57,170 nucleotides of DNA from Candidatus Saccharimonadota bacterium (lineage in GTDB: Bacteria; Patescibacteriota; Saccharimonadia; Saccharimonadales; Saccharimonadaceae), in contig JAUMWY010000003.1 of assembly GCA_030529385.1 (NCBI GenBank), forward strand, positions 1 through 57,170, in the 5' to 3' direction. A model generated the notes under the pieces. It saw only the letters and a program-made list of their open reading frames with translations. It did no database searches and was not told where the DNA came from. Below, piece by piece: positions 1 through 57,170 of the stretch. A program made the position numbers and the translations under genes. Positions within the stretch are counted from its first letter, which is position 1, and the number at the start of each line of letters is the position of its first letter.

Positions 1-66
1 GTTGTTGTTACAAACCTAATTCTACAGGCTGTTCCGGTTTAGTTTAATGAATCCATCGCCAAACTG

Positions 67-95
67 TTGACTTTTTGAATCAAGTATGGTATATA
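67..95 (+). promoter_or_regulatory. Promoter of the SPFH gene
   Basis: A -35 TTGACT (67-72) and a -10 TATATA (90-95) lie 17 nt apart, a near-consensus sigma-70 spacing. Transcription would start near 102 and leave a leader of about 70 nt with an AGAAAGGA ribosome binding site, unlike the many leaderless genes elsewhere in the window. Confidence 0.6.
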
Positions 96-175
96 TATAT
101 CAGCTTTTGTTGACAGGTTGAGCAAATTCTTGTCCAAAAGTAGATCTTTTACCGCTTCCATAGAAAGGAATGATT

Positions 176-1237
176 ATGATTATCGTCATAATCGCAATCG
201 TCACAGGCCTCATAGCCATCGTGGCGCTAATCGCAAGCATCATCCCCTCCACCAAGGGGAGTGAGGACGTCTCGCGAGGCGCTACGCTCACCATGAGCGC
301 AGTAGCCGCCGTAATCACGGCGGCACTTCTTGGGTTTGGATCCGCATATACGCAGGATCCAGGACAGGCGATGGTGATTAGATCCTTTACCGGTGAAGTC
401 ATCGGTAAGGATACAACACCAGGCCTCAACTTCACAGCGCCATGGAACTCAATTATTGAGTTTGATGTGCGAAACCAGGTCGTTTCTTATACCAACGACG
501 AGGAAGATAGAGACGGCAACGGCATCGCCGATCGCACAGGTCCGGCGATCACGGCACAAGACAAAGATGGTGCTACTGCTACTATCGATGTCGTCGTTCG
601 CTATTCTGTTGACCCCGAGCGAGTTATCGATATCTACAATCAGTACAAGTCCCAGGAGAACTTTGTCTCCAAACTGGTACAAAACGATGTACGGTCAGTG
701 GTGCGTAATGTGCCCCTAAAGTACGCCACCTCATCATTCCGTCTACATCGTGAGCAGGCCGCCACCGAAATGCAGCAGGCACTCACCGAGCGCTGGAAGG
801 AAGACGGCATCGTCGTCGATTCCGTCGACCTGCGGGATATTCGCTATCCTGAAAGCATCGAGCAAAGCCTACAGAGGGTACAAGAGGCCACCAACAATGC
901 CAACAAGGCAAAGGCCGACCTTGAAACCGCTAAGGTAGAAGCCGAGAAAACTCGCGTTGAAGCCCAGGCGCAGGCTGACTATGATCAGATTGTGCGATGC
1001 GGAGCATCGGTTGTCACCGAAAAGGCAACCATCAATGGGCAGGAGACCAATATCACCAAGGTTGTTCCTAACGTTGGTGACGCTTGCCAAAACCGCCTCA
1101 ACGATCAGGTGTTGATGAACAAATACATCGACGCCCTGAAAGAAATGGCTGACAAAGGCAACATTGTTGTCGTGCCTGAAGGATTCGGTGGAATCCTCAA
1201 CCTGCCGGGACGACAGCCCCAACAAAGCGGTAATTGA
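176..1237 (+). CDS. SPFH/Band-7 (prohibitin/stomatin-like) membrane protein
   Basis: The protein has about 353 residues. Two hydrophobic segments lie at the N-terminus (residues about 1-25 and 40-62). They are followed by an SPFH domain and then a long charged helix rich in Ala, Glu and Lys (about 235-265), typical of Band-7 proteins that oligomerise on the cytoplasmic membrane. A C-terminal segment with two Cys residues (in RCGAS and DACQN) follows. Family members scaffold membrane microdomains or regulate membrane proteases; the partner here is unknown. I chose ATG 176 because AGAAAGGA (162-169) is spaced correctly for it; the in-frame ATG at 170 touches that site. The gene stands alone, with its own promoter and a strong terminator. 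Confidence 0.85.
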   Translation: MIIVIIAIVTGLIAIVALIASIIPSTKGSEDVSRGATLTMSAVAAVITAALLGFGSAYTQDPGQAMVIRSFTGEVIGKDTTPGLNFTAPWNSIIEFDVRNQVVSYTNDEEDRDGNGIADRTGPAITAQDKDGATATIDVVVRYSVDPERVIDIYNQYKSQENFVSKLVQNDVRSVVRNVPLKYATSSFRLHREQAATEMQQALTERWKEDGIVVDSVDLRDIRYPESIEQSLQRVQEATNNANKAKADLETAKVEAEKTRVEAQAQADYDQIVRCGASVVTEKATINGQETNITKVVPNVGDACQNRLNDQVLMNKYIDALKEMADKGNIVVVPEGFGGILNLPGRQPQQSGN

Positions 1238-1247
1238 CATTGCCGCC

Positions 1248-1304
1248 GAAACAGCCGCTGAAGTTGAGTGAACGCTCCTTCGCGCTGCTTCGGCGGCTGT
1301 TTTC
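1248..1304. terminator. Bidirectional terminator between SPFH and COG0523 genes
   Basis: Stem arms at 1248-1263 and 1288-1304 pair over about 15 bp with one G-U. They are flanked by A-rich and T-rich ends, so the hairpin can stop the plus-strand SPFH transcript and the converging minus-strand COG0523 transcript. The loop holds a smaller GC-rich inverted repeat. Confidence 0.75.
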
Positions 1305-1316
1305 ATATAGATAGCA

Positions 1317-2288
1317 CTACCCAAACACCGCCAGCATCGCCGCCAGAGTGTCATAATGAATCGCCTCGGCGCGCTCACCAATCAACACTAATTTCGCCGG
1401 CTCGTCGGACCGACCAGCTGTAATGTCAAGCTGTGTTGGCGTCGCTTCCAGATGCCGCCGCGCGCCCGTATCATCAATGAAACAGCCTTTCATCCGCCTG
1501 AGTCCATACGATGCAAATAATTCCGGCCACAACGCCTGATACGCCGCCTCACTGGTCCTCAAGCCCGACACATCCACCACGCTATACGACGGATTATCTG
1601 GCACCGCCAACTCGCCGTCATAGCGATCAAAAAAGCCAAGCAGCCCCGACGGCGGCGTCATCAAACTAAGGTCAAACTTCCCATACGGCGCGCTAACAAT
1701 CCGCCCATAGGGCAGGGCAGCCCGTCGCGCCTGATATTCAGCCCGCTCATCATCTCGCAGTAAATCCTCCTTCGTCACCAACACCATATCGGCCGCCTGC
1801 AGCTCCACCTCATGCGCCGGCTCCACGCCATGCAAAATCTCATGCGCATCAATCACATACCAACTCTGCATCAGCTCATAGCGCTCAAACATCTTGGCGC
1901 TAATCAGCCGCTCAACCAGATTCATCGTCCGCGCTACACCGGTGGCCTCAATAAACACTGGTGCTGCTGAGTAGCGACTAAAGTCCAGTAGCATCTTCGT
2001 CAGCGCATCTTCCGACCCGCAACAGACACAGTCGCCACTCAAGGTCGTCACCAACTCGGCCAGACCCTCCAGCCGGTACCCATCAATATTCTCATTGGCG
2101 AACTCATTTTCAATCACGCGCGCGCCCTTGAACGCCGGCTGCTGCAACAGATATTCCAACACGCTGGTCTTGCCAGCCCCCAGCGACCCATTGAGCAAAT
2201 ACAACGGCACCTTATTATCATCCGCCGCCCACGCCTCGTCAAACGCCGCCAACATACTACACGCTAAATCGCCGTCTCGTTTTGCCAT
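1317..2288 (-). CDS. COG0523 (CobW/ZNG1-like) GTP-dependent metallochaperone
   Basis: The protein has 323 residues. It shows a Walker A motif GSLGAGKTS (34-42), an ENEF switch motif (60-63), the metal-binding CVCC motif (87-90) and a TKED guanine-recognition motif, followed by a CobW C-terminal domain. Members use GTP hydrolysis to deliver a metal, often zinc, to client enzymes. The longer reading to 2324 would run through its own promoter; ATG 2288 lies 6 nt after a perfect TATAAT (minus strand, 2300-2295), so the mRNA looks leaderless. The nearby COG0701/TIGR03943 permease pair supports a metal-homeostasis role, but the specific metal is inferred only. Confidence 0.85.
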   Translation of the reverse strand: MAKRDGDLACSMLAAFDEAWAADDNKVPLYLLNGSLGAGKTSVLEYLLQQPAFKGARVIENEFANENIDGYRLEGLAELVTTLSGDCVCCGSEDALTKMLLDFSRYSAAPVFIEATGVARTMNLVERLISAKMFERYELMQSWYVIDAHEILHGVEPAHEVELQAADMVLVTKEDLLRDDERAEYQARRAALPYGRIVSAPYGKFDLSLMTPPSGLLGFFDRYDGELAVPDNPSYSVVDVSGLRTSEAAYQALWPELFASYGLRRMKGCFIDDTGARRHLEATPTQLDITAGRSDEPAKLVLIGERAEAIHYDTLAAMLAVFG

Positions 2289-2294
2289 AACTTC

Positions 2295-2336
2295 ATTATA
2301 CGCGTCTCTGCAGACCTTGGCCAACAGTGTTATACT
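2295..2336. promoter_or_regulatory. Divergent leaderless promoters (COG0523 gene / pth)
   Basis: Minus strand: TATAAT at 2300-2295, 6 nt before ATG 2288. Plus strand: TATACT at 2331-2336, 7 nt before ATG 2344. With a start point about 7 nt past the -10, both mRNAs would begin at or next to the AUG. No Shine-Dalgarno is present for either gene. Confidence 0.7.
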
Positions 2337-2343
2337 TATCTCT

Positions 2344-2907
2344 ATGAAGCTGATTATCGCTCAGGGCAATCCCGGCACTGAATATGCCAACACTCGCCAC
2401 AATATCGCCTGGCAAGTGGCTGACACACTGGCGAGGCAGGCAGGGGCGTCATTTCAGGCCAAGCCGAAGTTTCTGGCGGAAATTGCTGAATATACGGCGG
2501 GCAGCGAAAAAATTATCATCGCCAAGCCGCAGACATTTTATAATGAGACCGGACGCACCGCCCGCATGATCACTGATTTTTACAAAATTACCAGTCGCGA
2601 CATTTTAGCGCTACACGACGAACTAGCACTACCGCTCGGCACGCTGCGCATGCGCCAGGGCGGATCAGACGCCGGCAACAACGGCATTAAGTCGCTCAAT
2701 GCACACCTAGCGAATAATTTTTGGCGCTTGCGGCTCGGCATTAGTAATGATCAGCGAGCCCACATCGCCGACGCCGACTTCGTCCTGAGCCGTTTTACGC
2801 CTGACGAACAGGCACACATCACCGCCGCCATCCTGCCCGAATCCCTGCGCCTGATTGACAATTTTCTCACCGGAGACATTAATGCTGAAACTATCCGCGC
2901 TGCGTAA
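2344..2907 (+). CDS. pth: Peptidyl-tRNA hydrolase
   Basis: This cytosolic enzyme cleaves peptidyl-tRNA released from stalled ribosomes. The 187-residue length is normal. Visible motifs are GNPG (Asn near residue 9), the catalytic His of NTRHN, an HDEL motif holding the catalytic Asp, and the Asn of FYNETG. One departure is in SDAGNNGIKS: the family usually has His-Asn (His113/Asn114 in E. coli), and here it is Asn-Asn. ATG 2344 is preferred because TATACT ends 7 nt upstream and the upstream extension is antisense to the COG0523 gene. Its 3' end overlaps the permease gene by 26 nt. Confidence 0.93.
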   Translation: MKLIIAQGNPGTEYANTRHNIAWQVADTLARQAGASFQAKPKFLAEIAEYTAGSEKIIIAKPQTFYNETGRTARMITDFYKITSRDILALHDELALPLGTLRMRQGGSDAGNNGIKSLNAHLANNFWRLRLGISNDQRAHIADADFVLSRFTPDEQAHITAAILPESLRLIDNFLTGDINAETIRAA

Positions 2908-3889
2908 TTACTGGCCGCTGCTCGTATTTGGCGCGTTGGTCAGCGTAGTGCTCATATTTTCGCGCCAACTCCACTACTGGCTCATCGCCCATCCACCACA
3001 CTCCTGGATGCCGTTCGTCACCGCCGCCCAAGATTTCCTCACGCTAACGCTCAGCGTGATAATTGAAGCCTCGCCGTTTCTGGTCCTCGGTGTCATCATC
3101 GCCACACTCATCCGCCGTTTCGTCTCACCGCGCGCTCTACTGCGCCGTTTGCCGCGTCATACTCTGTTGCGCCGCCTCATCTTGTCAATCATCGGCATGC
3201 TCCTGCCGGTCTGCGAATGCGGCAATGTGCCAGTAGCCCGCAGCCTGCTTCGCAACGGCCTCAGCCCCGCCGACGCCGTTACCTTTCTCCTCGCCGCACC
3301 AATTCTTAACCCCATCACCATCGCCGCCACCGCCACCGCCTTCGCCGCCACGCCGCACATGGTTTGGTGGCGTATTGGCGCAGCACTGATTATCGTGCAG
3401 GTCGTCGCTCTCGTCGTCAGCCGCCTCAATCAAAAAACCATCCTACAACCCGACTTCATCGCACACTGCCAAAACAGGGAAGACGCCTCGCTGAACACCC
3501 TCGCCACGTTCGCACACAGTGAACTATGGCAGCTATTTCGCATGCTGGTCATCGGCGCCATGATCGCCGCCGCCACCCAAGTCTTCATTCCGCGCGACAT
3601 CCTGACCACCGTTGGCAGCGACGTAATATTGTCCGTATTAGCCATGATTACTCTCGGTTTTGTGGTGTCAATCTGCTCCAGCGTTGACGCCTTCTTCGCG
3701 CTGGCCTATGTCGGCAGTTTTGCACCTGGGGCAATTCTCGCCTTTTTGGTGGCGGGTCCGATGATTGATATTAAAATGATCGCGCTCCTCAAAAGCACCT
3801 TTACGGCGCGTTTTGTTAGTATCGTGACGGCAATAACGTTTGGTTTGACGTTGCTGATTGGCGTGGGGGTGAATTGGCATGTGGGCTAA
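2882..3889 (+). CDS. COG0701 permease (DUF318/ArsP-like, YcgR-like)
   Basis: The 335-residue protein is very hydrophobic, with about eight membrane spans. It has the two hallmark motifs of the COG0701 family: PVCECGNVPVAR (about residues 104-115) and ICSSVDAFFA (about 263-272), each with conserved Cys. Substrates of most members are unknown; ArsP relatives export organoarsenicals. The next gene is the TIGR03943 partner that commonly accompanies this permease (YcgR with YcgQ in Bacillus), so the two probably form one complex. It starts inside pth and overlaps the next gene by 11 nt, so the three are likely translationally coupled. Confidence 0.82.
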   Translation: MLKLSALRNYWPLLVFGALVSVVLIFSRQLHYWLIAHPPHSWMPFVTAAQDFLTLTLSVIIEASPFLVLGVIIATLIRRFVSPRALLRRLPRHTLLRRLILSIIGMLLPVCECGNVPVARSLLRNGLSPADAVTFLLAAPILNPITIAATATAFAATPHMVWWRIGAALIIVQVVALVVSRLNQKTILQPDFIAHCQNREDASLNTLATFAHSELWQLFRMLVIGAMIAAATQVFIPRDILTTVGSDVILSVLAMITLGFVVSICSSVDAFFALAYVGSFAPGAILAFLVAGPMIDIKMIALLKSTFTARFVSIVTAITFGLTLLIGVGVNWHVG

Positions 3890-4616
3890 ACTCGGCACCT
3901 CACTCAGTTTTGTATTGTTGAGCGGATACATCATATCACTGTGGCTCGGCGGCAATCTCAGCGCCTACATCCACCCGCGCTATCATCTGTTTACTGTCAT
4001 CATGATCGCACTATGCGGCATGGCAGCGCTCATTGACATCATCCACACGCTCTACCGTCATCACCGCGCTCTCCGCACCGAACGACCAACCCAACCCGAC
4101 ATCGTGAGCAGTATCGTTATCATCGTGCTATTGCTCGGCATCATCCTGCCACCTCAATCACTGTCACTCCACGCCGCCACCACGCGCGCTCGAGACACTA
4201 ACGACAGCCTGCCATTTGCGCCAACACAGACCGCCGCCTGCCATCCGCCAGAAACCGGCCAACAGGGCAACACGCTCCTCTATCGCTGGCTCTCGGCCGT
4301 TCATGCCTGCGCTACGCCCGACGATTTTGTCGGCGAGGCAATAACCATGGTTGGCTTCATCACCGAGCAACCTGATGATCTGCGTAGTTTTTATCTGACG
4401 CGCTTTTTGGTCAGCTGCTGCGCCGTTGATTCCACACCGCTGCGCGTCCGCGTCATTGCACCGACTTGGCGGACCGATCACACCCCGGGCCAGTGGCTGC
4501 GCGTTGAAGGGAAGGTCGCCAAGGATCGCACCGGCGCGCTTGTCATTACCGACGCCACGCTCACGCCAATCAATCAACCAGCCTCACCTTACGAATTTCT
4601 CGGCTCACTGGAATAA
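3879..4616 (+). CDS. TIGR03943/DUF1980 membrane protein (YcgQ-like permease partner)
   Basis: The 245-residue protein has three hydrophobic segments (about 8-27, 38-57, 77-93) and then an extracytoplasmic domain with the motif FLVSCCAVDSTPLRVRV (about residues 178-194). The Cys-Cys pair and following Asp are typical of TIGR03943 proteins, which are nearly always encoded beside a COG0701 permease, as here. A metal-related role is plausible from the COG0523 neighbour but is not shown by the sequence. It ends just before a strong terminator. Confidence 0.78.
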   Translation: MWAKLGTSLSFVLLSGYIISLWLGGNLSAYIHPRYHLFTVIMIALCGMAALIDIIHTLYRHHRALRTERPTQPDIVSSIVIIVLLLGIILPPQSLSLHAATTRARDTNDSLPFAPTQTAACHPPETGQQGNTLLYRWLSAVHACATPDDFVGEAITMVGFITEQPDDLRSFYLTRFLVSCCAVDSTPLRVRVIAPTWRTDHTPGQWLRVEGKVAKDRTGALVITDATLTPINQPASPYEFLGSLE

Positions 4617-4626
4617 TATCGCCAAC

Positions 4627-4948
4627 TAAAAAAGCGCCAGGTAAGGGTGGGCATCACCTGGCGCTTTGTTACCCTTCAACCCACCCGAGCTCACATTTCG
4701 CTGTTTGAAGCGTCTACGGTCAAAACTCCAAAAGACCGGCGCCTGACCAATGGTCAATATCCTTGGATACTCTTTCAGCGAAAAATGGTTCGCCTTTGAA
4801 AAAGGGCAGTTAAAGGGGTTAGTATGCGTGCAACGTTGAATCGCAAAAAGTGGAGGGTAAGAATACTTAATGCCATTGCGCGCAACCTAACATATAGTTA
4901 GAATAGGGGGTATAAGGTACGTTGGATTGAGTCCTGCTCAACCAATCA
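4627..4948 (-). ncRNA. Candidate structured ncRNA of about 320 nt, family unassigned
   Basis: A consensus promoter on the minus strand (TTGACA 4983-4978, 17-nt spacer, TATAAT 4960-4955) points into a 330-bp interval with no convincing gene, and a strong terminator closes it at 4667-4631. In the minus-strand RNA I see a 5' hairpin (TTGAG/CTCAA stem near 4940-4923), a CTAAC/GTTAG hairpin near 4898-4884, a TGACC/GGTCA hairpin near 4756-4744, and the terminator loop complementary to an upstream GGGTGGG. I do not recognise the core motifs of RNase P RNA, tmRNA or SRP RNA. A 33-codon ORF inside (ATG near 4874) lacks a ribosome binding site and is probably chance. Confidence 0.55.
4631..4667. terminator. 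Strong bidirectional terminator
   Basis: A 12-bp perfect stem (AAAGCGCCAGGT at 4631-4642 with ACCTGGCGCTTT at 4656-4667) encloses a 13-nt loop. It ends the permease operon on the plus strand and the candidate ncRNA on the minus strand. The loop contains GGGTGGG (4645-4651), exactly repeated in inverted sense at 4680-4686, so a pseudoknot is possible in the minus-strand transcript. Confidence 0.85.
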
Positions 4949-4954
4949 AGTGCC

Positions 4955-4996
4955 ATTATAGCAAACATTTGACAAAGTGTCAATACTTTTTGCAAT
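4955..4996. promoter_or_regulatory. Overlapping divergent promoters sharing a palindromic -35 region
   Basis: The sequence TTGACA-AAG-TGTCAA (4969-4983) is an inverted repeat that gives a consensus -35 on both strands. Minus: TTGACA, 17 nt, TATAAT (4960-4955) for the ncRNA. Plus: TTGACA, 16 nt, TGCAAT (4991-4996) ending 7 nt before dprA ATG 5004. One polymerase would occlude the other, so strong ncRNA transcription should dampen dprA. Confidence 0.65.
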
Positions 4997-5003
4997 AAAA
5001 GCC

Positions 5004-5873
5004 ATGGAAATCAATAGAATTCGTCCAGATGAGCACACTTTTACCCAGAGGTTAGCAGGTATTGCGGACGCTCCAAAAAGCTTGTGTTATATGGGCGTAT
5101 TGCCAGCAGAGAGGACACCCGTTGTCGCCATTGTCGGCACCAGAAAACCAACCAGCTATGGCAGAGAAGTCACCCAGCGACTGGCCTACGACTTGGCAAA
5201 ACAAGGTGTTATTATTGTCAGCGGCCTCGCGCTCGGTGTTGACGGCATCGCCCACCGCGCAGCACTGGAAGCTGGCGGGCGAACCGTCGGCGTAGTAATT
5301 GACGAATTGCCGCAAATCTCACCGCGCAGTCATATACGGCTGGCGCACACCATGATTAAGCAGGGCGGAGCAATTCTGTCGGAATGGGGCAGGGGCGACG
5401 GCGCACCAATGGCTAAATGGGCGTTTTTGCGGCGTAATCGGCTAGTGTCAGGGCTAGCTGACGCGGTGATTATTACTGAGGCGGCTGCACGAAGCGGCAC
5501 GCTCAACACGGCCGCCCATGCGCTCAATCAAGGCCGCGAGGTGCTTGTCGTGCCGGGCAATATCACCAGCCCGCTGTCGGAGGGGTGCAATGCCCTACTG
5601 AAACAAGGAGCCTCGCCAATCACCTACGCCAACGACGTGCTTGACATAATCGCGCCTCAACTGCGCCAACAATCAGCCCAGCAGACGCTGCCTATCGGCA
5701 CCACGCCGGCCGAAACTGACATTATCCGCTTACTTGCTGCCGGTGTGCGCAGCGGTGATGAGCTACAAAAACGAGCCAAATTAGCAGCCGCCGACTTCGC
5801 CACAGCGCTAACGATGCTGGAAATAAATGGCATGATTCAGTCACTTGGCGCAAATCAGTGGCGGCTAAAGTAA
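5004..5873 (+). CDS. dprA: DNA-processing protein DprA
   Basis: DprA/Smf binds incoming single-stranded DNA during transformation and loads RecA. The 289-residue protein has the Rossmann-like DprA core with GTRKPTSYG (45-53), SGLALGVDGIAH (73-84), FLRRNRLVSGLAD (141-153) and ITEAAARSGTL (157-167), then a C-terminal winged helix (about 230-289). ATG 5004 is preferred over the GTG at 4977, which lies inside the promoter; with a -10 ending 7 nt upstream the mRNA would be leaderless. Its presence suggests natural competence, as expected for CPR bacteria that salvage nucleic acids. Confidence 0.92.
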   Translation: MEINRIRPDEHTFTQRLAGIADAPKSLCYMGVLPAERTPVVAIVGTRKPTSYGREVTQRLAYDLAKQGVIIVSGLALGVDGIAHRAALEAGGRTVGVVIDELPQISPRSHIRLAHTMIKQGGAILSEWGRGDGAPMAKWAFLRRNRLVSGLADAVIITEAAARSGTLNTAAHALNQGREVLVVPGNITSPLSEGCNALLKQGASPITYANDVLDIIAPQLRQQSAQQTLPIGTTPAETDIIRLLAAGVRSGDELQKRAKLAAADFATALTMLEINGMIQSLGANQWRLK

Positions 5874-5923
5874 CTGCGCGGCTATTTACTTTTTAAGCGT
5901 TTTGTGCTATAATTATTAAGAGT

Positions 5924-6526
5924 ATGTCAGAACAACCACAAAAGACTCGCGGCAGCCTTGCTAAGGATATTATTACTTTACCGAACCTTATCAGCACTGC
6001 TGGCTATGCGCTCGTGCAAAGCGGCTGCCAGGAAATTACGACGCCTCAGGGAGTGGCGAAGATTATCGCCGGAAGAGGCTTTGATATAGGTGACGGCTTA
6101 GCAGCGCGCCTTACGGGGCAAGAAAGTGATACTGGCGCCGCCGTGGATGCTGGCCTTGACAAGCTAGGTATGCTGCGGATCATTACAGCGTCATGGAGAG
6201 AGGACGCCACACCTCGGCCAATCCTGGCAACTATTGCCGCATCAAATATCATCAACGGCGCGGCCTCTATCATCGCCAAAGCACGTCATCCAGAAACCTC
6301 ATACCGCACACCGCTATCCGGCAAACTCAGCATGGCGTTTGGTAATGCGGCGCTATTTCTACATCTGTCCGCCACCGCCGCAGAGCGCTCGCCCACTATG
6401 GATCATCACGCCGGTTGGTTGCGCGCGTTAGGCTATGTCGCCTTCGGGGCCAGTTTACCATTTGCGACTGATGCAGCTCACCACTATATTCAACGTGCCC
6501 GGCAATCTGCACCACCTCAACCGTAG
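5924..6526 (+). CDS. CDP-alcohol phosphatidyltransferase family protein
   Basis: These membrane enzymes transfer a phosphatidyl group from CDP-diacylglycerol to an alcohol to make phospholipid head groups. The full catalytic signature is present: D54, D57-G58, A61-R62, G71, D75 and D79 with the exact family spacing. The N-terminal LPNLISTAGYAL is the usual start of the first membrane helix. At 200 residues it is normal in length. The alcohol (glycerol phosphate, inositol or other) cannot be told. TATAAT (5908-5913) ends 10 nt before the ATG, giving at most a few nucleotides of leader. Confidence 0.82.
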   Translation: MSEQPQKTRGSLAKDIITLPNLISTAGYALVQSGCQEITTPQGVAKIIAGRGFDIGDGLAARLTGQESDTGAAVDAGLDKLGMLRIITASWREDATPRPILATIAASNIINGAASIIAKARHPETSYRTPLSGKLSMAFGNAALFLHLSATAAERSPTMDHHAGWLRALGYVAFGASLPFATDAAHHYIQRARQSAPPQP

Positions 6527-6579
6527 CCGATCAGACAGTTAATTTGTCATTTTCCCGCGCAGCGTTTATTATAAGAGGA

Positions 6580-9099
6580 ATGAAACATCTGGTTATTGTT
6601 GAGTCTCCAGCTAAGGCCAAGACGATTGAAAAGTACTTGGGCCGCGATTTTCACGTATTGTCAAGCGTGGGGCACATTCGGTCAATTGTCAAAAAAACCA
6701 AGGACGGCACGCCGCCAATTGATGTAGCTAATGATTTTTATGCTGTGTATGAGGTTGATCCTGAGAAGAAAAAGGTGATTACCGAGCTAAAAAAGGCCGT
6801 CAAGGCGGCTGGCAAAGACAACGTCTGGCTGGCTACCGACGAAGACCGCGAAGGAGAGGCTATCGCCTGGCACCTCTGTAAGGTGCTGGGGCTAGATTCA
6901 GCAACCACCAAGCGCATTACCTTTCACGAGATTACTAAGTCGGCCATTGAAGCCGCCATCAAGTCGCCGCGCACTGTGGATATGAATCTGGTGCAGGCCC
7001 AGCAAGCGCGGCAGATCCTGGATCGCTTGGTTGGCTTTGAGCTCAGCCCGGTGGTGTGGCAGAAAGTGCCAGGCGGCAAGTCGGCCGGTCGCGTCCAGAG
7101 CCCAGCAGTGCGATTGCTGGTGGAGCGCGAACGGGAAATTATGAAATTTGAAAGCGCCTCACAGTTCAAAGTGACCGCACTATTTATCCACGACGGGCAA
7201 GAATTTAAAGCCGAACTGGACCAAAAATTTGACAGCGAGGACGACGCGCGCACCTTTTTGGAGAGTCTGCAGGGCGCCACGTTTACGGTGAGCGACATCA
7301 CCAAAACGCCTGGCACTCGCAACCCGTCAGCGCCGTTCACCACCTCAACCTTGCAACAGGAGGCCAATGCGCGGCTGGGCATGGGCTCAAAATCCACCAT
7401 GGCCGCCGCCCAGAAGCTGTATCAGGACGGTAAAATCACCTATATGCGAACCGACTCGGTGAATCTGAGCGGGCAGGCCATCGCCAGCGCCACTGACTTT
7501 ATCAAGCAGCTGTACGGGCCAGAATATTCCACGGTGCGCAAGTTCAAGACCAAGTCAGCCGGCGCCCAAGAAGCCCACGAAGCCATCCGCCCGACCGACA
7601 TCACCCGCGAGACCGTCACCTCTGACGAGCGCGCCCAGCGCCTGTACGACCTAATCCGCCGCCGCACCCTAGCCAGCCAAATGTCGCCAGCGAAACTGGA
7701 GAAGACGACAGTGACGATCGCGATTGTTGGTGCATCGTCTGCCGCCCCATCATTCTCCTCCGGGGTACACTCTTCGCTCAAATCTCCACTGGAGATTTCT
7801 CGCGAGCGTTCGGCTGGAGCGTCCGCTACTCGCGAACACTCCACAGCCCCCGTCGTAGAAGATGGAGCGGCCGACTCTACGGCTACGAAACGTCAAGAGG
7901 CACCTCTCCTCTTCCAGTCCAAAGGCGAAGTCATCACCTTTGACGGCTTTCTGCGGGTGTATGGCGGCGGTAAGGATGAGCTCTTGCCAAACTTGGTCAG
8001 CGGCAACCAGCTCGCCACTCACGACATCACCGCCCGCCAAACCTTCGCCCGGCCGCCAGCCCGCTACACCGAAGGCTCGCTGGTGAAAAAATTGGAAGAC
8101 CTCGGTATCGGCCGGCCATCCACCTACGCCACCATCATTGACACTGTGCAGACCCGCGGCTATGTTGAGAAGGGCGACGGCGAAGGGCAGCCGCGCGATG
8201 TTATCACGCTGACCTATAACGGCGAAACCGTCACGCGCGACATCGTCCAAGAAAAAACCGGCTCCACCAAAGGCAAGCTAATCCCAACGCCGAGCGGGGA
8301 ACTGATCGCTGACTTTTTGACTGACCATTTCACCCAGATTGTTGATTATGATTTTACCGCCAATGTCGAGACGGAATTTGACAAAATCGCTAGTGCGGAG
8401 CTCGCCAAAAGTGCTATGCTGCACGGCTTTTACACGCCATTTCACAAACTGATCGAGCAATCGGGCGGCATTGATCGCAGCAAAGTTGGCGCCAGCCGTG
8501 AAGTTGGCGCACATCCGAAGACTGGCCAGCCTATCATCGCCCGCTTTGGTCGTTTCGGCCCAATGCTGCAGCTCGGCAGCACTGAAGGCGACGAAAAGCC
8601 GCAGTTCGCCCCGCTACCAAAAGGTGCCAAGATAGAAACCGTCACCCTGGAGCAAGCCCTCAAGGCCTTTGAATTGCCGCGCCTCGTCGGTCAGACCGAA
8701 GATGGCCAGGATATCAAAGCCAATATCGGCCGCTTTGGTCCCTATATTCAGGTTGGTAAATTATTCGTCTCCATCAAAGACGACGACCCGCGCGAAATCA
8801 CCGAAGCCCGCGCCCGCGAACTCTATGCCGCCAAGCTCAAAGCTGAAGCGGAAAAGCATATTGCCGAATTCCCCGATGGCGTTAAGGTGCTCAACGGCCG
8901 TTTTGGGCCCTATATTACTGACGGCAGTAAAAACGCCAAAATTCCCAAAGACACTGACCCAAAGTCTATCACCCATGAGCAAGCATTAGGGCTACTCAAA
9001 GCCGCACCCGCCCGCGGTCGCCGCACCGGCACAGGACGCACAGCCGCCAAAAAGCCAACCACCCGCAAGAAAACAACTCGCAAAACCACCGGCGCCTAA
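6580..9099 (+). CDS. topA: DNA topoisomerase I (type IA)
   Basis: The enzyme relaxes negative supercoils through a transient 5'-phosphotyrosine. The Toprim domain starts at the N-terminus (VIVESPAKAKTI; DEDREGEAIAWH near 87-98), and the active-site Tyr is Y288 in YMRTDSVNLSG. In place of zinc fingers, the C-terminus has three TopA C-terminal repeats (GRFGPMLQLG, GRFGPYIQVG, GRFGPYITDG) and a Lys/Arg/Thr-rich tail. Residues about 383-442 are an extra Ser/Ala/Glu-rich stretch with palindromic DNA, between a normal beta strand and the FDGFLRVY segment. ATG 6580 is preferred for its AGAGGA site and because family homology begins there. Confidence 0.95.
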   Translation: MKHLVIVESPAKAKTIEKYLGRDFHVLSSVGHIRSIVKKTKDGTPPIDVANDFYAVYEVDPEKKKVITELKKAVKAAGKDNVWLATDEDREGEAIAWHLCKVLGLDSATTKRITFHEITKSAIEAAIKSPRTVDMNLVQAQQARQILDRLVGFELSPVVWQKVPGGKSAGRVQSPAVRLLVEREREIMKFESASQFKVTALFIHDGQEFKAELDQKFDSEDDARTFLESLQGATFTVSDITKTPGTRNPSAPFTTSTLQQEANARLGMGSKSTMAAAQKLYQDGKITYMRTDSVNLSGQAIASATDFIKQLYGPEYSTVRKFKTKSAGAQEAHEAIRPTDITRETVTSDERAQRLYDLIRRRTLASQMSPAKLEKTTVTIAIVGASSAAPSFSSGVHSSLKSPLEISRERSAGASATREHSTAPVVEDGAADSTATKRQEAPLLFQSKGEVITFDGFLRVYGGGKDELLPNLVSGNQLATHDITARQTFARPPARYTEGSLVKKLEDLGIGRPSTYATIIDTVQTRGYVEKGDGEGQPRDVITLTYNGETVTRDIVQEKTGSTKGKLIPTPSGELIADFLTDHFTQIVDYDFTANVETEFDKIASAELAKSAMLHGFYTPFHKLIEQSGGIDRSKVGASREVGAHPKTGQPIIARFGRFGPMLQLGSTEGDEKPQFAPLPKGAKIETVTLEQALKAFELPRLVGQTEDGQDIKANIGRFGPYIQVGKLFVSIKDDDPREITEARARELYAAKLKAEAEKHIAEFPDGVKVLNGRFGPYITDGSKNAKIPKDTDPKSITHEQALGLLKAAPARGRRTGTGRTAAKKPTTRKKTTRKTTGA

Positions 9100-9164
9100 G
9101 AAGCTAACCATAATCGCTACTACCAAACCACATTTTGCGGCCTGCGCAATTCTCATCCCACCTA

Positions 9165-9244
9165 TTGCACTTTTCGTAAAAAAAATGCTATAATTATTTT
9201 AACTACGATACTTACTTGACATAGTAGCAATACTGTTGTATAGT
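9165..9244 (+). promoter_or_regulatory. Tandem promoters upstream of the sigma4/HARE gene
   Basis: P1 is TTGCAC (9165-9170), 18 nt, TATAAT (9189-9194). P2 is TTGACA (9216-9221), 17 nt, TATAGT (9239-9244). Both point to the gene at 9300; P2 would give a leader of about 50 nt. Apart from these promoters the 200-bp gap after topA shows no gene. Confidence 0.6.
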
Positions 9245-9299
9245 AGTATTAAAGAGATGATAGTATTTAGGTGAGGCAGAGAGGACAGCACACACAATC

Positions 9300-10352
9300 A
9301 TGAGCGAACCAACAACCGACCAAACAACGATGTTTACTGTAGCAGCTCAAGATGTCCTGGATGGCATCACCCAAGCGCGCGAGAAGGAGATTATCAGCCG
9401 TCGTTTCGGACTGTATGAGCGCAAAGAGACATTGGAGCAGATCGGGGATATGTTGGGCATTACTCGCGAACGCGTTCGTCAGATTGAAAAAGCAATTTTG
9501 GTGCGTATTCGGCTGCGTTTGGCTGACGGCCATTTACCATCAGTCACTGCAGCCGAAAAGACCGTGACCACTCATCTTGTTGAGATGGGGCGGACTGCCC
9601 GCGTTCAGGATTTAGCGACCCATATTTTTGGCCGTGAAGCTCAGCAAACTGAGCGCTCGCATGTGGCATTTATCGCCGAGCTGTCGCCGTCAATCACCGT
9701 GATTAACGAAAATGACGATTACTATCCAGCGACGGCAATGGCAACGGTTGGCGACGAAAAGTCAATCAAAAAACAGATTGAGACCATTGCCAAAACTATC
9801 AAAAAACACGGTGAGCCTATCACTGCCGAAGCGCTGCATCAACAGCTTGATTATGAACATCCTTCACACATTGCTGCATTAGCCAGCGTCAGCAAGAAAT
9901 TGGCGCAGCTGAAGGGCAACTGGGGCCTTGCTAAATGGCCAGCTGTTAATCCAAAAAACATTCGCGACAAGATCTTCGTAGTCTTGGAAGATAGCGGCAA
10001 GCCGATGCACTTTTCAGAAATCGCCGACGCCATCAAAGATAGCGATTTTAAGCGCAAAAATGTCACCACGCAGGCAATTCATAATGAGCTGATTAAAGAC
10101 AAGCGGTTTGTGTTGATTGGTCGCGGTATCTACGCCTTGGATTCATGGGGCTATAGCCGCGGCACCGTAGCTGACATTATTACTGACGTGCTGAAAAAAG
10201 CCGGCGAGCCGCTTCATCGTGATGAAATTGTCCGCCGCGTTTTGGAAAGTCGGCAAGTGAAAGAGACGACGATTCTGCTTAATCTCCAGTCAAAACCGCA
10301 GTTTAAGCGTACCGCCAAGGCAATCTACACCTTTGAAGAGCCGGTCGTCTAG
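9300..10352 (+). CDS. Sigma-70 region 4 protein with HARE-HTH/RpoE-like domains
   Basis: The 350-residue protein begins with a clear sigma region 4 helix-turn-helix (about 27-66: REKEIISRRFGL, then ITRERVRQIEKAI), which in sigma factors contacts the -35 box and the beta flap. No sigma region 2 is present, so it is not a stand-alone sigma factor. The rest resembles repeated winged-helix units of the HARE-HTH or RNA-polymerase delta type (around 165-215, 220-275 and 280-345). I infer a regulator that touches RNA polymerase or promoter DNA. Two strong tandem promoters suggest high expression. Confidence 0.7.
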   Translation: MSEPTTDQTTMFTVAAQDVLDGITQAREKEIISRRFGLYERKETLEQIGDMLGITRERVRQIEKAILVRIRLRLADGHLPSVTAAEKTVTTHLVEMGRTARVQDLATHIFGREAQQTERSHVAFIAELSPSITVINENDDYYPATAMATVGDEKSIKKQIETIAKTIKKHGEPITAEALHQQLDYEHPSHIAALASVSKKLAQLKGNWGLAKWPAVNPKNIRDKIFVVLEDSGKPMHFSEIADAIKDSDFKRKNVTTQAIHNELIKDKRFVLIGRGIYALDSWGYSRGTVADIITDVLKKAGEPLHRDEIVRRVLESRQVKETTILLNLQSKPQFKRTAKAIYTFEEPVV

Positions 10353-10391
10353 GATTGCAAAATACGAGCGCTGGTGGGATAATTGAGATAG

Positions 10392-13034
10392 ATGGAACTT
10401 GTTGCTTGGATCATCGGAACGCTACTGCAGTGGTATGTTTGGGTGCCGATTGTCATCGTGCTGTCGTTTTTGACCTGGCGCAACTACCAACGAGCTGAGC
10501 AGGCTGGTGATATTGACAGTGTATTGCTGGTACTGGAAATTCCCAAAGCCAACGACAAAAAAGAACTAGCCGCTGAACAATTATTCGCCAGCTTGCACGG
10601 TATTCTGCGTGATAATAAGGAGCTAAGGGCCAACGGTGGCCGACAGGAGCACCTCAGCTTTGAAATTGCCTCGGTCAATGGGCAAATTCGCTTTTTCGTC
10701 TGGGTGCCGCGCACGCTACAGAGCTTTGTTGAGGGCCAAATTTACGCCCAATATCCAACGGTACAGATTCACACCGCCGCTGAAGATTATACTGAACATG
10801 AACGTGATCACTCAGTAGTGTATACGACGGAGCTGGCCCTCACCGCGCCGGAATTTTTGCCGATTAAAACCTTTCAGACATTTGAGGTTGACCCGCTGGC
10901 CGGCATTACTGGCACACTGGCGAAGTTAGAGGCGACAGGTGAAGAGCTGTGGATTCAAGTGCTCATACGGCCAGTGCCCGACAGCTGGCAAGCGGCAGCA
11001 GACCGCTGGATCGCCAGCCTAAAGCGCGGCGGCCTGCTACTGCCGAGTCTCGGCGGCGGGCTACGCTGGGTGGGTGGACTGCTTGAAGCATTGTGGCGAC
11101 CGCCAGAACAGGGCGATGGTGCTGGCGCGGAATTATCAGAACGCGATAAAACCCGTATCGCTGAGGCTGAGAAAAAGGCCACAAAGCTGGGGTATGAGGT
11201 GAAAATTCGCTTGGCATACTTAGGCGAGAGGCAGTCCACCGCCAAGCTCCACATGCAGGCGCTAGTCGGCACCTTTAAACAGTTTAACTCCACCAACCTG
11301 AACGGTTTTGCGCCAACCAAGGCGCTGTTTGGCAAGGAGTTTTTAGATAAATATCGCAAACGCGCCTTTGTTGGCGACGGCTTTATTCTCAATATTGAAG
11401 AACTGGCTTCAGTCTTTCACTTACCGCACACCAATGTCGAGACGCCAAATATCGTCTGGGCGAGCGCTAAAACTGCCGAACCGCCATCAAAACTGCCAAT
11501 TATTACCGGCGCCGACGCTAACGATGATCAAATTTCGGCTTTCGGAGTAACGAATTTTCGCGGCATCAATCACCAGTTTGGCATGTTGCGCTATGACCGT
11601 TCGCGTCATGTGTATATCATTGGACAAACCGGCGCGGGCAAGTCTGGCCTCTTAGAACTATTCGCCCTGAGCGATGTATTTCACAATCAGGGATACGCTA
11701 TCATTGATCCGCACGGCGATTTTGCCATCAACAATATGAAGTTTATTCCCGGTTCTCGCCTCCAAGATGTCGTCTATTTTAACCCGGCCGACACCGCCTT
11801 TCCGCTCGGGTTTAATCCGCTTGAAGTGACCAATCCAGCCATGAAAACCAACATTTCATCAGAGGTGATTGGCGTGCTGAAGCGAATGTTCGCTGATTCA
11901 TGGGGGCCGCGGTTGGAGTATATTTTGCGCTATACCATTCTGGCGCTATTGGATCGGCCAGAAACGACTATGCTAGATATTACGCGCATGCTGACCGATA
12001 AGCAGTTCCGTAAAGAAACCCTGAGCTACTGCACCGATACCGTGGTGCTGCAGTTTTGGAATGTTGAATTTGTCAGCTGGAATGATAAATTCGTTGCCGA
12101 GGCAATCGCGCCAGTCCTCAATAAAGTCGGCGCCTTTACCGCCAACCCAATCATCCGCAATATCATCGGCCAGCCAAAATCCACTTTTAACATTCGGCAG
12201 ATTATGGATGAGGGCAAAATTTTGATCGTTAATCTATCAAAAGGCTTGATCGGCGAAGACAATGCCGCAATTCTTGGATCGTTCCTGGTGACGAAGATTC
12301 AGCTAGCCGCCATGAGCCGGTCTGATATTCCTGATATTCGTGACCGCCGGCCGTTTTATCTTTACGTTGATGAATTCCAAAACTTCGCTACTGATTCCTT
12401 TGCGACGATTTTGTCAGAAGCTCGTAAATACGGCCTTAATTTGACCGTGGCAAATCAGTATATTTCTCAAATGACCGACACGGTGCGCGACGCGGTGTTT
12501 GGCAATGTCGGCACCATGATTTCCTTCCGTGTGTCGGCCGATGATGCGCCAATTCTCGCCAAGCAGTTTGAACCAAATTTTGAATCGCTTGATTTGCTCC
12601 AAATGCATAACCGCAATTTTGTGATTAATATGGTGATTGGCGGTGAAAAAACACCAGCTTTCTCGGCGCGCACACTAGAGCTGCCGCCAGCCCAAGCCGA
12701 CAATACGCTGCGCATTATTGAGCATTCTCGTCGCTATTATTCGCGCGATCGCGGTGAAGTTGAGGCGGAGATTGCCGCAGCTATGAAACCACAACAACAG
12801 CCAAAGCAACCGACCGCGCCGCGCCCCGTAGCGCCAGTCTCTACACGGCAGGCAGCTCCGGCGCCGCCACTTGCAGCGACCACATCGCCGGCACAGACGG
12901 ATAACGAAGTCACCATTTCACTCCGTGACAACGCTCAAAATAGCCCAGTGGGCGAACCACCAAAGCCAAAGCGCAAGCGCACTCGTTCACGCCGTAAAAA
13001 GAGCGCCGCGAGCGACGCATCGCGGCCTTCATAG
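10392..13034 (+). CDS. VirB4/TraG-like secretion ATPase (DUF87-type)
   Basis: The 880-residue protein has an N-terminal membrane helix (about 5-25), a long middle region, then a P-loop ATPase domain with Walker A GQTGAGKS (about 411-418) and Walker B FYLYVDEFQNFA (about 655-666), as in conjugative coupling or VirB4-type ATPases. The C-terminus is a Pro/Ala-rich linker and a strongly basic tail (KPKRKRTRSRRKK). CPR genomes often carry such ATPases with type IV pilus or DNA-uptake genes; the role here (DNA transfer, uptake or secretion) is inferred. GATAAT lies 8 nt before the ATG. Confidence 0.75.
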   Translation: MELVAWIIGTLLQWYVWVPIVIVLSFLTWRNYQRAEQAGDIDSVLLVLEIPKANDKKELAAEQLFASLHGILRDNKELRANGGRQEHLSFEIASVNGQIRFFVWVPRTLQSFVEGQIYAQYPTVQIHTAAEDYTEHERDHSVVYTTELALTAPEFLPIKTFQTFEVDPLAGITGTLAKLEATGEELWIQVLIRPVPDSWQAAADRWIASLKRGGLLLPSLGGGLRWVGGLLEALWRPPEQGDGAGAELSERDKTRIAEAEKKATKLGYEVKIRLAYLGERQSTAKLHMQALVGTFKQFNSTNLNGFAPTKALFGKEFLDKYRKRAFVGDGFILNIEELASVFHLPHTNVETPNIVWASAKTAEPPSKLPIITGADANDDQISAFGVTNFRGINHQFGMLRYDRSRHVYIIGQTGAGKSGLLELFALSDVFHNQGYAIIDPHGDFAINNMKFIPGSRLQDVVYFNPADTAFPLGFNPLEVTNPAMKTNISSEVIGVLKRMFADSWGPRLEYILRYTILALLDRPETTMLDITRMLTDKQFRKETLSYCTDTVVLQFWNVEFVSWNDKFVAEAIAPVLNKVGAFTANPIIRNIIGQPKSTFNIRQIMDEGKILIVNLSKGLIGEDNAAILGSFLVTKIQLAAMSRSDIPDIRDRRPFYLYVDEFQNFATDSFATILSEARKYGLNLTVANQYISQMTDTVRDAVFGNVGTMISFRVSADDAPILAKQFEPNFESLDLLQMHNRNFVINMVIGGEKTPAFSARTLELPPAQADNTLRIIEHSRRYYSRDRGEVEAEIAAAMKPQQQPKQPTAPRPVAPVSTRQAAPAPPLAATTSPAQTDNEVTISLRDNAQNSPVGEPPKPKRKRTRSRRKKSAASDASRPS

Positions 13035-13102
13035 ACAGGGGAGAGTTAGTCGTATCGCCACTGGCGCATGTTGGCGGCACCTCAACAATTCAACATAGCC
13101 AC

Positions 13103-13131
13103 TTGCGCAATCGCGGCAAATGCGCTACACT
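13103..13131 (+). promoter_or_regulatory. tracrRNA promoter
   Basis: TTGCGC (13103-13108) and TACACT (13126-13131) are spaced 17 nt apart and point at the anti-repeat that follows. Transcription would start near 13138. Confidence 0.55.
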
Positions 13132-13137
13132 GCAATT

Positions 13138-13260
13138 ACAGTCCCTTAAGTAAGGATTGTACCAATGTCTAAATTGTTTTAGGTTTCTATAATAATTTAG
13201 TAGAAATACTAAAGCAAAGCTCTAATCCGTCTCCTCATCGAGGCGGATTATCTTATATGT
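13138..13260 (+). ncRNA. tracrRNA
   Basis: The anti-repeat begins near 13157 and matches the plus-strand repeat over its first 21 nt with two changes, both of which become G-U pairs with the crRNA repeat. A bulge and a second paired block follow (CTATAA). Downstream are a TTTAGTA/TACTAAA hairpin (about 13196-13213) and a terminator-like hairpin (TAATCCG 13223-13229 with CGGATTA 13244-13250) followed by T-rich sequence. This is the standard type II tracrRNA plan. Because it matches the repeat on the plus strand, the crRNA must be made from the minus strand. Confidence 0.8.
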
Positions 13261-13339
13261 TTGAGCCTCGCATTTATGCTTTCTATTTCCCGTTGGCGGT
13301 TGTATAATTAGCCTTAGTTAGATAAGAAGGGCATGGCTA

Positions 13340-16300
13340 ATGACACACCAATCATCCTATACACCAACTCATTATTCTCTTGGGCTAGATATCGGCACCA
13401 CATCGGTCGGCTGGGCGGTTATCGACATCGACAAGCAGCGAATCCACGACCTTGGCGTGCGCATTTTTGAGCGCCCCGAAGATCCACAGAATGGCGACTC
13501 ACTCGCTAAACCACGACGAGACGCTCGTTCAGCTCGCCGCCGATTACGCCGACGCCGTCAACGCCTCAACCAGCTCAAGCACTTCTTTGCGATACATAAC
13601 CTCCTGTCGCGCGAGCAAATCGAAGCGGTGCTCCACGCCGACTCATCGCATAATGCGCTGGATGTATACACCCTGCGACGCGACGCCTTAGTGCGACCGC
13701 TGAATGCTGAAGAGCTGCTGAAAGTGCTGTATCATATTGCCAAGCGCCGAGGCTTCAAAAGCAACCGCAAAGTCGAGGAGGAAGGTGACAAGGAGGGCGG
13801 TCGCGTCACGCAGTCACTCAGCGCCAATCAACAGTTCCTGCGCGACCACAATTACCCAACCGTTGGCGCAGCCCTGTCGTCTGATGAGAAATATCAGTCG
13901 CACAAACGAAACCGCCGCGACGACTACAGTAACAGCTTTGCGCGCGCTGACTTTCTACACGAGCTAGAGGTGGTTATTGCAGCACAACGACCCCACGTGC
14001 TACGGAGCGTACCAGAATCAGCGCTACACGAGCTGATATACGGGCTTGATAGCGACGGCCGTGTTGTTAATACTAGCGCACTGATGTACCAACGGCCATT
14101 CATGACGAAAGAGCTGATCGAAAAGATGGTCGGGAAATGTACTTTTGAGCTGGATGAGCCACGAGCACCAAAAGCCAGCTATAGCTTCGAGTTATTCCGG
14201 CTCGCCAGTGACCTCGCACATCTTGTTTATACTCCAAAGGGCACCGGCAAGCGCGAGGCGCGACGGACTGCATCACAAATCACACTGAACGCCGAGCAAA
14301 TCGAACGGGTCATCCAGGAAGCGAGGCGCACTCGTTCACTCACCTATGCAAAGGTACGAACCATCGCCGGTATCAGTGACGACTATGCGCCAGATTATAT
14401 ACGCGGAAAAATCACCAAAGATGACCCAAGTGGCGAGAAGAATAAATTCGGCGAGCTGACCGCGTATCATGATATAAAAGCCGCGCTCAAGCATCTGCCC
14501 GATGACTGGCGCGCGATTGACAACGAATCGACGCTTAATCGCTTAGCGTACATCCTAACAACTGAAAAGGCCGACGAAGCAATCAAAGAGAGCCTGCAGC
14601 CGCTGCCAGTTTCTGATGACGCAAAGGCAGCCCTACTGCGCATGAAGCCAGGCCACTTTAAAACCTTTGGCCATTTGTCAATCAAGGCGCTGCAAAAAAT
14701 AACGCCCCATATCATTACCGGCAAACGCTACAACGAGGCCTGTGAAGAGGCTGGCTACGATTTCCGAGCATCTACCGCCAGCCTTGAACAAATCACCAAT
14801 CCAGTCGTCAAGCGCGCCATTACCCAAACCACTAAAGCCGTGCGAGCCATTGAACGCAAGTACGGCAAACCATATTACATTAAAATTGAAACCGCCAGAG
14901 ACCTTGCGAAAAACTTCAAAGACCGCAAGGCGATTGAGAAGGAAAACAAAGAAAATCACGCAAAAAATCAACAGATTATTGATGACCTCAAAAGTAATTG
15001 GGGAATCTTGCAGCCGACCGGCCAGCAAATCATAAAAATCAAGCTCTACCGTGAGCAAAACGGCGTCTGCCTCTATTCCGGCAAGGAGATTGATTTTGCG
15101 ACAATGCTGCGCGATGATAACGCCTACCAAATTGATCACATTGTGCCATTTTCGCGCTCAAATAATGACGGCCTGACGAACAAAGCGCTGGTGCTCACTG
15201 AGGAGAACCAGCAAAAAGCCAATCGAACACCATTTGAATATTTTGGCCAAAACGCTGAGCGCTGGCAGTTATTCGTTAGGCGCGTTGAGGCAACCTATCA
15301 AGTGCGCGATGTCAAAACCAATGATAAAGTCGCCAATCACGACAATTACAAGTTTAATGGTTATGCACGACGGAAGAGGCAAAACCTACTCATTGAGGCA
15401 TACAAAGATGATATTTGGAATGTACGCGCACTCAATGATACGCGCTATATCACAAAATTCGTCATGAATTACTTACGGCAAACTGTTGACTTTGCCGACG
15501 GCGAAGACAAGCAGCGTGTTTTTGCACCAAACGGTACAATCACGGCCTATCTGCGAAAGCGATGGGGACTCAGTAAGGTCCGTGAGGAAGATGTTCTACA
15601 CCACGCAGCCGATGCGGCAATCGTCGCAGCCATAAGCCCAAGTGTCATCTATCAAGCAAACCTTTTCGCCAAGTCACGAGAGCTGCGGCAGTATTTAGCG
15701 AATGCTCATACCATTGACGAAAAGGAGGCCATCCTCAGGGAGACAACCGACGAAGAGACGGGCGAAGTAACAGATGGCGAGCTGTTTTCGACTGCACAGA
15801 GAGAAAAGGCCCTAGCGGAGTATCTCAAGCAGTCCATCGACGAACACACCAAAGACCGCTTCCCGGAGCCGTGGCAGGATTTTCGCAAGGAAGTCTTTAA
15901 GCGCACCTTAAATGTTCCGATAGACACTATACAAAACGAACTGCGCGGTATTGCATCGTACGATGATGCATTTCGTCTTAGCGTAAAACCAGTATTTGTC
16001 TCGCGCATGCCACGGCGCAAAGCAACTGGCCAGGCGCACAAGGAGACGATTCGTTCGCCAAAAGTCAAAGATGGCGACCAGCGCACCGTCCGCATGCCAT
16101 TAGCAAAGGTCAAGCGCAAGGATGTGGAAAATTCAGTACTCAAGGAGTCAGATACCTGGCTGTACACCGAGCTACTGCGACGACTTAATGCGCACGGTGA
16201 CAACCCCGAGAAGGCATTTGCCGAACCAGTTTACAAGCACAATAAACGACACGACAAGCACGGCAATCCGCTTTCGCCAGTCTCAACAATCAAGGTGTAT

Positions 16301-16747
16301 TCAACACAGCCGAGTGGCTTTTATCTGAACAACGGCAAGGCATTCGTCAATAACGGATCAATAGTACGGCTTGATATCTATCAAAAGCCGAATAGCAAGG
16401 GCAAAATCGAACATTTCTTCGTGCCGGTATATACGCATCAAGTTAGCAACAACAGACCGGCGCCAACAAAAATACTACCAGCGCCGAAGGGATTTACCGA
16501 TGTGGACGACACATTTACAAAAGTATGTTCGCTGTATCCGAATGACTATGTCCGAATATTCCTGAAAAATAGTGTTGAGGAGGGGTATTACACGGCTTAC
16601 GACTCCGCATCAGGCCGAATGACCATCATCGACCACAGTACAGCCACCAAAGACGGCGAGAGTCGCCAGCGCGTATCAGCTCGCTCTGCAACGCTCATCG
16701 AACGCCTTGACATATCGGTCCTTGGCGACAACTACAGGTGGCTATAA
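13340..16747 (+). CDS. cas9: Cas9 endonuclease, type II-C
   Basis: This is the RNA-guided effector that cuts DNA matching crRNA spacers. At 1,135 residues it has the size of compact type II-C enzymes. All catalytic landmarks are present: RuvC-I D17 in GLDIGTTSVGWAV, an Arg-rich bridge helix (about 63-80), RuvC-II E517 in IKIETARDL, HNH H600 in YQIDHIVPFSR, and RuvC-III HHAADA (H754-D758). ATG 13340 has AAGAAGGG (13325-13331) upstream, and TATAAT (13303-13308) supplies a -10. The stop overlaps the cas1 start (TAATG). No csn2 or cas4 follows, which fits subtype II-C. The PAM cannot be read from the sequence. Confidence 0.97.
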   Translation: MTHQSSYTPTHYSLGLDIGTTSVGWAVIDIDKQRIHDLGVRIFERPEDPQNGDSLAKPRRDARSARRRLRRRRQRLNQLKHFFAIHNLLSREQIEAVLHADSSHNALDVYTLRRDALVRPLNAEELLKVLYHIAKRRGFKSNRKVEEEGDKEGGRVTQSLSANQQFLRDHNYPTVGAALSSDEKYQSHKRNRRDDYSNSFARADFLHELEVVIAAQRPHVLRSVPESALHELIYGLDSDGRVVNTSALMYQRPFMTKELIEKMVGKCTFELDEPRAPKASYSFELFRLASDLAHLVYTPKGTGKREARRTASQITLNAEQIERVIQEARRTRSLTYAKVRTIAGISDDYAPDYIRGKITKDDPSGEKNKFGELTAYHDIKAALKHLPDDWRAIDNESTLNRLAYILTTEKADEAIKESLQPLPVSDDAKAALLRMKPGHFKTFGHLSIKALQKITPHIITGKRYNEACEEAGYDFRASTASLEQITNPVVKRAITQTTKAVRAIERKYGKPYYIKIETARDLAKNFKDRKAIEKENKENHAKNQQIIDDLKSNWGILQPTGQQIIKIKLYREQNGVCLYSGKEIDFATMLRDDNAYQIDHIVPFSRSNNDGLTNKALVLTEENQQKANRTPFEYFGQNAERWQLFVRRVEATYQVRDVKTNDKVANHDNYKFNGYARRKRQNLLIEAYKDDIWNVRALNDTRYITKFVMNYLRQTVDFADGEDKQRVFAPNGTITAYLRKRWGLSKVREEDVLHHAADAAIVAAISPSVIYQANLFAKSRELRQYLANAHTIDEKEAILRETTDEETGEVTDGELFSTAQREKALAEYLKQSIDEHTKDRFPEPWQDFRKEVFKRTLNVPIDTIQNELRGIASYDDAFRLSVKPVFVSRMPRRKATGQAHKETIRSPKVKDGDQRTVRMPLAKVKRKDVENSVLKESDTWLYTELLRRLNAHGDNPEKAFAEPVYKHNKRHDKHGNPLSPVSTIKVYSTQPSGFYLNNGKAFVNNGSIVRLDIYQKPNSKGKIEHFFVPVYTHQVSNNRPAPTKILPAPKGFTDVDDTFTKVCSLYPNDYVRIFLKNSVEEGYYTAYDSASGRMTIIDHSTATKDGESRQRVSARSATLIERLDISVLGDNYRWL

Positions 16748-17637
16748 TGGCCTGGCGTGTTGTAGCCATTGAAAATCCAGCTCGTCTCAGTACGCGAGAC
16801 AATCAGCTCGTTATTGCGCAGGAACAAGAAGCAACCCTACCAATCGAGGATCTTGATGCGCTAATAATCGACAGCCATGCCACATGCACCAGCCCACTCA
16901 TCACCAGTCTCGCCTCAAACGGCGTTACGGTCGTCATCTGCGACAATAAACACTTACCAGCCAGTGTTCTCCTGCCATACTCGCAGCACTCCCGGCAAGC
17001 GAAAGTCTCACGCCAACAACTAGCCATGAGCCAACCGCTCAAAAAGCAGCTGTGGCGCCGCATCATTGAGCAAAAGATCACTAATCAAGCCGATGTACTG
17101 GTGCACACCGGACTCGATGATGCGACCGTGCGCGCGCACACTTCGACAGTTAAATCTGGCGATAGTACTAATCGTGAATCGCTGGCAGCGAGAGCTTATT
17201 TTGCCCAGCTCCTTGACGATGCAACTCGCCGCAAGCCACTATGGCATAATGCAGCTCTTAATTACGGCTACGCCATGGTGCGCAGTCATATCGCGCGCCA
17301 CATTGCCGCTCGCGGACTCGTCGCCTCACAGGGCATATTTCACCATAGTGAGCTGAATAGTTTTAATTTGGCCGACGACCTTATCGAGCCATATCGTGCA
17401 GCCGTTGACTACTACATCATGACCTCAGTTGCACCGCTACGCACTGGTGACCCTGATACTAGCCTCACTACGCACGACCGTCGCCTTATTGTTGACATTT
17501 TAAATTTTTCTGTTATAATTGATAGAAGGAAGTTTACCATGAAGCATGCGGTTGAACGAACCGTCGAAAGCTTCATCGAAAGCATCGATACAAAGGAGGC
17601 GAGTAAGCTTCTTTTGCCAACAATTATTACCTCCTGA
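16747..17637 (+). CDS. cas1: Cas1 integrase
   Basis: Cas1 with Cas2 inserts new spacers into the array. The 296-residue protein has the metal-binding Glu (E144 in ESLAARAYF), then GIFHHSELNSFNLADDLIEP with the conserved His (199/200) and acidic residues (D210-E214). ATG 16747 overlaps the cas9 stop by one base, so translation is probably coupled; the GTG at 16738 is an alternative. A TATAAT also spans this junction and could add a promoter. Confidence 0.95.
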   Translation: MAWRVVAIENPARLSTRDNQLVIAQEQEATLPIEDLDALIIDSHATCTSPLITSLASNGVTVVICDNKHLPASVLLPYSQHSRQAKVSRQQLAMSQPLKKQLWRRIIEQKITNQADVLVHTGLDDATVRAHTSTVKSGDSTNRESLAARAYFAQLLDDATRRKPLWHNAALNYGYAMVRSHIARHIAARGLVASQGIFHHSELNSFNLADDLIEPYRAAVDYYIMTSVAPLRTGDPDTSLTTHDRRLIVDILNFSVIIDRRKFTMKHAVERTVESFIESIDTKEASKLLLPTIITS

Positions 17638-17649
17638 TCGGAAAGGGCT

Positions 17650-17973
17650 ATGTCATACAACATCATGAGGGTTGCTGTCTTTTTTGATTTACCAACCAAC
17701 ACGAAAGCAGAGCGTCGTGCGGCAACGCAGTTTCGCAAGTTTTTGCTCGACGACGGGTTTGACATGCTGCAATATAGCGTCTACACGAGACTGTGCCCAA
17801 ATCGTGATGTTGCAGAAAAGCACATGCTACGCATCAAGCGCCATGCGCCAGACGCCGGATCAGTCCGACTGCTATATCTCACCGAGCATCAGTTCACCCA
17901 TATGCATATTATTGTCGGCGAAAAAACCGTCCAAGAGTCAGTCGTGCCGGCAGGCCAATTAGCATTTTTCTAA
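17650..17973 (+). CDS. cas2: Cas2
   Basis: The 107-residue protein has the ferredoxin-like Cas2 start MRVAVFFDLPTNTKAERR with the conserved Asp after the first strand, and the SVYTRLCPN segment common in type II Cas2. It forms the adaptation complex with Cas1. It follows cas1 by 12 nt and is closed by a strong terminator 3 nt after its stop. Confidence 0.95.
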   Translation: MSYNIMRVAVFFDLPTNTKAERRAATQFRKFLLDDGFDMLQYSVYTRLCPNRDVAEKHMLRIKRHAPDAGSVRLLYLTEHQFTHMHIIVGEKTVQESVVPAGQLAFF

Positions 17974-17975
17974 CC

Positions 17976-18007
17976 TAAAATCCCCCTCATAACAGAGGGG
18001 GATTTTA
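17976..18007. terminator. Terminator between cas2 and the CRISPR array
   Basis: TAAAATCCCCCTC (17976-17988) pairs with GAGGGGGATTTTA (17995-18007), a 13-bp perfect stem with a 6-nt loop and A/T tracts on both sides. It can end the cas operon on plus and crRNA precursors arriving from the array on minus. It lies only 6 nt from the first repeat. Confidence 0.85.
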
Positions 18008-18013
18008 GGAAGT

Positions 18014-18686
18014 ATTATACCAACGTCTAAATTGTTAGGGAACTATAACCAGCTACAACACCAGCCCCTGCTCCTGCTCATTATACCAACGTCTAAATTG
18101 TTAGGGAACTATAACAGCATTCCACGCGAATGTAATCCTGACCGCATTATACCAACGTCTAAATTGTTAGGGAACTATAACGCTAAGGTCGATATTACTA
18201 ATAACTATTTTATTATACCAACGTCTAAATTGTTAGGGAACTATAACCGCGTAATAGCTCGCTCGCCCCCTCCACGAATTATACCAACGTCTAAATTGTT
18301 AGGGAACTATAACTCGGCCGCGAGGCGTATAACTTTTTTGTTGATTATACCAACGTCTAAATTGTTAGGGAACTATAACTTTACCAGTGTTGACCTCCAA
18401 AACTTTTTGATTATACCAACGTCTAAATTGTTAGGGAACTATAACACTGGTATGATTTTAACGGCGTTTATTGGAATTATACCAACGTCTAAATTGTTAG
18501 GGAACTATAACGTGGTTGAAGTTGATGAAAATGGTCGCCCTATTATACCAACGTCTAAATTGTTAGGGAACTATAACACCGCTTACTAAAATGATATTTT
18601 AGATTTTATTATACCAACGTCTAAATTGTTAGGGAACTATAACGTGGCGTTTGCGGAGAAGATCGCCGTGTCCTATTATATCAACG
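18014..18686 (-). CRISPR. Type II-C CRISPR array, 10 intact repeats plus a degenerate end
   Basis: Ten identical 36-bp repeats start at 18014, 18080, 18146, 18212, 18278, 18344, 18410, 18476, 18542 and 18608, with nine 30-nt spacers between them. On plus the repeat begins ATTATACCAACG and ends AACTATAAC. A tenth spacer-sized segment (18644-18674) is followed by a degenerate repeat at 18675 (ATTATATCAACG, then no match). The tracrRNA shows the crRNA strand is minus; there each repeat begins GTTATAGTTCCC, as in other II-C repeats, and ends TGGTATAAT, an extended -10. None of the spacers matches the rest of this window by eye. Confidence 0.97.
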
Positions 18687-18734
18687 CGTACTCGACAATC
18701 ATACGACAGCAAGGAGAGGACATGGCGTTAATCT

Positions 18735-19105
18735 CAACTTTTGCATTTTCTTCCGGCAAAGACACCAAAAGAGAACAAAAAGCGAGCTAAGACATTGTTT
18801 CAGTAATGGCATTTTCAATCAGTGTCGGTTATTGCTCTCGTTACTAATGAGCTATTCCGAGCATACTGCATACTAGTATACTTGCCATTTGGCGCAATCC
18901 ACGAGACAACCAAGACACAGTAATGCTGACCAGTGAGCTTCGCCGCGGATGCGCGTGAAACATGCGAAATGATGTTGTCGGCGTTAGTTGGGGTAGTAGT
19001 AGATCCAGTCATGATTTTTTATCCTTTCTGGAATTAAAATTGGTTGTAGTTAGATGATAGTGTATACGATTTTTATATACAAGGCTATAGTCGCACAATA
19101 TATCG
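18735..19105 (-). repeat. Diverged copy of the gpV-like gene cassette (left copy)
   Basis: This segment is homologous to 24400-24770 in the same orientation. Shared parts are an upstream box CTATAG(TG)TCGCACAATATATC, the AGAAAGGAT ribosome binding site, the first 20 codons of the small gene, a trailing AGAACAAAAAGCGAGCTAA motif and the start of a short reading frame. The copies are clearly diverged, so this is an old duplication or the remnant of a second phage, not a fresh direct repeat. Confidence 0.7.
18815..19012 (-). CDS. Small gpV-like protein, left diverged copy
   Basis: The 65-residue protein has the same first 20 residues as the protein at 24456-24677 and then diverges, keeping VLVVSW and PNGK. 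It ends earlier than its homologue. Its own ribosome binding site (AGAAAGGAT) is present. Filamentous phage gene V proteins are small single-strand DNA binders, and the right copy has a similar central motif, so the same role is possible but unproven. It may be a relic of a second phage or an extra copy used in replication control. Confidence 0.6.
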   Translation of the reverse strand: MTGSTTTPTNADNIISHVSRASAAKLTGQHYCVLVVSWIAPNGKYTSMQYARNSSLVTRAITDTD

Positions 19106-19208
19106 TGGCAAACTGTCAAATTTATGTTATTGCTAACAGGGGTTATGGTTATTAATAAAAACATTGTAAAATATACAACTATGGTATAATCAAGGCAAAG
19201 GAGATACT

Positions 19209-19478
19209 ATGCAGCAGGGCGAAACACCATTAATTTTGTACATTACATCAGTAATCATAAGCATTGGATTATACTGGCTACTCGGACTTGGAATATATAA
19301 ATTTATAAAAAAGATAAAGCGGCGAGAAGAAGCCCAAAAAAGACTCAAGGAAAGAATTCGCAGAATGAGCGATGAAGAGCGACGCGCGTATTACCAAGAA
19401 GAGGCCAATAAAGCCATTATACGCATGGAGAAACACCAAAGGGCAAGAGAGTGGGAAAGGGCATGGAAAAGACGCTAA
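19209..19478 (+). CDS. Small membrane protein with charged tail (only plus-strand prophage gene)
   Basis: The 89-residue protein has one strong membrane helix (about 8-32), then a highly charged, probably coiled-coil cytoplasmic tail (about 35-89, rich in Lys, Arg, Glu). I do not recognise it. It has its own extended -10 TGGTATAAT (about 19182-19190) and a good AAAGGAGA ribosome binding site. Being the only gene on plus, it could be expressed in the lysogen, for example as a superinfection or immunity factor, but nothing in the sequence proves this. Confidence 0.65.
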   Translation: MQQGETPLILYITSVIISIGLYWLLGLGIYKFIKKIKRREEAQKRLKERIRRMSDEERRAYYQEEANKAIIRMEKHQRAREWERAWKRR

Positions 19479-19479
19479 G

Positions 19480-19617
19480 CTCAAAATTGATATAGCACTA
19501 AAAAGTTTTCCGTTTTTTGGGTAATTTATTTTTGGAAAGAAATGCTAGTTATTGCGCTTGGCTAACTACGTTGCGAAGCTACATAACGATGATAAAAGAA
19601 ACCCTATCAATTTTGAG
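19480..19617. other. Inverted repeat near rep, candidate replication or packaging site
   Basis: CTCAAAATTGATA (19480-19492) and TATCAATTTTGAG (19605-19617) form a perfect 13-bp inverted repeat about 112 nt apart in the gene-free stretch downstream of rep. The interior holds further short repeats (TAGTTA, GGCTAAC, GAAGCTAC). Filamentous phage intergenic regions carry hairpins for replication origins and packaging; which function applies is not known. Confidence 0.4.
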
Positions 19618-19627
19618 TGCTAGCGGT

Positions 19628-20368
19628 CTATTCGAACTTTGGCACTCTATAGATTGTTGCATAAGCATTTTCATATTCTTGATTCTTGTCGGTCAGTTTA
19701 TTAACTAAGCCGAGAAATACCGATTGATTGTGGTATATTTTGGGCTTGACGAGATTGCGACTACACCAATACCGCCGACGGTTGAAAATTAGCGGCATAT
19801 CCTTGGTGATATATTTGGTGAGATAGCCAAACAGATCACCGATTGACTTTTTGTCATCTGATTTTATTTTCTGAGCATTAGTGAAACCAAAGCGGTAGCC
19901 TGGAATGTTGTACACCAGTCGGCCGTTTTGGATAACTTTAGTCTTTTTGATTGTTTTCGGAAAATCACCAATAAGAGCGTGGAAGTGTATTGCACCGTCT
20001 TTATGGAACTCTGGAACGATAATATAGCGGAAATTGATATTATTAGACCTAGCATAGCGAGAGAGACGGTTAATGTAGCCTTGCATTTTGGCAGAGCAGG
20101 CGGAAAAGTCGTAGCGGTCGACTTTTCTAGGATCGAAAGTGAAAGTTACGAATAAATCAAAGTCATTGTTTAAAACATAATCTTTAATGACAGATTTTGT
20201 CCTGCGAACTGAACGCTGAATGTTATCTTCGGCCGGTGCAATACGGGTGTCTCTTGGTGTATGGTCAATATTTTTATTGATAACTAGGGGATTGCGGTAC
20301 TGAATAACCTTAAACATATCTCTATACTCTTTCGTGATATCTGAAATTAGCTTATAATCTGGATTCAC
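19628..20368 (-). CDS. HUH rolling-circle replication initiator
   Basis: The 246-residue protein has the three HUH motifs in order: motif I FVTFTFDP (73-80), motif II GAIHFHALI with H128-x-H130, and motif III YLTKYITKD with Y182 and Y186 around K185. Such proteins nick the double-stranded phage DNA at the plus origin, stay bound to the 5' end through Tyr, and drive rolling-circle replication; this matches the job of gpII in filamentous phages. The start is a GTG at 20368 with AGAGGGGG upstream. A nested hairpin lies just upstream (20402-20486). Confidence 0.88.
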   Translation of the reverse strand: MNPDYKLISDITKEYRDMFKVIQYRNPLVINKNIDHTPRDTRIAPAEDNIQRSVRRTKSVIKDYVLNNDFDLFVTFTFDPRKVDRYDFSACSAKMQGYINRLSRYARSNNINFRYIIVPEFHKDGAIHFHALIGDFPKTIKKTKVIQNGRLVYNIPGYRFGFTNAQKIKSDDKKSIGDLFGYLTKYITKDMPLIFNRRRYWCSRNLVKPKIYHNQSVFLGLVNKLTDKNQEYENAYATIYRVPKFE

Positions 20369-20401
20369 TTTATACCCCCTCTATCTTTAAAAAGTACATT
20401 A

Positions 20402-20486
20402 AGTGTCCTTGTATCAAGTAGCCCCTTCGGGGCTGGCGGACACTGCGAGCTAGCACACCGGCTGGATTTTCGCCCCACGAAAATCC
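20402..20486. other. Nested hairpins upstream of rep, candidate origin or packaging signal
   Basis: AGTGTCC (20402-20408) pairs with GGACACT (20438-20444) around an inner stem AGCCC/GGGCT closed over a CTTCG-type loop (20420-20434). A second hairpin follows: GGATTTTCG (20464-20472) with CGAAAATCC (20478-20486). The region is GC-rich within an AT-rich prophage and lies between zot and rep. Such structures fit a phage replication origin, packaging signal or terminator for zot. Confidence 0.5.
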
Positions 20487-20503
20487 ACCGCCCGCAACCT
20501 TGG

Positions 20504-21346
20504 TCAGCGCATGAAAAACCTCCGCTTACCATCTAAGGGGGTAAGGGTCTGCTTTAGTTTGACAGTCGGCTGTGAGGAGCGGTAGACTCCGTCGGCTTGG
20601 TCGCCTGTGAAGACGACTTGGTGGGTGTCGAAGCTTTCCCTGAGTTGTTTGCTGTGAAAGAACAGGCCGATTCTGAGCGGTTTGGCGGCCGACATTTTGC
20701 CGTTGTTGTCAAACTCTATCTTCTTGGCGTCAAATGCCCAGTAGACGGTGAGAATAGGGCCGGCAGTAAAGGGGAGGGCAAAGGTGCGGCATTTGAAGGC
20801 GATGTCGGAGCGGCGGCGGATTGGTTTAGCCAGTTGGTCGTAGTCTTGAGAGGTGACGAGATGGACGCGGCGTTGTTTGCGGTTTTGAGCAGCTTGCTCA
20901 ATAACCCAAGGTGGTACGTTGCGGCTGTCTTGGTTAGAGAAATAGTTTTGGTATTCGTCGGTGATGACGATGACGCCATACTTACCATTACGAATATGCT
21001 GAGTAACTAAGGCGTATTGCTCTTTAGAAGTGTAGTAGATGTAGTGCGTGGTGGTGTCGATTTCTTGAGCCAGAAGCTGAGCCAGTTGCTCCTTAGTGTT
21101 GAACTTGAGAGCAATGCGGTCTTTGAGTATGATGTTGGATACTACTATGGCCTTAGGATAACGAGCGGCTAGTTTCTTGTAGAAATGAATGAGGGCGGTA
21201 GTCTTACCGGAGCCTTGCTCACCAAAAAATGTCTGAATACCGAATGGCTTGAAGTACTCTGGATCGTTGCGATACTTCTTATTGTCTTTAATAGCGTCAA
21301 GATGGAAGCGCCAGTGTTTTTCTACGAAGGGGATGATGTTAGGCAT
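20504..21346 (-). CDS. Zot-like ATPase (filamentous phage assembly protein pI)
   Basis: pI/Zot is the inner-membrane motor that extrudes filamentous virions. The 280-residue protein has Walker A GEQGSGKTT (42-50), Walker B YGVIVITDEYQNYF (about 123-136) and the family's QNRKQRRVHLVTSQDYDQL segment (about 151-169). A moderately hydrophobic stretch near 195-215 could be the membrane anchor. It is preceded on the same strand by small membrane proteins, as in other inoviruses, and is the strongest single marker for this assignment. Confidence 0.9.
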   Translation of the reverse strand: MPNIIPFVEKHWRFHLDAIKDNKKYRNDPEYFKPFGIQTFFGEQGSGKTTALIHFYKKLAARYPKAIVVSNIILKDRIALKFNTKEQLAQLLAQEIDTTTHYIYYTSKEQYALVTQHIRNGKYGVIVITDEYQNYFSNQDSRNVPPWVIEQAAQNRKQRRVHLVTSQDYDQLAKPIRRRSDIAFKCRTFALPFTAGPILTVYWAFDAKKIEFDNNGKMSAAKPLRIGLFFHSKQLRESFDTHQVVFTGDQADGVYRSSQPTVKLKQTLTPLDGKRRFFMR

Positions 21347-21367
21347 TGCGCAAATAGTTCCTTTCTC

Positions 21368-21610
21368 TTATCTATAAATCTTATATTCATGACAAAGTCG
21401 TGCAGCATGTGGATCATGGCGGTTAACTAAGCAGCCGTCTTTAATGATGAAGTCATCCCTAGACTCGGCACGAATACACACAGGATGAAATCCAGCAGAA
21501 CAGGCGTAGGGGCGATGATCGGGTGGAAGAAGTAAGAATATGGTGATGAGGACAAAAAAAGGGAAGAGGAGTATAAGTGCTATAGAGAGGCCTGGGCGTT
21601 TATCTAACAT
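21368..21610 (-). CDS. Small membrane protein, prophage
   Basis: The protein has 80 residues from ATG 21610, which has AGAAAGGAAAT upstream; the longer start at 21631 lies within that site. One membrane helix (about 8-30) is followed by a 50-residue extracytoplasmic part with four Cys (in YACSAG, PVCIRA, DGCLV and RLCHE), which could form two disulfides. It sits between zot and the pVI-like gene. No family recognised; a minor virion or assembly protein is likely. Confidence 0.65.
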   Translation of the reverse strand: MLDKRPGLSIALILLFPFFVLITIFLLLPPDHRPYACSAGFHPVCIRAESRDDFIIKDGCLVNRHDPHAARLCHEYKIYR

Positions 21611-21635
21611 GGTGGTATTTCCTTTCTTCATTTGA

Positions 21636-21905
21636 TTAGTTACCTGAGCCGCGGAGTTTGTTGTAGAGCCACATGCCGGGGCGAAGCGAAATAAACAGCA
21701 CGAAAGCAGCTAGAATCATGGTGAATATTGCAGTGAAAAAAGACTCACCTACATAGACACGAATAACTGCAATAGGCATAACGAAATAGGGCAACAGATT
21801 ATTTATAGCATTAGTAAACTCAAGAGGGGCGGCGGGTATCGAGACCAAGGCAAAGATAATATTCAGTAGCCCGAAAAAGAGATTCAATAAAAACTCAATA
21901 ACCAT
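21636..21905 (-). CDS. Multi-span small membrane protein (pVI-like position)
   Basis: The 89-residue protein has about three hydrophobic segments (2-25, 37-52, 55-76) and a short basic C-terminus. It follows the pIII-like gene with a TAATG overlap. In filamentous phages the gene after III encodes pVI, a hydrophobic minor coat protein at the same virion tip; position and character fit, but no diagnostic motif is visible. Confidence 0.65.
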   Translation of the reverse strand: MVIEFLLNLFFGLLNIIFALVSIPAAPLEFTNAINNLLPYFVMPIAVIRVYVGESFFTAIFTMILAAFVLFISLRPGMWLYNKLRGSGN

Positions 21906-23677
21906 TATTTACGCCTCCTTTCCCAGTCACCAACATCACCGGTACGCTCATCTAGCCAGCGAACCTCTTGTACGCCAGCGTCATCATCAGGAGAATGTTC
22001 TTTAACATATATACCAAATGCCCTCATGAATAGTCCATATAGTACCCATATGAACGCAAGAGCCACGGCACCTTGAATAATTGTCTGCATAAAACTCCAG
22101 GCTTGCGGGAAATGCTGTCGCCAAGCACAAAACTGAAAAGAGGCTGAAGCACCGAAAATAGTCAACGGCGGGGTGGCACAATTAGGGCCAAGAGCGGCAC
22201 CGTGATTTACCAAAGACCAGACATTGGGAATCATGGTAATCGGCAGAGCAATAAAACCAAACGACTTCTTAAGGTTATCGAGCATAGTATTAAAAGAGTT
22301 GTATACAGAAAGAGAATCCGGAATAAACAGCCATTTCATAAAATTACCAAAACCAGTCATGAAATTACCTATGTGACAAGCGACAACTTTAGACCAAGAA
22401 CCCTGAGCAGAATATGAACAATCTTTTTCGTCAGGTGGAACTTCACAGAAACCAGAGGTATCACAATTCAGATTACGAGTATCGTTACTGAAAGTTTTAC
22501 CGTCGGCGTTAAAAACAACTTCACGAGGATCATAATTATATTTATCATTTGAATCTGGCGTCTGATAATACACATAATCAGGAGTAATAGCAGAGTTGTA
22601 CGAGTGTCGATGCTCAGTCAGATATTTGAGGCTAACAAGATAATATCCATAATCGGTAATCTCATAGCGAAGCAGCGATCCAGGGTCAACATAATCGGAT
22701 TTTACAATCTCAGGCTCACTACACCAGAGTATGCGATCTCGCTCGCGTTCAGGTATCTTGCCGAGCTTAGGAGAACCGGGGGCAATCTTGGTAACAACAG
22801 CATTGCCGACATCAACAAGAGGATCGGTAGCGAGTTTCACGAACCCAAAAACATTCTCAAGAGCCTCATGATTGAGGGCATTTGGATTAAAATCCTTATG
22901 AGTAACTACCTTATTGCATTTCTTTAAAAAGGCCTCAATGACAGGCTTGTCATTCTCATAACCAGGAATGCGGTCAAATTCTTTGATGTGTTGTACTTGA
23001 ATCGTGCGGTTTTTGACCTCCAAGGTAAAATTAGGGGAAATCGTTTTGGAGGCAGCACCGGCAATAGCAGGTACTGTAATGTTGCTATTTTTGAGGTTAT
23101 CGGCTTTAGTGTAAGCAAAAGTGCTCATAAGAACAGAGAAATAACCATACGCAGATCCAAGAGGAGAAGACAGGACGAAAGTGGAAAGAGTAGATTTACT
23201 AACATGATCAAAACCAGAAAAGGTAAGGCGACCATTATAGAGATAGCCATCAATAAAATATATCTTAGGGCCTGAACCTTGACGATTCAAAATATAAGAC
23301 TGGCCACCAATGCCAATCTGAAGCTGAAGGCCTTCAACTTTGGACTCAGACCATACAAACTTCACAATATGCGAATCGCGAGTAGTCTTGATTTGAAGAA
23401 AAGCGTAATCACCGCTAACAAAGGCTTTTTCAATAGAAGCTAAATAAGACCGAGGACCTGACTTATCATAATTAGTCCAGTTAGCCATATCCTTGATAGA
23501 AGATTCAAACAGCTGCCTATCAACAGTGATGGGATTCTGATCACCATTGCCAGAAATCCGAAGACTAGAAACGGTATTAAACGGCGGAAAATCCTGAGCG
23601 AACGCCTGCAGCGGCAGGGAAGTAACCACCAGAGTGGCGGTTAGAAGAGCGGTTAGGGCAAGGCGGAAGCGGTTCAT
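21905..23677 (-). CDS. pIII-like adsorption/minor coat protein
   Basis: The 590-residue protein starts with a clear signal peptide (1-28, ending QAFAQ). A long extracytoplasmic region rich in Tyr, Ser and Asn follows, with a Cys-containing part near 405-430 (CDTSGFCEVPPDEKDC), then hydrophobic stretches around 440-480 and a membrane span near 530-552 before a charged tail. Place in the operon (after coat genes, before the pVI-like and Zot genes), size and topology match pIII, which binds the host receptor and caps the virion. The receptor would be on a Saccharibacteria cell and is unknown. Confidence 0.72.
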   Translation of the reverse strand: MNRFRLALTALLTATLVVTSLPLQAFAQDFPPFNTVSSLRISGNGDQNPITVDRQLFESSIKDMANWTNYDKSGPRSYLASIEKAFVSGDYAFLQIKTTRDSHIVKFVWSESKVEGLQLQIGIGGQSYILNRQGSGPKIYFIDGYLYNGRLTFSGFDHVSKSTLSTFVLSSPLGSAYGYFSVLMSTFAYTKADNLKNSNITVPAIAGAASKTISPNFTLEVKNRTIQVQHIKEFDRIPGYENDKPVIEAFLKKCNKVVTHKDFNPNALNHEALENVFGFVKLATDPLVDVGNAVVTKIAPGSPKLGKIPERERDRILWCSEPEIVKSDYVDPGSLLRYEITDYGYYLVSLKYLTEHRHSYNSAITPDYVYYQTPDSNDKYNYDPREVVFNADGKTFSNDTRNLNCDTSGFCEVPPDEKDCSYSAQGSWSKVVACHIGNFMTGFGNFMKWLFIPDSLSVYNSFNTMLDNLKKSFGFIALPITMIPNVWSLVNHGAALGPNCATPPLTIFGASASFQFCAWRQHFPQAWSFMQTIIQGAVALAFIWVLYGLFMRAFGIYVKEHSPDDDAGVQEVRWLDERTGDVGDWERRRK

Positions 23678-23823
23678 TGGCGGTATTTCGTTTCTTTAAA
23701 AGCCTTAATGATTTTAACGATACGATCAAATAAACCATCATAAGTGAGTCGTTCAATAATCATATCTAATAAGGCAAGGATAGCGACTATTGTTAATAGA
23801 TTAAGAAATAAGCTAAATATCAT
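23674..23823 (-). CDS. 49-residue membrane protein, prophage
   Basis: The reading frame MIFSLFLNLLTIV... has one N-terminal membrane helix (1-22) and a basic C-terminal helix ending KETKYRQ. GGAGGT lies upstream, and the stop overlaps the ATG of the pIII-like gene (ATGA), so translation is coupled. It is one of a run of tiny genes between the coat gene and the pIII-like gene, as in other filamentous phages. Function not recognised. Confidence 0.6.
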   Translation of the reverse strand: MIFSLFLNLLTIVAILALLDMIIERLTYDGLFDRIVKIIKAFKETKYRQ

Positions 23824-23945
23824 TAGTTTTTACCTCCATATGAAATACGATTGATGAAATACCAGCAGATTACGGCCGAAAAAAGAATAGCAAAAAACTT
23901 GACTAGCATAAGGTCAAGGATGTGGATTAGTTGCTGTTCAGTCAT
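23823..23945 (-). CDS. 40-residue membrane protein, prophage
   Basis: The frame MTEQQLIHILDLMLVKF... has an acidic start, a central membrane helix (about 10-30) and a basic tail, with a GGAAG site upstream. Its stop overlaps the next start (TAATG). It resembles the small minor coat proteins pVII/pIX in size and form; this is inference from context. Confidence 0.6.
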   Translation of the reverse strand: MTEQQLIHILDLMLVKFFAILFSAVICWYFINRISYGGKN

Positions 23946-23958
23946 GGTATTCTTCCGG

Positions 23959-24108
23959 TTATTTTGATGATGTTACGCTATAGAGCGACTTAAATACGAT
24001 ATCTAGGACGATTTTCACGCCCGCACCAGCCGCAATTATTGTTAGCAGGCTAGGGAAGTTATTCGCTAGCGTTGTGCTTATAAGCTCGACGATTTGCATT
24101 GTTGTCAT
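23959..24108 (-). CDS. 49-residue coat-like membrane protein, prophage
   Basis: The frame MTTMQIVELISTTLANNF... continues into a hydrophobic Gly/Ala segment (about 20-32) and a basic C-terminus (VKIVLDIVFKSLYSV). This layout parallels the 52-residue coat candidate upstream, so it may be a second or minor coat protein. No strong ribosome binding site is seen; it may be read through after the coat gene's hairpin. Confidence 0.6.
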   Translation of the reverse strand: MTTMQIVELISTTLANNFPSLLTIIAAGAGVKIVLDIVFKSLYSVTSSK

Positions 24109-24127
24109 GATGAGGATTTGTACAGGG

Positions 24128-24156
24128 AAGGGAGCGGCGTGGTGGTGCCGCCCCCA
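24128..24156 (-). terminator. GC-rich hairpin after the coat gene (partial terminator)
   Basis: On minus, GGGGGCGGC pairs with GCCGCTCCC around a short ACCACCAC loop, 8 nt after the coat gene stop, without a long T tract. Filamentous phages often place a terminator after gene VIII so that the major coat is made in excess over downstream genes. Confidence 0.55.
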
Positions 24157-24162
24157 AATCGG

Positions 24163-24321
24163 CTAGAACCGGCCACGAAGACCGTTGTTGCCGAAGCTAC
24201 GGAAGAGCTTCAAGCCAACACCAAAGCCGATCAAGACTGCTAGGGCAGGCCAGTTCTGAGTGAAGTACTTTACAACTTCAGTTACGATACCGGTTGCTGC
24301 TTCTGCTTCGATCAGTTTCAT
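24163..24321 (-). CDS. Major coat protein (pVIII-like)
   Basis: The 52-residue protein has the classic layout of a filamentous phage coat: acidic amphipathic N-terminus (MKLIEAEAATG), a membrane-spanning centre with small residues (PALAVLIGFGVGLKLF, about 25-40) and a basic C-terminus (RSFGNNGLRGRF) for DNA contact. There is no signal peptide, as in Pf3-type coats. GGGAAAGG lies upstream, and the hairpin after its stop would keep its transcript abundant. The Walker-type and Rep genes downstream make the assignment firm. Confidence 0.75.
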   Translation of the reverse strand: MKLIEAEAATGIVTEVVKYFTQNWPALAVLIGFGVGLKLFRSFGNNGLRGRF

Positions 24322-24326
24322 CTGTA

Positions 24327-24437
24327 CTAGTTACCTTTCCCGTAGCTTTTAATAGTGGAGTACTGCCAGCCCGCTACGATGGCAGTGGTGGCGGCGTCTA
24401 TCTTGACTTTTACATCTTCTTTGAGCGAAAACACCAC
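24327..24437 (-). CDS. Possible 36-residue protein between the gpV-like and coat genes
   Basis: A GTG-started frame (GTG 24437 or 24434) encodes a short protein with a charged start (VVFSLKEDVKVKIDAATTAI) and ends 6 nt before the coat ATG. Its first half is matched by a frame in the left copy (VSLPEENAKVEINA), which argues for real coding, but no ribosome binding site is seen. Confidence 0.35.
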   Translation of the reverse strand: MVFSLKEDVKVKIDAATTAIVAGWQYSTIKSYGKGN

Positions 24438-24770
24438 TAGAGAACAAAAAGAGAACTACAGCGATGCTTCTTTGGCAACAGAGCTGTCGATGAGTGCCAG
24501 TTGTTCGCTAGTGATGAAATGGTTCTGGTGGTATGCTTTGCCGTTTGGCATAATCCATGAGATGACCAAAACATGGTAAGGTTTGCCAGCCTTAGAAGTA
24601 CGAGTTTCGGCGTAGATGCGTGAAACATGCGAAATGATGTTGTCGGCGTTAGTTGGGGTAGTGGTAGATCCAGTCATGATTTTTATCCTTTCTGGAGTTA
24701 AAATTACTTTGTAGCTATGACTGTATCATCGTAACACAAATAAATCTATAGTGTCGCACAATATATCTTT
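24400..24770 (-). repeat. gpV-like gene cassette (right copy of the duplicated segment)
   Basis: This is the homologue of 18735-19105, in the same orientation and about 5.66 kb away. It includes the upstream CTATAGTGTCGCACAATATATC box (24748-24769), the small gene 24456-24677 and the motif AGAACAAAAAGAGAACTAC (24441-24459). If the two copies recombined, they would release a 5.7-kb circle, a normal inovirus genome size. Confidence 0.65.
24456..24677 (-). CDS. Small gpV-like (possible single-strand DNA-binding) protein
   Basis: The 73-residue protein is the first gene of the prophage operon, with AGAAAGGAT upstream. Its centre, RTSKAGKPYHVLVIS followed by PNGK, recalls the SRQGKPY segment of M13 gene V protein, and its size and place fit a gpV-type ssDNA-binding protein that coats replicating phage DNA. 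This rests on a short resemblance and context. A diverged copy lies at 18815-19012. Confidence 0.55.
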   Translation of the reverse strand: MTGSTTTPTNADNIISHVSRIYAETRTSKAGKPYHVLVISWIMPNGKAYHQNHFITSEQLALIDSSVAKEASL

Positions 24771-25208
24771 TACGCATTAATATGATGTAGCAATTAGATG
24801 CATCAGCATACCTATATGAGGACTGCTAGACACCAGTCAAATCAGGCAGTAGGGGGCTTGTACTTCTTTTTTCTCGCGCCGCGATTCTTTTTTGCACACT
24901 ATCACGCCACGTAAACAATTACTTATAATGCACGACCTCATCACCACTCACGGATACACTCGGCAATATATAGTTTTTTACAACAATAGCAAGCCGTAGA
25001 CTTTTCCACATTATTGAGGCATTGGTTGTCGCATTTGACTTTTTTCTATTTTTATTCCCCTGCTTCCCTATTTTACCATTCCCTAATATTTGACTTTTCG
25101 TATTTTTTATATTGAAATATATATTCTCAGGCTATCCGCAAATAGAACAAAAAGCGAACTAACGCCAGTGGGGCAGCTTGCCCGCCCCCTCCCATAGCTC
25201 GCTCAATT
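24770..25208. other. AT-rich non-coding stretch at the right prophage end
   Basis: No gene with a usable start and ribosome binding site is seen on either strand in this 440-bp stretch. It holds GACTG/CAGTC inverted repeats near 24822-24840, several AAAAGTCAA-like repeats (about 25037-25045 and 25088-25096), and the AGAACAAAAAGCGAACTAA motif (25144-25162). A GGGCA/TGCCC hairpin just before the ftsQ stop could terminate ftsQ transcription. Confidence 0.5.
25144..25162. repeat. Candidate attachment repeat (right end); partner at 18772-18790
   Basis: AGAACAAAAAGCGAACTAA here differs by one base from the copy at 18772-18790, and a more diverged copy lies at 24441-24459. The outer two bracket all prophage genes at a distance of 6,372 bp. 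It could be the attL/attR core or a terminator shared by each cassette. Confidence 0.45.
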
Positions 25209-26141
25209 CTACTGATAAAACACCCGCTGATCAACGCGCACATCAATATAGCTCGGCGTACGCTGATGCTTTTTAAGAAAAGCAATTGCACGCATCGCCT
25301 GCTTTACCTGAGCCTTCGCACCCCGCTCTGCTGTCATCTTGATAGCATACGGCAATCCTTCAACCTTCAGCTCCAGCTGACGCACCGTATGTGGCGGCAA
25401 TACCGCCTCTGTCACTTTCATATGACGCTGCTGCAACTGCGCCACGGCCTGCCCTAGAAAACCCAAAAATTGGCGATTGATCACCTCTTGGCCGGCTGAC
25501 GCTGGAATACCGCTCTGATCTTTGACGATTACCGATGGCGTCGCAAAATAATTCCGCTCAAATGTCACACCATCGTCGTCCACGAAATACGTATGCTGGC
25601 CCGACGACCACTGAGCGAGCGGCTGACGAAATGTCAGCTTTAACCGCGCCGCCAACACGCCGCGCGACTCAACCCGAATAGTTTTCACCTCTGGCGCGTG
25701 CTCCAGAAAGAAGCTCTTCAGTTCGTTAGCCTGCAGCAATGGCAAGAATCGCTCCGATGGACGACCGGTATAATAACGCTGCAATATTGCTGTGTAGCGA
25801 TCCGTATGTTTAGCGCTGGCCGCATCAGGCGTTTGGACGGTAATAGTACCAGCAATCTGCGTTAGCAAGGCAGTTGCCGCAATCAGTATCGCTATCGTGA
25901 TTGCCGCCGCGCGCAGCAGCTTCGTACGGCGCTGTGTAGTCATGTGTGATAGTAAGCGCGCTGATGTTTCCGCTGGCGAACTACTATGGCGCGTATTCAG
26001 CGTGCGGTGGCGGCGATAGGCGCCGTCATCAAGAGGCGTCGCTTCCTTCTGCGCCAACACCTGCGCCCGACGCCGCGACACAAAGACTTCCGAATCACTG
26101 CTCGGCGGCGTTTTTTTTGAGAATGGCAACGTTATTTTCAC
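25209..26141 (-). CDS. ftsQ: Cell division protein FtsQ/DivIB
   Basis: FtsQ/DivIB joins early and late divisome proteins. The 310-residue protein has a basic cytoplasmic N-terminus of about 75 residues, one membrane helix (about 76-97), a POTRA-like domain (about 100-170, here with the LERVAARL-type strand seen as RVESRGVLAARLKLTFRQP), and a beta domain with HTYFVDDDGVTF. It is the last gene of the dcw cluster; its GTG start overlaps the murG stop (GTGA). Assignment rests on topology and position, as FtsQ sequences diverge quickly. Confidence 0.8.
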   Translation of the reverse strand: MKITLPFSKKTPPSSDSEVFVSRRRAQVLAQKEATPLDDGAYRRHRTLNTRHSSSPAETSARLLSHMTTQRRTKLLRAAAITIAILIAATALLTQIAGTITVQTPDAASAKHTDRYTAILQRYYTGRPSERFLPLLQANELKSFFLEHAPEVKTIRVESRGVLAARLKLTFRQPLAQWSSGQHTYFVDDDGVTFERNYFATPSVIVKDQSGIPASAGQEVINRQFLGFLGQAVAQLQQRHMKVTEAVLPPHTVRQLELKVEGLPYAIKMTAERGAKAQVKQAMRAIAFLKKHQRTPSYIDVRVDQRVFYQ

Positions 26142-27295
26142 CTGCCCTGCCCCTGTATCACTGACAGTATCATTTCTGCCATTTCAGCAGCCGCATCCGG
26201 CTTAGCAAACGCCGCAAAATGACAGCTTAAATCGCGCCGGATTTGTGGCGCCCGCAGTACATTGACCACTGTTTTTGCTAGCACTAGTTCATCGTTGGCA
26301 ATTGCCGCCTCGTCCACCACAATTGCCGCCAACGCGTCCTGATACACCTTGGCGTTCTTTAGCTGATGACCAGCTGTCAGCTGCCTATTCGGCACAATAA
26401 TGGTCGGACGCGCTAGTGCAGCCAACTCAAGCAGTGTCGTCGCCCCAGCTCGCGTTACCACCACGTCAGCCGCTGCCAACACTCGTGCCATACCATCATG
26501 CACAAAGGCCTGCAGACGCCAACCATCTTGCGGCTCAGTGCGATCCACTAGCTCCTGATATTGATGCGTACCCGACACTAAAAATAGCGACGCCTCATCA
26601 AGAATCATTTCACGACCAGCCACAATCGCATTATTCAAGCGCACCGCCCCGAGACCGCCGCCTGTCACCACTACTAGTGGCCGCGACGGGTCAAAGCCAA
26701 GTTGCTGCTTTAGTTCACGCCGCTCCGCCTCAGTATACTGCCGAAATTCCGCCGCCACTGGGATGCCGACATATGCCGCTTTATCGGCCGGATATGAGTA
26801 ATATTCCAGCGGCGCGCCAGTGCCAATTTTCGCCGCAAACGGCGCCAGCAGACGGTTTGTCAAGCCAGGATGCGCATCAGAATCATGCAGCACCAGCGGA
26901 ATGCGCAGCAGCCGTGCCGCATAACCGACCGGCAGGCAGACATAGCCACCCTTGATGAAAATCACATCCGGCCGCCACCATAGCAGCTTCCAGAAACTTT
27001 GCAAAAAGCCCGCCAGTACCTTGGCTGCATCCATGATGTTTGGCAGCAGCGTGCCAGGATGAAGTTGCTGCCAGAGGCTCATGCCATGATAGCGCCGCAA
27101 CTTCCCCGCTGCAATCATGTGAACTGGGATTGATGGATCAAGTTTTGCAACAAGCCGCTTAGCATTTGGTCCGAATTTCTTATCGCACCAAAAACGCAGT
27201 TCATACTTGCCGCTTTTTTGTAATTCGCTAAAAACTGCCACGACCGGCGTAACGTGTCCGCCCGAGCCGCCGCCGACTGCCAAGATTCTTGCCAT
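26138..27295 (-). CDS. murG: UDP-GlcNAc:lipid I N-acetylglucosaminyltransferase MurG
   Basis: MurG converts lipid I to lipid II on the inner membrane face. The 385-residue GT-B protein begins with the diagnostic ILAVGGGSGGHVTPV (4-18), has the KGGYVCLPVGYAA segment (about 118-130), and a C-terminal domain with VVTGGGLGA and RAGATTLLELAALARPTIIVP, the UDP-GlcNAc site. The start cannot be moved downstream without losing the first glycine loop, so it truly overlaps the end of ftsW. Confidence 0.95.
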   Translation of the reverse strand: MARILAVGGGSGGHVTPVVAVFSELQKSGKYELRFWCDKKFGPNAKRLVAKLDPSIPVHMIAAGKLRRYHGMSLWQQLHPGTLLPNIMDAAKVLAGFLQSFWKLLWWRPDVIFIKGGYVCLPVGYAARLLRIPLVLHDSDAHPGLTNRLLAPFAAKIGTGAPLEYYSYPADKAAYVGIPVAAEFRQYTEAERRELKQQLGFDPSRPLVVVTGGGLGAVRLNNAIVAGREMILDEASLFLVSGTHQYQELVDRTEPQDGWRLQAFVHDGMARVLAAADVVVTRAGATTLLELAALARPTIIVPNRQLTAGHQLKNAKVYQDALAAIVVDEAAIANDELVLAKTVVNVLRAPQIRRDLSCHFAAFAKPDAAAEMAEMILSVIQGQGR

Positions 27296-28520
27296 CGCCT
27301 GCCTCCTCCGTTATTGGTTGATGTGTCGTATACGCAGATAACTGAAATACCAAACCAAGTGCCGCCGCAATAAACAACATACTCGTACCGCCGTAGCTCA
27401 ATAGTGGCAGCGGAATACCAGTCAGCGGGAACACGCCCGTCATTGCTGCCACATTCATCACCACATGCGAACCAACCCAGCCAAACACACCAGCCGCCAC
27501 TAATCGCAGGCGCATATCTGGCAGTCGCGCCGCCACCCGCAAGAGGGACAGAAGGAGTGCCGTGAATAGCGCCAAAATCACCACCAGCCCCACAAAGCCG
27601 AAGGTTTCTCCCATCACTGCGAAAATTGAGTCATTGATCGCTTCCGGCAAATAGCCGGTCGCCTGCACACTCTTGCCAATGCCAAGCCCCATCAGCCCGC
27701 CCGAGCCAATGGCGATATAGGCCTGGCGAATATGGTAGTCATTATCGTCAGCCGACTGCGAATGGTTACTGTCGGACTTTAGAAAGGTCATCACGCGCTC
27801 CACGCGGTGCGGCGAAGAAATTGTCAGCAATACCGCCCCAATGGCCAGCGCGCCGGTAATTTTGCCGATAATCGCCCATTTCATCCCCGACGCCACTAAA
27901 ATCGCTAGCACAATCGCCACCAGCGAAATACCAGTCCCCAAATCCTTTTGTAGTACCACCACCACACCCAGCGCCGTCACCATAGCAACCCCAAGCGGCA
28001 CCAGCGTTTCTTGAATATCATTAATCTTCCCTTGGGCGGCCCGCTGCCCCAAAAAGCCCGCCACAAACACCAGTGCACCAAACTTGAGCAATTCTGACGG
28101 CTGAAAACTGCCAAGACCACCGAGATAAAACCAACGATAGGCGCCGTTCGTCTCCCTGGCGATCGACAAGTGCAGCACCGCACCAGCAACGACAAGCAGT
28201 AAACTCAGCACAACGCCAGCAATAAACAGCTGTCGCGGCAGCCGGTCAGTAAACCAACGATATGGGATAATGGCGCAAGCTGCAAACGCCGCCACCGACA
28301 CAGCAACGCTAATCAGCTGCTTATTAAAGAAAAACATATCACCGTAATTCGTGCCATAAGCGTGGTTCATCACATTCGCCCGTTGCGGCCCCAGCGCATA
28401 CATCACCACTAGTCCAAGCAGCAACAATAGTCCGACAAACAGCACAATCTGATACGCCGGACGATGCCGACGCGGCTGATGTGGCGCAGCAACCGACTGA
28501 GGCGAGTGTTGCCTACGCAA
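27228..28520 (-). CDS. ftsW: FtsW/RodA-type peptidoglycan glycosyltransferase (SEDS)
   Basis: SEDS proteins polymerise lipid II at the septum together with a class B PBP. The 430-residue protein has about ten membrane spans, a SEDS core with QPSELLKFGALVF (about 140-152), LQKDLGTG (about 190-197), and the C-terminal GIPLPLLSYGGTSML (about 373-387). Its tail of about 22 residues is encoded in a second frame over the start of murG (68-nt overlap). It overlaps the mraY stop by 8 nt. Placement beside ftsI and murG supports FtsW over RodA. Confidence 0.92.
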   Translation of the reverse strand: MRRQHSPQSVAAPHQPRRHRPAYQIVLFVGLLLLLGLVVMYALGPQRANVMNHAYGTNYGDMFFFNKQLISVAVSVAAFAACAIIPYRWFTDRLPRQLFIAGVVLSLLLVVAGAVLHLSIARETNGAYRWFYLGGLGSFQPSELLKFGALVFVAGFLGQRAAQGKINDIQETLVPLGVAMVTALGVVVVLQKDLGTGISLVAIVLAILVASGMKWAIIGKITGALAIGAVLLTISSPHRVERVMTFLKSDSNHSQSADDNDYHIRQAYIAIGSGGLMGLGIGKSVQATGYLPEAINDSIFAVMGETFGFVGLVVILALFTALLLSLLRVAARLPDMRLRLVAAGVFGWVGSHVVMNVAAMTGVFPLTGIPLPLLSYGGTSMLFIAAALGLVFQLSAYTTHQPITEEAGDGKNLGSRRRLGRTRYAGRGSF

Positions 28521-29550
28521 TGTAGCCTCCCGACAACGCCAACACGAAACCGATACAGGCCATCACACAAGCAATCACCCAAAATCGCATCGTCACCTTT
28601 ACCTCTGGCCAGCCTTTCGCCTCCAGATGGTGATGAATCGGCGCCGAAATAAACACCTTCCGCCCGAAAAACTTCTTACTGAAAATCTGCACCGCACTAG
28701 AGCCAGCCTCAACGACGAATAGCAATCCGATAACTGGCAACAGCAGCAGTGTATTTGTCAGCATCGCCACCACGCCAAGCGCTGCGCCATAGGCGAAACT
28801 GCCAACATCCCCCATGAAAAATCGGGCTGGATAGATATTAAACCACAAGTAACTCAACAGCACCCCGACGACCGTAAAGCAGAAACCGGCCATCAATACA
28901 TTACCCTGCAGCAGCGCAATCACGCCGAAAGTGACGAAACTGATCGCCAACAGCCCGCCGGCCAAACCGTCTAGCCCATCAGAAATATTCACCGCATTGC
29001 CCGTCGCCACCACCGTAAAGGCGAATAACGGCACAATCAGCCAGCTAATATGCACATCGCCCACAAACGGCACATAAAAAGCGTCAACCCCGAGCTTGAC
29101 GAAGAAGAACCAACCCAGCACCAACCCAAGCAGCGTCACAAGCGCAAACTTCACCGGACTACGCAGACCAGCCACACCACTGCCATCACCACGAATATTA
29201 ATAACATCATCAATCAGGCCAACCGCCCCGCCGCCGATGAGCGCCGCTAGCGGCAGCCAAGTCTGCGCCCGATCAAGATTCCACAGCAGCGTCACGACCG
29301 TCACCGACACCACACCAATCACCCCCGCCATCGTCGGAACATTGCGGCGGAATTTCGCAGCATGAAGCTTAGTGAACACTTTCAGCTCCTTGCCATCAGT
29401 GCTAGCTGAACGCTGCCGCTTCCAGAACCGATAGCGATACGCAAAGAACGTATACACTGGCGTCAGCAGCATAGCGAAGAGAAACGCCACAACGCTCAAA
29501 ATCAAAATATGCGTCATTTCATTGGTCAGAGATTGTAGTGAATTATTCAT
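28513..29550 (-). CDS. mraY: Phospho-N-acetylmuramoyl-pentapeptide transferase MraY
   Basis: MraY attaches phospho-MurNAc-pentapeptide to undecaprenyl phosphate to form lipid I. The 345-residue polytopic protein has NVPTMAGV (about 69-76), the DD pair of GLIDDVINI, the nucleotide-binding NAVNISDGLDGLAGG, FMGDVGSFAYGA, and the PIHHHLEAKGW motif near the C-terminus. It is in operon order between ftsI and ftsW. Confidence 0.95.
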   Translation of the reverse strand: MNNSLQSLTNEMTHILILSVVAFLFAMLLTPVYTFFAYRYRFWKRQRSASTDGKELKVFTKLHAAKFRRNVPTMAGVIGVVSVTVVTLLWNLDRAQTWLPLAALIGGGAVGLIDDVINIRGDGSGVAGLRSPVKFALVTLLGLVLGWFFFVKLGVDAFYVPFVGDVHISWLIVPLFAFTVVATGNAVNISDGLDGLAGGLLAISFVTFGVIALLQGNVLMAGFCFTVVGVLLSYLWFNIYPARFFMGDVGSFAYGAALGVVAMLTNTLLLLPVIGLLFVVEAGSSAVQIFSKKFFGRKVFISAPIHHHLEAKGWPEVKVTMRFWVIACVMACIGFVLALSGGYIA

Positions 29551-31301
29551 GAGTCGCTCCTTGGTGGCAATTTCATATAATCGATCATCCAGTTAGAAAT
29601 GTCGGTAAAAATTGGCGAGGCATGCACACTTCCCTCAAGAGCAATGCCTCGGCCCGGCGCCGCCACTCGTATCATTATGACATACTCCGGCTTATCTGCG
29701 CCACCATAACCAAGGTATGTACCGGCGGTTTCTCGCTTGGTGTATGTACCGTCAACCAATAACTCGGCCGTACCAGTTTTACCGCCAATTTGATAACCCG
29801 GCCGATCACCATTGCCAACAAAGAACGAGTGCCGTGTCACATCAAGCATCTGCCGCATTGTTGCCGAAGTCTCGGGACTAATCGTCCGCCGAACCGGTCG
29901 TGGCGCTACTGCCTTCAGCAACTTGTGCTCCGGTGTCATAACGCCCGCTACGACGGTTGGGCGATAGTACTCACCGCCATTCACCACCGAACAAAATGCC
30001 GCTGCCACCTGCAGCGTCGTAATATTCATACCCTGACCAAACGTCATATTGGCGTAACGCACTTCATTGCCCTCAACTGAATCAGGGCCATGTATAATGC
30101 CATCCGTTTCGGCCATTTCAATACCAGTCGCCGTACCAAAGCCAAATCGATGGTGGAAATAATCATATATTGTTCGCCGACCCTCAGTCGTAATGCGCTC
30201 GCCATTACCAAGCCGCCGACCGACAGTCGTTGTGCCAACATTATGCGAATTATTCAGCGCCTGTTGCATCGTCAGCGTCCCAACTTGACCACGCACCGCA
30301 TTACAAATTGTCCGGTCGCCAACCTTAGTGCAGTCACTATTGTAATAGGTTGAGCTTGGCGTAATCACCCCTCTATCAATACCTGTTGCCATCGTAAAGG
30401 TCTTAATGATTGACGCTGGTTCATGTGGCATCATCGTGATTGCATTAACAAAGGCCGCCGCATCCTTTGTTTTGCCATACTCACCAGGATGAAAAGTCGG
30501 ATAATTGGCCATCGCTAAGACCTGGCCGTTATTCGGATTCATCACCACCACACTACCCTCAGTGGCGTGCGCCTTTTCCATGCCACGTTTCAAAGCCGCT
30601 GCAGCATACTCCTGTACATTCCGATCCACCGACAATACGATATCCTCGCCCGCTTTTGGCTCAACCCGAATATTATCCTTACTGATTGTTAGCGGCACAT
30701 TGCGCACATCCGTCACCGTCCTCAATAGGCCATCCTGACCCTTTAGGCGCTTGTCCAAGCCGCCCTCAATACCGTACTGGCCCTTCCCTTCAGCATTGAC
30801 AAATCCCAAAACATGCGCCCCCAAATCACCTTCCGGATAGCTGCGCTTCGTGCCGCGTTGATACAACACGCCCACAAAATCCTTCTTTTTCAGCTTTTCG
30901 GCCTGGCTGCGCGTCAGATTACGTGCCAGCACCTCATATCGCGACCGCTTATTGCCCAATTGCTCTTCAGCCTTAGCCGTCATTTCGCCGCCCGCTACCT
31001 CACGCAGCGCCGCTATAATTTTGCTCCGCTCATCATCCTTTACCGCCTGCGGATCAGCGATCATCGTATACACCACTTCGTTGAGCACCACTGGCGCTGG
31101 CACTTTACCATCCATCATATAAATCGTGCCGCGCGTCGCCGGAATGACGAAATTTTTCTGCTGACTGGCCCGAGCCAAAGCCGTATACTCAGCGTGCTTA
31201 ATAATCTGTAAATAAAACAGCCGCAACACAAAAATCGCCATCACACCAAGAAGCGCGATGGCCAATATCGTTGTTCGTGAATGAGAGAGTCGCCACTGCA
31301 T
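29547..31301 (-). CDS. ftsI: Class B penicillin-binding protein FtsI/PBP2
   Basis: This transpeptidase cross-links septal peptidoglycan. The 584-residue protein has an N-terminal membrane anchor (about 10-33), a dimerisation domain, and the three penicillin-binding motifs: SIIK with active Ser near 297, SHN (in NNSHNVG), and KTG in GGKTGTAEL. No PASTA domains follow. ATGA-type overlap with mraY suggests coupled translation. Confidence 0.94.
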   Translation of the reverse strand: MQWRLSHSRTTILAIALLGVMAIFVLRLFYLQIIKHAEYTALARASQQKNFVIPATRGTIYMMDGKVPAPVVLNEVVYTMIADPQAVKDDERSKIIAALREVAGGEMTAKAEEQLGNKRSRYEVLARNLTRSQAEKLKKKDFVGVLYQRGTKRSYPEGDLGAHVLGFVNAEGKGQYGIEGGLDKRLKGQDGLLRTVTDVRNVPLTISKDNIRVEPKAGEDIVLSVDRNVQEYAAAALKRGMEKAHATEGSVVVMNPNNGQVLAMANYPTFHPGEYGKTKDAAAFVNAITMMPHEPASIIKTFTMATGIDRGVITPSSTYYNSDCTKVGDRTICNAVRGQVGTLTMQQALNNSHNVGTTTVGRRLGNGERITTEGRRTIYDYFHHRFGFGTATGIEMAETDGIIHGPDSVEGNEVRYANMTFGQGMNITTLQVAAAFCSVVNGGEYYRPTVVAGVMTPEHKLLKAVAPRPVRRTISPETSATMRQMLDVTRHSFFVGNGDRPGYQIGGKTGTAELLVDGTYTKRETAGTYLGYGGADKPEYVIMIRVAAPGRGIALEGSVHASPIFTDISNWMIDYMKLPPRSDS

Positions 31302-31335
31302 ATCGCTTACCCTTAGTATAGCAGTTTTGGGCGGT

Positions 31336-31680
31336 TTAGCGAATATGTTCGGTAGTTTCAGGCGCAGTCATCGCCGCAGCAACACTGCTATGCTTGACCT
31401 TTTCCAGCGCTGTCAATCGTGCATTCTGCACTTCAAGCTCTGACTTTTTGGCGCTCAACTCACTGAGCTGCGCATCTAGTCCTTCAGCTTCATAACTATA
31501 CGCCGTGGTTTTTGTTGCCTGCGTGAGATAAATCAGCCCTAAGATAGTAATCATCAACGCCACCAACACCGTGTGCGCGACCGTGCCGAGCTTGACTGAT
31601 GATTGAAACCGAGTCGCGTTCTGATTACGACGCATTTGAGGAGCGGCACGCCGCGAAGTGAATGTGGTGGTTGAATGCAT
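31336..31680 (-). CDS. ftsL: FtsL/DivIC-like septum protein
   Basis: The 114-residue protein has a basic N-terminus, one membrane helix (about 34-54) and a coiled coil (about 62-95: LDAQLSELSAKKSELEVQNARL). Topology, size and position between rsmH and ftsI are those of FtsL, which forms a bridge with FtsQ and DivIC/FtsB in the divisome. Sequence alone is weakly conserved in this family. Confidence 0.8.
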   Translation of the reverse strand: MHSTTTFTSRRAAPQMRRNQNATRFQSSVKLGTVAHTVLVALMITILGLIYLTQATKTTAYSYEAEGLDAQLSELSAKKSELEVQNARLTALEKVKHSSVAAAMTAPETTEHIR

Positions 31681-31792
31681 GATATATTTTATAATTTCTT
31701 TATGTTACTATGACGCACCAGCAACCCCGCCCGCTACTTAGAGCGGGGCTGCTCCGATGCATTTTCCAGGAAAATCCGTCGGACGGCGCAAA

Positions 31793-31864
31793 TTAGCCGC
31801 GGCGTACGCGTACTTCTTCTGCCTGGCTCTTGTCTTGGAAGTGTACTTTGATTTGGATTGGCAT
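31793..31864 (-). CDS. Possible 23-residue protein between rsmH and ftsL
   Basis: An ATG frame encoding MPIQIKVHFQ...EEVRVRRG has a strong GAAAGGGGAAGG site upstream, in a 210-bp gap within the dcw operon. Its stop is followed by hairpins (ATTTTCC/GGAAAAT at 31762-31776 and a GC-rich one near 31720-31750). It may be a true small protein or a leader peptide controlling downstream division genes. Unknown family. Confidence 0.4.
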   Translation of the reverse strand: MPIQIKVHFQDKSQAEEVRVRRG

Positions 31865-31889
31865 AATGGCCTTCCCCTTTCTTTTTTGT

Positions 31890-32804
31890 TTATGTTTTCA
31901 CGGCGTAGCGGAACTTGGCGCTCCGACTGCGCGGATTGTGAACATCGTCAGTGCCTGGCACCGGTTTTTTGTCTGGAATAAGCAGCTCAGCCTCATAGCC
32001 AGCTCTGGCTTGCTCGGCAAAAAATTGCTTAATTCGCCGATCCTCCAGACTGTGAAAGCTGATAATACCAACCCGACCGCCTTTTGTCAGCAGACGCGGC
32101 AGGAGCGGCAGCAATTCATCAATCAGCCGGAGTTCTCGGTTAACCTCAATGCGCAGGGCTTGAAAAGTGCGGGTCGCTGGATGTTGTTTCAATCCGCCGC
32201 GACCAAGTGTTTGCTCAATCAGAGTTGCCAGTTCAGCGGTGCGCCGTAATGGCCGAGCCCCAACGATTGCTTTGGCAATACGTCTGGCTCGCCCTAGTGG
32301 CTCCTCGCCGTACTGTGTCAGCAGTCGGACCAATTCGCTTTCGGAATACGAATTGACCACGACTGCCGCCGTAAGCTCCGTCCGATTATCCATCCGCATA
32401 TCCAGCGGCCCATCAAACCGAAACGAAAACCCTCTTTCTACTCTGTCAAGCTGCGGTGACGACACCCCCAAATCAGCCAAAATAATGTCAAATGTCCGTC
32501 CTTCTCCGACGAGTTCTCGGGCTGCCGACACAAAATCTGTATGCATCAGCCTGACGCCCTTTCCCGCCAGGTCATCCAGCGCGGCAATCGCGTTATGATC
32601 ACGATCAACCAATACTGAACCAAGGTAATTATCCGTCTTCTCAAGGAACGCCCTGGCATGACCGCCATATCCGGCTGTCAGATCCAGATACGCCTCGCCT
32701 CGCTGAGGCGCGAGCGCATCCAGGGTTGCCCCTAAGAGTACGGGAACATGAACCGGCGCATTTGCTGCTTCCGGCTGTGGTGGATGTTCTTTAATACTCA
32801 TCAT
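31890..32804 (-). CDS. rsmH: 16S rRNA (cytosine-1402-N4)-methyltransferase RsmH
   Basis: RsmH (MraW) methylates C1402 in the ribosomal P site. The 304-residue protein has HVPVLLGATLDAL (about 18-30), the SAM loop DLTAGYGGHA, VDRDHNAI, ILADLGVSSPQLD, the RGFSFRFDGPLDMRM segment and C-terminal SFHSLEDR. ATG 32804 lies 6 nt after a TATAAT (32816-32811), so the main transcript here can be leaderless even though mraZ lies upstream in the same direction. Confidence 0.94.
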   Translation of the reverse strand: MMSIKEHPPQPEAANAPVHVPVLLGATLDALAPQRGEAYLDLTAGYGGHARAFLEKTDNYLGSVLVDRDHNAIAALDDLAGKGVRLMHTDFVSAARELVGEGRTFDIILADLGVSSPQLDRVERGFSFRFDGPLDMRMDNRTELTAAVVVNSYSESELVRLLTQYGEEPLGRARRIAKAIVGARPLRRTAELATLIEQTLGRGGLKQHPATRTFQALRIEVNRELRLIDELLPLLPRLLTKGGRVGIISFHSLEDRRIKQFFAEQARAGYEAELLIPDKKPVPGTDDVHNPRSRSAKFRYAVKT

Positions 32805-32817
32805 TTCCCTATTATAC

Positions 32818-33078
32818 AATAACGCAGGAAATGCTCGAGATCACCTATCTGGATATTTGATTGGGACTATTGTTGTTTGTGTTGTGTTTGTGTTTTGTCT
32901 TAAAGAGAAGGAAAACAGTGTTTTCCAAAAGAGACTTATGTGTGAGGTGGAGTTTTTTGGGAGGTGTGTTAAGGAAGGTGCGTTGCTGTTTTTTATGTGG
33001 AGCAAATCGCCACCGGTCCGTTTTCAAACATCCAGGTAGTTGATCTCGAGGGTTACTAACTTGTTAATGTACAGTCAA
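32818..33078 (-). other. C/A-rich intergenic stretch between mraZ and rsmH
   Basis: The minus-strand (transcript) sequence is strikingly poor in G over about 160 nt (32855-33000), and no gene is supported. One perfect hairpin GGAAAACA/TGTTTTCC (32910-32926) followed by CTTCTCTTT could terminate or attenuate read-through from mraZ, after which the rsmH promoter takes over. The C/A bias would keep the RNA unstructured. Confidence 0.5.
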
Positions 33079-33447
33079 TCAATCAGCTTTATCGGCGGCC
33101 ATAACGCGGAAATACGCCCCGGCGCGGATAGCGACAATCTCACGGTCAATCCCGGCATAGTCCAGCAAGTGCTGTTCAATGGTCACCCGCCCCTGCTTTT
33201 GATCAAGGGTGGCGGCCGTTTTGCCGCGACGGAATTTGACATTGAGATCAGCGATGCGCTCGTCCAGGATACTCCCGGTCAATTGCGTTTCCATCTGCTC
33301 TTGCCACACGTCCTGCGGGTAGAGGTGCAGATAGTCGCCAAATCCCCTGGTCAGGACGACGCCGCTGGCAAACTCTTCCCTTAGCTCAGCTGGCATCGTC
33401 AAGCGTCGCTTGTCGTCCAACTTTCGCTCAAAGTAGTCTGTTTGCAC
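33079..33447 (-). CDS. mraZ: Transcriptional regulator MraZ
   Basis: MraZ represses its own dcw operon. The 122-residue protein carries two AbrB-like half-domains with the family motifs, the first DDKRRLTMP (about 11-19) and the second LDQKQGRVTI (about 81-90). It is a little shorter than the usual 140-150 residues. The start is GTG 33447 with GGAAAGGG upstream. MraZ-type operator repeats overlap the promoter at 33520-33574. Confidence 0.92.
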   Translation of the reverse strand: MQTDYFERKLDDKRRLTMPAELREEFASGVVLTRGFGDYLHLYPQDVWQEQMETQLTGSILDERIADLNVKFRRGKTAATLDQKQGRVTIEQHLLDYAGIDREIVAIRAGAYFRVMAADKAD

Positions 33448-33519
33448 GTTGCCCTTTCCGTGATAGCGTTGATTGGTTTTTAAGTAGTGGATGTTTGTCT
33501 TGGTGTTTCCACTGGCTTT

Positions 33520-33574
33520 AGTATACTACCCACTTTTACCCACTTGCAAGCCCTTTTTTGACTTTTTTACCCAT
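33520..33574 (-). promoter_or_regulatory. mraZ promoter with MraZ operator repeats
   Basis: On minus, -35 TTGCAA (33549-33544), 18 nt, -10 TATACT (33525-33520). Two GTGGGT boxes (33543-33538 and 33533-33528), exactly 10 nt apart, fill the spacer, and a third ATGGGT lies at 33574-33569. MraZ is known to bind such TGGG repeats with 10-nt phasing, so it should block this promoter directly. Confidence 0.75.
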
Positions 33575-33644
33575 TTTTGCCCCAATATAAAACTTTTCCA
33601 CTGTTCTGTGGAAAAGTCTAGTGTTGCCAGCGATGCGCTTGACA

Positions 33645-35162
33645 CTACGCAACCATATCTTCACCAAAATGCTTCTGCAGGCGCATCCGAATCGAGCCTT
33701 CGTGCCGGCCCAACTTCTTACTTAGTTCTTCAATTGTCGCCCCGCTCAAAAACTCCTGCTGCAGCAATGCATCATCCTGCGACTGCCACGACTTATAGGC
33801 ATTCGGGTGTGTTTGGCGCATCTTAGCAATCTTCTCACTCCAACTCTTGCCACTAGACGAGCCCTTCTTTGTTAGTGGCGTCTTTTGCCTCTGCTTCATC
33901 TCATCCCGCAAATACCCCAATTCCTCAGCTGCCTGCCGGCTCTGCGAACGCAATATTTCATCAATCGCCACTGCATCTGACGATACCGCGAGCGCCATCC
34001 GATTTATTCCATATAAATATAAATTCTCCATATCCCGCACCCGACTCAACGCCACATAGCCCATGCCTGGCACAAAGGCCTTTCTCAGATCAATCCGCGC
34101 CGCGTCCAGCGTCATGCCCTGCGACTTATGCACCGTAATCGCCCATGCTAGGCGCAAAGGCACCTGCGAAATACTCGCCCGTTTACGCTCACCATCACGC
34201 AACTCCCAAGTATCGGGCGTCATAGTCACGACGCGCCCATTACGAAACTGCACCACTGGATACTCCGTCAGCGGCTCAGTATCCACCACCACGCCAATAC
34301 TGCCATTAGCATAGGATTTGTCCGTCGCATTCTTCACCGCCATCACCAGCGCACCCTTTTTCAGTGTCAAGCTTTCCAGCGCCAACACCGAACGACGCAA
34401 ATTTTCAACATATATTTTTGAACCGGTGGTAGTCTGGTGATATGTTAGCTCATCGCCCGGCAGTGCCGCTAGCTTTGCATTGTTAATCGCATCAACATCA
34501 ACATTCGTGGTGTGCAACTCTGTCATATCTTCATCCGGCGGCGTCACATCCACTCGCGCCAACAACGCCTCAGCATGATGTCGCCGAATATCATCCGCCC
34601 GCAACGCCGTCAGAATTTCCAATAAAGCCTCATCATTCTGGCGATATTGCTGCTCCAGATATAATACCGTTGGCTGCAGGTCCTGCCAAACTTCTGAGTA
34701 CACCACAAAGCCGCCCTGCTCGCCCGGCCGATTAATCGGCGGTAGCTGAAAAAAATCGCCGCTCATCACCACCTGAATGCCGCCAAACGGCTGGTCATTT
34801 TCGCGCACGCCCCGACACACCGCGTCAATCATATCCAGCCGAAAATCATGCAGCATTGAAATCTCATCAATGATCAGCACATCGGTTTTAGTGATCACCT
34901 CGCGCCGGGTTTTTGACAGCCGTTCAAAAAAGTTGTTCGCCAAACTATCACCGACACCAATGCCGCTCCAGCTATGAATCGTATTGCCGTTCAAATGCGT
35001 CGCCGCCAGGCCAGTTGTTGCGGTAACCGCTACTTTTCGCCCCTGTCCCCGCGCCTGAGCAATAAAATTGTTCAAAAGATGCGTCTTGCCAGTGCCGGCC
35101 GCACCTGTCAACAGCGCCGACCGCCCTGAATGCAAAATCGCCAGCGCCAACTCCTGATCCAT
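33645..35162 (-). CDS. PIF1-like SF1B DNA helicase with C-terminal HTH
   Basis: The 505-residue protein has Walker A TGAAGTGKT (about 19-27), ATTGLAA, Walker B LIIDEISML (about 97-105), SGDFFQLPP (about 130-138), YRQ, and the helicase motif VHKSQGMTL followed by YVALSRVRDMENL, as in PIF1/RecD-like 5'-3' helicases. A C-terminal module (about 455-500) ending in LSKKLGRHEGSIRMRLQKH looks like a homeodomain-type helix-turn-helix. It begins 3 nt after the DUF4868-like gene, so the two form an operon. Confidence 0.85.
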   Translation of the reverse strand: MDQELALAILHSGRSALLTGAAGTGKTHLLNNFIAQARGQGRKVAVTATTGLAATHLNGNTIHSWSGIGVGDSLANNFFERLSKTRREVITKTDVLIIDEISMLHDFRLDMIDAVCRGVRENDQPFGGIQVVMSGDFFQLPPINRPGEQGGFVVYSEVWQDLQPTVLYLEQQYRQNDEALLEILTALRADDIRRHHAEALLARVDVTPPDEDMTELHTTNVDVDAINNAKLAALPGDELTYHQTTTGSKIYVENLRRSVLALESLTLKKGALVMAVKNATDKSYANGSIGVVVDTEPLTEYPVVQFRNGRVVTMTPDTWELRDGERKRASISQVPLRLAWAITVHKSQGMTLDAARIDLRKAFVPGMGYVALSRVRDMENLYLYGINRMALAVSSDAVAIDEILRSQSRQAAEELGYLRDEMKQRQKTPLTKKGSSSGKSWSEKIAKMRQTHPNAYKSWQSQDDALLQQEFLSGATIEELSKKLGRHEGSIRMRLQKHFGEDMVA

Positions 35163-35165
35163 ACA

Positions 35166-36140
35166 CTAGCCTCGCGGCGGCTCACCTTCAGGCTCGCCGA
35201 GCAGTTTTTTGGATTTAATTTCGTAGCGCTTGCCAGTAATTTTGCTCTCAATATAATCCTCATTGATCAGGTTAACAAACATATCCAGGTCATTACCGTC
35301 CATAATAATGATCGCGCCATTGTCATCACTCATCAGTTCCAACTGCATTTCATCGGCATATTCCAGCACCTGCTCCTGCTTGACCTCGCCAATTTCTAGC
35401 TTCTGCAGCTTATTGATGGTCTTTTTACGCTCTTTGACCAGCGCATTCAGGTCCAATCCTTCAGAAAAACTCAATTTATACTGCTGTTCAATTTCGGCTA
35501 CTTTCTTATCAGCAATCACCTGCTTCTTGTACTCATAACCGAACATCCGCTCAAACTTTGAGGGATTGAAAGCAAAAATATCCTGCCCAATAATCAACAC
35601 CTGATTATCATCCGGCACTTTAAAACCGACTTCAGCACTAAACTGACCGAACTTGCCGTCCTTAAACTCCCACGCCAGCGCACTCTTCAGCGTCTGCCCT
35701 TGAGCAATCAACTTCACCGTATAAAACACTTTTTTCGGATCCGCTGGGTCGGTAAAACGCGCCACCACACCCTTCATACGCTTAAACTCATGCTCGGTTT
35801 CGGAAAACTCCACAATATCATCGCGCTCATGTTCAATCAAATGAATCAAAGTTTCCGCCCGCCCGACTTTCGCCAAATCCGTGCGCAGCAGCACATTATC
35901 ATCGCCTTCGGACAGTTCATAATCCCGCACGCTCAACCCCGTGCCCGCACCTAAATTGACAAAATTAATATAATCAAACAAAAACAGCGGCCTGAGCTGC
36001 TGCTCCACATCGCCCTTCAGCGGCATACTGTACGGCGTATAGTTTTTATTGAATAAAAATAGCTCTATCAGCAAATCATTTTTGCGCGCGTCCGTCTGAT
36101 TGGCCCACAAAAAAATATCGGTCGTTTCCCTCTCTTCCAT
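35166..36140 (-). CDS. KwaB/DUF4868-like protein
   Basis: The 324-residue soluble protein lacks membrane spans. Its C-terminal end, NLINEDYIESKITGKRYEIKSKKLL (split here around residues 290-312), and overall length of about 320 resemble DUF4868 proteins, the family of KwaB from the Kiwa anti-phage system; no KwaA-like membrane protein is present. A helicase gene follows directly. Assignment is from memory of the family pattern and is moderate. ATG 36140 lies 7 nt after TATACT (36153-36148), so this start, not the longer frame, is preferred and the mRNA is leaderless. Confidence 0.5.
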   Translation of the reverse strand: MEERETTDIFLWANQTDARKNDLLIELFLFNKNYTPYSMPLKGDVEQQLRPLFLFDYINFVNLGAGTGLSVRDYELSEGDDNVLLRTDLAKVGRAETLIHLIEHERDDIVEFSETEHEFKRMKGVVARFTDPADPKKVFYTVKLIAQGQTLKSALAWEFKDGKFGQFSAEVGFKVPDDNQVLIIGQDIFAFNPSKFERMFGYEYKKQVIADKKVAEIEQQYKLSFSEGLDLNALVKERKKTINKLQKLEIGEVKQEQVLEYADEMQLELMSDDNGAIIIMDGNDLDMFVNLINEDYIESKITGKRYEIKSKKLLGEPEGEPPRG

Positions 36141-36249
36141 AGATAGTAGTATACCATACGATGCTAGCTTCTTGCGCATGCCGAACTTGCACTTTTTCAC
36201 GGACAGGTTTATAGTGAAAAATGGATAGAGGTTTATATAACACAATTTC

Positions 36250-36750
36250 ATGGCAACACAATCAATATCCTTTTCAGAAACAGTAACGTTTGGTTTTACC
36301 CTAGCGGAGATTATGATAGTGCTTGTGATCATTGGGATTTTGGTTGCCATAAACCTACCAATGTTTTTCGGGTCAAGCGCACGATCACGCGACGCCGAAC
36401 GAGCAAACGATGTAGCGACAATCGCTAGCGAACTTGAACGATCATATCGCGCCACTGCAGCCACCGCCGGCCCGTCCTACCCGCCCACCAACGCCAGCAC
36501 CGCTACAACTATCGCAACCATTATTGGCAACAACGACAGCATCACCGCACCAAAAGCCACAAGTAACAGCATCATCCCGGCCGCTTCAGCAAGCCCGCAA
36601 CACCCTTCGGGTCTCCAGTATATCTATCAGTCATTCAATGCCGCTGGCGCATTATGCACCGCCGCACCATGTGTGCGGTTTATTTTATATTATTATCATG
36701 AGTCGCATCCTGCCGAGACCAGGACACTCCACAGTATGAGGCAGCAATGA
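36250..36750 (+). CDS. Type IV pilin-like protein 1
   Basis: The 166-residue protein has a prepilin signal with processing after Gly15, then FTLAEIMIVLVIIGIL with the conserved Glu at +5. The rest is a Thr/Ala/Ser-rich domain with one Cys pair (LCTAAPC). It is the first of four overlapping pilin genes, and resembles major or core pilins (PilE/GspG type). TATATA lies about 10 nt before the ATG. It overlaps the next gene by 4 nt. Confidence 0.8.
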   Translation: MATQSISFSETVTFGFTLAEIMIVLVIIGILVAINLPMFFGSSARSRDAERANDVATIASELERSYRATAATAGPSYPPTNASTATTIATIIGNNDSITAPKATSNSIIPAASASPQHPSGLQYIYQSFNAAGALCTAAPCVRFILYYYHESHPAETRTLHSMRQQ

Positions 36751-37202
36751 CACGACTGCCTTTTTGCTATCCCGAAGAATCATCCAGCCTGGGCTTTACC
36801 TTGGTTGAAGTTATCGTTACCTTACTAGTCGCAACCATATTCGTTGGCGTGATTTTAGGTATCTATGCCCATATTTCATCAGTCAATGCCGCCATTCGCA
36901 CCCATCATATCGCCGATATGGCCGCTTATAATAATCTGCGCCGCTACGCCAATCATCGTCCGCCAAACTGGTTCCAGTGCACTTACGACGCCGGCGCCAG
37001 TCTGCCGCGCCCGATTACGCTCGTCGCCACCACCGACAGTATTAGCGGACTCCCCGGACCCATCACGCAAACCGTCGTCGCCACCGCGCCATACGGCTGC
37101 CACACCAACGACACCAATGGCTTCCCTATCAAAATCGTCTCAACTATCACCTATGGCTCATCCGGAAGGAGCGTCACTCATGCGACTTACGCATCATATT
37201 AA
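36747..37202 (+). CDS. Type IV pilin-like protein 2 (PilV/GspI-type)
   Basis: The 151-residue protein has a 16-residue leader ending in Gly and then FTLVEVIVTLLVATIFVGVIL with Glu at +5. Two Cys lie in the globular part (QCTYD, YGCHT). Position second in a minor-pilin operon suggests a priming-complex subunit, by analogy with GspH-I-J-K. Start overlaps the previous stop (ATGA). Confidence 0.78.
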   Translation: MTRLPFCYPEESSSLGFTLVEVIVTLLVATIFVGVILGIYAHISSVNAAIRTHHIADMAAYNNLRRYANHRPPNWFQCTYDAGASLPRPITLVATTDSISGLPGPITQTVVATAPYGCHTNDTNGFPIKIVSTITYGSSGRSVTHATYASY

Positions 37203-37965
37203 TCAACACGGCATGACAGTGATTGAGTTGATGGTTAGTCTTGTTGTTATTATGGTGATTTTACTGACTTTTTCGGTCATCTTTACTCATGCTTATACTG
37301 ATATTCTAGTGAGCAACGCAAAAACCACGCTGGCTAGCCGCACAATGCATGCGCTGTCGTTTATTGAACATGATGTGCGCACGGCTCGCGAGTTTCTTGA
37401 AACAGCGCCGTCTGTTTATAATGACCCGTACGGTCCGACTCCCGGCGCTCAGTGGAATCATCGTGGTAACGGTAGTAAATCTCGCGTATTGCTACTTGAT
37501 CAGTACGCCACCACATCGCCATCACTCAGTCCTCATCGCCTGCCAGTCTATACCAGGGGCACGTTTGCTTGTCATGACATTCACCAAAAGCGTTACAATC
37601 CGCAGCTGCACTACCTGTCACTCTATTTCGTCAAAGACCGCACGCTGTATCGGCGCATCCTTACCGACACCACCACGCCGCTCTGCCCCGGCGAGACCCA
37701 GGCGCAGCGCCAATCATGCCCGCCGCAACTTCATCCCGCGTCCCGACATCATAGCTGCCAAGCGCGTGATGAGGTCATCGCCACAGACGTAGAAGAATTT
37801 ATCGTGCAGTACCACACCCAAACCAGCCCGATTACTGATGCCTATACCAAAAGCGGCGCCGTGGTGGATGCCGATTATATCACTGTCACCCTGCGGCTCA
37901 CTGATACTACTCACGCCGATACCACCAGCCTGCTAACGCAGCTCATGACGAAAGGCAATGATTAA
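37180..37965 (+). CDS. Type IV pilin-like protein 3 (PilW/GspJ-type)
   Basis: The 261-residue protein starts at ATG 37180 with GGAAGGAG upstream, inside the end of the previous gene. An 11-residue leader ends in Gly, followed by MTVIELMVSLVVIMVILLTF with Glu at +5. A larger beta-rich domain follows with several Cys. Size and order match PilW/GspJ, which joins the tip complex of type IV pili or type II secretion pseudopili. Confidence 0.8.
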   Translation: MRLTHHINQHGMTVIELMVSLVVIMVILLTFSVIFTHAYTDILVSNAKTTLASRTMHALSFIEHDVRTAREFLETAPSVYNDPYGPTPGAQWNHRGNGSKSRVLLLDQYATTSPSLSPHRLPVYTRGTFACHDIHQKRYNPQLHYLSLYFVKDRTLYRRILTDTTTPLCPGETQAQRQSCPPQLHPASRHHSCQARDEVIATDVEEFIVQYHTQTSPITDAYTKSGAVVDADYITVTLRLTDTTHADTTSLLTQLMTKGND

Positions 37966-39692
37966 TGCAGCGCTCTAGTCAAGGCTTTGCCCTTCCAGAT
38001 ATTCTCATCATCTCATTTATCGTACTTATTGTCCTGTCCAGTCTCATGTCGTTTACGTCTCTCGCCTTTCGCGGTGTTCATAAAGATTACTACCAAACCC
38101 TAGCTGAAGAAGCCGCCGAAGCCGGCACGGCCTACGCCACCAGCTGTCTATGGCGCTCAGGAAAATCACAAACGTGGGGCAGCAATCGCTCACGGCCAGA
38201 CCTCTCCCCCGCCACCGACTGCACCGGCACAGTGCGGCACCCCGGCAATGCCTATGTCTATCAAGCTCCGGGCATTCGCACTCGCTTTACCGTGCCTAAT
38301 CTTGATTTCGCCGCCGATTACGCCGTGCAAATCACTGCTGTTGGCCACACTGAAGTCCTGCGGCGGGATGGTTCAATTAGCGCCACCTATACCAGCGTCA
38401 TTAAAAAGACCATCACCTGGCTAGCCGACCTCAATGCCACCCAAAGCGCCAGCGGCAGTTATCGCACTTGCGCCATTTTGTCGGGCCAAGTGTGGTGTTG
38501 GGGATACGGATCGTACGGACAGCTCGGTAACGGCAAATACCGCGGCGGCCCGGGCGGAAACGATATCCAGCGTCCGGATCCGCACTACGACAGCAACGTG
38601 CCCGTACGAGTTAAACGAGAGCCGGGCGGCCTGCTTGATAAACGCGTGGTGAAGATTTTCACTGCACAGCATCACTCCTGCGCTCTGACTGCAGAGGGTG
38701 AAATGTATTGTTGGGGACGCAATGAATACGGCCAACTAGGGACTGGCAATGTAGCTGATGTAGCTGATGCAGCTACCCCACAACGCGTCCTTGGATTACT
38801 ACAGCACAAACGAATCAGTGATATTGGCGGCACTGGCGACACGTCTTGTGCCATTGCTGAGGGGAAAATATATTGCTGGGGTCGTAATGACAGAGGCACG
38901 GCTGGCGTTGGTTCAAATGATCCAAAGATTACCACACCAAGGAAACTCACAACAACCGGCACGGCGACAAAATTAGCCACTGACGGCACTCGCTCACTCA
39001 CCATGTGCGCTATTATATCCGGCAAAGCATGGTGCTGGGGACACAATAGATCTGGAGCGGTGGGTGATGGCACGAATAAAAACCGCCACAGCCCGACAAA
39101 AGTTGATGACAGCGGTGCGCTGCGCGGTAAGACTGTTACTGACATATCACAAGACGGCTATTCTTGGGGGCGGCCGGAGCAACAAGGCGAACATGTCTGC
39201 GCAGTGGCGAGCGGCAAAGTCTACTGTTGGGGCAATAACGCACAAGGTCAGTCTGGGAGAAATACCACAAAAGCCAACCCTAGCGACAACTCCACAGGTA
39301 AGTACCTCTTAAGGCCGCAGCCTATAGAAACTGGATCGGAGCTTCACGGAAAAACCATCACAGAAGTCCATGCCGGCGTCTTTCACACTTGTGCGCTTGC
39401 CGATGGCGAGGTGTATTGTTGGGGTAGTCGGCTACATGGTCGGTTGGGAGATGGCAATATTAAAAATGATCACAAACACACTCCACTGCGAGTAGCAGGA
39501 GAGCTCAAACATAAAACAGTGCGCCGCATTAGCGCTGGAGCAAACCGTGGCTGCGCACTTATCAGTGATGGCCGTACCTTTTGCTGGGGCCGCAACAGCG
39601 AAGGACAGATTGGCGATGGCACCCTTATTGACCGCGCCCTGCCGACCGAAGCTCTCTTCCTGCGGCCGGTTGCTAACCAGTATATATATTAA
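37965..39692 (+). CDS. Pilin-like tip protein with seven-blade RCC1 propeller
   Basis: The 575-residue protein has a pilin-type leader ending GF, then FALPDILIISFIVLIVLSSL, with Asp at +5 in place of Glu. Residues about 165-575 hold seven RCC1-like repeats, each with a CA(I/L/V)...CWG signature (CAILSGQVWCWG, CALTAEGEMYCWG, CAIAEGKIYCWG, CAIISGKAWCWG, CAVASGKVYCWG, CALADGEVYCWG, CALISDGRTFCWG), so each blade has its own Cys pair. Fourth place in the operon and the missing Glu5 match the PilX/GspK tip subunit. I infer a pilus-tip adhesin, a fitting tool for a host-attached bacterium. Confidence 0.82.
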   Translation: MQRSSQGFALPDILIISFIVLIVLSSLMSFTSLAFRGVHKDYYQTLAEEAAEAGTAYATSCLWRSGKSQTWGSNRSRPDLSPATDCTGTVRHPGNAYVYQAPGIRTRFTVPNLDFAADYAVQITAVGHTEVLRRDGSISATYTSVIKKTITWLADLNATQSASGSYRTCAILSGQVWCWGYGSYGQLGNGKYRGGPGGNDIQRPDPHYDSNVPVRVKREPGGLLDKRVVKIFTAQHHSCALTAEGEMYCWGRNEYGQLGTGNVADVADAATPQRVLGLLQHKRISDIGGTGDTSCAIAEGKIYCWGRNDRGTAGVGSNDPKITTPRKLTTTGTATKLATDGTRSLTMCAIISGKAWCWGHNRSGAVGDGTNKNRHSPTKVDDSGALRGKTVTDISQDGYSWGRPEQQGEHVCAVASGKVYCWGNNAQGQSGRNTTKANPSDNSTGKYLLRPQPIETGSELHGKTITEVHAGVFHTCALADGEVYCWGSRLHGRLGDGNIKNDHKHTPLRVAGELKHKTVRRISAGANRGCALISDGRTFCWGRNSEGQIGDGTLIDRALPTEALFLRPVANQYIY

Positions 39693-40197
39693 TCACTGAC
39701 AATTCACCAATACATTGTCCAAACGCAGCCCGATACTCCCAAGCTTTTGCTGACTATATGACACTTCGCCTTTCTGTATACGTGACGTATCCTCTATGAT
39801 ATGAGCGGTGGCGATAGCAGCCATCCGAGAAATCGCCTCAGCAATATACAGCTCAGTGGAGCGCAGCCCCCCCCTGACGACAGTCAGACATCGCACCGTA
39901 TTGGACATAAAATGAGCCATTATTACCCTGTCGCACCGCCCGCACCATTCCGGCGTATCCAGCCGTATCACCCTTGAACGGAATAAGCCGACCAAGCATC
40001 GCCTGCGGATCATAATCATCACACATCGCCAAAAGATTATCGTGAGCGTCAAACTCGCCAATAGCCAACCCAATATTTACACTATTATCATCTACCGACA
40101 ACCTATGCACTGCAGCAATCCGATCATCAGCAATATCGCCCTTGAAAAAGGTAGAAATCTCCACGCAGGTGGAGGCTGGTAATCCCTCTATTCTCAT
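39693..40197 (-). pseudogene. Frame-split gene with G8 tract (possible phase-variable gene)
   Basis: From ATG 40197 (TATAGT 8 nt upstream) one frame encodes about 106 residues (MRIEGLPASTCVEIST...) and then hits a short tail and stop at 39853. A second frame continues the coding from about 39874 to 39693 (LRSTELYIAEAISRM...). The switch falls at a run of eight C on plus (39867-39874; G8 in the gene). With seven G the two parts join into one protein of about 167 residues. It may be a slippage switch, a decaying gene or a sequencing error. Product not recognised. Confidence 0.6.
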
Positions 40198-40227
40198 AAG
40201 GCACTACTATAACGCAATCTACACTAA

Positions 40228-40656
40228 TCAGTCAACCGTCAGCCGGACGCCCTCGCGCGCCTTATTCGCCCACTGATCAGCCAGCTCATTGCCTTCATCG
40301 CCCTCATGGCCACGCACCCAGCGCAAATCCGCCCGGGACTGCGCATACAGCGCATACAATTCCTGCACAATATCCAGATTTTTAATCGCGCCGCCCTTCT
40401 TTGTCCAGCCGCGCGCCTGCCACCCCGGCGCCCACTTCGTCACCACATTAATCCAGAACTCACTGTCGGTGTAAATCACGCACGGCGCACCGTCCGCGTC
40501 CTGCAGTGCCGCAATCAGCGCCTTGCCCTCCATCCGAATATTCGTCGTCTCGCCATCCTCTGACCCCAAAATATGCGGCCGTAAATCCTTAATCACCGCA
40601 AACCCGCCCGGTCCGGGGTTGGGGCTGGCGGAACCGTCTGTGTAGTATATTGTCAT
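40228..40656 (-). CDS. rnhA: Ribonuclease HI
   Basis: RNase HI cuts RNA in RNA-DNA hybrids. The 142-residue protein has all active-site residues: D7 (YTDGSASPNPGPGG), E43, D64 (YTDSEF), H117 and D127 (RGHEGDEGNELADQWANKA). TACAAT (40669-40664) ends 7 nt before ATG 40656, so the mRNA appears leaderless. Normal length, no hybrid-binding domain. Confidence 0.95.
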   Translation of the reverse strand: MTIYYTDGSASPNPGPGGFAVIKDLRPHILGSEDGETTNIRMEGKALIAALQDADGAPCVIYTDSEFWINVVTKWAPGWQARGWTKKGGAIKNLDIVQELYALYAQSRADLRWVRGHEGDEGNELADQWANKAREGVRLTVD

Positions 40657-40661
40657 GTAGT

Positions 40662-42326
40662 CTATTGTACACGATTATCATGCAGACTATCTGGTGCAAA
40701 TATCCCTGCATAGAGTTGACGCAGCACCGCCTGCACAGCAATCCGCCCAACTTCTCGCGACACAGGATTACCATCACCGGCTTTCATATGATCAACTCGG
40801 CGATGTAGCGCCTGAATCCAACGCAACGCATCATTGCCACCGTTTTTATAAGCAATATGACTAGTTTCACCGGTACGCCCCAATTTACGGTCAAGCTCCG
40901 TCAACATCTGCACCTCAACTGGTAGAGCACCAGCCATCGCCGTAGCCTTGGCTACCCGATATGGTATTTTATCACCGCTCTTAATTTCCCGCCCAATATC
41001 CGCACGATAAGCCTCATCAACTGCAGCCATAATACGCTCAACAAACGCCACTTCACCCTGCACAAATACCGGCTTACGAACACCATTAGTTGATTGCAGC
41101 GTAATATTTGGATTTGTGATTACTTCCTCAGCAAACGCCGCGAAACACTCACCTAATTCGCGTGTCTGCGAAGCGTGCATCGCCGCAATGTCCTCGTCAC
41201 TCAATTCATAGTGTCGACGCGCGTCCAGGGAGTTATCTTCAGATTTAACAATCACCTGAAAACCAAACGCATCAAGCAGTGAATAATCACCGCCATTTTT
41301 AGCAAGCTTTTTCGCCATTGAACCAATTGACTTCTGACGGAATAGCACGCGCCGCTCTACCCCGTCAATCGGAATAATCATTTCCGCAAACCGACAATTG
41401 ATACCACCATATATATCGTCGGACGTTTCATTAACGATCCAATTCACCTCTGGCGGCTCGCTCAAGCCAAACATTGTCATCGCTAGCCTGGCCGGATCCT
41501 GCTTGGTATATTCATGATACATCGCCGCCGCCTTCTCTACGATATCAGTCCTTCCCTGACCATGTAGACGATATATGTTACAACTACTGTCAATCTCCGC
41601 AGCCATTGCATCATAGCCCATCGCCTTAAGCATTGGAATATAAAATGATTCCGCTTCAAGAATATTGCGCAGTTGCTGAGAGTCACTCTGCGGCGGACGT
41701 TTGATATTATCCATCATCTCAGCAGCCTTAACGATCAGCGATTCAACATTGACATGCTTGACTAATTCCTCAAGCTCCTTACCCCGAATGGCTGGAATGT
41801 CAGTCTTCCAGTCACATCGTTCAAGCTCGCCGTCATAGGATGAATCATTAACATGCTCAGTACCACCGCCCAATTGCTGCTTAATTCTCTCGCGATAATC
41901 GCGAGCACCCATACCAATCACCACCTGGTCGTGCATAAAATTATGCACTGGATTATCGCCACCCACCTCAGAAATATACTCCGCCCAGGCAGTCTCCAGC
42001 CGCCTAGATAGTGTCGCTCGTTCATCAGTCTCCTGATGTAAAATCCTGCCCGGAACATCATGCAGCAACGCCGCATCGGCCATTTGTTTCTGCCGCTGCT
42101 CATCAAGATCCTTGCAAAACAGCCTGAGGTTGTTCAGCGTTGCGGCGGCATGCTCTATAGCACCCCAGCCCTCCCGATCAATATCAGCCGACAAACTGCG
42201 CAACAGCCGCTTCGCAGCATCTGAAGGATGCCATTCTTCCGGCGCACCATCAAGCAACACCTCGCTCAGCTCTCGAGGGCCATAATAACTACCATCTGTC
42301 ATCTGCTCCGACAGTTTTGCTTTCAT
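40662..42326 (-). CDS. Divergent RelA/SpoT-like protein (HD plus synthetase-like)
   Basis: The 554-residue protein has a region with a possible HD motif (ALLHD, 86-90) and a KAAEMMDNI helix (about 206-214), recalling the SpoT hydrolase. Later parts, RQKSIGSMAKKL (about 333-344) with DAFGFQVIV, and EVQMLTELDRKLG...TSHIAYK (about 470-495), parallel RelA/SpoT synthetase motifs (R-K-S-I and EVQ...AHW-YK). I infer a (p)ppGpp synthetase/hydrolase homologue that has drifted far; hydrolase motif HDxxED is not intact. No TGS or ACT domain is seen. Confidence 0.5.
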   Translation of the reverse strand: MKAKLSEQMTDGSYYGPRELSEVLLDGAPEEWHPSDAAKRLLRSLSADIDREGWGAIEHAAATLNNLRLFCKDLDEQRQKQMADAALLHDVPGRILHQETDERATLSRRLETAWAEYISEVGGDNPVHNFMHDQVVIGMGARDYRERIKQQLGGGTEHVNDSSYDGELERCDWKTDIPAIRGKELEELVKHVNVESLIVKAAEMMDNIKRPPQSDSQQLRNILEAESFYIPMLKAMGYDAMAAEIDSSCNIYRLHGQGRTDIVEKAAAMYHEYTKQDPARLAMTMFGLSEPPEVNWIVNETSDDIYGGINCRFAEMIIPIDGVERRVLFRQKSIGSMAKKLAKNGGDYSLLDAFGFQVIVKSEDNSLDARRHYELSDEDIAAMHASQTRELGECFAAFAEEVITNPNITLQSTNGVRKPVFVQGEVAFVERIMAAVDEAYRADIGREIKSGDKIPYRVAKATAMAGALPVEVQMLTELDRKLGRTGETSHIAYKNGGNDALRWIQALHRRVDHMKAGDGNPVSREVGRIAVQAVLRQLYAGIFAPDSLHDNRVQ

Positions 42327-42341
42327 AACCTATATATTATA

Positions 42342-42977
42342 TCACATATTGCTAAAATAATCAATGTTTTCGTGTCGGCCTACAATCTCTGCAACCTCCG
42401 ACACCGTCGTCGCCACCGGCCACATAGCACCAGCCGGCACCGACAACTCATTATACCCCGCCACCTGGATAAATGCCACACCCTCTGGCAGCTCATCGCC
42501 AATTGGTTTATCATCAACCATCCACACTCCACCGGGCATTAATTGCTGACGGAAGTACTCATGCTTTGGTCGCTGCACAACGACCACCTCGATACCCTTT
42601 AGCGACGGGCAAAGAGCGGCTTTCAGGCGCTGATAGCCATCCGGACCATAGGTCAGCACCGCCACCCGACCAACTGTCTGCGCCCACTGCATCAATTCAG
42701 GCACACCGTCATACTCCAGTCGCCCATCAGCTAACGCCGATTGCCGTAGCCGCTGCATCACTTCGCCAACATCCAACCCCAGCGCCGTCATGTGCGCCGT
42801 AAAATCATAAGCATACAAATCATCGTCATGAATGAAAAATTCATATTGTCGCGGCTGCTCCTTTGCCGCTGAAATCACCGTCGGATACCACTGCTCAAGC
42901 AGCTCCCAGCGCTGCTGGTCAAAATCACTGGTGCGAAACAGCGTCCGGTCAAGGTCAAAAAACAGCCGCCGATTCAT
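42342..42977 (-). CDS. HAD-superfamily hydrolase
   Basis: The 211-residue protein has HAD motif I FFDLDRTL (D8, D10), motif II VLTYGP (about 111-116), a Lys in RPKHEYF and motif III/IV WMVDDKPIGDELPEG (about 153-167). Such proteins are mostly phosphatases; the substrate is unknown. It overlaps the yvcK start by 4 nt and is expressed with it. Confidence 0.8.
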   Translation of the reverse strand: MNRRLFFDLDRTLFRTSDFDQQRWELLEQWYPTVISAAKEQPRQYEFFIHDDDLYAYDFTAHMTALGLDVGEVMQRLRQSALADGRLEYDGVPELMQWAQTVGRVAVLTYGPDGYQRLKAALCPSLKGIEVVVVQRPKHEYFRQQLMPGGVWMVDDKPIGDELPEGVAFIQVAGYNELSVPAGAMWPVATTVSEVAEIVGRHENIDYFSNM

Positions 42978-43972
42978 GAGAAATATATCCTCATCAATTC
43001 ACGCGCCACTCGGTCAGCATCATGGCGGATGAGGCTGCGCTGGGCCGCTAATGGATCAGCCGCCGTATGCTGGTTTATCCACGCCGTTTCAGCAATTAGG
43101 CGCTTGCCCGAAGCACGATACGGTTTTTTGCGCAACAGCTCTTTATCCCATGCCACCAACATCTCACCATCACGCGCGTATTTCTCGATCAATGATTTAT
43201 TCGGCTGATGGTTATTATATAACACATAATCAAGCGACACGCCAGCAAACCGCTCAATCTCATCCGCATAATCCGCCACCGTGAAATTGTCAGTTTGACC
43301 TGGCTTATTGACTAAATTACAAACATAAACCTTTTTAGCACTCGTTTCTGCCAGCGCCCGCGTCACACCACGCACCAGCAGCGCCGGCGCCAAACTGCCG
43401 TACAGCAATCCCGGCGCAATCACCACCAAATCAGCATCAACAATAGCTTGGCGCGCCCGCGGATTAATGGTAGCCGGCGGGCTCAGCTCCAGCCATGGCC
43501 GCTCGCCGCGCGGTATCACTAGCGACTCAGCGGCATGTTGGCCATTCACCACCGTGCCATCCTGCAACTTCACTGACATTTTTGTATCGTCAAGCGTAAT
43601 CGGATAGACCCGACCATTCACCCCTAAAACCTCACTGGCCGTCTCCACCGCCTCGGCAAAACTACCTGTCATCTTCTCCAATGCCGCCATAAACAAATTA
43701 CCGAACGCATGCCCCTTCATGCTACCTTCATCAAACCGGTAATTGAACAAGTCACGCACTTTTGGCGAATTACTCAGCGCCACCAAACACTGCCGAACAT
43801 CGCCCGGCGGCAATACACCCAGCTCATCACGCAGCTGCCCGGTTGAGCCGCCATCATCAACCATATTCACCAGCGCCGTGATATTATGCGTGTAATGTTT
43901 CAGCGCTGATAGCAATGTAAAACTACCCGTCCCGCCGCCAATCACTACTACTTTAATACCGACCAGATCCAT
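42974..43972 (-). CDS. yvcK: YvcK/CofD-like protein (gluconeogenesis factor family)
   Basis: The 332-residue protein shows VVIGGGTGSFTLLSAL (9-24), VNMVDDGGSTGQLRDELGVLPPGDVRQC (split near 36-63), FNYRF, GHAFGNLFMAAL and NLVNKPGQTDNFTVADY, all typical of YvcK, which binds UDP-sugars and links carbon flow with cell-wall synthesis and shape in monoderms. CofD is a relative but lacks this context. Overlap with the HAD gene. Confidence 0.9.
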   Translation of the reverse strand: MDLVGIKVVVIGGGTGSFTLLSALKHYTHNITALVNMVDDGGSTGQLRDELGVLPPGDVRQCLVALSNSPKVRDLFNYRFDEGSMKGHAFGNLFMAALEKMTGSFAEAVETASEVLGVNGRVYPITLDDTKMSVKLQDGTVVNGQHAAESLVIPRGERPWLELSPPATINPRARQAIVDADLVVIAPGLLYGSLAPALLVRGVTRALAETSAKKVYVCNLVNKPGQTDNFTVADYADEIERFAGVSLDYVLYNNHQPNKSLIEKYARDGEMLVAWDKELLRKKPYRASGKRLIAETAWINQHTAADPLAAQRSLIRHDADRVARELMRIYFS

Positions 43973-43981
43973 ATATGACCT

Positions 43982-44770
43982 CTACGCTTTCTTCTTCTTA
44001 CCAACCTTCGCTAGATACTCTTCAGCATCACGAATTAGAAATAGGCTCACGTCATCCATGGTGCGGCCGGCCTTATGAAACGGCTTGCTAATCACCCGAA
44101 TCAGTACAATCATATATACCAGCACAAAACTAATCAGCCCCACCACCATCAGACTGGCGAAAAATGGGTCAATGTTTGTGAACAGCAGCAATCCAATCAC
44201 CACCACGACAATTGACCGCCCCAGCAGCGTGGCTGACGGCAGCGACTGAATACGCTGAATATAATTCACTCGGTGACGATGCCGCAACAAAACCGCTTGT
44301 TGCTGCTTTAATTTCACCACAAAGTTCGGCGGTACCTTGCCCTGCTCCATGGCCACAAAATACGGCAGCAGCGCCCGAATATCCTCCCGCGCATCATATG
44401 ATTTACGGCGCACATCCTCAGTAAAGCTCTTGGCAATGGTGCGCAGCTGCCGGCGGTAGCCATCAAGATCAAACACTGGATAGGATTGATGAATTGACGC
44501 CGCATCATCATACAAGTCTTCTAAGGTCGCCGCAAACTCGGCCGGCATACGCTCAGACTCTTTGTAATCAGCCATCGCCACCGACAGCAGAAAACCGATG
44601 ACAAAAATAGCACTGGAAATGACGCTGTTGTGCATTGAACTCTGCTCAATCGGCTCAAAACCCAGGCGATGCAGTAGATATTTCACCGCCACCACCGCCG
44701 TAGCGGCAATCAGGGCGATAATGAAGATCTTCAGCACTTGTTTTTTAGGGACAATCTCTTTGGCTCGCAT
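43982..44770 (-). CDS. Four-helix membrane protein with cytoplasmic helical middle
   Basis: The 262-residue protein has two N-terminal membrane helices (about 14-32, 48-66), a helical charged middle (70-178) and two more membrane helices (about 182-199, 205-226), ending in a Lys-rich tail. The layout recalls bestrophin-like/DUF4239 proteins, but I see no decisive motif. TATACT ends 6 nt before ATG 44770: leaderless. Confidence 0.6.
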   Translation of the reverse strand: MRAKEIVPKKQVLKIFIIALIAATAVVAVKYLLHRLGFEPIEQSSMHNSVISSAIFVIGFLLSVAMADYKESERMPAEFAATLEDLYDDAASIHQSYPVFDLDGYRRQLRTIAKSFTEDVRRKSYDAREDIRALLPYFVAMEQGKVPPNFVVKLKQQQAVLLRHRHRVNYIQRIQSLPSATLLGRSIVVVVIGLLLFTNIDPFFASLMVVGLISFVLVYMIVLIRVISKPFHKAGRTMDDVSLFLIRDAEEYLAKVGKKKKA

Positions 44771-44803
44771 AGCCTTAGTATAGCAGATTACCGAGTTTGA
44801 CGC

Positions 44804-45706
44804 TTATGGCTGAAGGACGAGGAGTAGCGTGCCAGCCACGATAACCACCAGCCCCAGCAATGCCCGTGGTGATACTTTTTCACGCAGAATTAACACCGAA
44901 AACAGCACCGTCGGCACAATGCTCAGTTTATCAATCGGCACCACAACACTGGCCGGCCCCTGCTGCAAGGCCGCAAAGTACAGCAACCAACTACCACCCG
45001 TCGCTAGCGCCGACAGACCCAAAAACAGCATACTGCGCCGGTCAATCCGCCGCACCTCGGCCTGCTTGCCACTGACCAGCACCATCAGCCACGCCATCAC
45101 CAGCACTACAATCGTCCGCAGCGCCGTGCCCAGCGACGAATCAACGCCCTGCATACCAATCTTGGCCAAAATAGCCGTCAGCGCCGCTGCCACAGCCGCA
45201 GCCACTGCATACATCAGCCAGCCATAGCCACGGGTCGCACGGCCGCTACCGGCCTTCGGCTCAATCATCGCATACGTGCCTATGCCAATAAGCACCATCG
45301 CATATGCACCCGCCACGCTGAGCGGCTCGCCCAATATCACCACCGCCAACAGCATCGTCATAATCAAACTAGATTTATCCACCGGCGCCACCTTATTGAC
45401 ATCACCGTGCCGCAGCGCCTTAAAATACGCCAGCCAACTCACGCCCGTCGCCACGCCCGACAAGCCTAAAAACAGCCAATGTTGCGGCGTTAAGGCTTGT
45501 AATTTGTACACCAAAGCCTCCCCGAGCGGTAATGCCGGCTCAGCGGCAGCGATGGTCAATAACGCAATCAACCAGGTAAATCCCAGCACCATCGTCGTGC
45601 GCACCGCCGTGGCCACCGTCGCATCAACCTGCCGAACACCAAGTTTCGCCAAAATCGCCACCGCCCCAGCCAGCAGCGCCGAACCAATTGCATAAACTAT
45701 CCACAT
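44804..45706 (-). CDS. EamA/DMT-family transporter
   Basis: The 300-residue protein has ten membrane helices arranged as two EamA repeats; each has the ALLAGAVAILAKLG / ALTAILAKIG start and a WLLYF/WLAYFKAL plus PVDKSS/PIDKLS segment. DMT proteins move amino acids, nucleotide sugars or metabolites; the substrate here is unknown. TATAAT ends 7 nt before ATG 45706, so the mRNA looks leaderless. Confidence 0.85.
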   Translation of the reverse strand: MWIVYAIGSALLAGAVAILAKLGVRQVDATVATAVRTTMVLGFTWLIALLTIAAAEPALPLGEALVYKLQALTPQHWLFLGLSGVATGVSWLAYFKALRHGDVNKVAPVDKSSLIMTMLLAVVILGEPLSVAGAYAMVLIGIGTYAMIEPKAGSGRATRGYGWLMYAVAAAVAAALTAILAKIGMQGVDSSLGTALRTIVVLVMAWLMVLVSGKQAEVRRIDRRSMLFLGLSALATGGSWLLYFAALQQGPASVVVPIDKLSIVPTVLFSVLILREKVSPRALLGLVVIVAGTLLLVLQP

Positions 45707-45766
45707 TTGCTCAATTATAGCACAGCGACCAGCAGCCTAGCGTTCCGTTTATCATACGCACCCCTG

Positions 45767-46018
45767 CTAGTTCGGGAGTATCATATCAATCAAAAGCCAG
45801 CTTGGATTATTCTGACGAATACTCGTAACCGACAAGCTAATAGAGCAAAGGGCGCCGATGCCAACCAGTGTTGACCAAAACCAACCAAGTTGGCCAGCAA
45901 ACAGAATCACCAGCACCAGTACAACCGCATTCAATATCGCCCATATACTAGCAGTGGCAACCAGCAGACAGTTACTGGCGATAATAGCGTTTCGCTCCTG
46001 TCTATATTTATTCGCAAT
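45767..46018 (-). CDS. Possible small membrane protein without a standard start
   Basis: An open frame of about 83 codons ends at 45767 and encodes two clear membrane helices (VATASIWAILNAVVLVLVIL, then WFWSTLVGIGALCSISLSV). No ATG, GTG or TTG precedes the first helix; the first usable codon is an ATT near 46018, 3 nt after the stop of the upstream TPR-like gene. It may use a rare start, be joined by frameshift, or be a remnant. Confidence 0.35.
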   Translation of the reverse strand: MANKYRQERNAIIASNCLLVATASIWAILNAVVLVLVILFAGQLGWFWSTLVGIGALCSISLSVTSIRQNNPSWLLIDMILPN

Positions 46019-46020
46019 AA

Positions 46021-46884
46021 CTATAGTACCCCACTCGCCACAGATTTAATCCATGCGTAGACCTGCAATATACCGACCATAATCAAACCGGCGATAACTA
46101 TTAAAGCCAAGATCGCGATCAATGACCCTAAAATTTTTACAACTTGAGTAAAACTGGGACGATGAATAAACTTTTCTTTTGATTCAATTCGCCTAATTAA
46201 CCATAATATCCAGGTTAGTGCCACTACTAATGATATATTCACGACAGCAATCTCCCAAATACCCCTTTTCTGAGATAGCGCCTGAACGTTGGAAAATATA
46301 AGAGCTATAATTGCAGTAAAAAGTCCCATCAGCTCAATAGTCCGCTGCTTCTCCCGAGATAGCCTGTTTTCAATATATTGTATATCATTATAGAGCTTTG
46401 TACTGTAGATTAAGCTTCTAATATCACTCCGCAAGCTTGCCATGTCAGTGCGCGTCCTCGTCTTATCCTCAAACCAGAACTTGAAGGTATCGGCATCTTT
46501 AAAGCGATCAGCTATATCTTCACTAATACTGTCATTGTTGTAAAGGGCTATGGCTTTATCTATGGACGAAAGAGCCTCGTTCAGATCCTCCATGGTAGGG
46601 TTCTTTGCGACAATTAGTTCGGCATATTGCTTATGGAGCTTTGAGGGGGGATTGGGATATTTTATGCCAGCGGCAGCAACTCCATAGGCCTCATCCACCT
46701 CCCCCATTTGCATATAAACATCAACTATGAGTGAGCTTACAAATGCCTTAATATCGGTTATACTAAGCATCTCTTGCAGCGCAGTCAAAGCTTCTGGAAA
46801 GTTATCCCTGCTATAGGCGTTCTGATAGCGGGCAAAGAGCTCGTCCTCACGAGAATGCTCACTATCCTTTCTGGTGTTTGCCAT
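46021..46884 (-). CDS. TPR-like membrane protein
   Basis: The 287-residue protein has a helical TPR-like N-terminal half (about 15-165) and three membrane helices (about 188-205, 212-230, 250-278). I do not recognise a family. The gene starts directly after glyQS (ATG at 46884 next to the glyQS stop at 46885), so it is likely co-transcribed with it. Confidence 0.6.
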   Translation of the reverse strand: MANTRKDSEHSREDELFARYQNAYSRDNFPEALTALQEMLSITDIKAFVSSLIVDVYMQMGEVDEAYGVAAAGIKYPNPPSKLHKQYAELIVAKNPTMEDLNEALSSIDKAIALYNNDSISEDIADRFKDADTFKFWFEDKTRTRTDMASLRSDIRSLIYSTKLYNDIQYIENRLSREKQRTIELMGLFTAIIALIFSNVQALSQKRGIWEIAVVNISLVVALTWILWLIRRIESKEKFIHRPSFTQVVKILGSLIAILALIVIAGLIMVGILQVYAWIKSVASGVL

Positions 46885-48228
46885 CTACACTAAACCCTCA
46901 ATCGCCACCCGCTGCTGCTCCGTCGTATCCCGCTCGCGTACCGTCACAGTGCCGTCCTCCAGTGTCTGGAAGTCGATCACTACGCAGTGCGGGGTGCCGA
47001 TTTCGTCTTGGCGGCGGTAGCGTTTGCCGATATTGCCGTTGTCGTCCCACATGACCGCCCCGTGCTTTTTCTTGAGCACGCGGTAGACTTCACGGGCCTT
47101 CTCCACCAATTCTGGCTTATTTTTCAGCAGTGGCGATACGGCAAATTTGACTGGTGCCAGGTGTTCTGGCAAGCGCAAATAGACACGCTTTTCACCATTG
47201 ACTTCATCCTCGGTGTAGGCTGCTGATAGCACCGCCATCACTGCACGCTCCACGCCAAAACTTGGCTCAATTACATGCGGCACAAACTTTTCGTTCGTCC
47301 CCTTCACCTGATATTCCATACTCTTTTTGCTGACCCGCTGAATATTGCCGAGGTCAAAATCGGTGCGATAAGCAATCCCCATTAGCTCTTCTTTACCGAT
47401 CGGATATTCATACTCAATATCAATGGTCTTTTTACTGTAATGCGCGCGGTCTTCTGCTGGCACGTCAAGTTCGTGAATGTGTTCTGGTTTTAGACCAAGC
47501 TTACCCAAAAAATCGTGCGTGCTGGCTAGCAACTCATCAAACGCTGCTTGCCATTCATCTGGGTGAACAAAATATTCGATTTCCATCTGCTCAAACTCGC
47601 GTGAGCGGAAGATAAAATCGCGCGGAGCGATTTCGTTACGAAACGCCTTACCCATCTGCGCCAAACCAAACGGCAAGTTTGGATAAAAGGTATCAACCAC
47701 GTTTTTGAAATTGGTGAAGATGCCTTGGGCGGTTTCGGGGCGAAGATACGAAATCGAGGCGTCATCTGCCGTTGGGCCAACGTGCGTTTTAAACATCATA
47801 TTAAAGGTGCGAGATTTGCTGAGCGGATTGCCATCTGGACTTTTAATGCCGTGTTCGATAATTGCCGCATCCATCTGCTCCATGGTCATACCATCAGGAT
47901 TCACGCCATTATCCTTCAAGATATGATCGGTGCGGTAGCGACGCTTGTTCACCGTATCTTCACACAGCGGATCAACAAACGTATCAACATGCCCACTCGC
48001 CTGCCAGACTTTTTGGTTCATCAAAATCGCAGCATCAACACCGTACATGTCGTCTCGGCTATCGACAAAGTGCTGCCACCACAAATTCATAATATTGCGC
48101 TTTAAGGCCACGCCCAATGGACCGTAATCCCAGGTGCCACTCAGGCCGCCATAGACATCCGACCCCTGATAAATAAACCCGCGACGCTTACATAAACTGA
48201 CTAGATCTTCCATTTTCGTTTGACTCAC
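46885..48228 (-). CDS. glyQS: Glycyl-tRNA synthetase (alpha2 type)
   Basis: The enzyme charges tRNA-Gly. The protein of about 447 residues has the class II core: SDVYGGLSGTWDYGPLG near the N-terminus, YLRPETAQGIF, motif 2 FRNEIAPRDFIFRSREFEQ, and motif 3 IEPSFGVERAVMAVL, then an anticodon-binding domain. This is the eukaryote/archaea-like dimeric form used by many CPR and Gram-positive bacteria. The start is taken as GTG 48228 (VSQTKMEDLV) with GAAAGGGAAG upstream; ATG 48213 is an alternative. A small hairpin precedes the ribosome binding site. Confidence 0.92.
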   Translation of the reverse strand: MSQTKMEDLVSLCKRRGFIYQGSDVYGGLSGTWDYGPLGVALKRNIMNLWWQHFVDSRDDMYGVDAAILMNQKVWQASGHVDTFVDPLCEDTVNKRRYRTDHILKDNGVNPDGMTMEQMDAAIIEHGIKSPDGNPLSKSRTFNMMFKTHVGPTADDASISYLRPETAQGIFTNFKNVVDTFYPNLPFGLAQMGKAFRNEIAPRDFIFRSREFEQMEIEYFVHPDEWQAAFDELLASTHDFLGKLGLKPEHIHELDVPAEDRAHYSKKTIDIEYEYPIGKEELMGIAYRTDFDLGNIQRVSKKSMEYQVKGTNEKFVPHVIEPSFGVERAVMAVLSAAYTEDEVNGEKRVYLRLPEHLAPVKFAVSPLLKNKPELVEKAREVYRVLKKKHGAVMWDDNGNIGKRYRRQDEIGTPHCVVIDFQTLEDGTVTVRERDTTEQQRVAIEGLV

Positions 48229-48245
48229 GAAGACTTCCCTTTCTC

Positions 48246-48289
48246 CACGTTGGCAACGTGGCGGTATCACATTATTTATGCCCATTATA
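48246..48289 (-). promoter_or_regulatory. glyQS promoter and leader hairpin
   Basis: On minus, an extended -10 TGGTATAAT (TATAAT 48289-48284) gives a leader of about 50 nt that contains the perfect hairpin CCACGTT/AACGTGG (48262-48246) just before the GAAAGGGAAG site. No T-box structure fits in this length. The hairpin could act as an operator or modulate initiation. Confidence 0.5.
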
Positions 48290-48295
48290 CCACAG

Positions 48296-48970
48296 TTATA
48301 CCGCCGCATGTTGCCGAGCCAGCAGCCAGCACCCCGGCAAAATTGCCGCAATACCGCCAATTTGCGCCACCACTGCCAACGGCTTGGCCTGCATCAGGCG
48401 CAGCAGTTTAATGTGATCGGCCGTCATATCACCCTGCTCACTCGGCCGCAGCGCCTTTTCGCTCATATCATACATATACCGCTTTTCCGACACCAACGCC
48501 TGCCCCATGACGTCAGTTCGCAGATTCAACTCATCACCCAGCAGCGCCGCATATTGCATAAAAAACCACGCCTCAATCAACTGCCGGTCGGTTGACTCAT
48601 TCAGCTGCGCCAGTGTCTGCTGCAACACCGAAAACCATTCTGGCTCATCAATGGTTTCAGTGGCCCGCGCCACCAATTGTAGCACTTGATAGGCCGTTTG
48701 CATGCGTTCGTAATCTGTTAAAATATGGCGATAAAATTCCTTTAATCGGGCACTGGTCAACATGCCCAGTTCACCCCGCCCACTACGCACCACCACATCG
48801 CACAGCGCAAATAATTCAATCCCGCCGGCCAATTTACTCTTCTCGCGTCGCACTCCCTTGGCGATCACCGCGCGGCGCCCCTTTGGCGTCAGTAGCTGCA
48901 AAATCCGATCCGCCTCGCCGTAATCCGTCCGCCTGAGCACAATCGCCTGCAGTCGCTCACTTTGGCTCAT
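48296..48970 (-). CDS. recO: DNA repair protein RecO
   Basis: RecO anneals DNA and helps RecR load RecA. The 224-residue protein has the OB-fold N-terminus (LQAIVLRRTDYGEADRILQLLTP, split near 7-29, then AVIAKGVRREKSKLAG) and the helical C-terminal domain. The zinc-finger Cys residues found in some RecO proteins are absent. The start overlaps the response-regulator stop (ATGA), placing it in one operon with the two-component pair. Confidence 0.88.
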   Translation of the reverse strand: MSQSERLQAIVLRRTDYGEADRILQLLTPKGRRAVIAKGVRREKSKLAGGIELFALCDVVVRSGRGELGMLTSARLKEFYRHILTDYERMQTAYQVLQLVARATETIDEPEWFSVLQQTLAQLNESTDRQLIEAWFFMQYAALLGDELNLRTDVMGQALVSEKRYMYDMSEKALRPSEQGDMTADHIKLLRLMQAKPLAVVAQIGGIAAILPGCWLLARQHAAV

Positions 48971-49326
48971 ACCAAGACCTCCTCTAGCGCCAGCATCACC
49001 TCGCTCGGTGTCACCCGCGATTTATCAAGCACCGCCCGCACCCCAAATGGCGCCAACTCCGCCGAGTCCAGCGCCACGCCACTACACACCACCACTGGCA
49101 ATACCGCCAGATCGCCATGGCTCTGCAGCTCATGCAGCAGCGCCATACCCGTCTCGCCCGCCAACAACATATCCATACACAGCGCATCCGGCTGCCGCTC
49201 ATCCACCGCCACAATCGCCTGCCCGGGCGACGACACAACAGTGCTCTCTGCGCCAACCCTCGCCGCATATCGCTCTAGTAGTGCCGCCCAGGCTGGATCA
49301 TCCTCAACAATCAACACGCGCTTCAT
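48967..49326 (-). CDS. Single-domain response regulator (CheY-like)
   Basis: The 119-residue receiver has the acidic pair D9-D10, phospho-acceptor D52 (LCMDML), Ser82 and K102. It has no output domain, so it must act by protein contact. It overlaps the histidine-kinase gene by 4 nt upstream and recO by 4 nt downstream. Confidence 0.88.
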   Translation of the reverse strand: MKRVLIVEDDPAWAALLERYAARVGAESTVVSSPGQAIVAVDERQPDALCMDMLLAGETGMALLHELQSHGDLAVLPVVVCSGVALDSAELAPFGVRAVLDKSRVTPSEVMLALEEVLV

Positions 49327-50036
49327 AGCAAACTCAACTGCCGACTCAGCGGCATATCAACATAAAACGTTAGCCCATCGCGGTGCCGAATCAGCCCAAT
49401 CCGCCCGCCCATCGCTTTAGCAAATTGACTCGCCACAAACACCCCTAGTCCACTACTGTCCGGCCGAGTGCGCACCGACTTGCGCTGCTCCATTTCATCC
49501 ACCAGCCGCCGATACTCTGCCCGACTCATCATCGGCCCAAAATCGCGCACACTTAGGCGCATCATATCGCCCCGCTGGCCAACCTTCACCTGAATTGTCG
49601 CCGATGCCTCACTGTAACGCAGTGCATTGTCCACAAAATTCGCCACAATCCGCTCTAGCAGCGTACGATTTGCCACCACCAGGTGCCGCATCCGCCCGCC
49701 CCGCGGCCAGCTCACCTGCCGCTGATACACCCGCATCATCGGCGCCATTTCCCGCGCCATCTGCTGACACACCGCCAGCGGATTGACCGGCTCTAATGGA
49801 AATAGGCTCGGCGTCATATTGGCTGCCTGCGACAAATCAGTCACTGTTCGCAGTGCTCGCTCGGCAGTCAAGCGAATCTGCTGCTGCAAAGCCTGGGCGT
49901 CGTCAGCCGCCACGCCCGCGTCAATCACCAAGCTCAACTGCCGTATCAACGCCAACGGCGCCTTCAACTCATGCGCCGCCACCGCGACACTCGGCAATCC
50001 TCCAAATTCCCCCTGACTCCACTGCGCATCCGCCAT
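49323..50036 (-). CDS. Soluble sensor histidine kinase
   Basis: The 237-residue protein has the H-box AHELKAPLAL (H22), N-box NFVDNALRYS (about 140-149), VRDFGP and the G2 box SSGLGVFVASQFAKAMGG (about 196-213). It has no membrane span and almost no sensor region ahead of the H-box, so the signal is cytoplasmic or comes from a partner protein. TATACT ends 8 nt before ATG 50036. Confidence 0.88.
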   Translation of the reverse strand: MADAQWSQGEFGGLPSVAVAAHELKAPLALIRQLSLVIDAGVAADDAQALQQQIRLTAERALRTVTDLSQAANMTPSLFPLEPVNPLAVCQQMAREMAPMMRVYQRQVSWPRGGRMRHLVVANRTLLERIVANFVDNALRYSEASATIQVKVGQRGDMMRLSVRDFGPMMSRAEYRRLVDEMEQRKSVRTRPDSSGLGVFVASQFAKAMGGRIGLIRHRDGLTFYVDMPLSRQLSLL

Positions 50037-50083
50037 ATGCTACTAGTATAGCAATCAGCGCCCAGTCTCGCCAAGCAAAACCG

Positions 50084-50740
50084 CTACTGGACAAATTTCA
50101 CCGTATCAAGCACTTCCTGAAAATTAGGTTTGAAGGTATCGGCGTCAGTTGAAAAACGAATCGTCTTGTCACGCACCTTCATCAGCACCACCGACCCACG
50201 AAGCTCTTTAGAAAACGCACCATCCAGCCGTGTTGACGCATTGCCGTTAAACTCCACACTACTTGACGTGAGCTCACCCTTTTTCAACTGCTGCTCATAC
50301 TCTTTGATCACCTTATCAAAGTCTTTGTTTAAAATCTCTAGGCGCATCGCAAAACGACTGGTCCTGCTGCTGACTGATGGTACGGTGTTTGGGTGCAGGT
50401 ACGCCTTATAGTCCCCGCGGTCGCTACCGTCCTTATCAATATAGACACTCCAGGTTTTTGGATACATAAATGACACTCGGCCATACTCACTCGGACCAAC
50501 AAACTCAATGCGCGGGTTCTTTGCCCGTTCGTCAAACTCCTTCTGATCAACGGCTCGCTGTTCCTCGCGCGCCTTGGCTTTGGCAACCTCAACCTGGCCT
50601 TGCACTGTGCTATGCTCCTGTGAATAGGCCATATACGCCCAAATCGCTAAGCCGCCAGTCACCAAAAATAATACCAAAAAGCTAATCGCGCCAACCATCC
50701 AAGCGTTGACGTACCCCTGTTCGTGTCGTTGTGCATTCAT
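50084..50740 (-). CDS. Membrane-anchored protein with PsbP-like outer domain
   Basis: The 218-residue protein has one N-terminal membrane helix (about 16-40), a charged coiled segment (45-75) and an extracytoplasmic domain (about 78-218: SFMYPKTWSVYID ... TIRFSTDADTF) resembling the PsbP-like fold of small lipoproteins. Function unknown. ATG 50740 lies 6 nt after TATACT (50752-50747), so I prefer it over the upstream TTG; the mRNA looks leaderless. Confidence 0.65.
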   Translation of the reverse strand: MNAQRHEQGYVNAWMVGAISFLVLFLVTGGLAIWAYMAYSQEHSTVQGQVEVAKAKAREEQRAVDQKEFDERAKNPRIEFVGPSEYGRVSFMYPKTWSVYIDKDGSDRGDYKAYLHPNTVPSVSSRTSRFAMRLEILNKDFDKVIKEYEQQLKKGELTSSSVEFNGNASTRLDGAFSKELRGSVVLMKVRDKTIRFSTDADTFKPNFQEVLDTVKFVQ

Positions 50741-50776
50741 AAGCAAAGTATAGCTTATGCTTAGCTATCTGTAAAG

Positions 50777-51280
50777 TCAACCGCGCACCGTATACACTTT
50801 ATATGGCCCAATACGTCGCTCTCTACCAAGCCCTGGCACCGCAAAACCATAACTCACCAGCCTTAGCGACATCCCCTGCGCCGCCGCCTGCCGCCGAGCA
50901 ATCATCGCCATGCTATTAACAAATGGCCCTGCCCCAAAACAATACAGCACCGTCACTTTTTCAATTGGCTTCATGCGCCGCGCGTCGCCCCATATCAACC
51001 GCACCTGCTGACGATAGTGTCGCGTCCGCCATCGCGCCCACACCACCAATAGCGGATTAATTTCTACGCCAATAGCCCGCGCGCCTCGCGCTGCCGCCGC
51101 AGACAATACCACGCCATCACCCGCCCCGATATCAAGCACCGCATCATCTGGCCCAATTTTCAGTTCATCAAATAGCAGTGCGACGTCCCGCCTCAGTGAC
51201 GGCACAAACGGTGCGCCAACCAGCACCGTCAATCCAAACATCGCCGCGACGATGCCGGCTACCGCCAGCAGCCACATCAC
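50777..51280 (-). CDS. Membrane-anchored SAM-dependent methyltransferase
   Basis: The 167-residue protein has an N-terminal membrane helix (about 3-25), then a class I methyltransferase start with AVLDIGAGDGVVLSAA (about 47-62) and GVEINPLLV. The fold is short, lacking the usual C-terminal part. Its start overlaps the end of xseB, so the two genes are in one operon. Substrate unknown. Confidence 0.75.
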   Translation of the reverse strand: MMWLLAVAGIVAAMFGLTVLVGAPFVPSLRRDVALLFDELKIGPDDAVLDIGAGDGVVLSAAAARGARAIGVEINPLLVVWARWRTRHYRQQVRLIWGDARRMKPIEKVTVLYCFGAGPFVNSMAMIARRQAAAQGMSLRLVSYGFAVPGLGRERRIGPYKVYTVRG

Positions 51281-51474
51281 GACTGCAGCACCTCAATCTC
51301 GTGCTTCATCTCCATAAGCCGCACTTCAGCATCCGCCGCCATACGCTGCGCCTCGGTAAATTTTTCCCGCGCCTCATCCAGCGAAAACTCATCGCCATGA
51401 AACCACGCTACCGCCGCCTCCAGCTCCGCCAATACCTCGTCAATTGACTTTTGCTCATCCTGTTTTGTCATCAC
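51277..51474 (-). CDS. xseB: Exodeoxyribonuclease VII small subunit
   Basis: The 65-residue acidic helical protein has the XseB pattern (SIDEVLAELEAAVAWF ... FSLDEAREKFTEA). Several XseB chains bind one XseA to form exonuclease VII, which degrades single-stranded DNA. The start overlaps the xseA stop by 4 nt. Confidence 0.9.
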   Translation of the reverse strand: MMTKQDEQKSIDEVLAELEAAVAWFHGDEFSLDEAREKFTEAQRMAADAEVRLMEMKHEIEVLQS

Positions 51475-52580
51475 GCACTATCCTTTCCGGCGCTCCGCGG
51501 CACCACTTTACCTATTGTTGCTGTCGCTATTACTGTTTCTGTTGTAATTGTCACAACATTTCCCGACTCAACTGCGCCATCAAGCATCGCATAGCCGCGA
51601 CGCAACACCAGTTCTGGGTCATAAGCCGCCAGCGTCGCTTGCATACCCCGCAGCACCGCCACTCGCTGCTCCACCTGCGCCAGCCACGCCGCCCGCGCTC
51701 GTTCTGCCGCCTGTTGCGCTGCCGTTCGCGCCTCATCAATCTGCCGTTCATACGCCAGCCCCATCGTACTTACCATTGACTGCAGTCGCCGCGTCACCTC
51801 ATGTTTGTCCGGAAATAGCAGCTGCGCCGCGTTGCTCGGCGTGGCCGCCCGTACATCAGCCGCCAGATCACACAGCGTCTCATCCGTCTCATGCCCAATA
51901 CCCGTCAGCACCGGCACGCGGCTGGCCGCTACTGCCCGCACTAGCGCTTCATCTTGAAAGGCTGCCAAATCATCAGCGCTGCCGCCACCGCGAATCAGCA
52001 CTATCACCTCCGGCAGCTCTGACAGCTGGCCCAACTTCTCAATCGCCTGCATCATCTGATCAGCCGCACCATCACCTTGCACCTGAGTATGCGCCACGAT
52101 AAACTGCACCCCGCCCCACTGTTCGCCAGCAATTTTCATAAAGTCAGCGTAGCCCGCCGCCTGCATGCTGGAAATCACCGCTACTCGCTGCGGATATTGC
52201 GGCAATGGTCGCTTACGCTCCGGCGCGAACAATCCCTCTTTGTCCAGCTTCTGTCGCAACAAATCAGCACTGCGCTTCAAATGACCCTCACCCAGTGGTT
52301 TCACCTCTTGGACTGTCAAGCTAAATCGCCCCCACGCCGTCAATTTTGGCACCGCCCGCACCACTACGCGCATGCCATCCTCAATCGGCAGCCGCAATTG
52401 CCACACCGACATAAAACAATTCACTGTCGCCTCGCTATCCTTCAGATCAAAAAACACGAATTTCTGTTGATTCACCTTAAATGAAGCAACCTCGCCCTCA
52501 ACCTCAACCGCGCCAAACGCCGTTTCCAGCGCCTGATTAGTCACCGCCACAAAATCCGCAACCGAAAACCGCGGCGTCAC
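51471..52580 (-). CDS. xseA: Exodeoxyribonuclease VII large subunit
   Basis: The 369-residue protein starts with an OB domain (FSVADFVAVTNQALETAFG; VEGEVASFK) and has the catalytic region with IRGGGSADDLAAFQDE (about 193-208) and GIGHETDETLCDLAADVRAATPSNAA, split near 219-244. A coiled coil (about 265-315) for XseB binding follows; it is shorter than in E. coli XseA, as in other small genomes. Overlaps the upstream gene by 4 nt. Confidence 0.92.
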   Translation of the reverse strand: MTPRFSVADFVAVTNQALETAFGAVEVEGEVASFKVNQQKFVFFDLKDSEATVNCFMSVWQLRLPIEDGMRVVVRAVPKLTAWGRFSLTVQEVKPLGEGHLKRSADLLRQKLDKEGLFAPERKRPLPQYPQRVAVISSMQAAGYADFMKIAGEQWGGVQFIVAHTQVQGDGAADQMMQAIEKLGQLSELPEVIVLIRGGGSADDLAAFQDEALVRAVAASRVPVLTGIGHETDETLCDLAADVRAATPSNAAQLLFPDKHEVTRRLQSMVSTMGLAYERQIDEARTAAQQAAERARAAWLAQVEQRVAVLRGMQATLAAYDPELVLRRGYAMLDGAVESGNVVTITTETVIATATIGKVVPRSAGKDSA

Positions 52581-53635
52581 GAGCGTTTCCCATATTTCAA
52601 AATCGCCAGCTGGTAAAAGATATAACCAAAGATAATCGTGCCGGCCATCAAAATCGCTCTCGTCAATACAATACCAGCAATCGCCAGTGCCGGCGGCGTC
52701 CCCGACAGACTAAGCAGAATAATCATCACCGCCTCATAGACGCCAGCCCCACCCGGCGTAAACGCCACGAGCCCCGCCAGACCCGCCGCGCCATAACCAA
52801 TCATTAACACCGCTGGATCAACCGTAATACCCAGCGAAGCGAACGCCACCACATACATCATCACATCCACCGACGCCAAAATCACGCCCCACATAAACGG
52901 CCAGCGCAGCAGCTTTTTCTCACGGCGCAACTCCTCAAAATCATCATGCATTTCTAAGAAAAAGGCCTCCACGCGATTAATCTTCAGCGCGTGACGAACT
53001 TTACCAAACGACACCATCCGCACCACTGCATTAACTGCCCGACTAATCGCTCGGGCCGCCCGGTGCATCCGCGTACGCGACTGAAACACGTAAATAATCA
53101 GCCCACACAACGCCGCCAAAATAACAATCAAACCAAGTCCAGCCAAAACAACCCAGCGGTTCAAATGCCCCATCACTGCCAGCACCACCAAACTAAGCGA
53201 CAGCAGCGCAATATACGCCCCAAATCCCGTAATATAGCGCACCACTTGAGCAAAGGTTGACCGCGCCCTCGACACACCCAGCTTATGCAGCCGCCAGGTC
53301 ACATAGGAAATGCCGCTGGCGCCACCCGAAGGAAAAATGTGATTCACCAAGTTTAGCTCCATATCAATCCGCGCCTGAGTAAACCGTGAAATATGGCCAA
53401 TCAACTTCTTCTCACGAAGATATGAAAAGACCATCTCACCACCCGCAAAATAAACGATAAACTGCATTGGAATAAGGAGCGCCAACAGCATCCAATCAGC
53501 TTGCCACAGCAAATCCCACGCCTGCAACAGCTCATCGCGCGAGGCATAAATAATCAGCGCCAACACTGCCATGGTGATGACACTCATGATGGCCCGCGGC
53601 GACTTTACCGCCGTCACAATCCTACGACCCGTCAT
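52577..53635 (-). CDS. UPF0104/AglD-like (LPG synthase TM-type) membrane protein
   Basis: The 352-residue polytopic protein has about eight membrane helices. It shows FPSGGASGISYVTWRL (about 104-119), VVRYITGFGAY and GYGAAGLAGLVAFTPGGAGVYEA, split near 270-291, the usual signature of lysylphosphatidylglycerol synthase TM region or UPF0104 proteins, which act on lipids or glycolipids. The aminoacyl-transferase domain of MprF is absent. ATG 53635 is 10 nt after TATAAT; the longer start lies in the divergent promoter. Confidence 0.8.
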   Translation of the reverse strand: MTGRRIVTAVKSPRAIMSVITMAVLALIIYASRDELLQAWDLLWQADWMLLALLIPMQFIVYFAGGEMVFSYLREKKLIGHISRFTQARIDMELNLVNHIFPSGGASGISYVTWRLHKLGVSRARSTFAQVVRYITGFGAYIALLSLSLVVLAVMGHLNRWVVLAGLGLIVILAALCGLIIYVFQSRTRMHRAARAISRAVNAVVRMVSFGKVRHALKINRVEAFFLEMHDDFEELRREKKLLRWPFMWGVILASVDVMMYVVAFASLGITVDPAVLMIGYGAAGLAGLVAFTPGGAGVYEAVMIILLSLSGTPPALAIAGIVLTRAILMAGTIIFGYIFYQLAILKYGKRS

Positions 53636-53696
53636 ACTATTCAGTATTATAGCATGCACGCTACTCGCCCGATGCCGAAAATGCTATACTAACCAC

Positions 53697-54992
53697 ATGT
53701 TTATTGCGCTATTAGGTCGTCAGCCAGAGTTATCAATTGCCGAGCTTCAAGCAGTGTTTGGCCGTAATGCTGTCAAGCGACGAGCAACTCAGGTTGCCAT
53801 GGTTAACACCGACCACATCAATATCACCGCCCTAGGGGGAACGGTTAAATGCGGCGTCGTACTGCACGAACTGCCGGCCGGCCGCAATGATAAGGGTTCG
53901 CTCATCGCCACTGCAACATGGCTGCAACAGCAGTATGTATCGAGACTAGTAACGACTGACGGCAAAATCACTCTCGGCATCAGCGCCTACGGTTTATCGG
54001 TCACAGCACGAGATGTTCAAAAAACTGGATTGCTACTGAAAAGTACCATCAAACGAAGCGGTGTTAGCGTGCGCCTTATTCCGAACAGCGAGCCCGCCCT
54101 ATCAACCGCCACTTCGCATAATAATAAATTGGGATTATCGCCAAAAAAACGCGAGTTGTTTATTGTAGCGGCAGATAATGGCAAGATTATCATCGCCGAA
54201 AGTCGCGGCACGCAAAACATCACCGCTTATGCACGCCGCGACCGTGAACGACCGCGGCGCGATGCGTTTGTCGGCATGTTACCGCCGAAATTGGCGCAGA
54301 TGATGGTGAATATGGCGGTTGGTGCGCTTGCCGGGGCGGCGACGACAAGTCCCCTCACGGCTTCGCGCCGCGCATCCGCTGATGCTCGGGCTGCAGATTG
54401 TTCGGGATCTTGCATCACCGCCCCCGCCCGCCGACCGACATCACGCACCATCCTCGACCCCTTCTGTGGCACCGGCACCGTCCTGCAAGAGGCGCTGCTT
54501 AAAGACTACTCAGTCTATGGCTCGGACATTAGTCCAAAAATGATTGACTACACCACTGAAAATCTGGCGTGGCTCCAGGCGACACATCGCGGCTGCGGCC
54601 ACGTCATGACCATCCGCCAAGGTGACGCCACGACGCACCAATGGCCTGAGGCATCATCACTGGACGCCGTCGTCTGCGAAACCTACCTTGGCCAGCCTTT
54701 CTCCGCTCCGCCGCGACCGGAAAAACTCAAAGAAGTCGTTGGCAACTGTAACCATATCATCTCTGGCTTTTTACGCAACATCCATAATCAACTCCGCCCC
54801 GGCACACCGCTCTGCATCGCCGTGCCATCATGGCAAGCGGCGGATGGCCACTTTACCCGCCTGCCACTCACTCGCCAACTAGCCGAACTTGGCTACACCC
54901 AGCTCAATACCACACCACTGCGCTACCATCGCCCCGGCCAAGTCGTTGCCCGTGACATTCTCCTGCTTCGCGTCGCCCAAAAAGCCGCTTGA
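53697..54992 (+). CDS. TRM11-like SAM-dependent RNA methyltransferase
   Basis: The 431-residue protein has an N-terminal THUMP-like region (about 1-165) and a C-terminal Rossmann methyltransferase with DPFCGTGTVLQEA (about 259-271), GSDISPKMI and the catalytic-loop position ETYLGQP (about 325-331) where related enzymes have (D/N)PPY. TRM11 relatives make m2G in tRNA. An Ala/Ser/Arg-rich stretch (about 209-252) before the SAM motif looks like an insertion. ATG 53697 lies 6 nt after TATACT (53685-53690): leaderless. Confidence 0.8.
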   Translation: MFIALLGRQPELSIAELQAVFGRNAVKRRATQVAMVNTDHINITALGGTVKCGVVLHELPAGRNDKGSLIATATWLQQQYVSRLVTTDGKITLGISAYGLSVTARDVQKTGLLLKSTIKRSGVSVRLIPNSEPALSTATSHNNKLGLSPKKRELFIVAADNGKIIIAESRGTQNITAYARRDRERPRRDAFVGMLPPKLAQMMVNMAVGALAGAATTSPLTASRRASADARAADCSGSCITAPARRPTSRTILDPFCGTGTVLQEALLKDYSVYGSDISPKMIDYTTENLAWLQATHRGCGHVMTIRQGDATTHQWPEASSLDAVVCETYLGQPFSAPPRPEKLKEVVGNCNHIISGFLRNIHNQLRPGTPLCIAVPSWQAADGHFTRLPLTRQLAELGYTQLNTTPLRYHRPGQVVARDILLLRVAQKAA

Positions 54993-55017
54993 CTTTTAGC
55001 AAGGCCTGAATTATACT
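54989..55017 (+). promoter_or_regulatory. rpmA promoter
   Basis: TTGACT (54989-54994), 17 nt, TATACT (55012-55017). Transcription would begin near 55024, giving a leader of about 33 nt with an AAGGAG ribosome binding site. The -35 overlaps the stop of the upstream gene. Confidence 0.75.
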
Positions 55018-55056
55018 GGTACAGATTGTTTATAGAAACTATAAGGAGTTTAAGAA

Positions 55057-55329
55057 ATGTCGAAAGTTAAAGCTGGTGGTTCAAGCAAGAACATCCACAA
55101 CAATGCCGGCCAACGCCTAGGCGTCAAGCGATTCGGCGGTCAAAAAGTTAATGCTGGCGCAGTATTAGTGCGCCAAACTGGCGCTACCAAAATCGCCGGC
55201 GACGGTACCTACATGAGCCGTAACTACACCATTCATGCAGCCAAGGCCGGCGTCGTCAGCTTCAAGCAAGTGAAAAAGCAGAAATTCACCGGCAAGACTG
55301 AGCGCCGCACCCAAGTCTGTGTTGACTAA
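55057..55329 (+). CDS. rpmA: 50S ribosomal protein L27
   Basis: The 90-residue protein has the conserved start KAGGSSKNIHNNAGQRLGVK, the GGQKVNAGAVLVRQTG segment and a basic C-terminus. The flexible N-terminus of L27 reaches the peptidyl-transferase centre. No extra cleavable N-terminal extension is present. It stands alone (no rplU beside it), with its own promoter and terminator. Confidence 0.97.
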   Translation: MSKVKAGGSSKNIHNNAGQRLGVKRFGGQKVNAGAVLVRQTGATKIAGDGTYMSRNYTIHAAKAGVVSFKQVKKQKFTGKTERRTQVCVD

Positions 55330-55347
55330 AACCAACTTTAGCACAAG

Positions 55348-55379
55348 AAAAATACCAGTCACTCAAGGCTGGTATTTTC
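55348..55379. terminator. Bidirectional terminator after rpmA
   Basis: AAAATACCAG pairs with CTGGTATTTT over 10 bp around a 10-nt loop (55359-55368), with A and T tracts at both ends. It closes rpmA on plus and the large hypothetical gene on minus. Confidence 0.8.
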
Positions 55380-57058
55380 TATTGCCTAATCCGCATTAAC
55401 TCATCCATAACCATTCGAGCCGCACCGCGATGCTGCCCATAGCCAGGTTTACCATCCGGCAATACGTGGGTCTGCACCATATCTTCATATTTTTTATCAA
55501 AAGAGCCATCTAGCATGGACAGCATTAGCATTGCGACATACTGATGGCTCGTCGCCTTGTCAATGGAATATCCCAAATAATTAATTGCCTTTAAGTTTCC
55601 AGGATCGTTGCGCCTCACCCTGTCGGGGAGCTCATCTGGCCTTGGGTAGTTTTCTACTGACTGCTCAAAGTACTGCAAGAGTGCCGCTCGCAAATCGGCA
55701 TTTAATCGCAACTGATCAATAGGCTCATCACCAAACTGCTCATCATAATATACTTCCATATAAGCCGAGAAATCATTGGGCGATTCTACCATTTGGGCAA
55801 TATGATCATTTGCGGAGGCAATTGATTCAGCCGACACCATCTCTCGCCTCTCACCACTAGAGAAATGACTATTAAGCGCTTCGGTCGCTTTTTTCTTTAA
55901 CGGCATTGCACGCCTAATGACATCTTCAGGGAACACTTCCTGTCGCTCAATACTCACACCGGTTGACTCTTTCTTTTTAGCCTCGCCCTTGGCGCCGCCA
56001 TTTAGTTGTCGCATAATACCGATGATTTCCTCAGTCTGTACAATTGCACCCCCCAAGGCCCTCCTGTAGTGGTCGCCCTCATGAATCATACCATTACCCA
56101 GCTTCGTCAAATACCCTGCGTAGTAGTCACCAGCATAATTACCATCACTTGCTTCGTTTAATAACCGCTTAACCGTCACAGCTAAGCCATCACCATCCTG
56201 CATAATGCCAATATTGTGCGCGATCTTATCAATCTGTTGCACCGACGTTCTCAAATTGGAAACAACCTCATTCGCCTGGTCCAATAAACTACACATATCG
56301 TCACTTAACGACTCTCGCTGCACACCCCGCCGAAACTCTTCGATCATACTCTGAGTATCGGCAATATTACGCCGAAAGAAGTCCATATTCGCCTGAATAT
56401 TTATGCCGTTAGCATAGACTCTTAAGCTATCCAGGTTGGCTGCCAATTCCTGCACTACAGGCTGGCGCATAATAGCCCGTGGTGGCATATTGGTGCTTTG
56501 GCGAAGCTCATTACTCAACCGCCCAACCTGCTCGCCAACTTGACCAACCCTGGCTCCTGCATGCTGATTCTCCTTAAGAAACCCATCTATATCATGAATA
56601 CGCAAACCACCCATAACCGCAAGCAGCTCGCTCGCGACCTTGCGATCTTCCACCCCATGAGCAAGCTTATCAACACCGTCAATGGATCCGTTTTCGGTAA
56701 TACCAGTTTCACCACCTGCGACCTCCGCCGCTGTAAGTACCCTCTGAGCTGTCTCCTCAGCAGGAGGTAACCCAAGCCTCTGCTCTGGAGTCTGATCCTC
56801 ACCTTCCATTAGCGTGTTTCGCACTCTAGTGCCAATATCATCCTGAGTGATGCGCATCCAGTAATGCACTGGCTCAGCGTCTCCGGGCAGCCTAACCAAC
56901 ACATATGACGCCTCAAGTGCCGCACCGCCCAGCTCCCGACGAAGCTGCTCAGGAAGCTCACCCGTGCGCTCTATCTCGTCTTGCAGCTGCTGACCTTCTG
57001 CCGTTGTGAAGTCAACGATTGACTCTGCGTAATAACCAGATGTTGGTTTTTCTTTCAT
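55379..57058 (-). CDS. Large soluble protein of unknown function
   Basis: The protein has 559 residues from ATG 57058 (TATAAT 9 nt upstream; the longer frame would cross the promoter). It has no signal or membrane helix. The middle (about 185-340) is largely helical with coiled-coil character, and an acidic flexible stretch lies near 95-130. I recognise no domain. The charge-rich, helical style is like the 40662 protein, but no shared motif is evident. Confidence 0.6.
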   Translation of the reverse strand: MKEKPTSGYYAESIVDFTTAEGQQLQDEIERTGELPEQLRRELGGAALEASYVLVRLPGDAEPVHYWMRITQDDIGTRVRNTLMEGEDQTPEQRLGLPPAEETAQRVLTAAEVAGGETGITENGSIDGVDKLAHGVEDRKVASELLAVMGGLRIHDIDGFLKENQHAGARVGQVGEQVGRLSNELRQSTNMPPRAIMRQPVVQELAANLDSLRVYANGINIQANMDFFRRNIADTQSMIEEFRRGVQRESLSDDMCSLLDQANEVVSNLRTSVQQIDKIAHNIGIMQDGDGLAVTVKRLLNEASDGNYAGDYYAGYLTKLGNGMIHEGDHYRRALGGAIVQTEEIIGIMRQLNGGAKGEAKKKESTGVSIERQEVFPEDVIRRAMPLKKKATEALNSHFSSGERREMVSAESIASANDHIAQMVESPNDFSAYMEVYYDEQFGDEPIDQLRLNADLRAALLQYFEQSVENYPRPDELPDRVRRNDPGNLKAINYLGYSIDKATSHQYVAMLMLSMLDGSFDKKYEDMVQTHVLPDGKPGYGQHRGAARMVMDELMRIRQ

Positions 57059-57170
57059 TACCGGTTTATTATAGCAAAAATATACAAAAAAGTCAAGACG
57101 CTCATGCTCCGCCCTTATACTAAGCCCCAATCCCTCCGACACTCCGCAGCCTAGCTAAAATGGAGGTATG
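57059..57170. other. Right window edge, non-coding
   Basis: Apart from the minus-strand promoter (TATAAT 57073-57068), I see a plus-strand TATACT (57116-57121) and, at the very end, a GGAGG with an ATG. A plus-strand gene may start here and be cut off by the window. Confidence 0.35.

Follow-up and report, generated by a model that had tools for sequence, protein, structure and literature searches.

The cyanobacterial RNA Yfr1, about 60 nt long, carries a short, ultraconserved, C-rich unpaired element that is thought to bind translation starts. OLE RNA, thought to work within an RNP, and other large structured bacterial RNAs are large, complex and conserved, and their biochemical role is unresolved. 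6S RNA is a widespread regulatory RNA. Finally, the alpha-r14 (NfeR1) sRNAs of alpha-rhizobia form three hairpins, each with CCUCCUCCC, and were reported to act on the translation start of the ntrBC mRNA and so silence it (PMC10746234). For the Candidate Phyla Radiation, little on non-coding RNAs was found in the open-access literature that we searched.

Here we analyzed a stretch of 57,170 nt (the window) from a 657-kb draft genome of Candidatus Saccharimonadota bacterium, whose order we take to be Saccharimonadales. Among named public genomes, relatives of its dprA occur mainly in Saccharibacteria MAGs. The window encodes a candidate RNA that resembles the alpha-r14 sRNAs in presenting an unpaired, invariant anti-Shine-Dalgarno (anti-SD) motif containing CCUCC on stems of variable sequence. 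In contrast to alpha-r14, this RNA has one ACCCUCC loop, a large multi-helix scaffold and a likely pseudoknot, and no homology links the two: the unpaired CCUCC-type loop is there and the three CCUCCUCCC hairpins are not. By analogy, it may work like anti-SD-loop riboregulators such as NfeR1 without being a member of them. A C-rich unpaired element is also common to this RNA and Yfr1, but the Saccharibacteria RNA has no Rfam match. It is large, complex and conserved like OLE-type RNAs, from which it differs in lineage, size, architecture and, again, the lack of an Rfam match. It is widespread like 6S RNA, but it lacks a long bulged helix mimicking a promoter, and the 6S model does not score it.

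The candidate RNA is encoded on the minus strand and runs from about 4948 to about 4628 (~320 nt), between the divergent dprA and an oppositely oriented DUF1980 gene. Its ends were inferred from the positions of the promoter (start at about 4948) and of the terminator (last U at about 4628). The features of the locus are as follows.

5004 to 5873, plus strand: dprA, the divergent neighbor, outside the RNA (Pfam PF02481, DNA_processg_A, E 2.5e-65)
4955 to 4983, minus strand: promoter, with TTGACA at 4978-4983, a 17-nt spacer with TG at 4962-4963, and TATAAT at 4955-4960
4628 to 4948, minus strand: structured ncRNA, from the sequence and from covariance model matches (5' domain 4807-4952, 3' domain 4623-4691)
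4921 to 4946, minus strand: P1, the 5' hairpin (7 pairs, all with double-sided changes, 97% paired across 90 loci)
4897 to 4920, minus strand: J1, highly conserved single strand GUACCUUAUACCCCCUAUUCUAAC (near-invariant alignment columns)
4887 to 4901, minus strand: P2, a CUAAC/GUUAG hairpin (GUUAG at 4887-4891; alternative partner CUAAY at 4818-4822)
4825 to 4884, minus strand: P3, the stem bearing P4 (4874-4884 with 4825-4835; 11 pairs, all with double-sided changes, 97.8% paired)
4843 to 4873, minus strand: P4 hairpin (10 pairs, all with double-sided changes, 86% paired)
4852 to 4858, minus strand: ACCCUCC, the anti-SD-like 3' part of the apical loop of P4 (whole loop 4852-4864), from counts of the conserved loop
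4809 to 4817, minus strand: P5 5' strand CCCUUUAAC (9 of 9 pairs formed with its 3' partner at every one of 88 loci)
4687 to 4808, minus strand: variable domain inside P5 (present here in its long form; other genera have a short GGACCUC...GAGGUGGGUC form)
4680 to 4686, minus strand: GGGUGGG, proposed pseudoknot strand (no covariation, pairing inferred)
4672 to 4680, minus strand: P5 3' strand GUUGAAGGG, pairing with the P5 5' strand
4633 to 4665, minus strand: 3' terminator hairpin, its loop with invariant GCCCACCC (CCCACCC at 4645-4651)
4628 to 4633, minus strand: U-tract of the intrinsic terminator, six U after the hairpin, from the sequence

The original prediction had described a perfect TTGACA-17-TATAAT promoter and a strong terminator framing about 320 nt without a credible gene, and all three are present. 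The promoter, whose strand had been left unstated, lies on the minus strand and reaches a sigma-70 consensus score of 12/12 with an extended -10 (TGn); about one weaker site is expected per shuffle. The terminator hairpin (4665-4633) is followed by the U-tract, and a loop of more than 8 nt is the sole reason why the automatic terminator scan overlooked it. The open reading frames of the interval reach at most 50 aa, none of them credible. A coding role is further disfavored by changes that preserve pairing and by variation in length, an argument made from sequence comparison in the absence of a codon-level test. The next gene downstream is DUF1980 (3879-4616), on the strand opposite to the RNA. 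It overlaps a gene for an ArsP_1-type permease (PF03773), and this pair (2855-4616) faces the RNA from downstream; in most relatives the pair was not seen beside the RNA.

The 322-nt interval folds more stably than 100 dinucleotide shuffles (z -4.6), and its helices are supported by covariation among relatives. Across the 90 loci of the alignment fitted with model R1, the four 5' helices present canonical pairs in 95.1% of the pair cells, compared to 68% when shuffled and 28-44% when slid. Double-sided changes were found at 31 of the 33 pairs and in 720 cells, against 193 in shuffled and at most 105 in slid controls. Because this alignment was fitted to the structure, the percentage of canonical pairs is inflated; structure fitting cannot, however, explain 5' helices of 7 to 11 pairs with compensatory changes at every one. 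For P5, compensatory changes across 88 loci include C-G to G-C as well as A-U to G-C or C-G, with a mild bias from picking the 3' strand as the best match. The terminator stem covaries as well (303 double-sided cells compared to 70 when shuffled) around an invariant loop.

A pseudoknot between GGGTGGG and CCCACCC had also been proposed. Both strands exist (4686-4680 and 4651-4645) and are retained in relatives, the former as GGUGGG in 85 of 88 loci and as GGGUGG in two more, but the pairing itself is plausible rather than proven because both strands are invariant. The variable domain occurs in two forms, and where GGGUGGG is degraded a second GGUGGG is found inside GAGGUGGGUC. One locus alone (L136:1845-1914) has GAGGUCGAG replacing GGGUGGG, with its terminator loop unchanged. 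In other families of the order (L122-L156, f27 among them), P3 has a nearly invariant 5' strand, GUUUUAGAGC with GCUCUAAAAC, the same sequence with which type II CRISPR repeats begin. This likeness is probably a coincidence, as the P3 strand covaries in other families.

The locus was found by DNA search in 36 of 61 relatives. Three covariance models extended this distribution: R1, covering the 5' domain (P1-P4) and built from nine sequences; R2, covering the 3' domain (P5 strand, GGGUGGG and terminator hairpin); and R3, a broader 5' model. Their E-values are rough and most of the sequences are metagenome assemblies. R1 matched 122 of the 245 genomes of the class, each once. R2 matched 205, of which 204 belong to the window's own order, including most genomes of genera g2 and g12, whose 5' domain is too diverged for R1. 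Coverage of the order is about 204 of 217, based on 13 listed misses; this denominator places the 20 unlisted, match-free genomes in other orders, an assumption that follows from the sorting of the list by kinship. R1 and R2 were located independently of each other; at nearly all 5'-positive loci R2 trails R1, on the same strand and no more than a few hundred bases away. Across the phylum, R3 matched 25 of 381 genomes under strict filters, all of the same order. The promoter is conserved too, with TTGAC in 89 of 90 loci, the 17-nt spacer in 79 and the extended -10 in 84. Nearly all matched genomes carry a single copy. This is by computation an essentially order-wide, single-copy, independently transcribed structured ncRNA of Saccharibacteria, its expression being untested. 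That it exists as a structured ncRNA is, in our view, practically certain.

The motif ACCCUCC ends the P4 apical loop, immediately 5' of the 3' strand of the stem. ACCCUCC or ACCUCC (the latter in g2, g3 and g12) is found in nearly all aligned sequences, while the sequence of the stem changes freely. The 16S rRNA ends in GGAUUACCUCCUUU in two members of the family, and the loop resembles its GGAUUACCUCC: it is the complement of the Shine-Dalgarno (SD) sequence, a copy of the anti-SD with one extra C. In g2 and g12 the loop is an exact AUUACCUCC match to the 16S 3' end. Three loci of these genera (L023, L158 and L159) have a diverged 5' domain, without the J1 ACCCCC and P2; there UACCUCC replaces UACCCUCC in the P4 loop and constitutes the exact anti-SD sequence. 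Weak R2 matches (E 2e-5 to 8e-3) were also found beside dprA in other orders (L227, L231 and L232). These reduced relatives retain little more than a long hairpin whose apical loop reads UCACCCUCC or GCACCCUCC, a CCCUU(U) element (CCCUUUAA) that can pair downstream, and a terminator; for two of the hairpins the folding z-scores are -7.6 and -8.3. Position, orientation and shared motifs are the evidence that these relatives are homologous. J1 and the GCCCACCC loop are gone from them and the anti-SD-like loop remains. On these alignments alone, the P4 apical loop is the deepest conserved feature of the RNA, and because it survives in the reduced relatives we took it as the active part.

The invariant GUUAG possesses two possible partners, the upstream CUAAC (P2) and a downstream CUAAY (an extension of P3). 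Each of the two can form in full at 86 or more of the 90 loci, and the C/U variation of the downstream strand preserves pairing. In g2 and g12, P2 is lost and the downstream pairing is, by eye, kept through changes (GUUGC/AUUGC with GCAAU). The CCCUUU strand of the reduced relatives likewise has two partners. We infer that this exchange of partners may be a switch.

We did not identify any conserved strong mRNA target in 491 ortholog pairs of two genomes, of which only about one third have SD-like starts. Starts with GGAGGG are rare (17 and 12 genes in the two genomes) and thyA is the only shared one. Its two orthologs (G001 a1000 and G101 b1119) have a GGAGGG SD complementary to the P4 loop; an overlap of about 0.1 is expected by chance, which makes the match too weak to claim thyA as a target. 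The lack of a conserved strong target implies that action is generic, on SD sequences or factors binding the 16S tail, or that the loop binds something else. A pairing of J1 CGCACCUU with helix 45 of the 16S rRNA was also considered: it is perfect in G001, where the 16S rRNA reads AAGGUGCG, but in G101 the rRNA reads AAGCUGCG and J1 is unchanged, which leaves the pairing unsupported. Conserved loops yielded only short G-rich matches to other parts of the rRNA, and the RNA had no similarity above chance to the rest of the genome of one relative.

The position of the RNA could suggest a cis-element or antisense regulator of a dprA-topA operon, since 75 of 92 loci have DprA as the divergent upstream neighbor and the -35 box is only ~21 nt from the dprA start. 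Transcription, however, points away from dprA, and the RNA does not fit a cis-regulatory leader, as it has its own terminator (4665-4628) and the next downstream gene is on the opposite strand. At about 12 other loci (L018, L120, L123, L126, L128, L129, L133, L138, L140, L142, L150 and L155), topA is the divergent neighbor with no dprA match in between, which suggests that these genomes lost dprA and retained the RNA and topA; three more (L011, L091 and L092) have neither gene in the flank examined. Since the RNA persists where dprA was lost, it is a gene of its own rather than a cis-element of dprA, and a role tied to this operon appears very improbable. Alternatively, its size and apparent ubiquity could be those of a divergent housekeeping RNA (RNase P, tmRNA, SRP or 6S), an identity to which we give almost no credence. 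Neither the RNase P (RF00010) nor the tmRNA (RF00023) model matched the locus, and both RNAs sit elsewhere in the source genome (G000:C21:5874-6215, 254 bits, and G000:C7:1645-2032, 67 bits). SRP RNA had been considered because Rfam finds none in these genomes, and was dropped because Ffh is missing too: among relatives, RF00169 matched 0 of 31 genomes and RF01854 0 of 21, the Ffh M domain (PF02978) was found in 0 of 13 genomes compared to 14 of 14 positive controls, and one single-contig relative has no ORF bearing DTAGR, the Ffh/FtsY motif. The search for SRP RNA was not fully sensitive, as the RF01854 control failed on B. subtilis. The SRP pathway has apparently been lost in the relatives of the source genome (G000-G048). 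The 6S model (RF00013) did not match the locus even at E 10 and was above the cut-off in 0 of 21 relatives. More broadly, the window and ten loci of relatives presented no Rfam 15 family at gathering score, and a permissive scan of 4227 families returned a single, meaningless match to a yeast snoRNA (E 0.07). These results, together with strong conservation and covarying helices, support the original prediction of an unassigned structured RNA without recognizable core motifs of RNase P, tmRNA or SRP RNA. Neither outcome that would have overturned that prediction, a significant match to a known housekeeping RNA or a lack of conservation in close relatives, was obtained. The family is new, being absent from Rfam and undescribed in the open-access literature searched (subscription papers and preprints were outside the search), and the mode of action proposed below has analogues.

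We tentatively favor, without holding it to be established, a trans-acting RNA that displays an anti-SD-like loop and acts on translation, possibly switched by GUUAG; both its expression and its pairing with mRNAs are inferred. The long P3-P4 arm, P5 and the terminator-loop pseudoknot would most likely act as a rigid scaffold presenting the active part, the P4 apical loop ACCCUCC, which copies the 3' end of the 16S rRNA. In trans, the RNA would pair with SD-led mRNA starts or compete for factors binding the 16S tail, and the choice of GUUAG between its upstream (P2) and downstream (P3 extension) partners may toggle how the loop is displayed. No conserved mRNA target emerged to support this model, a protein site or a tertiary contact would account for the ACCCUCC loop equally well, and the model does not explain J1, whose conservation within the order equals that of the P4 loop. 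A housekeeping RNP scaffold or a ribozyme-like RNA with a dedicated protein, its C-rich loops making protein or tertiary contacts without SD pairing, much as OLE RNA is believed to work in an RNP, remains a real possibility, if a somewhat doubtful one: it would fit the size of the RNA, its order-wide single-copy presence, its several invariant strands (J1, P4 loop and terminator loop) and the likely pseudoknot, but not the reduced relatives, which lose J1 and the GCCCACCC loop and keep the anti-SD-like loop. The complementarity of the C-rich loops to SD sequences and the one shared candidate, thyA, would also suit a conventional regulatory sRNA silencing one or few specific mRNAs. This is quite improbable given that no extended conserved complementarity was found across the 491 orthologs and that single-target sRNAs rarely maintain a large covarying scaffold across an order. 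The anti-SD model has a stronger version, in which a ribosome-mimicking RNA uses its copy of the 16S tail and the GUUAG strand exchange to globally gate SD-dependent translation or to sequester the factors that bind the 16S tail; we consider this bolder version unlikely, though worth stating.

The covariance models built here provide annotators with a marker for an unannotated gene. Since almost an entire order of parasitic, minimal epibionts retains it as one copy per genome, the RNA probably matters to them. Should the anti-SD-like loop prove to be the active part, the RNA would influence translation lineage-wide through ribosome mimicry. If the global gating of translation were true, these bacteria, whose genomes are very small, would have a global regulator of translation specific to their lineage.
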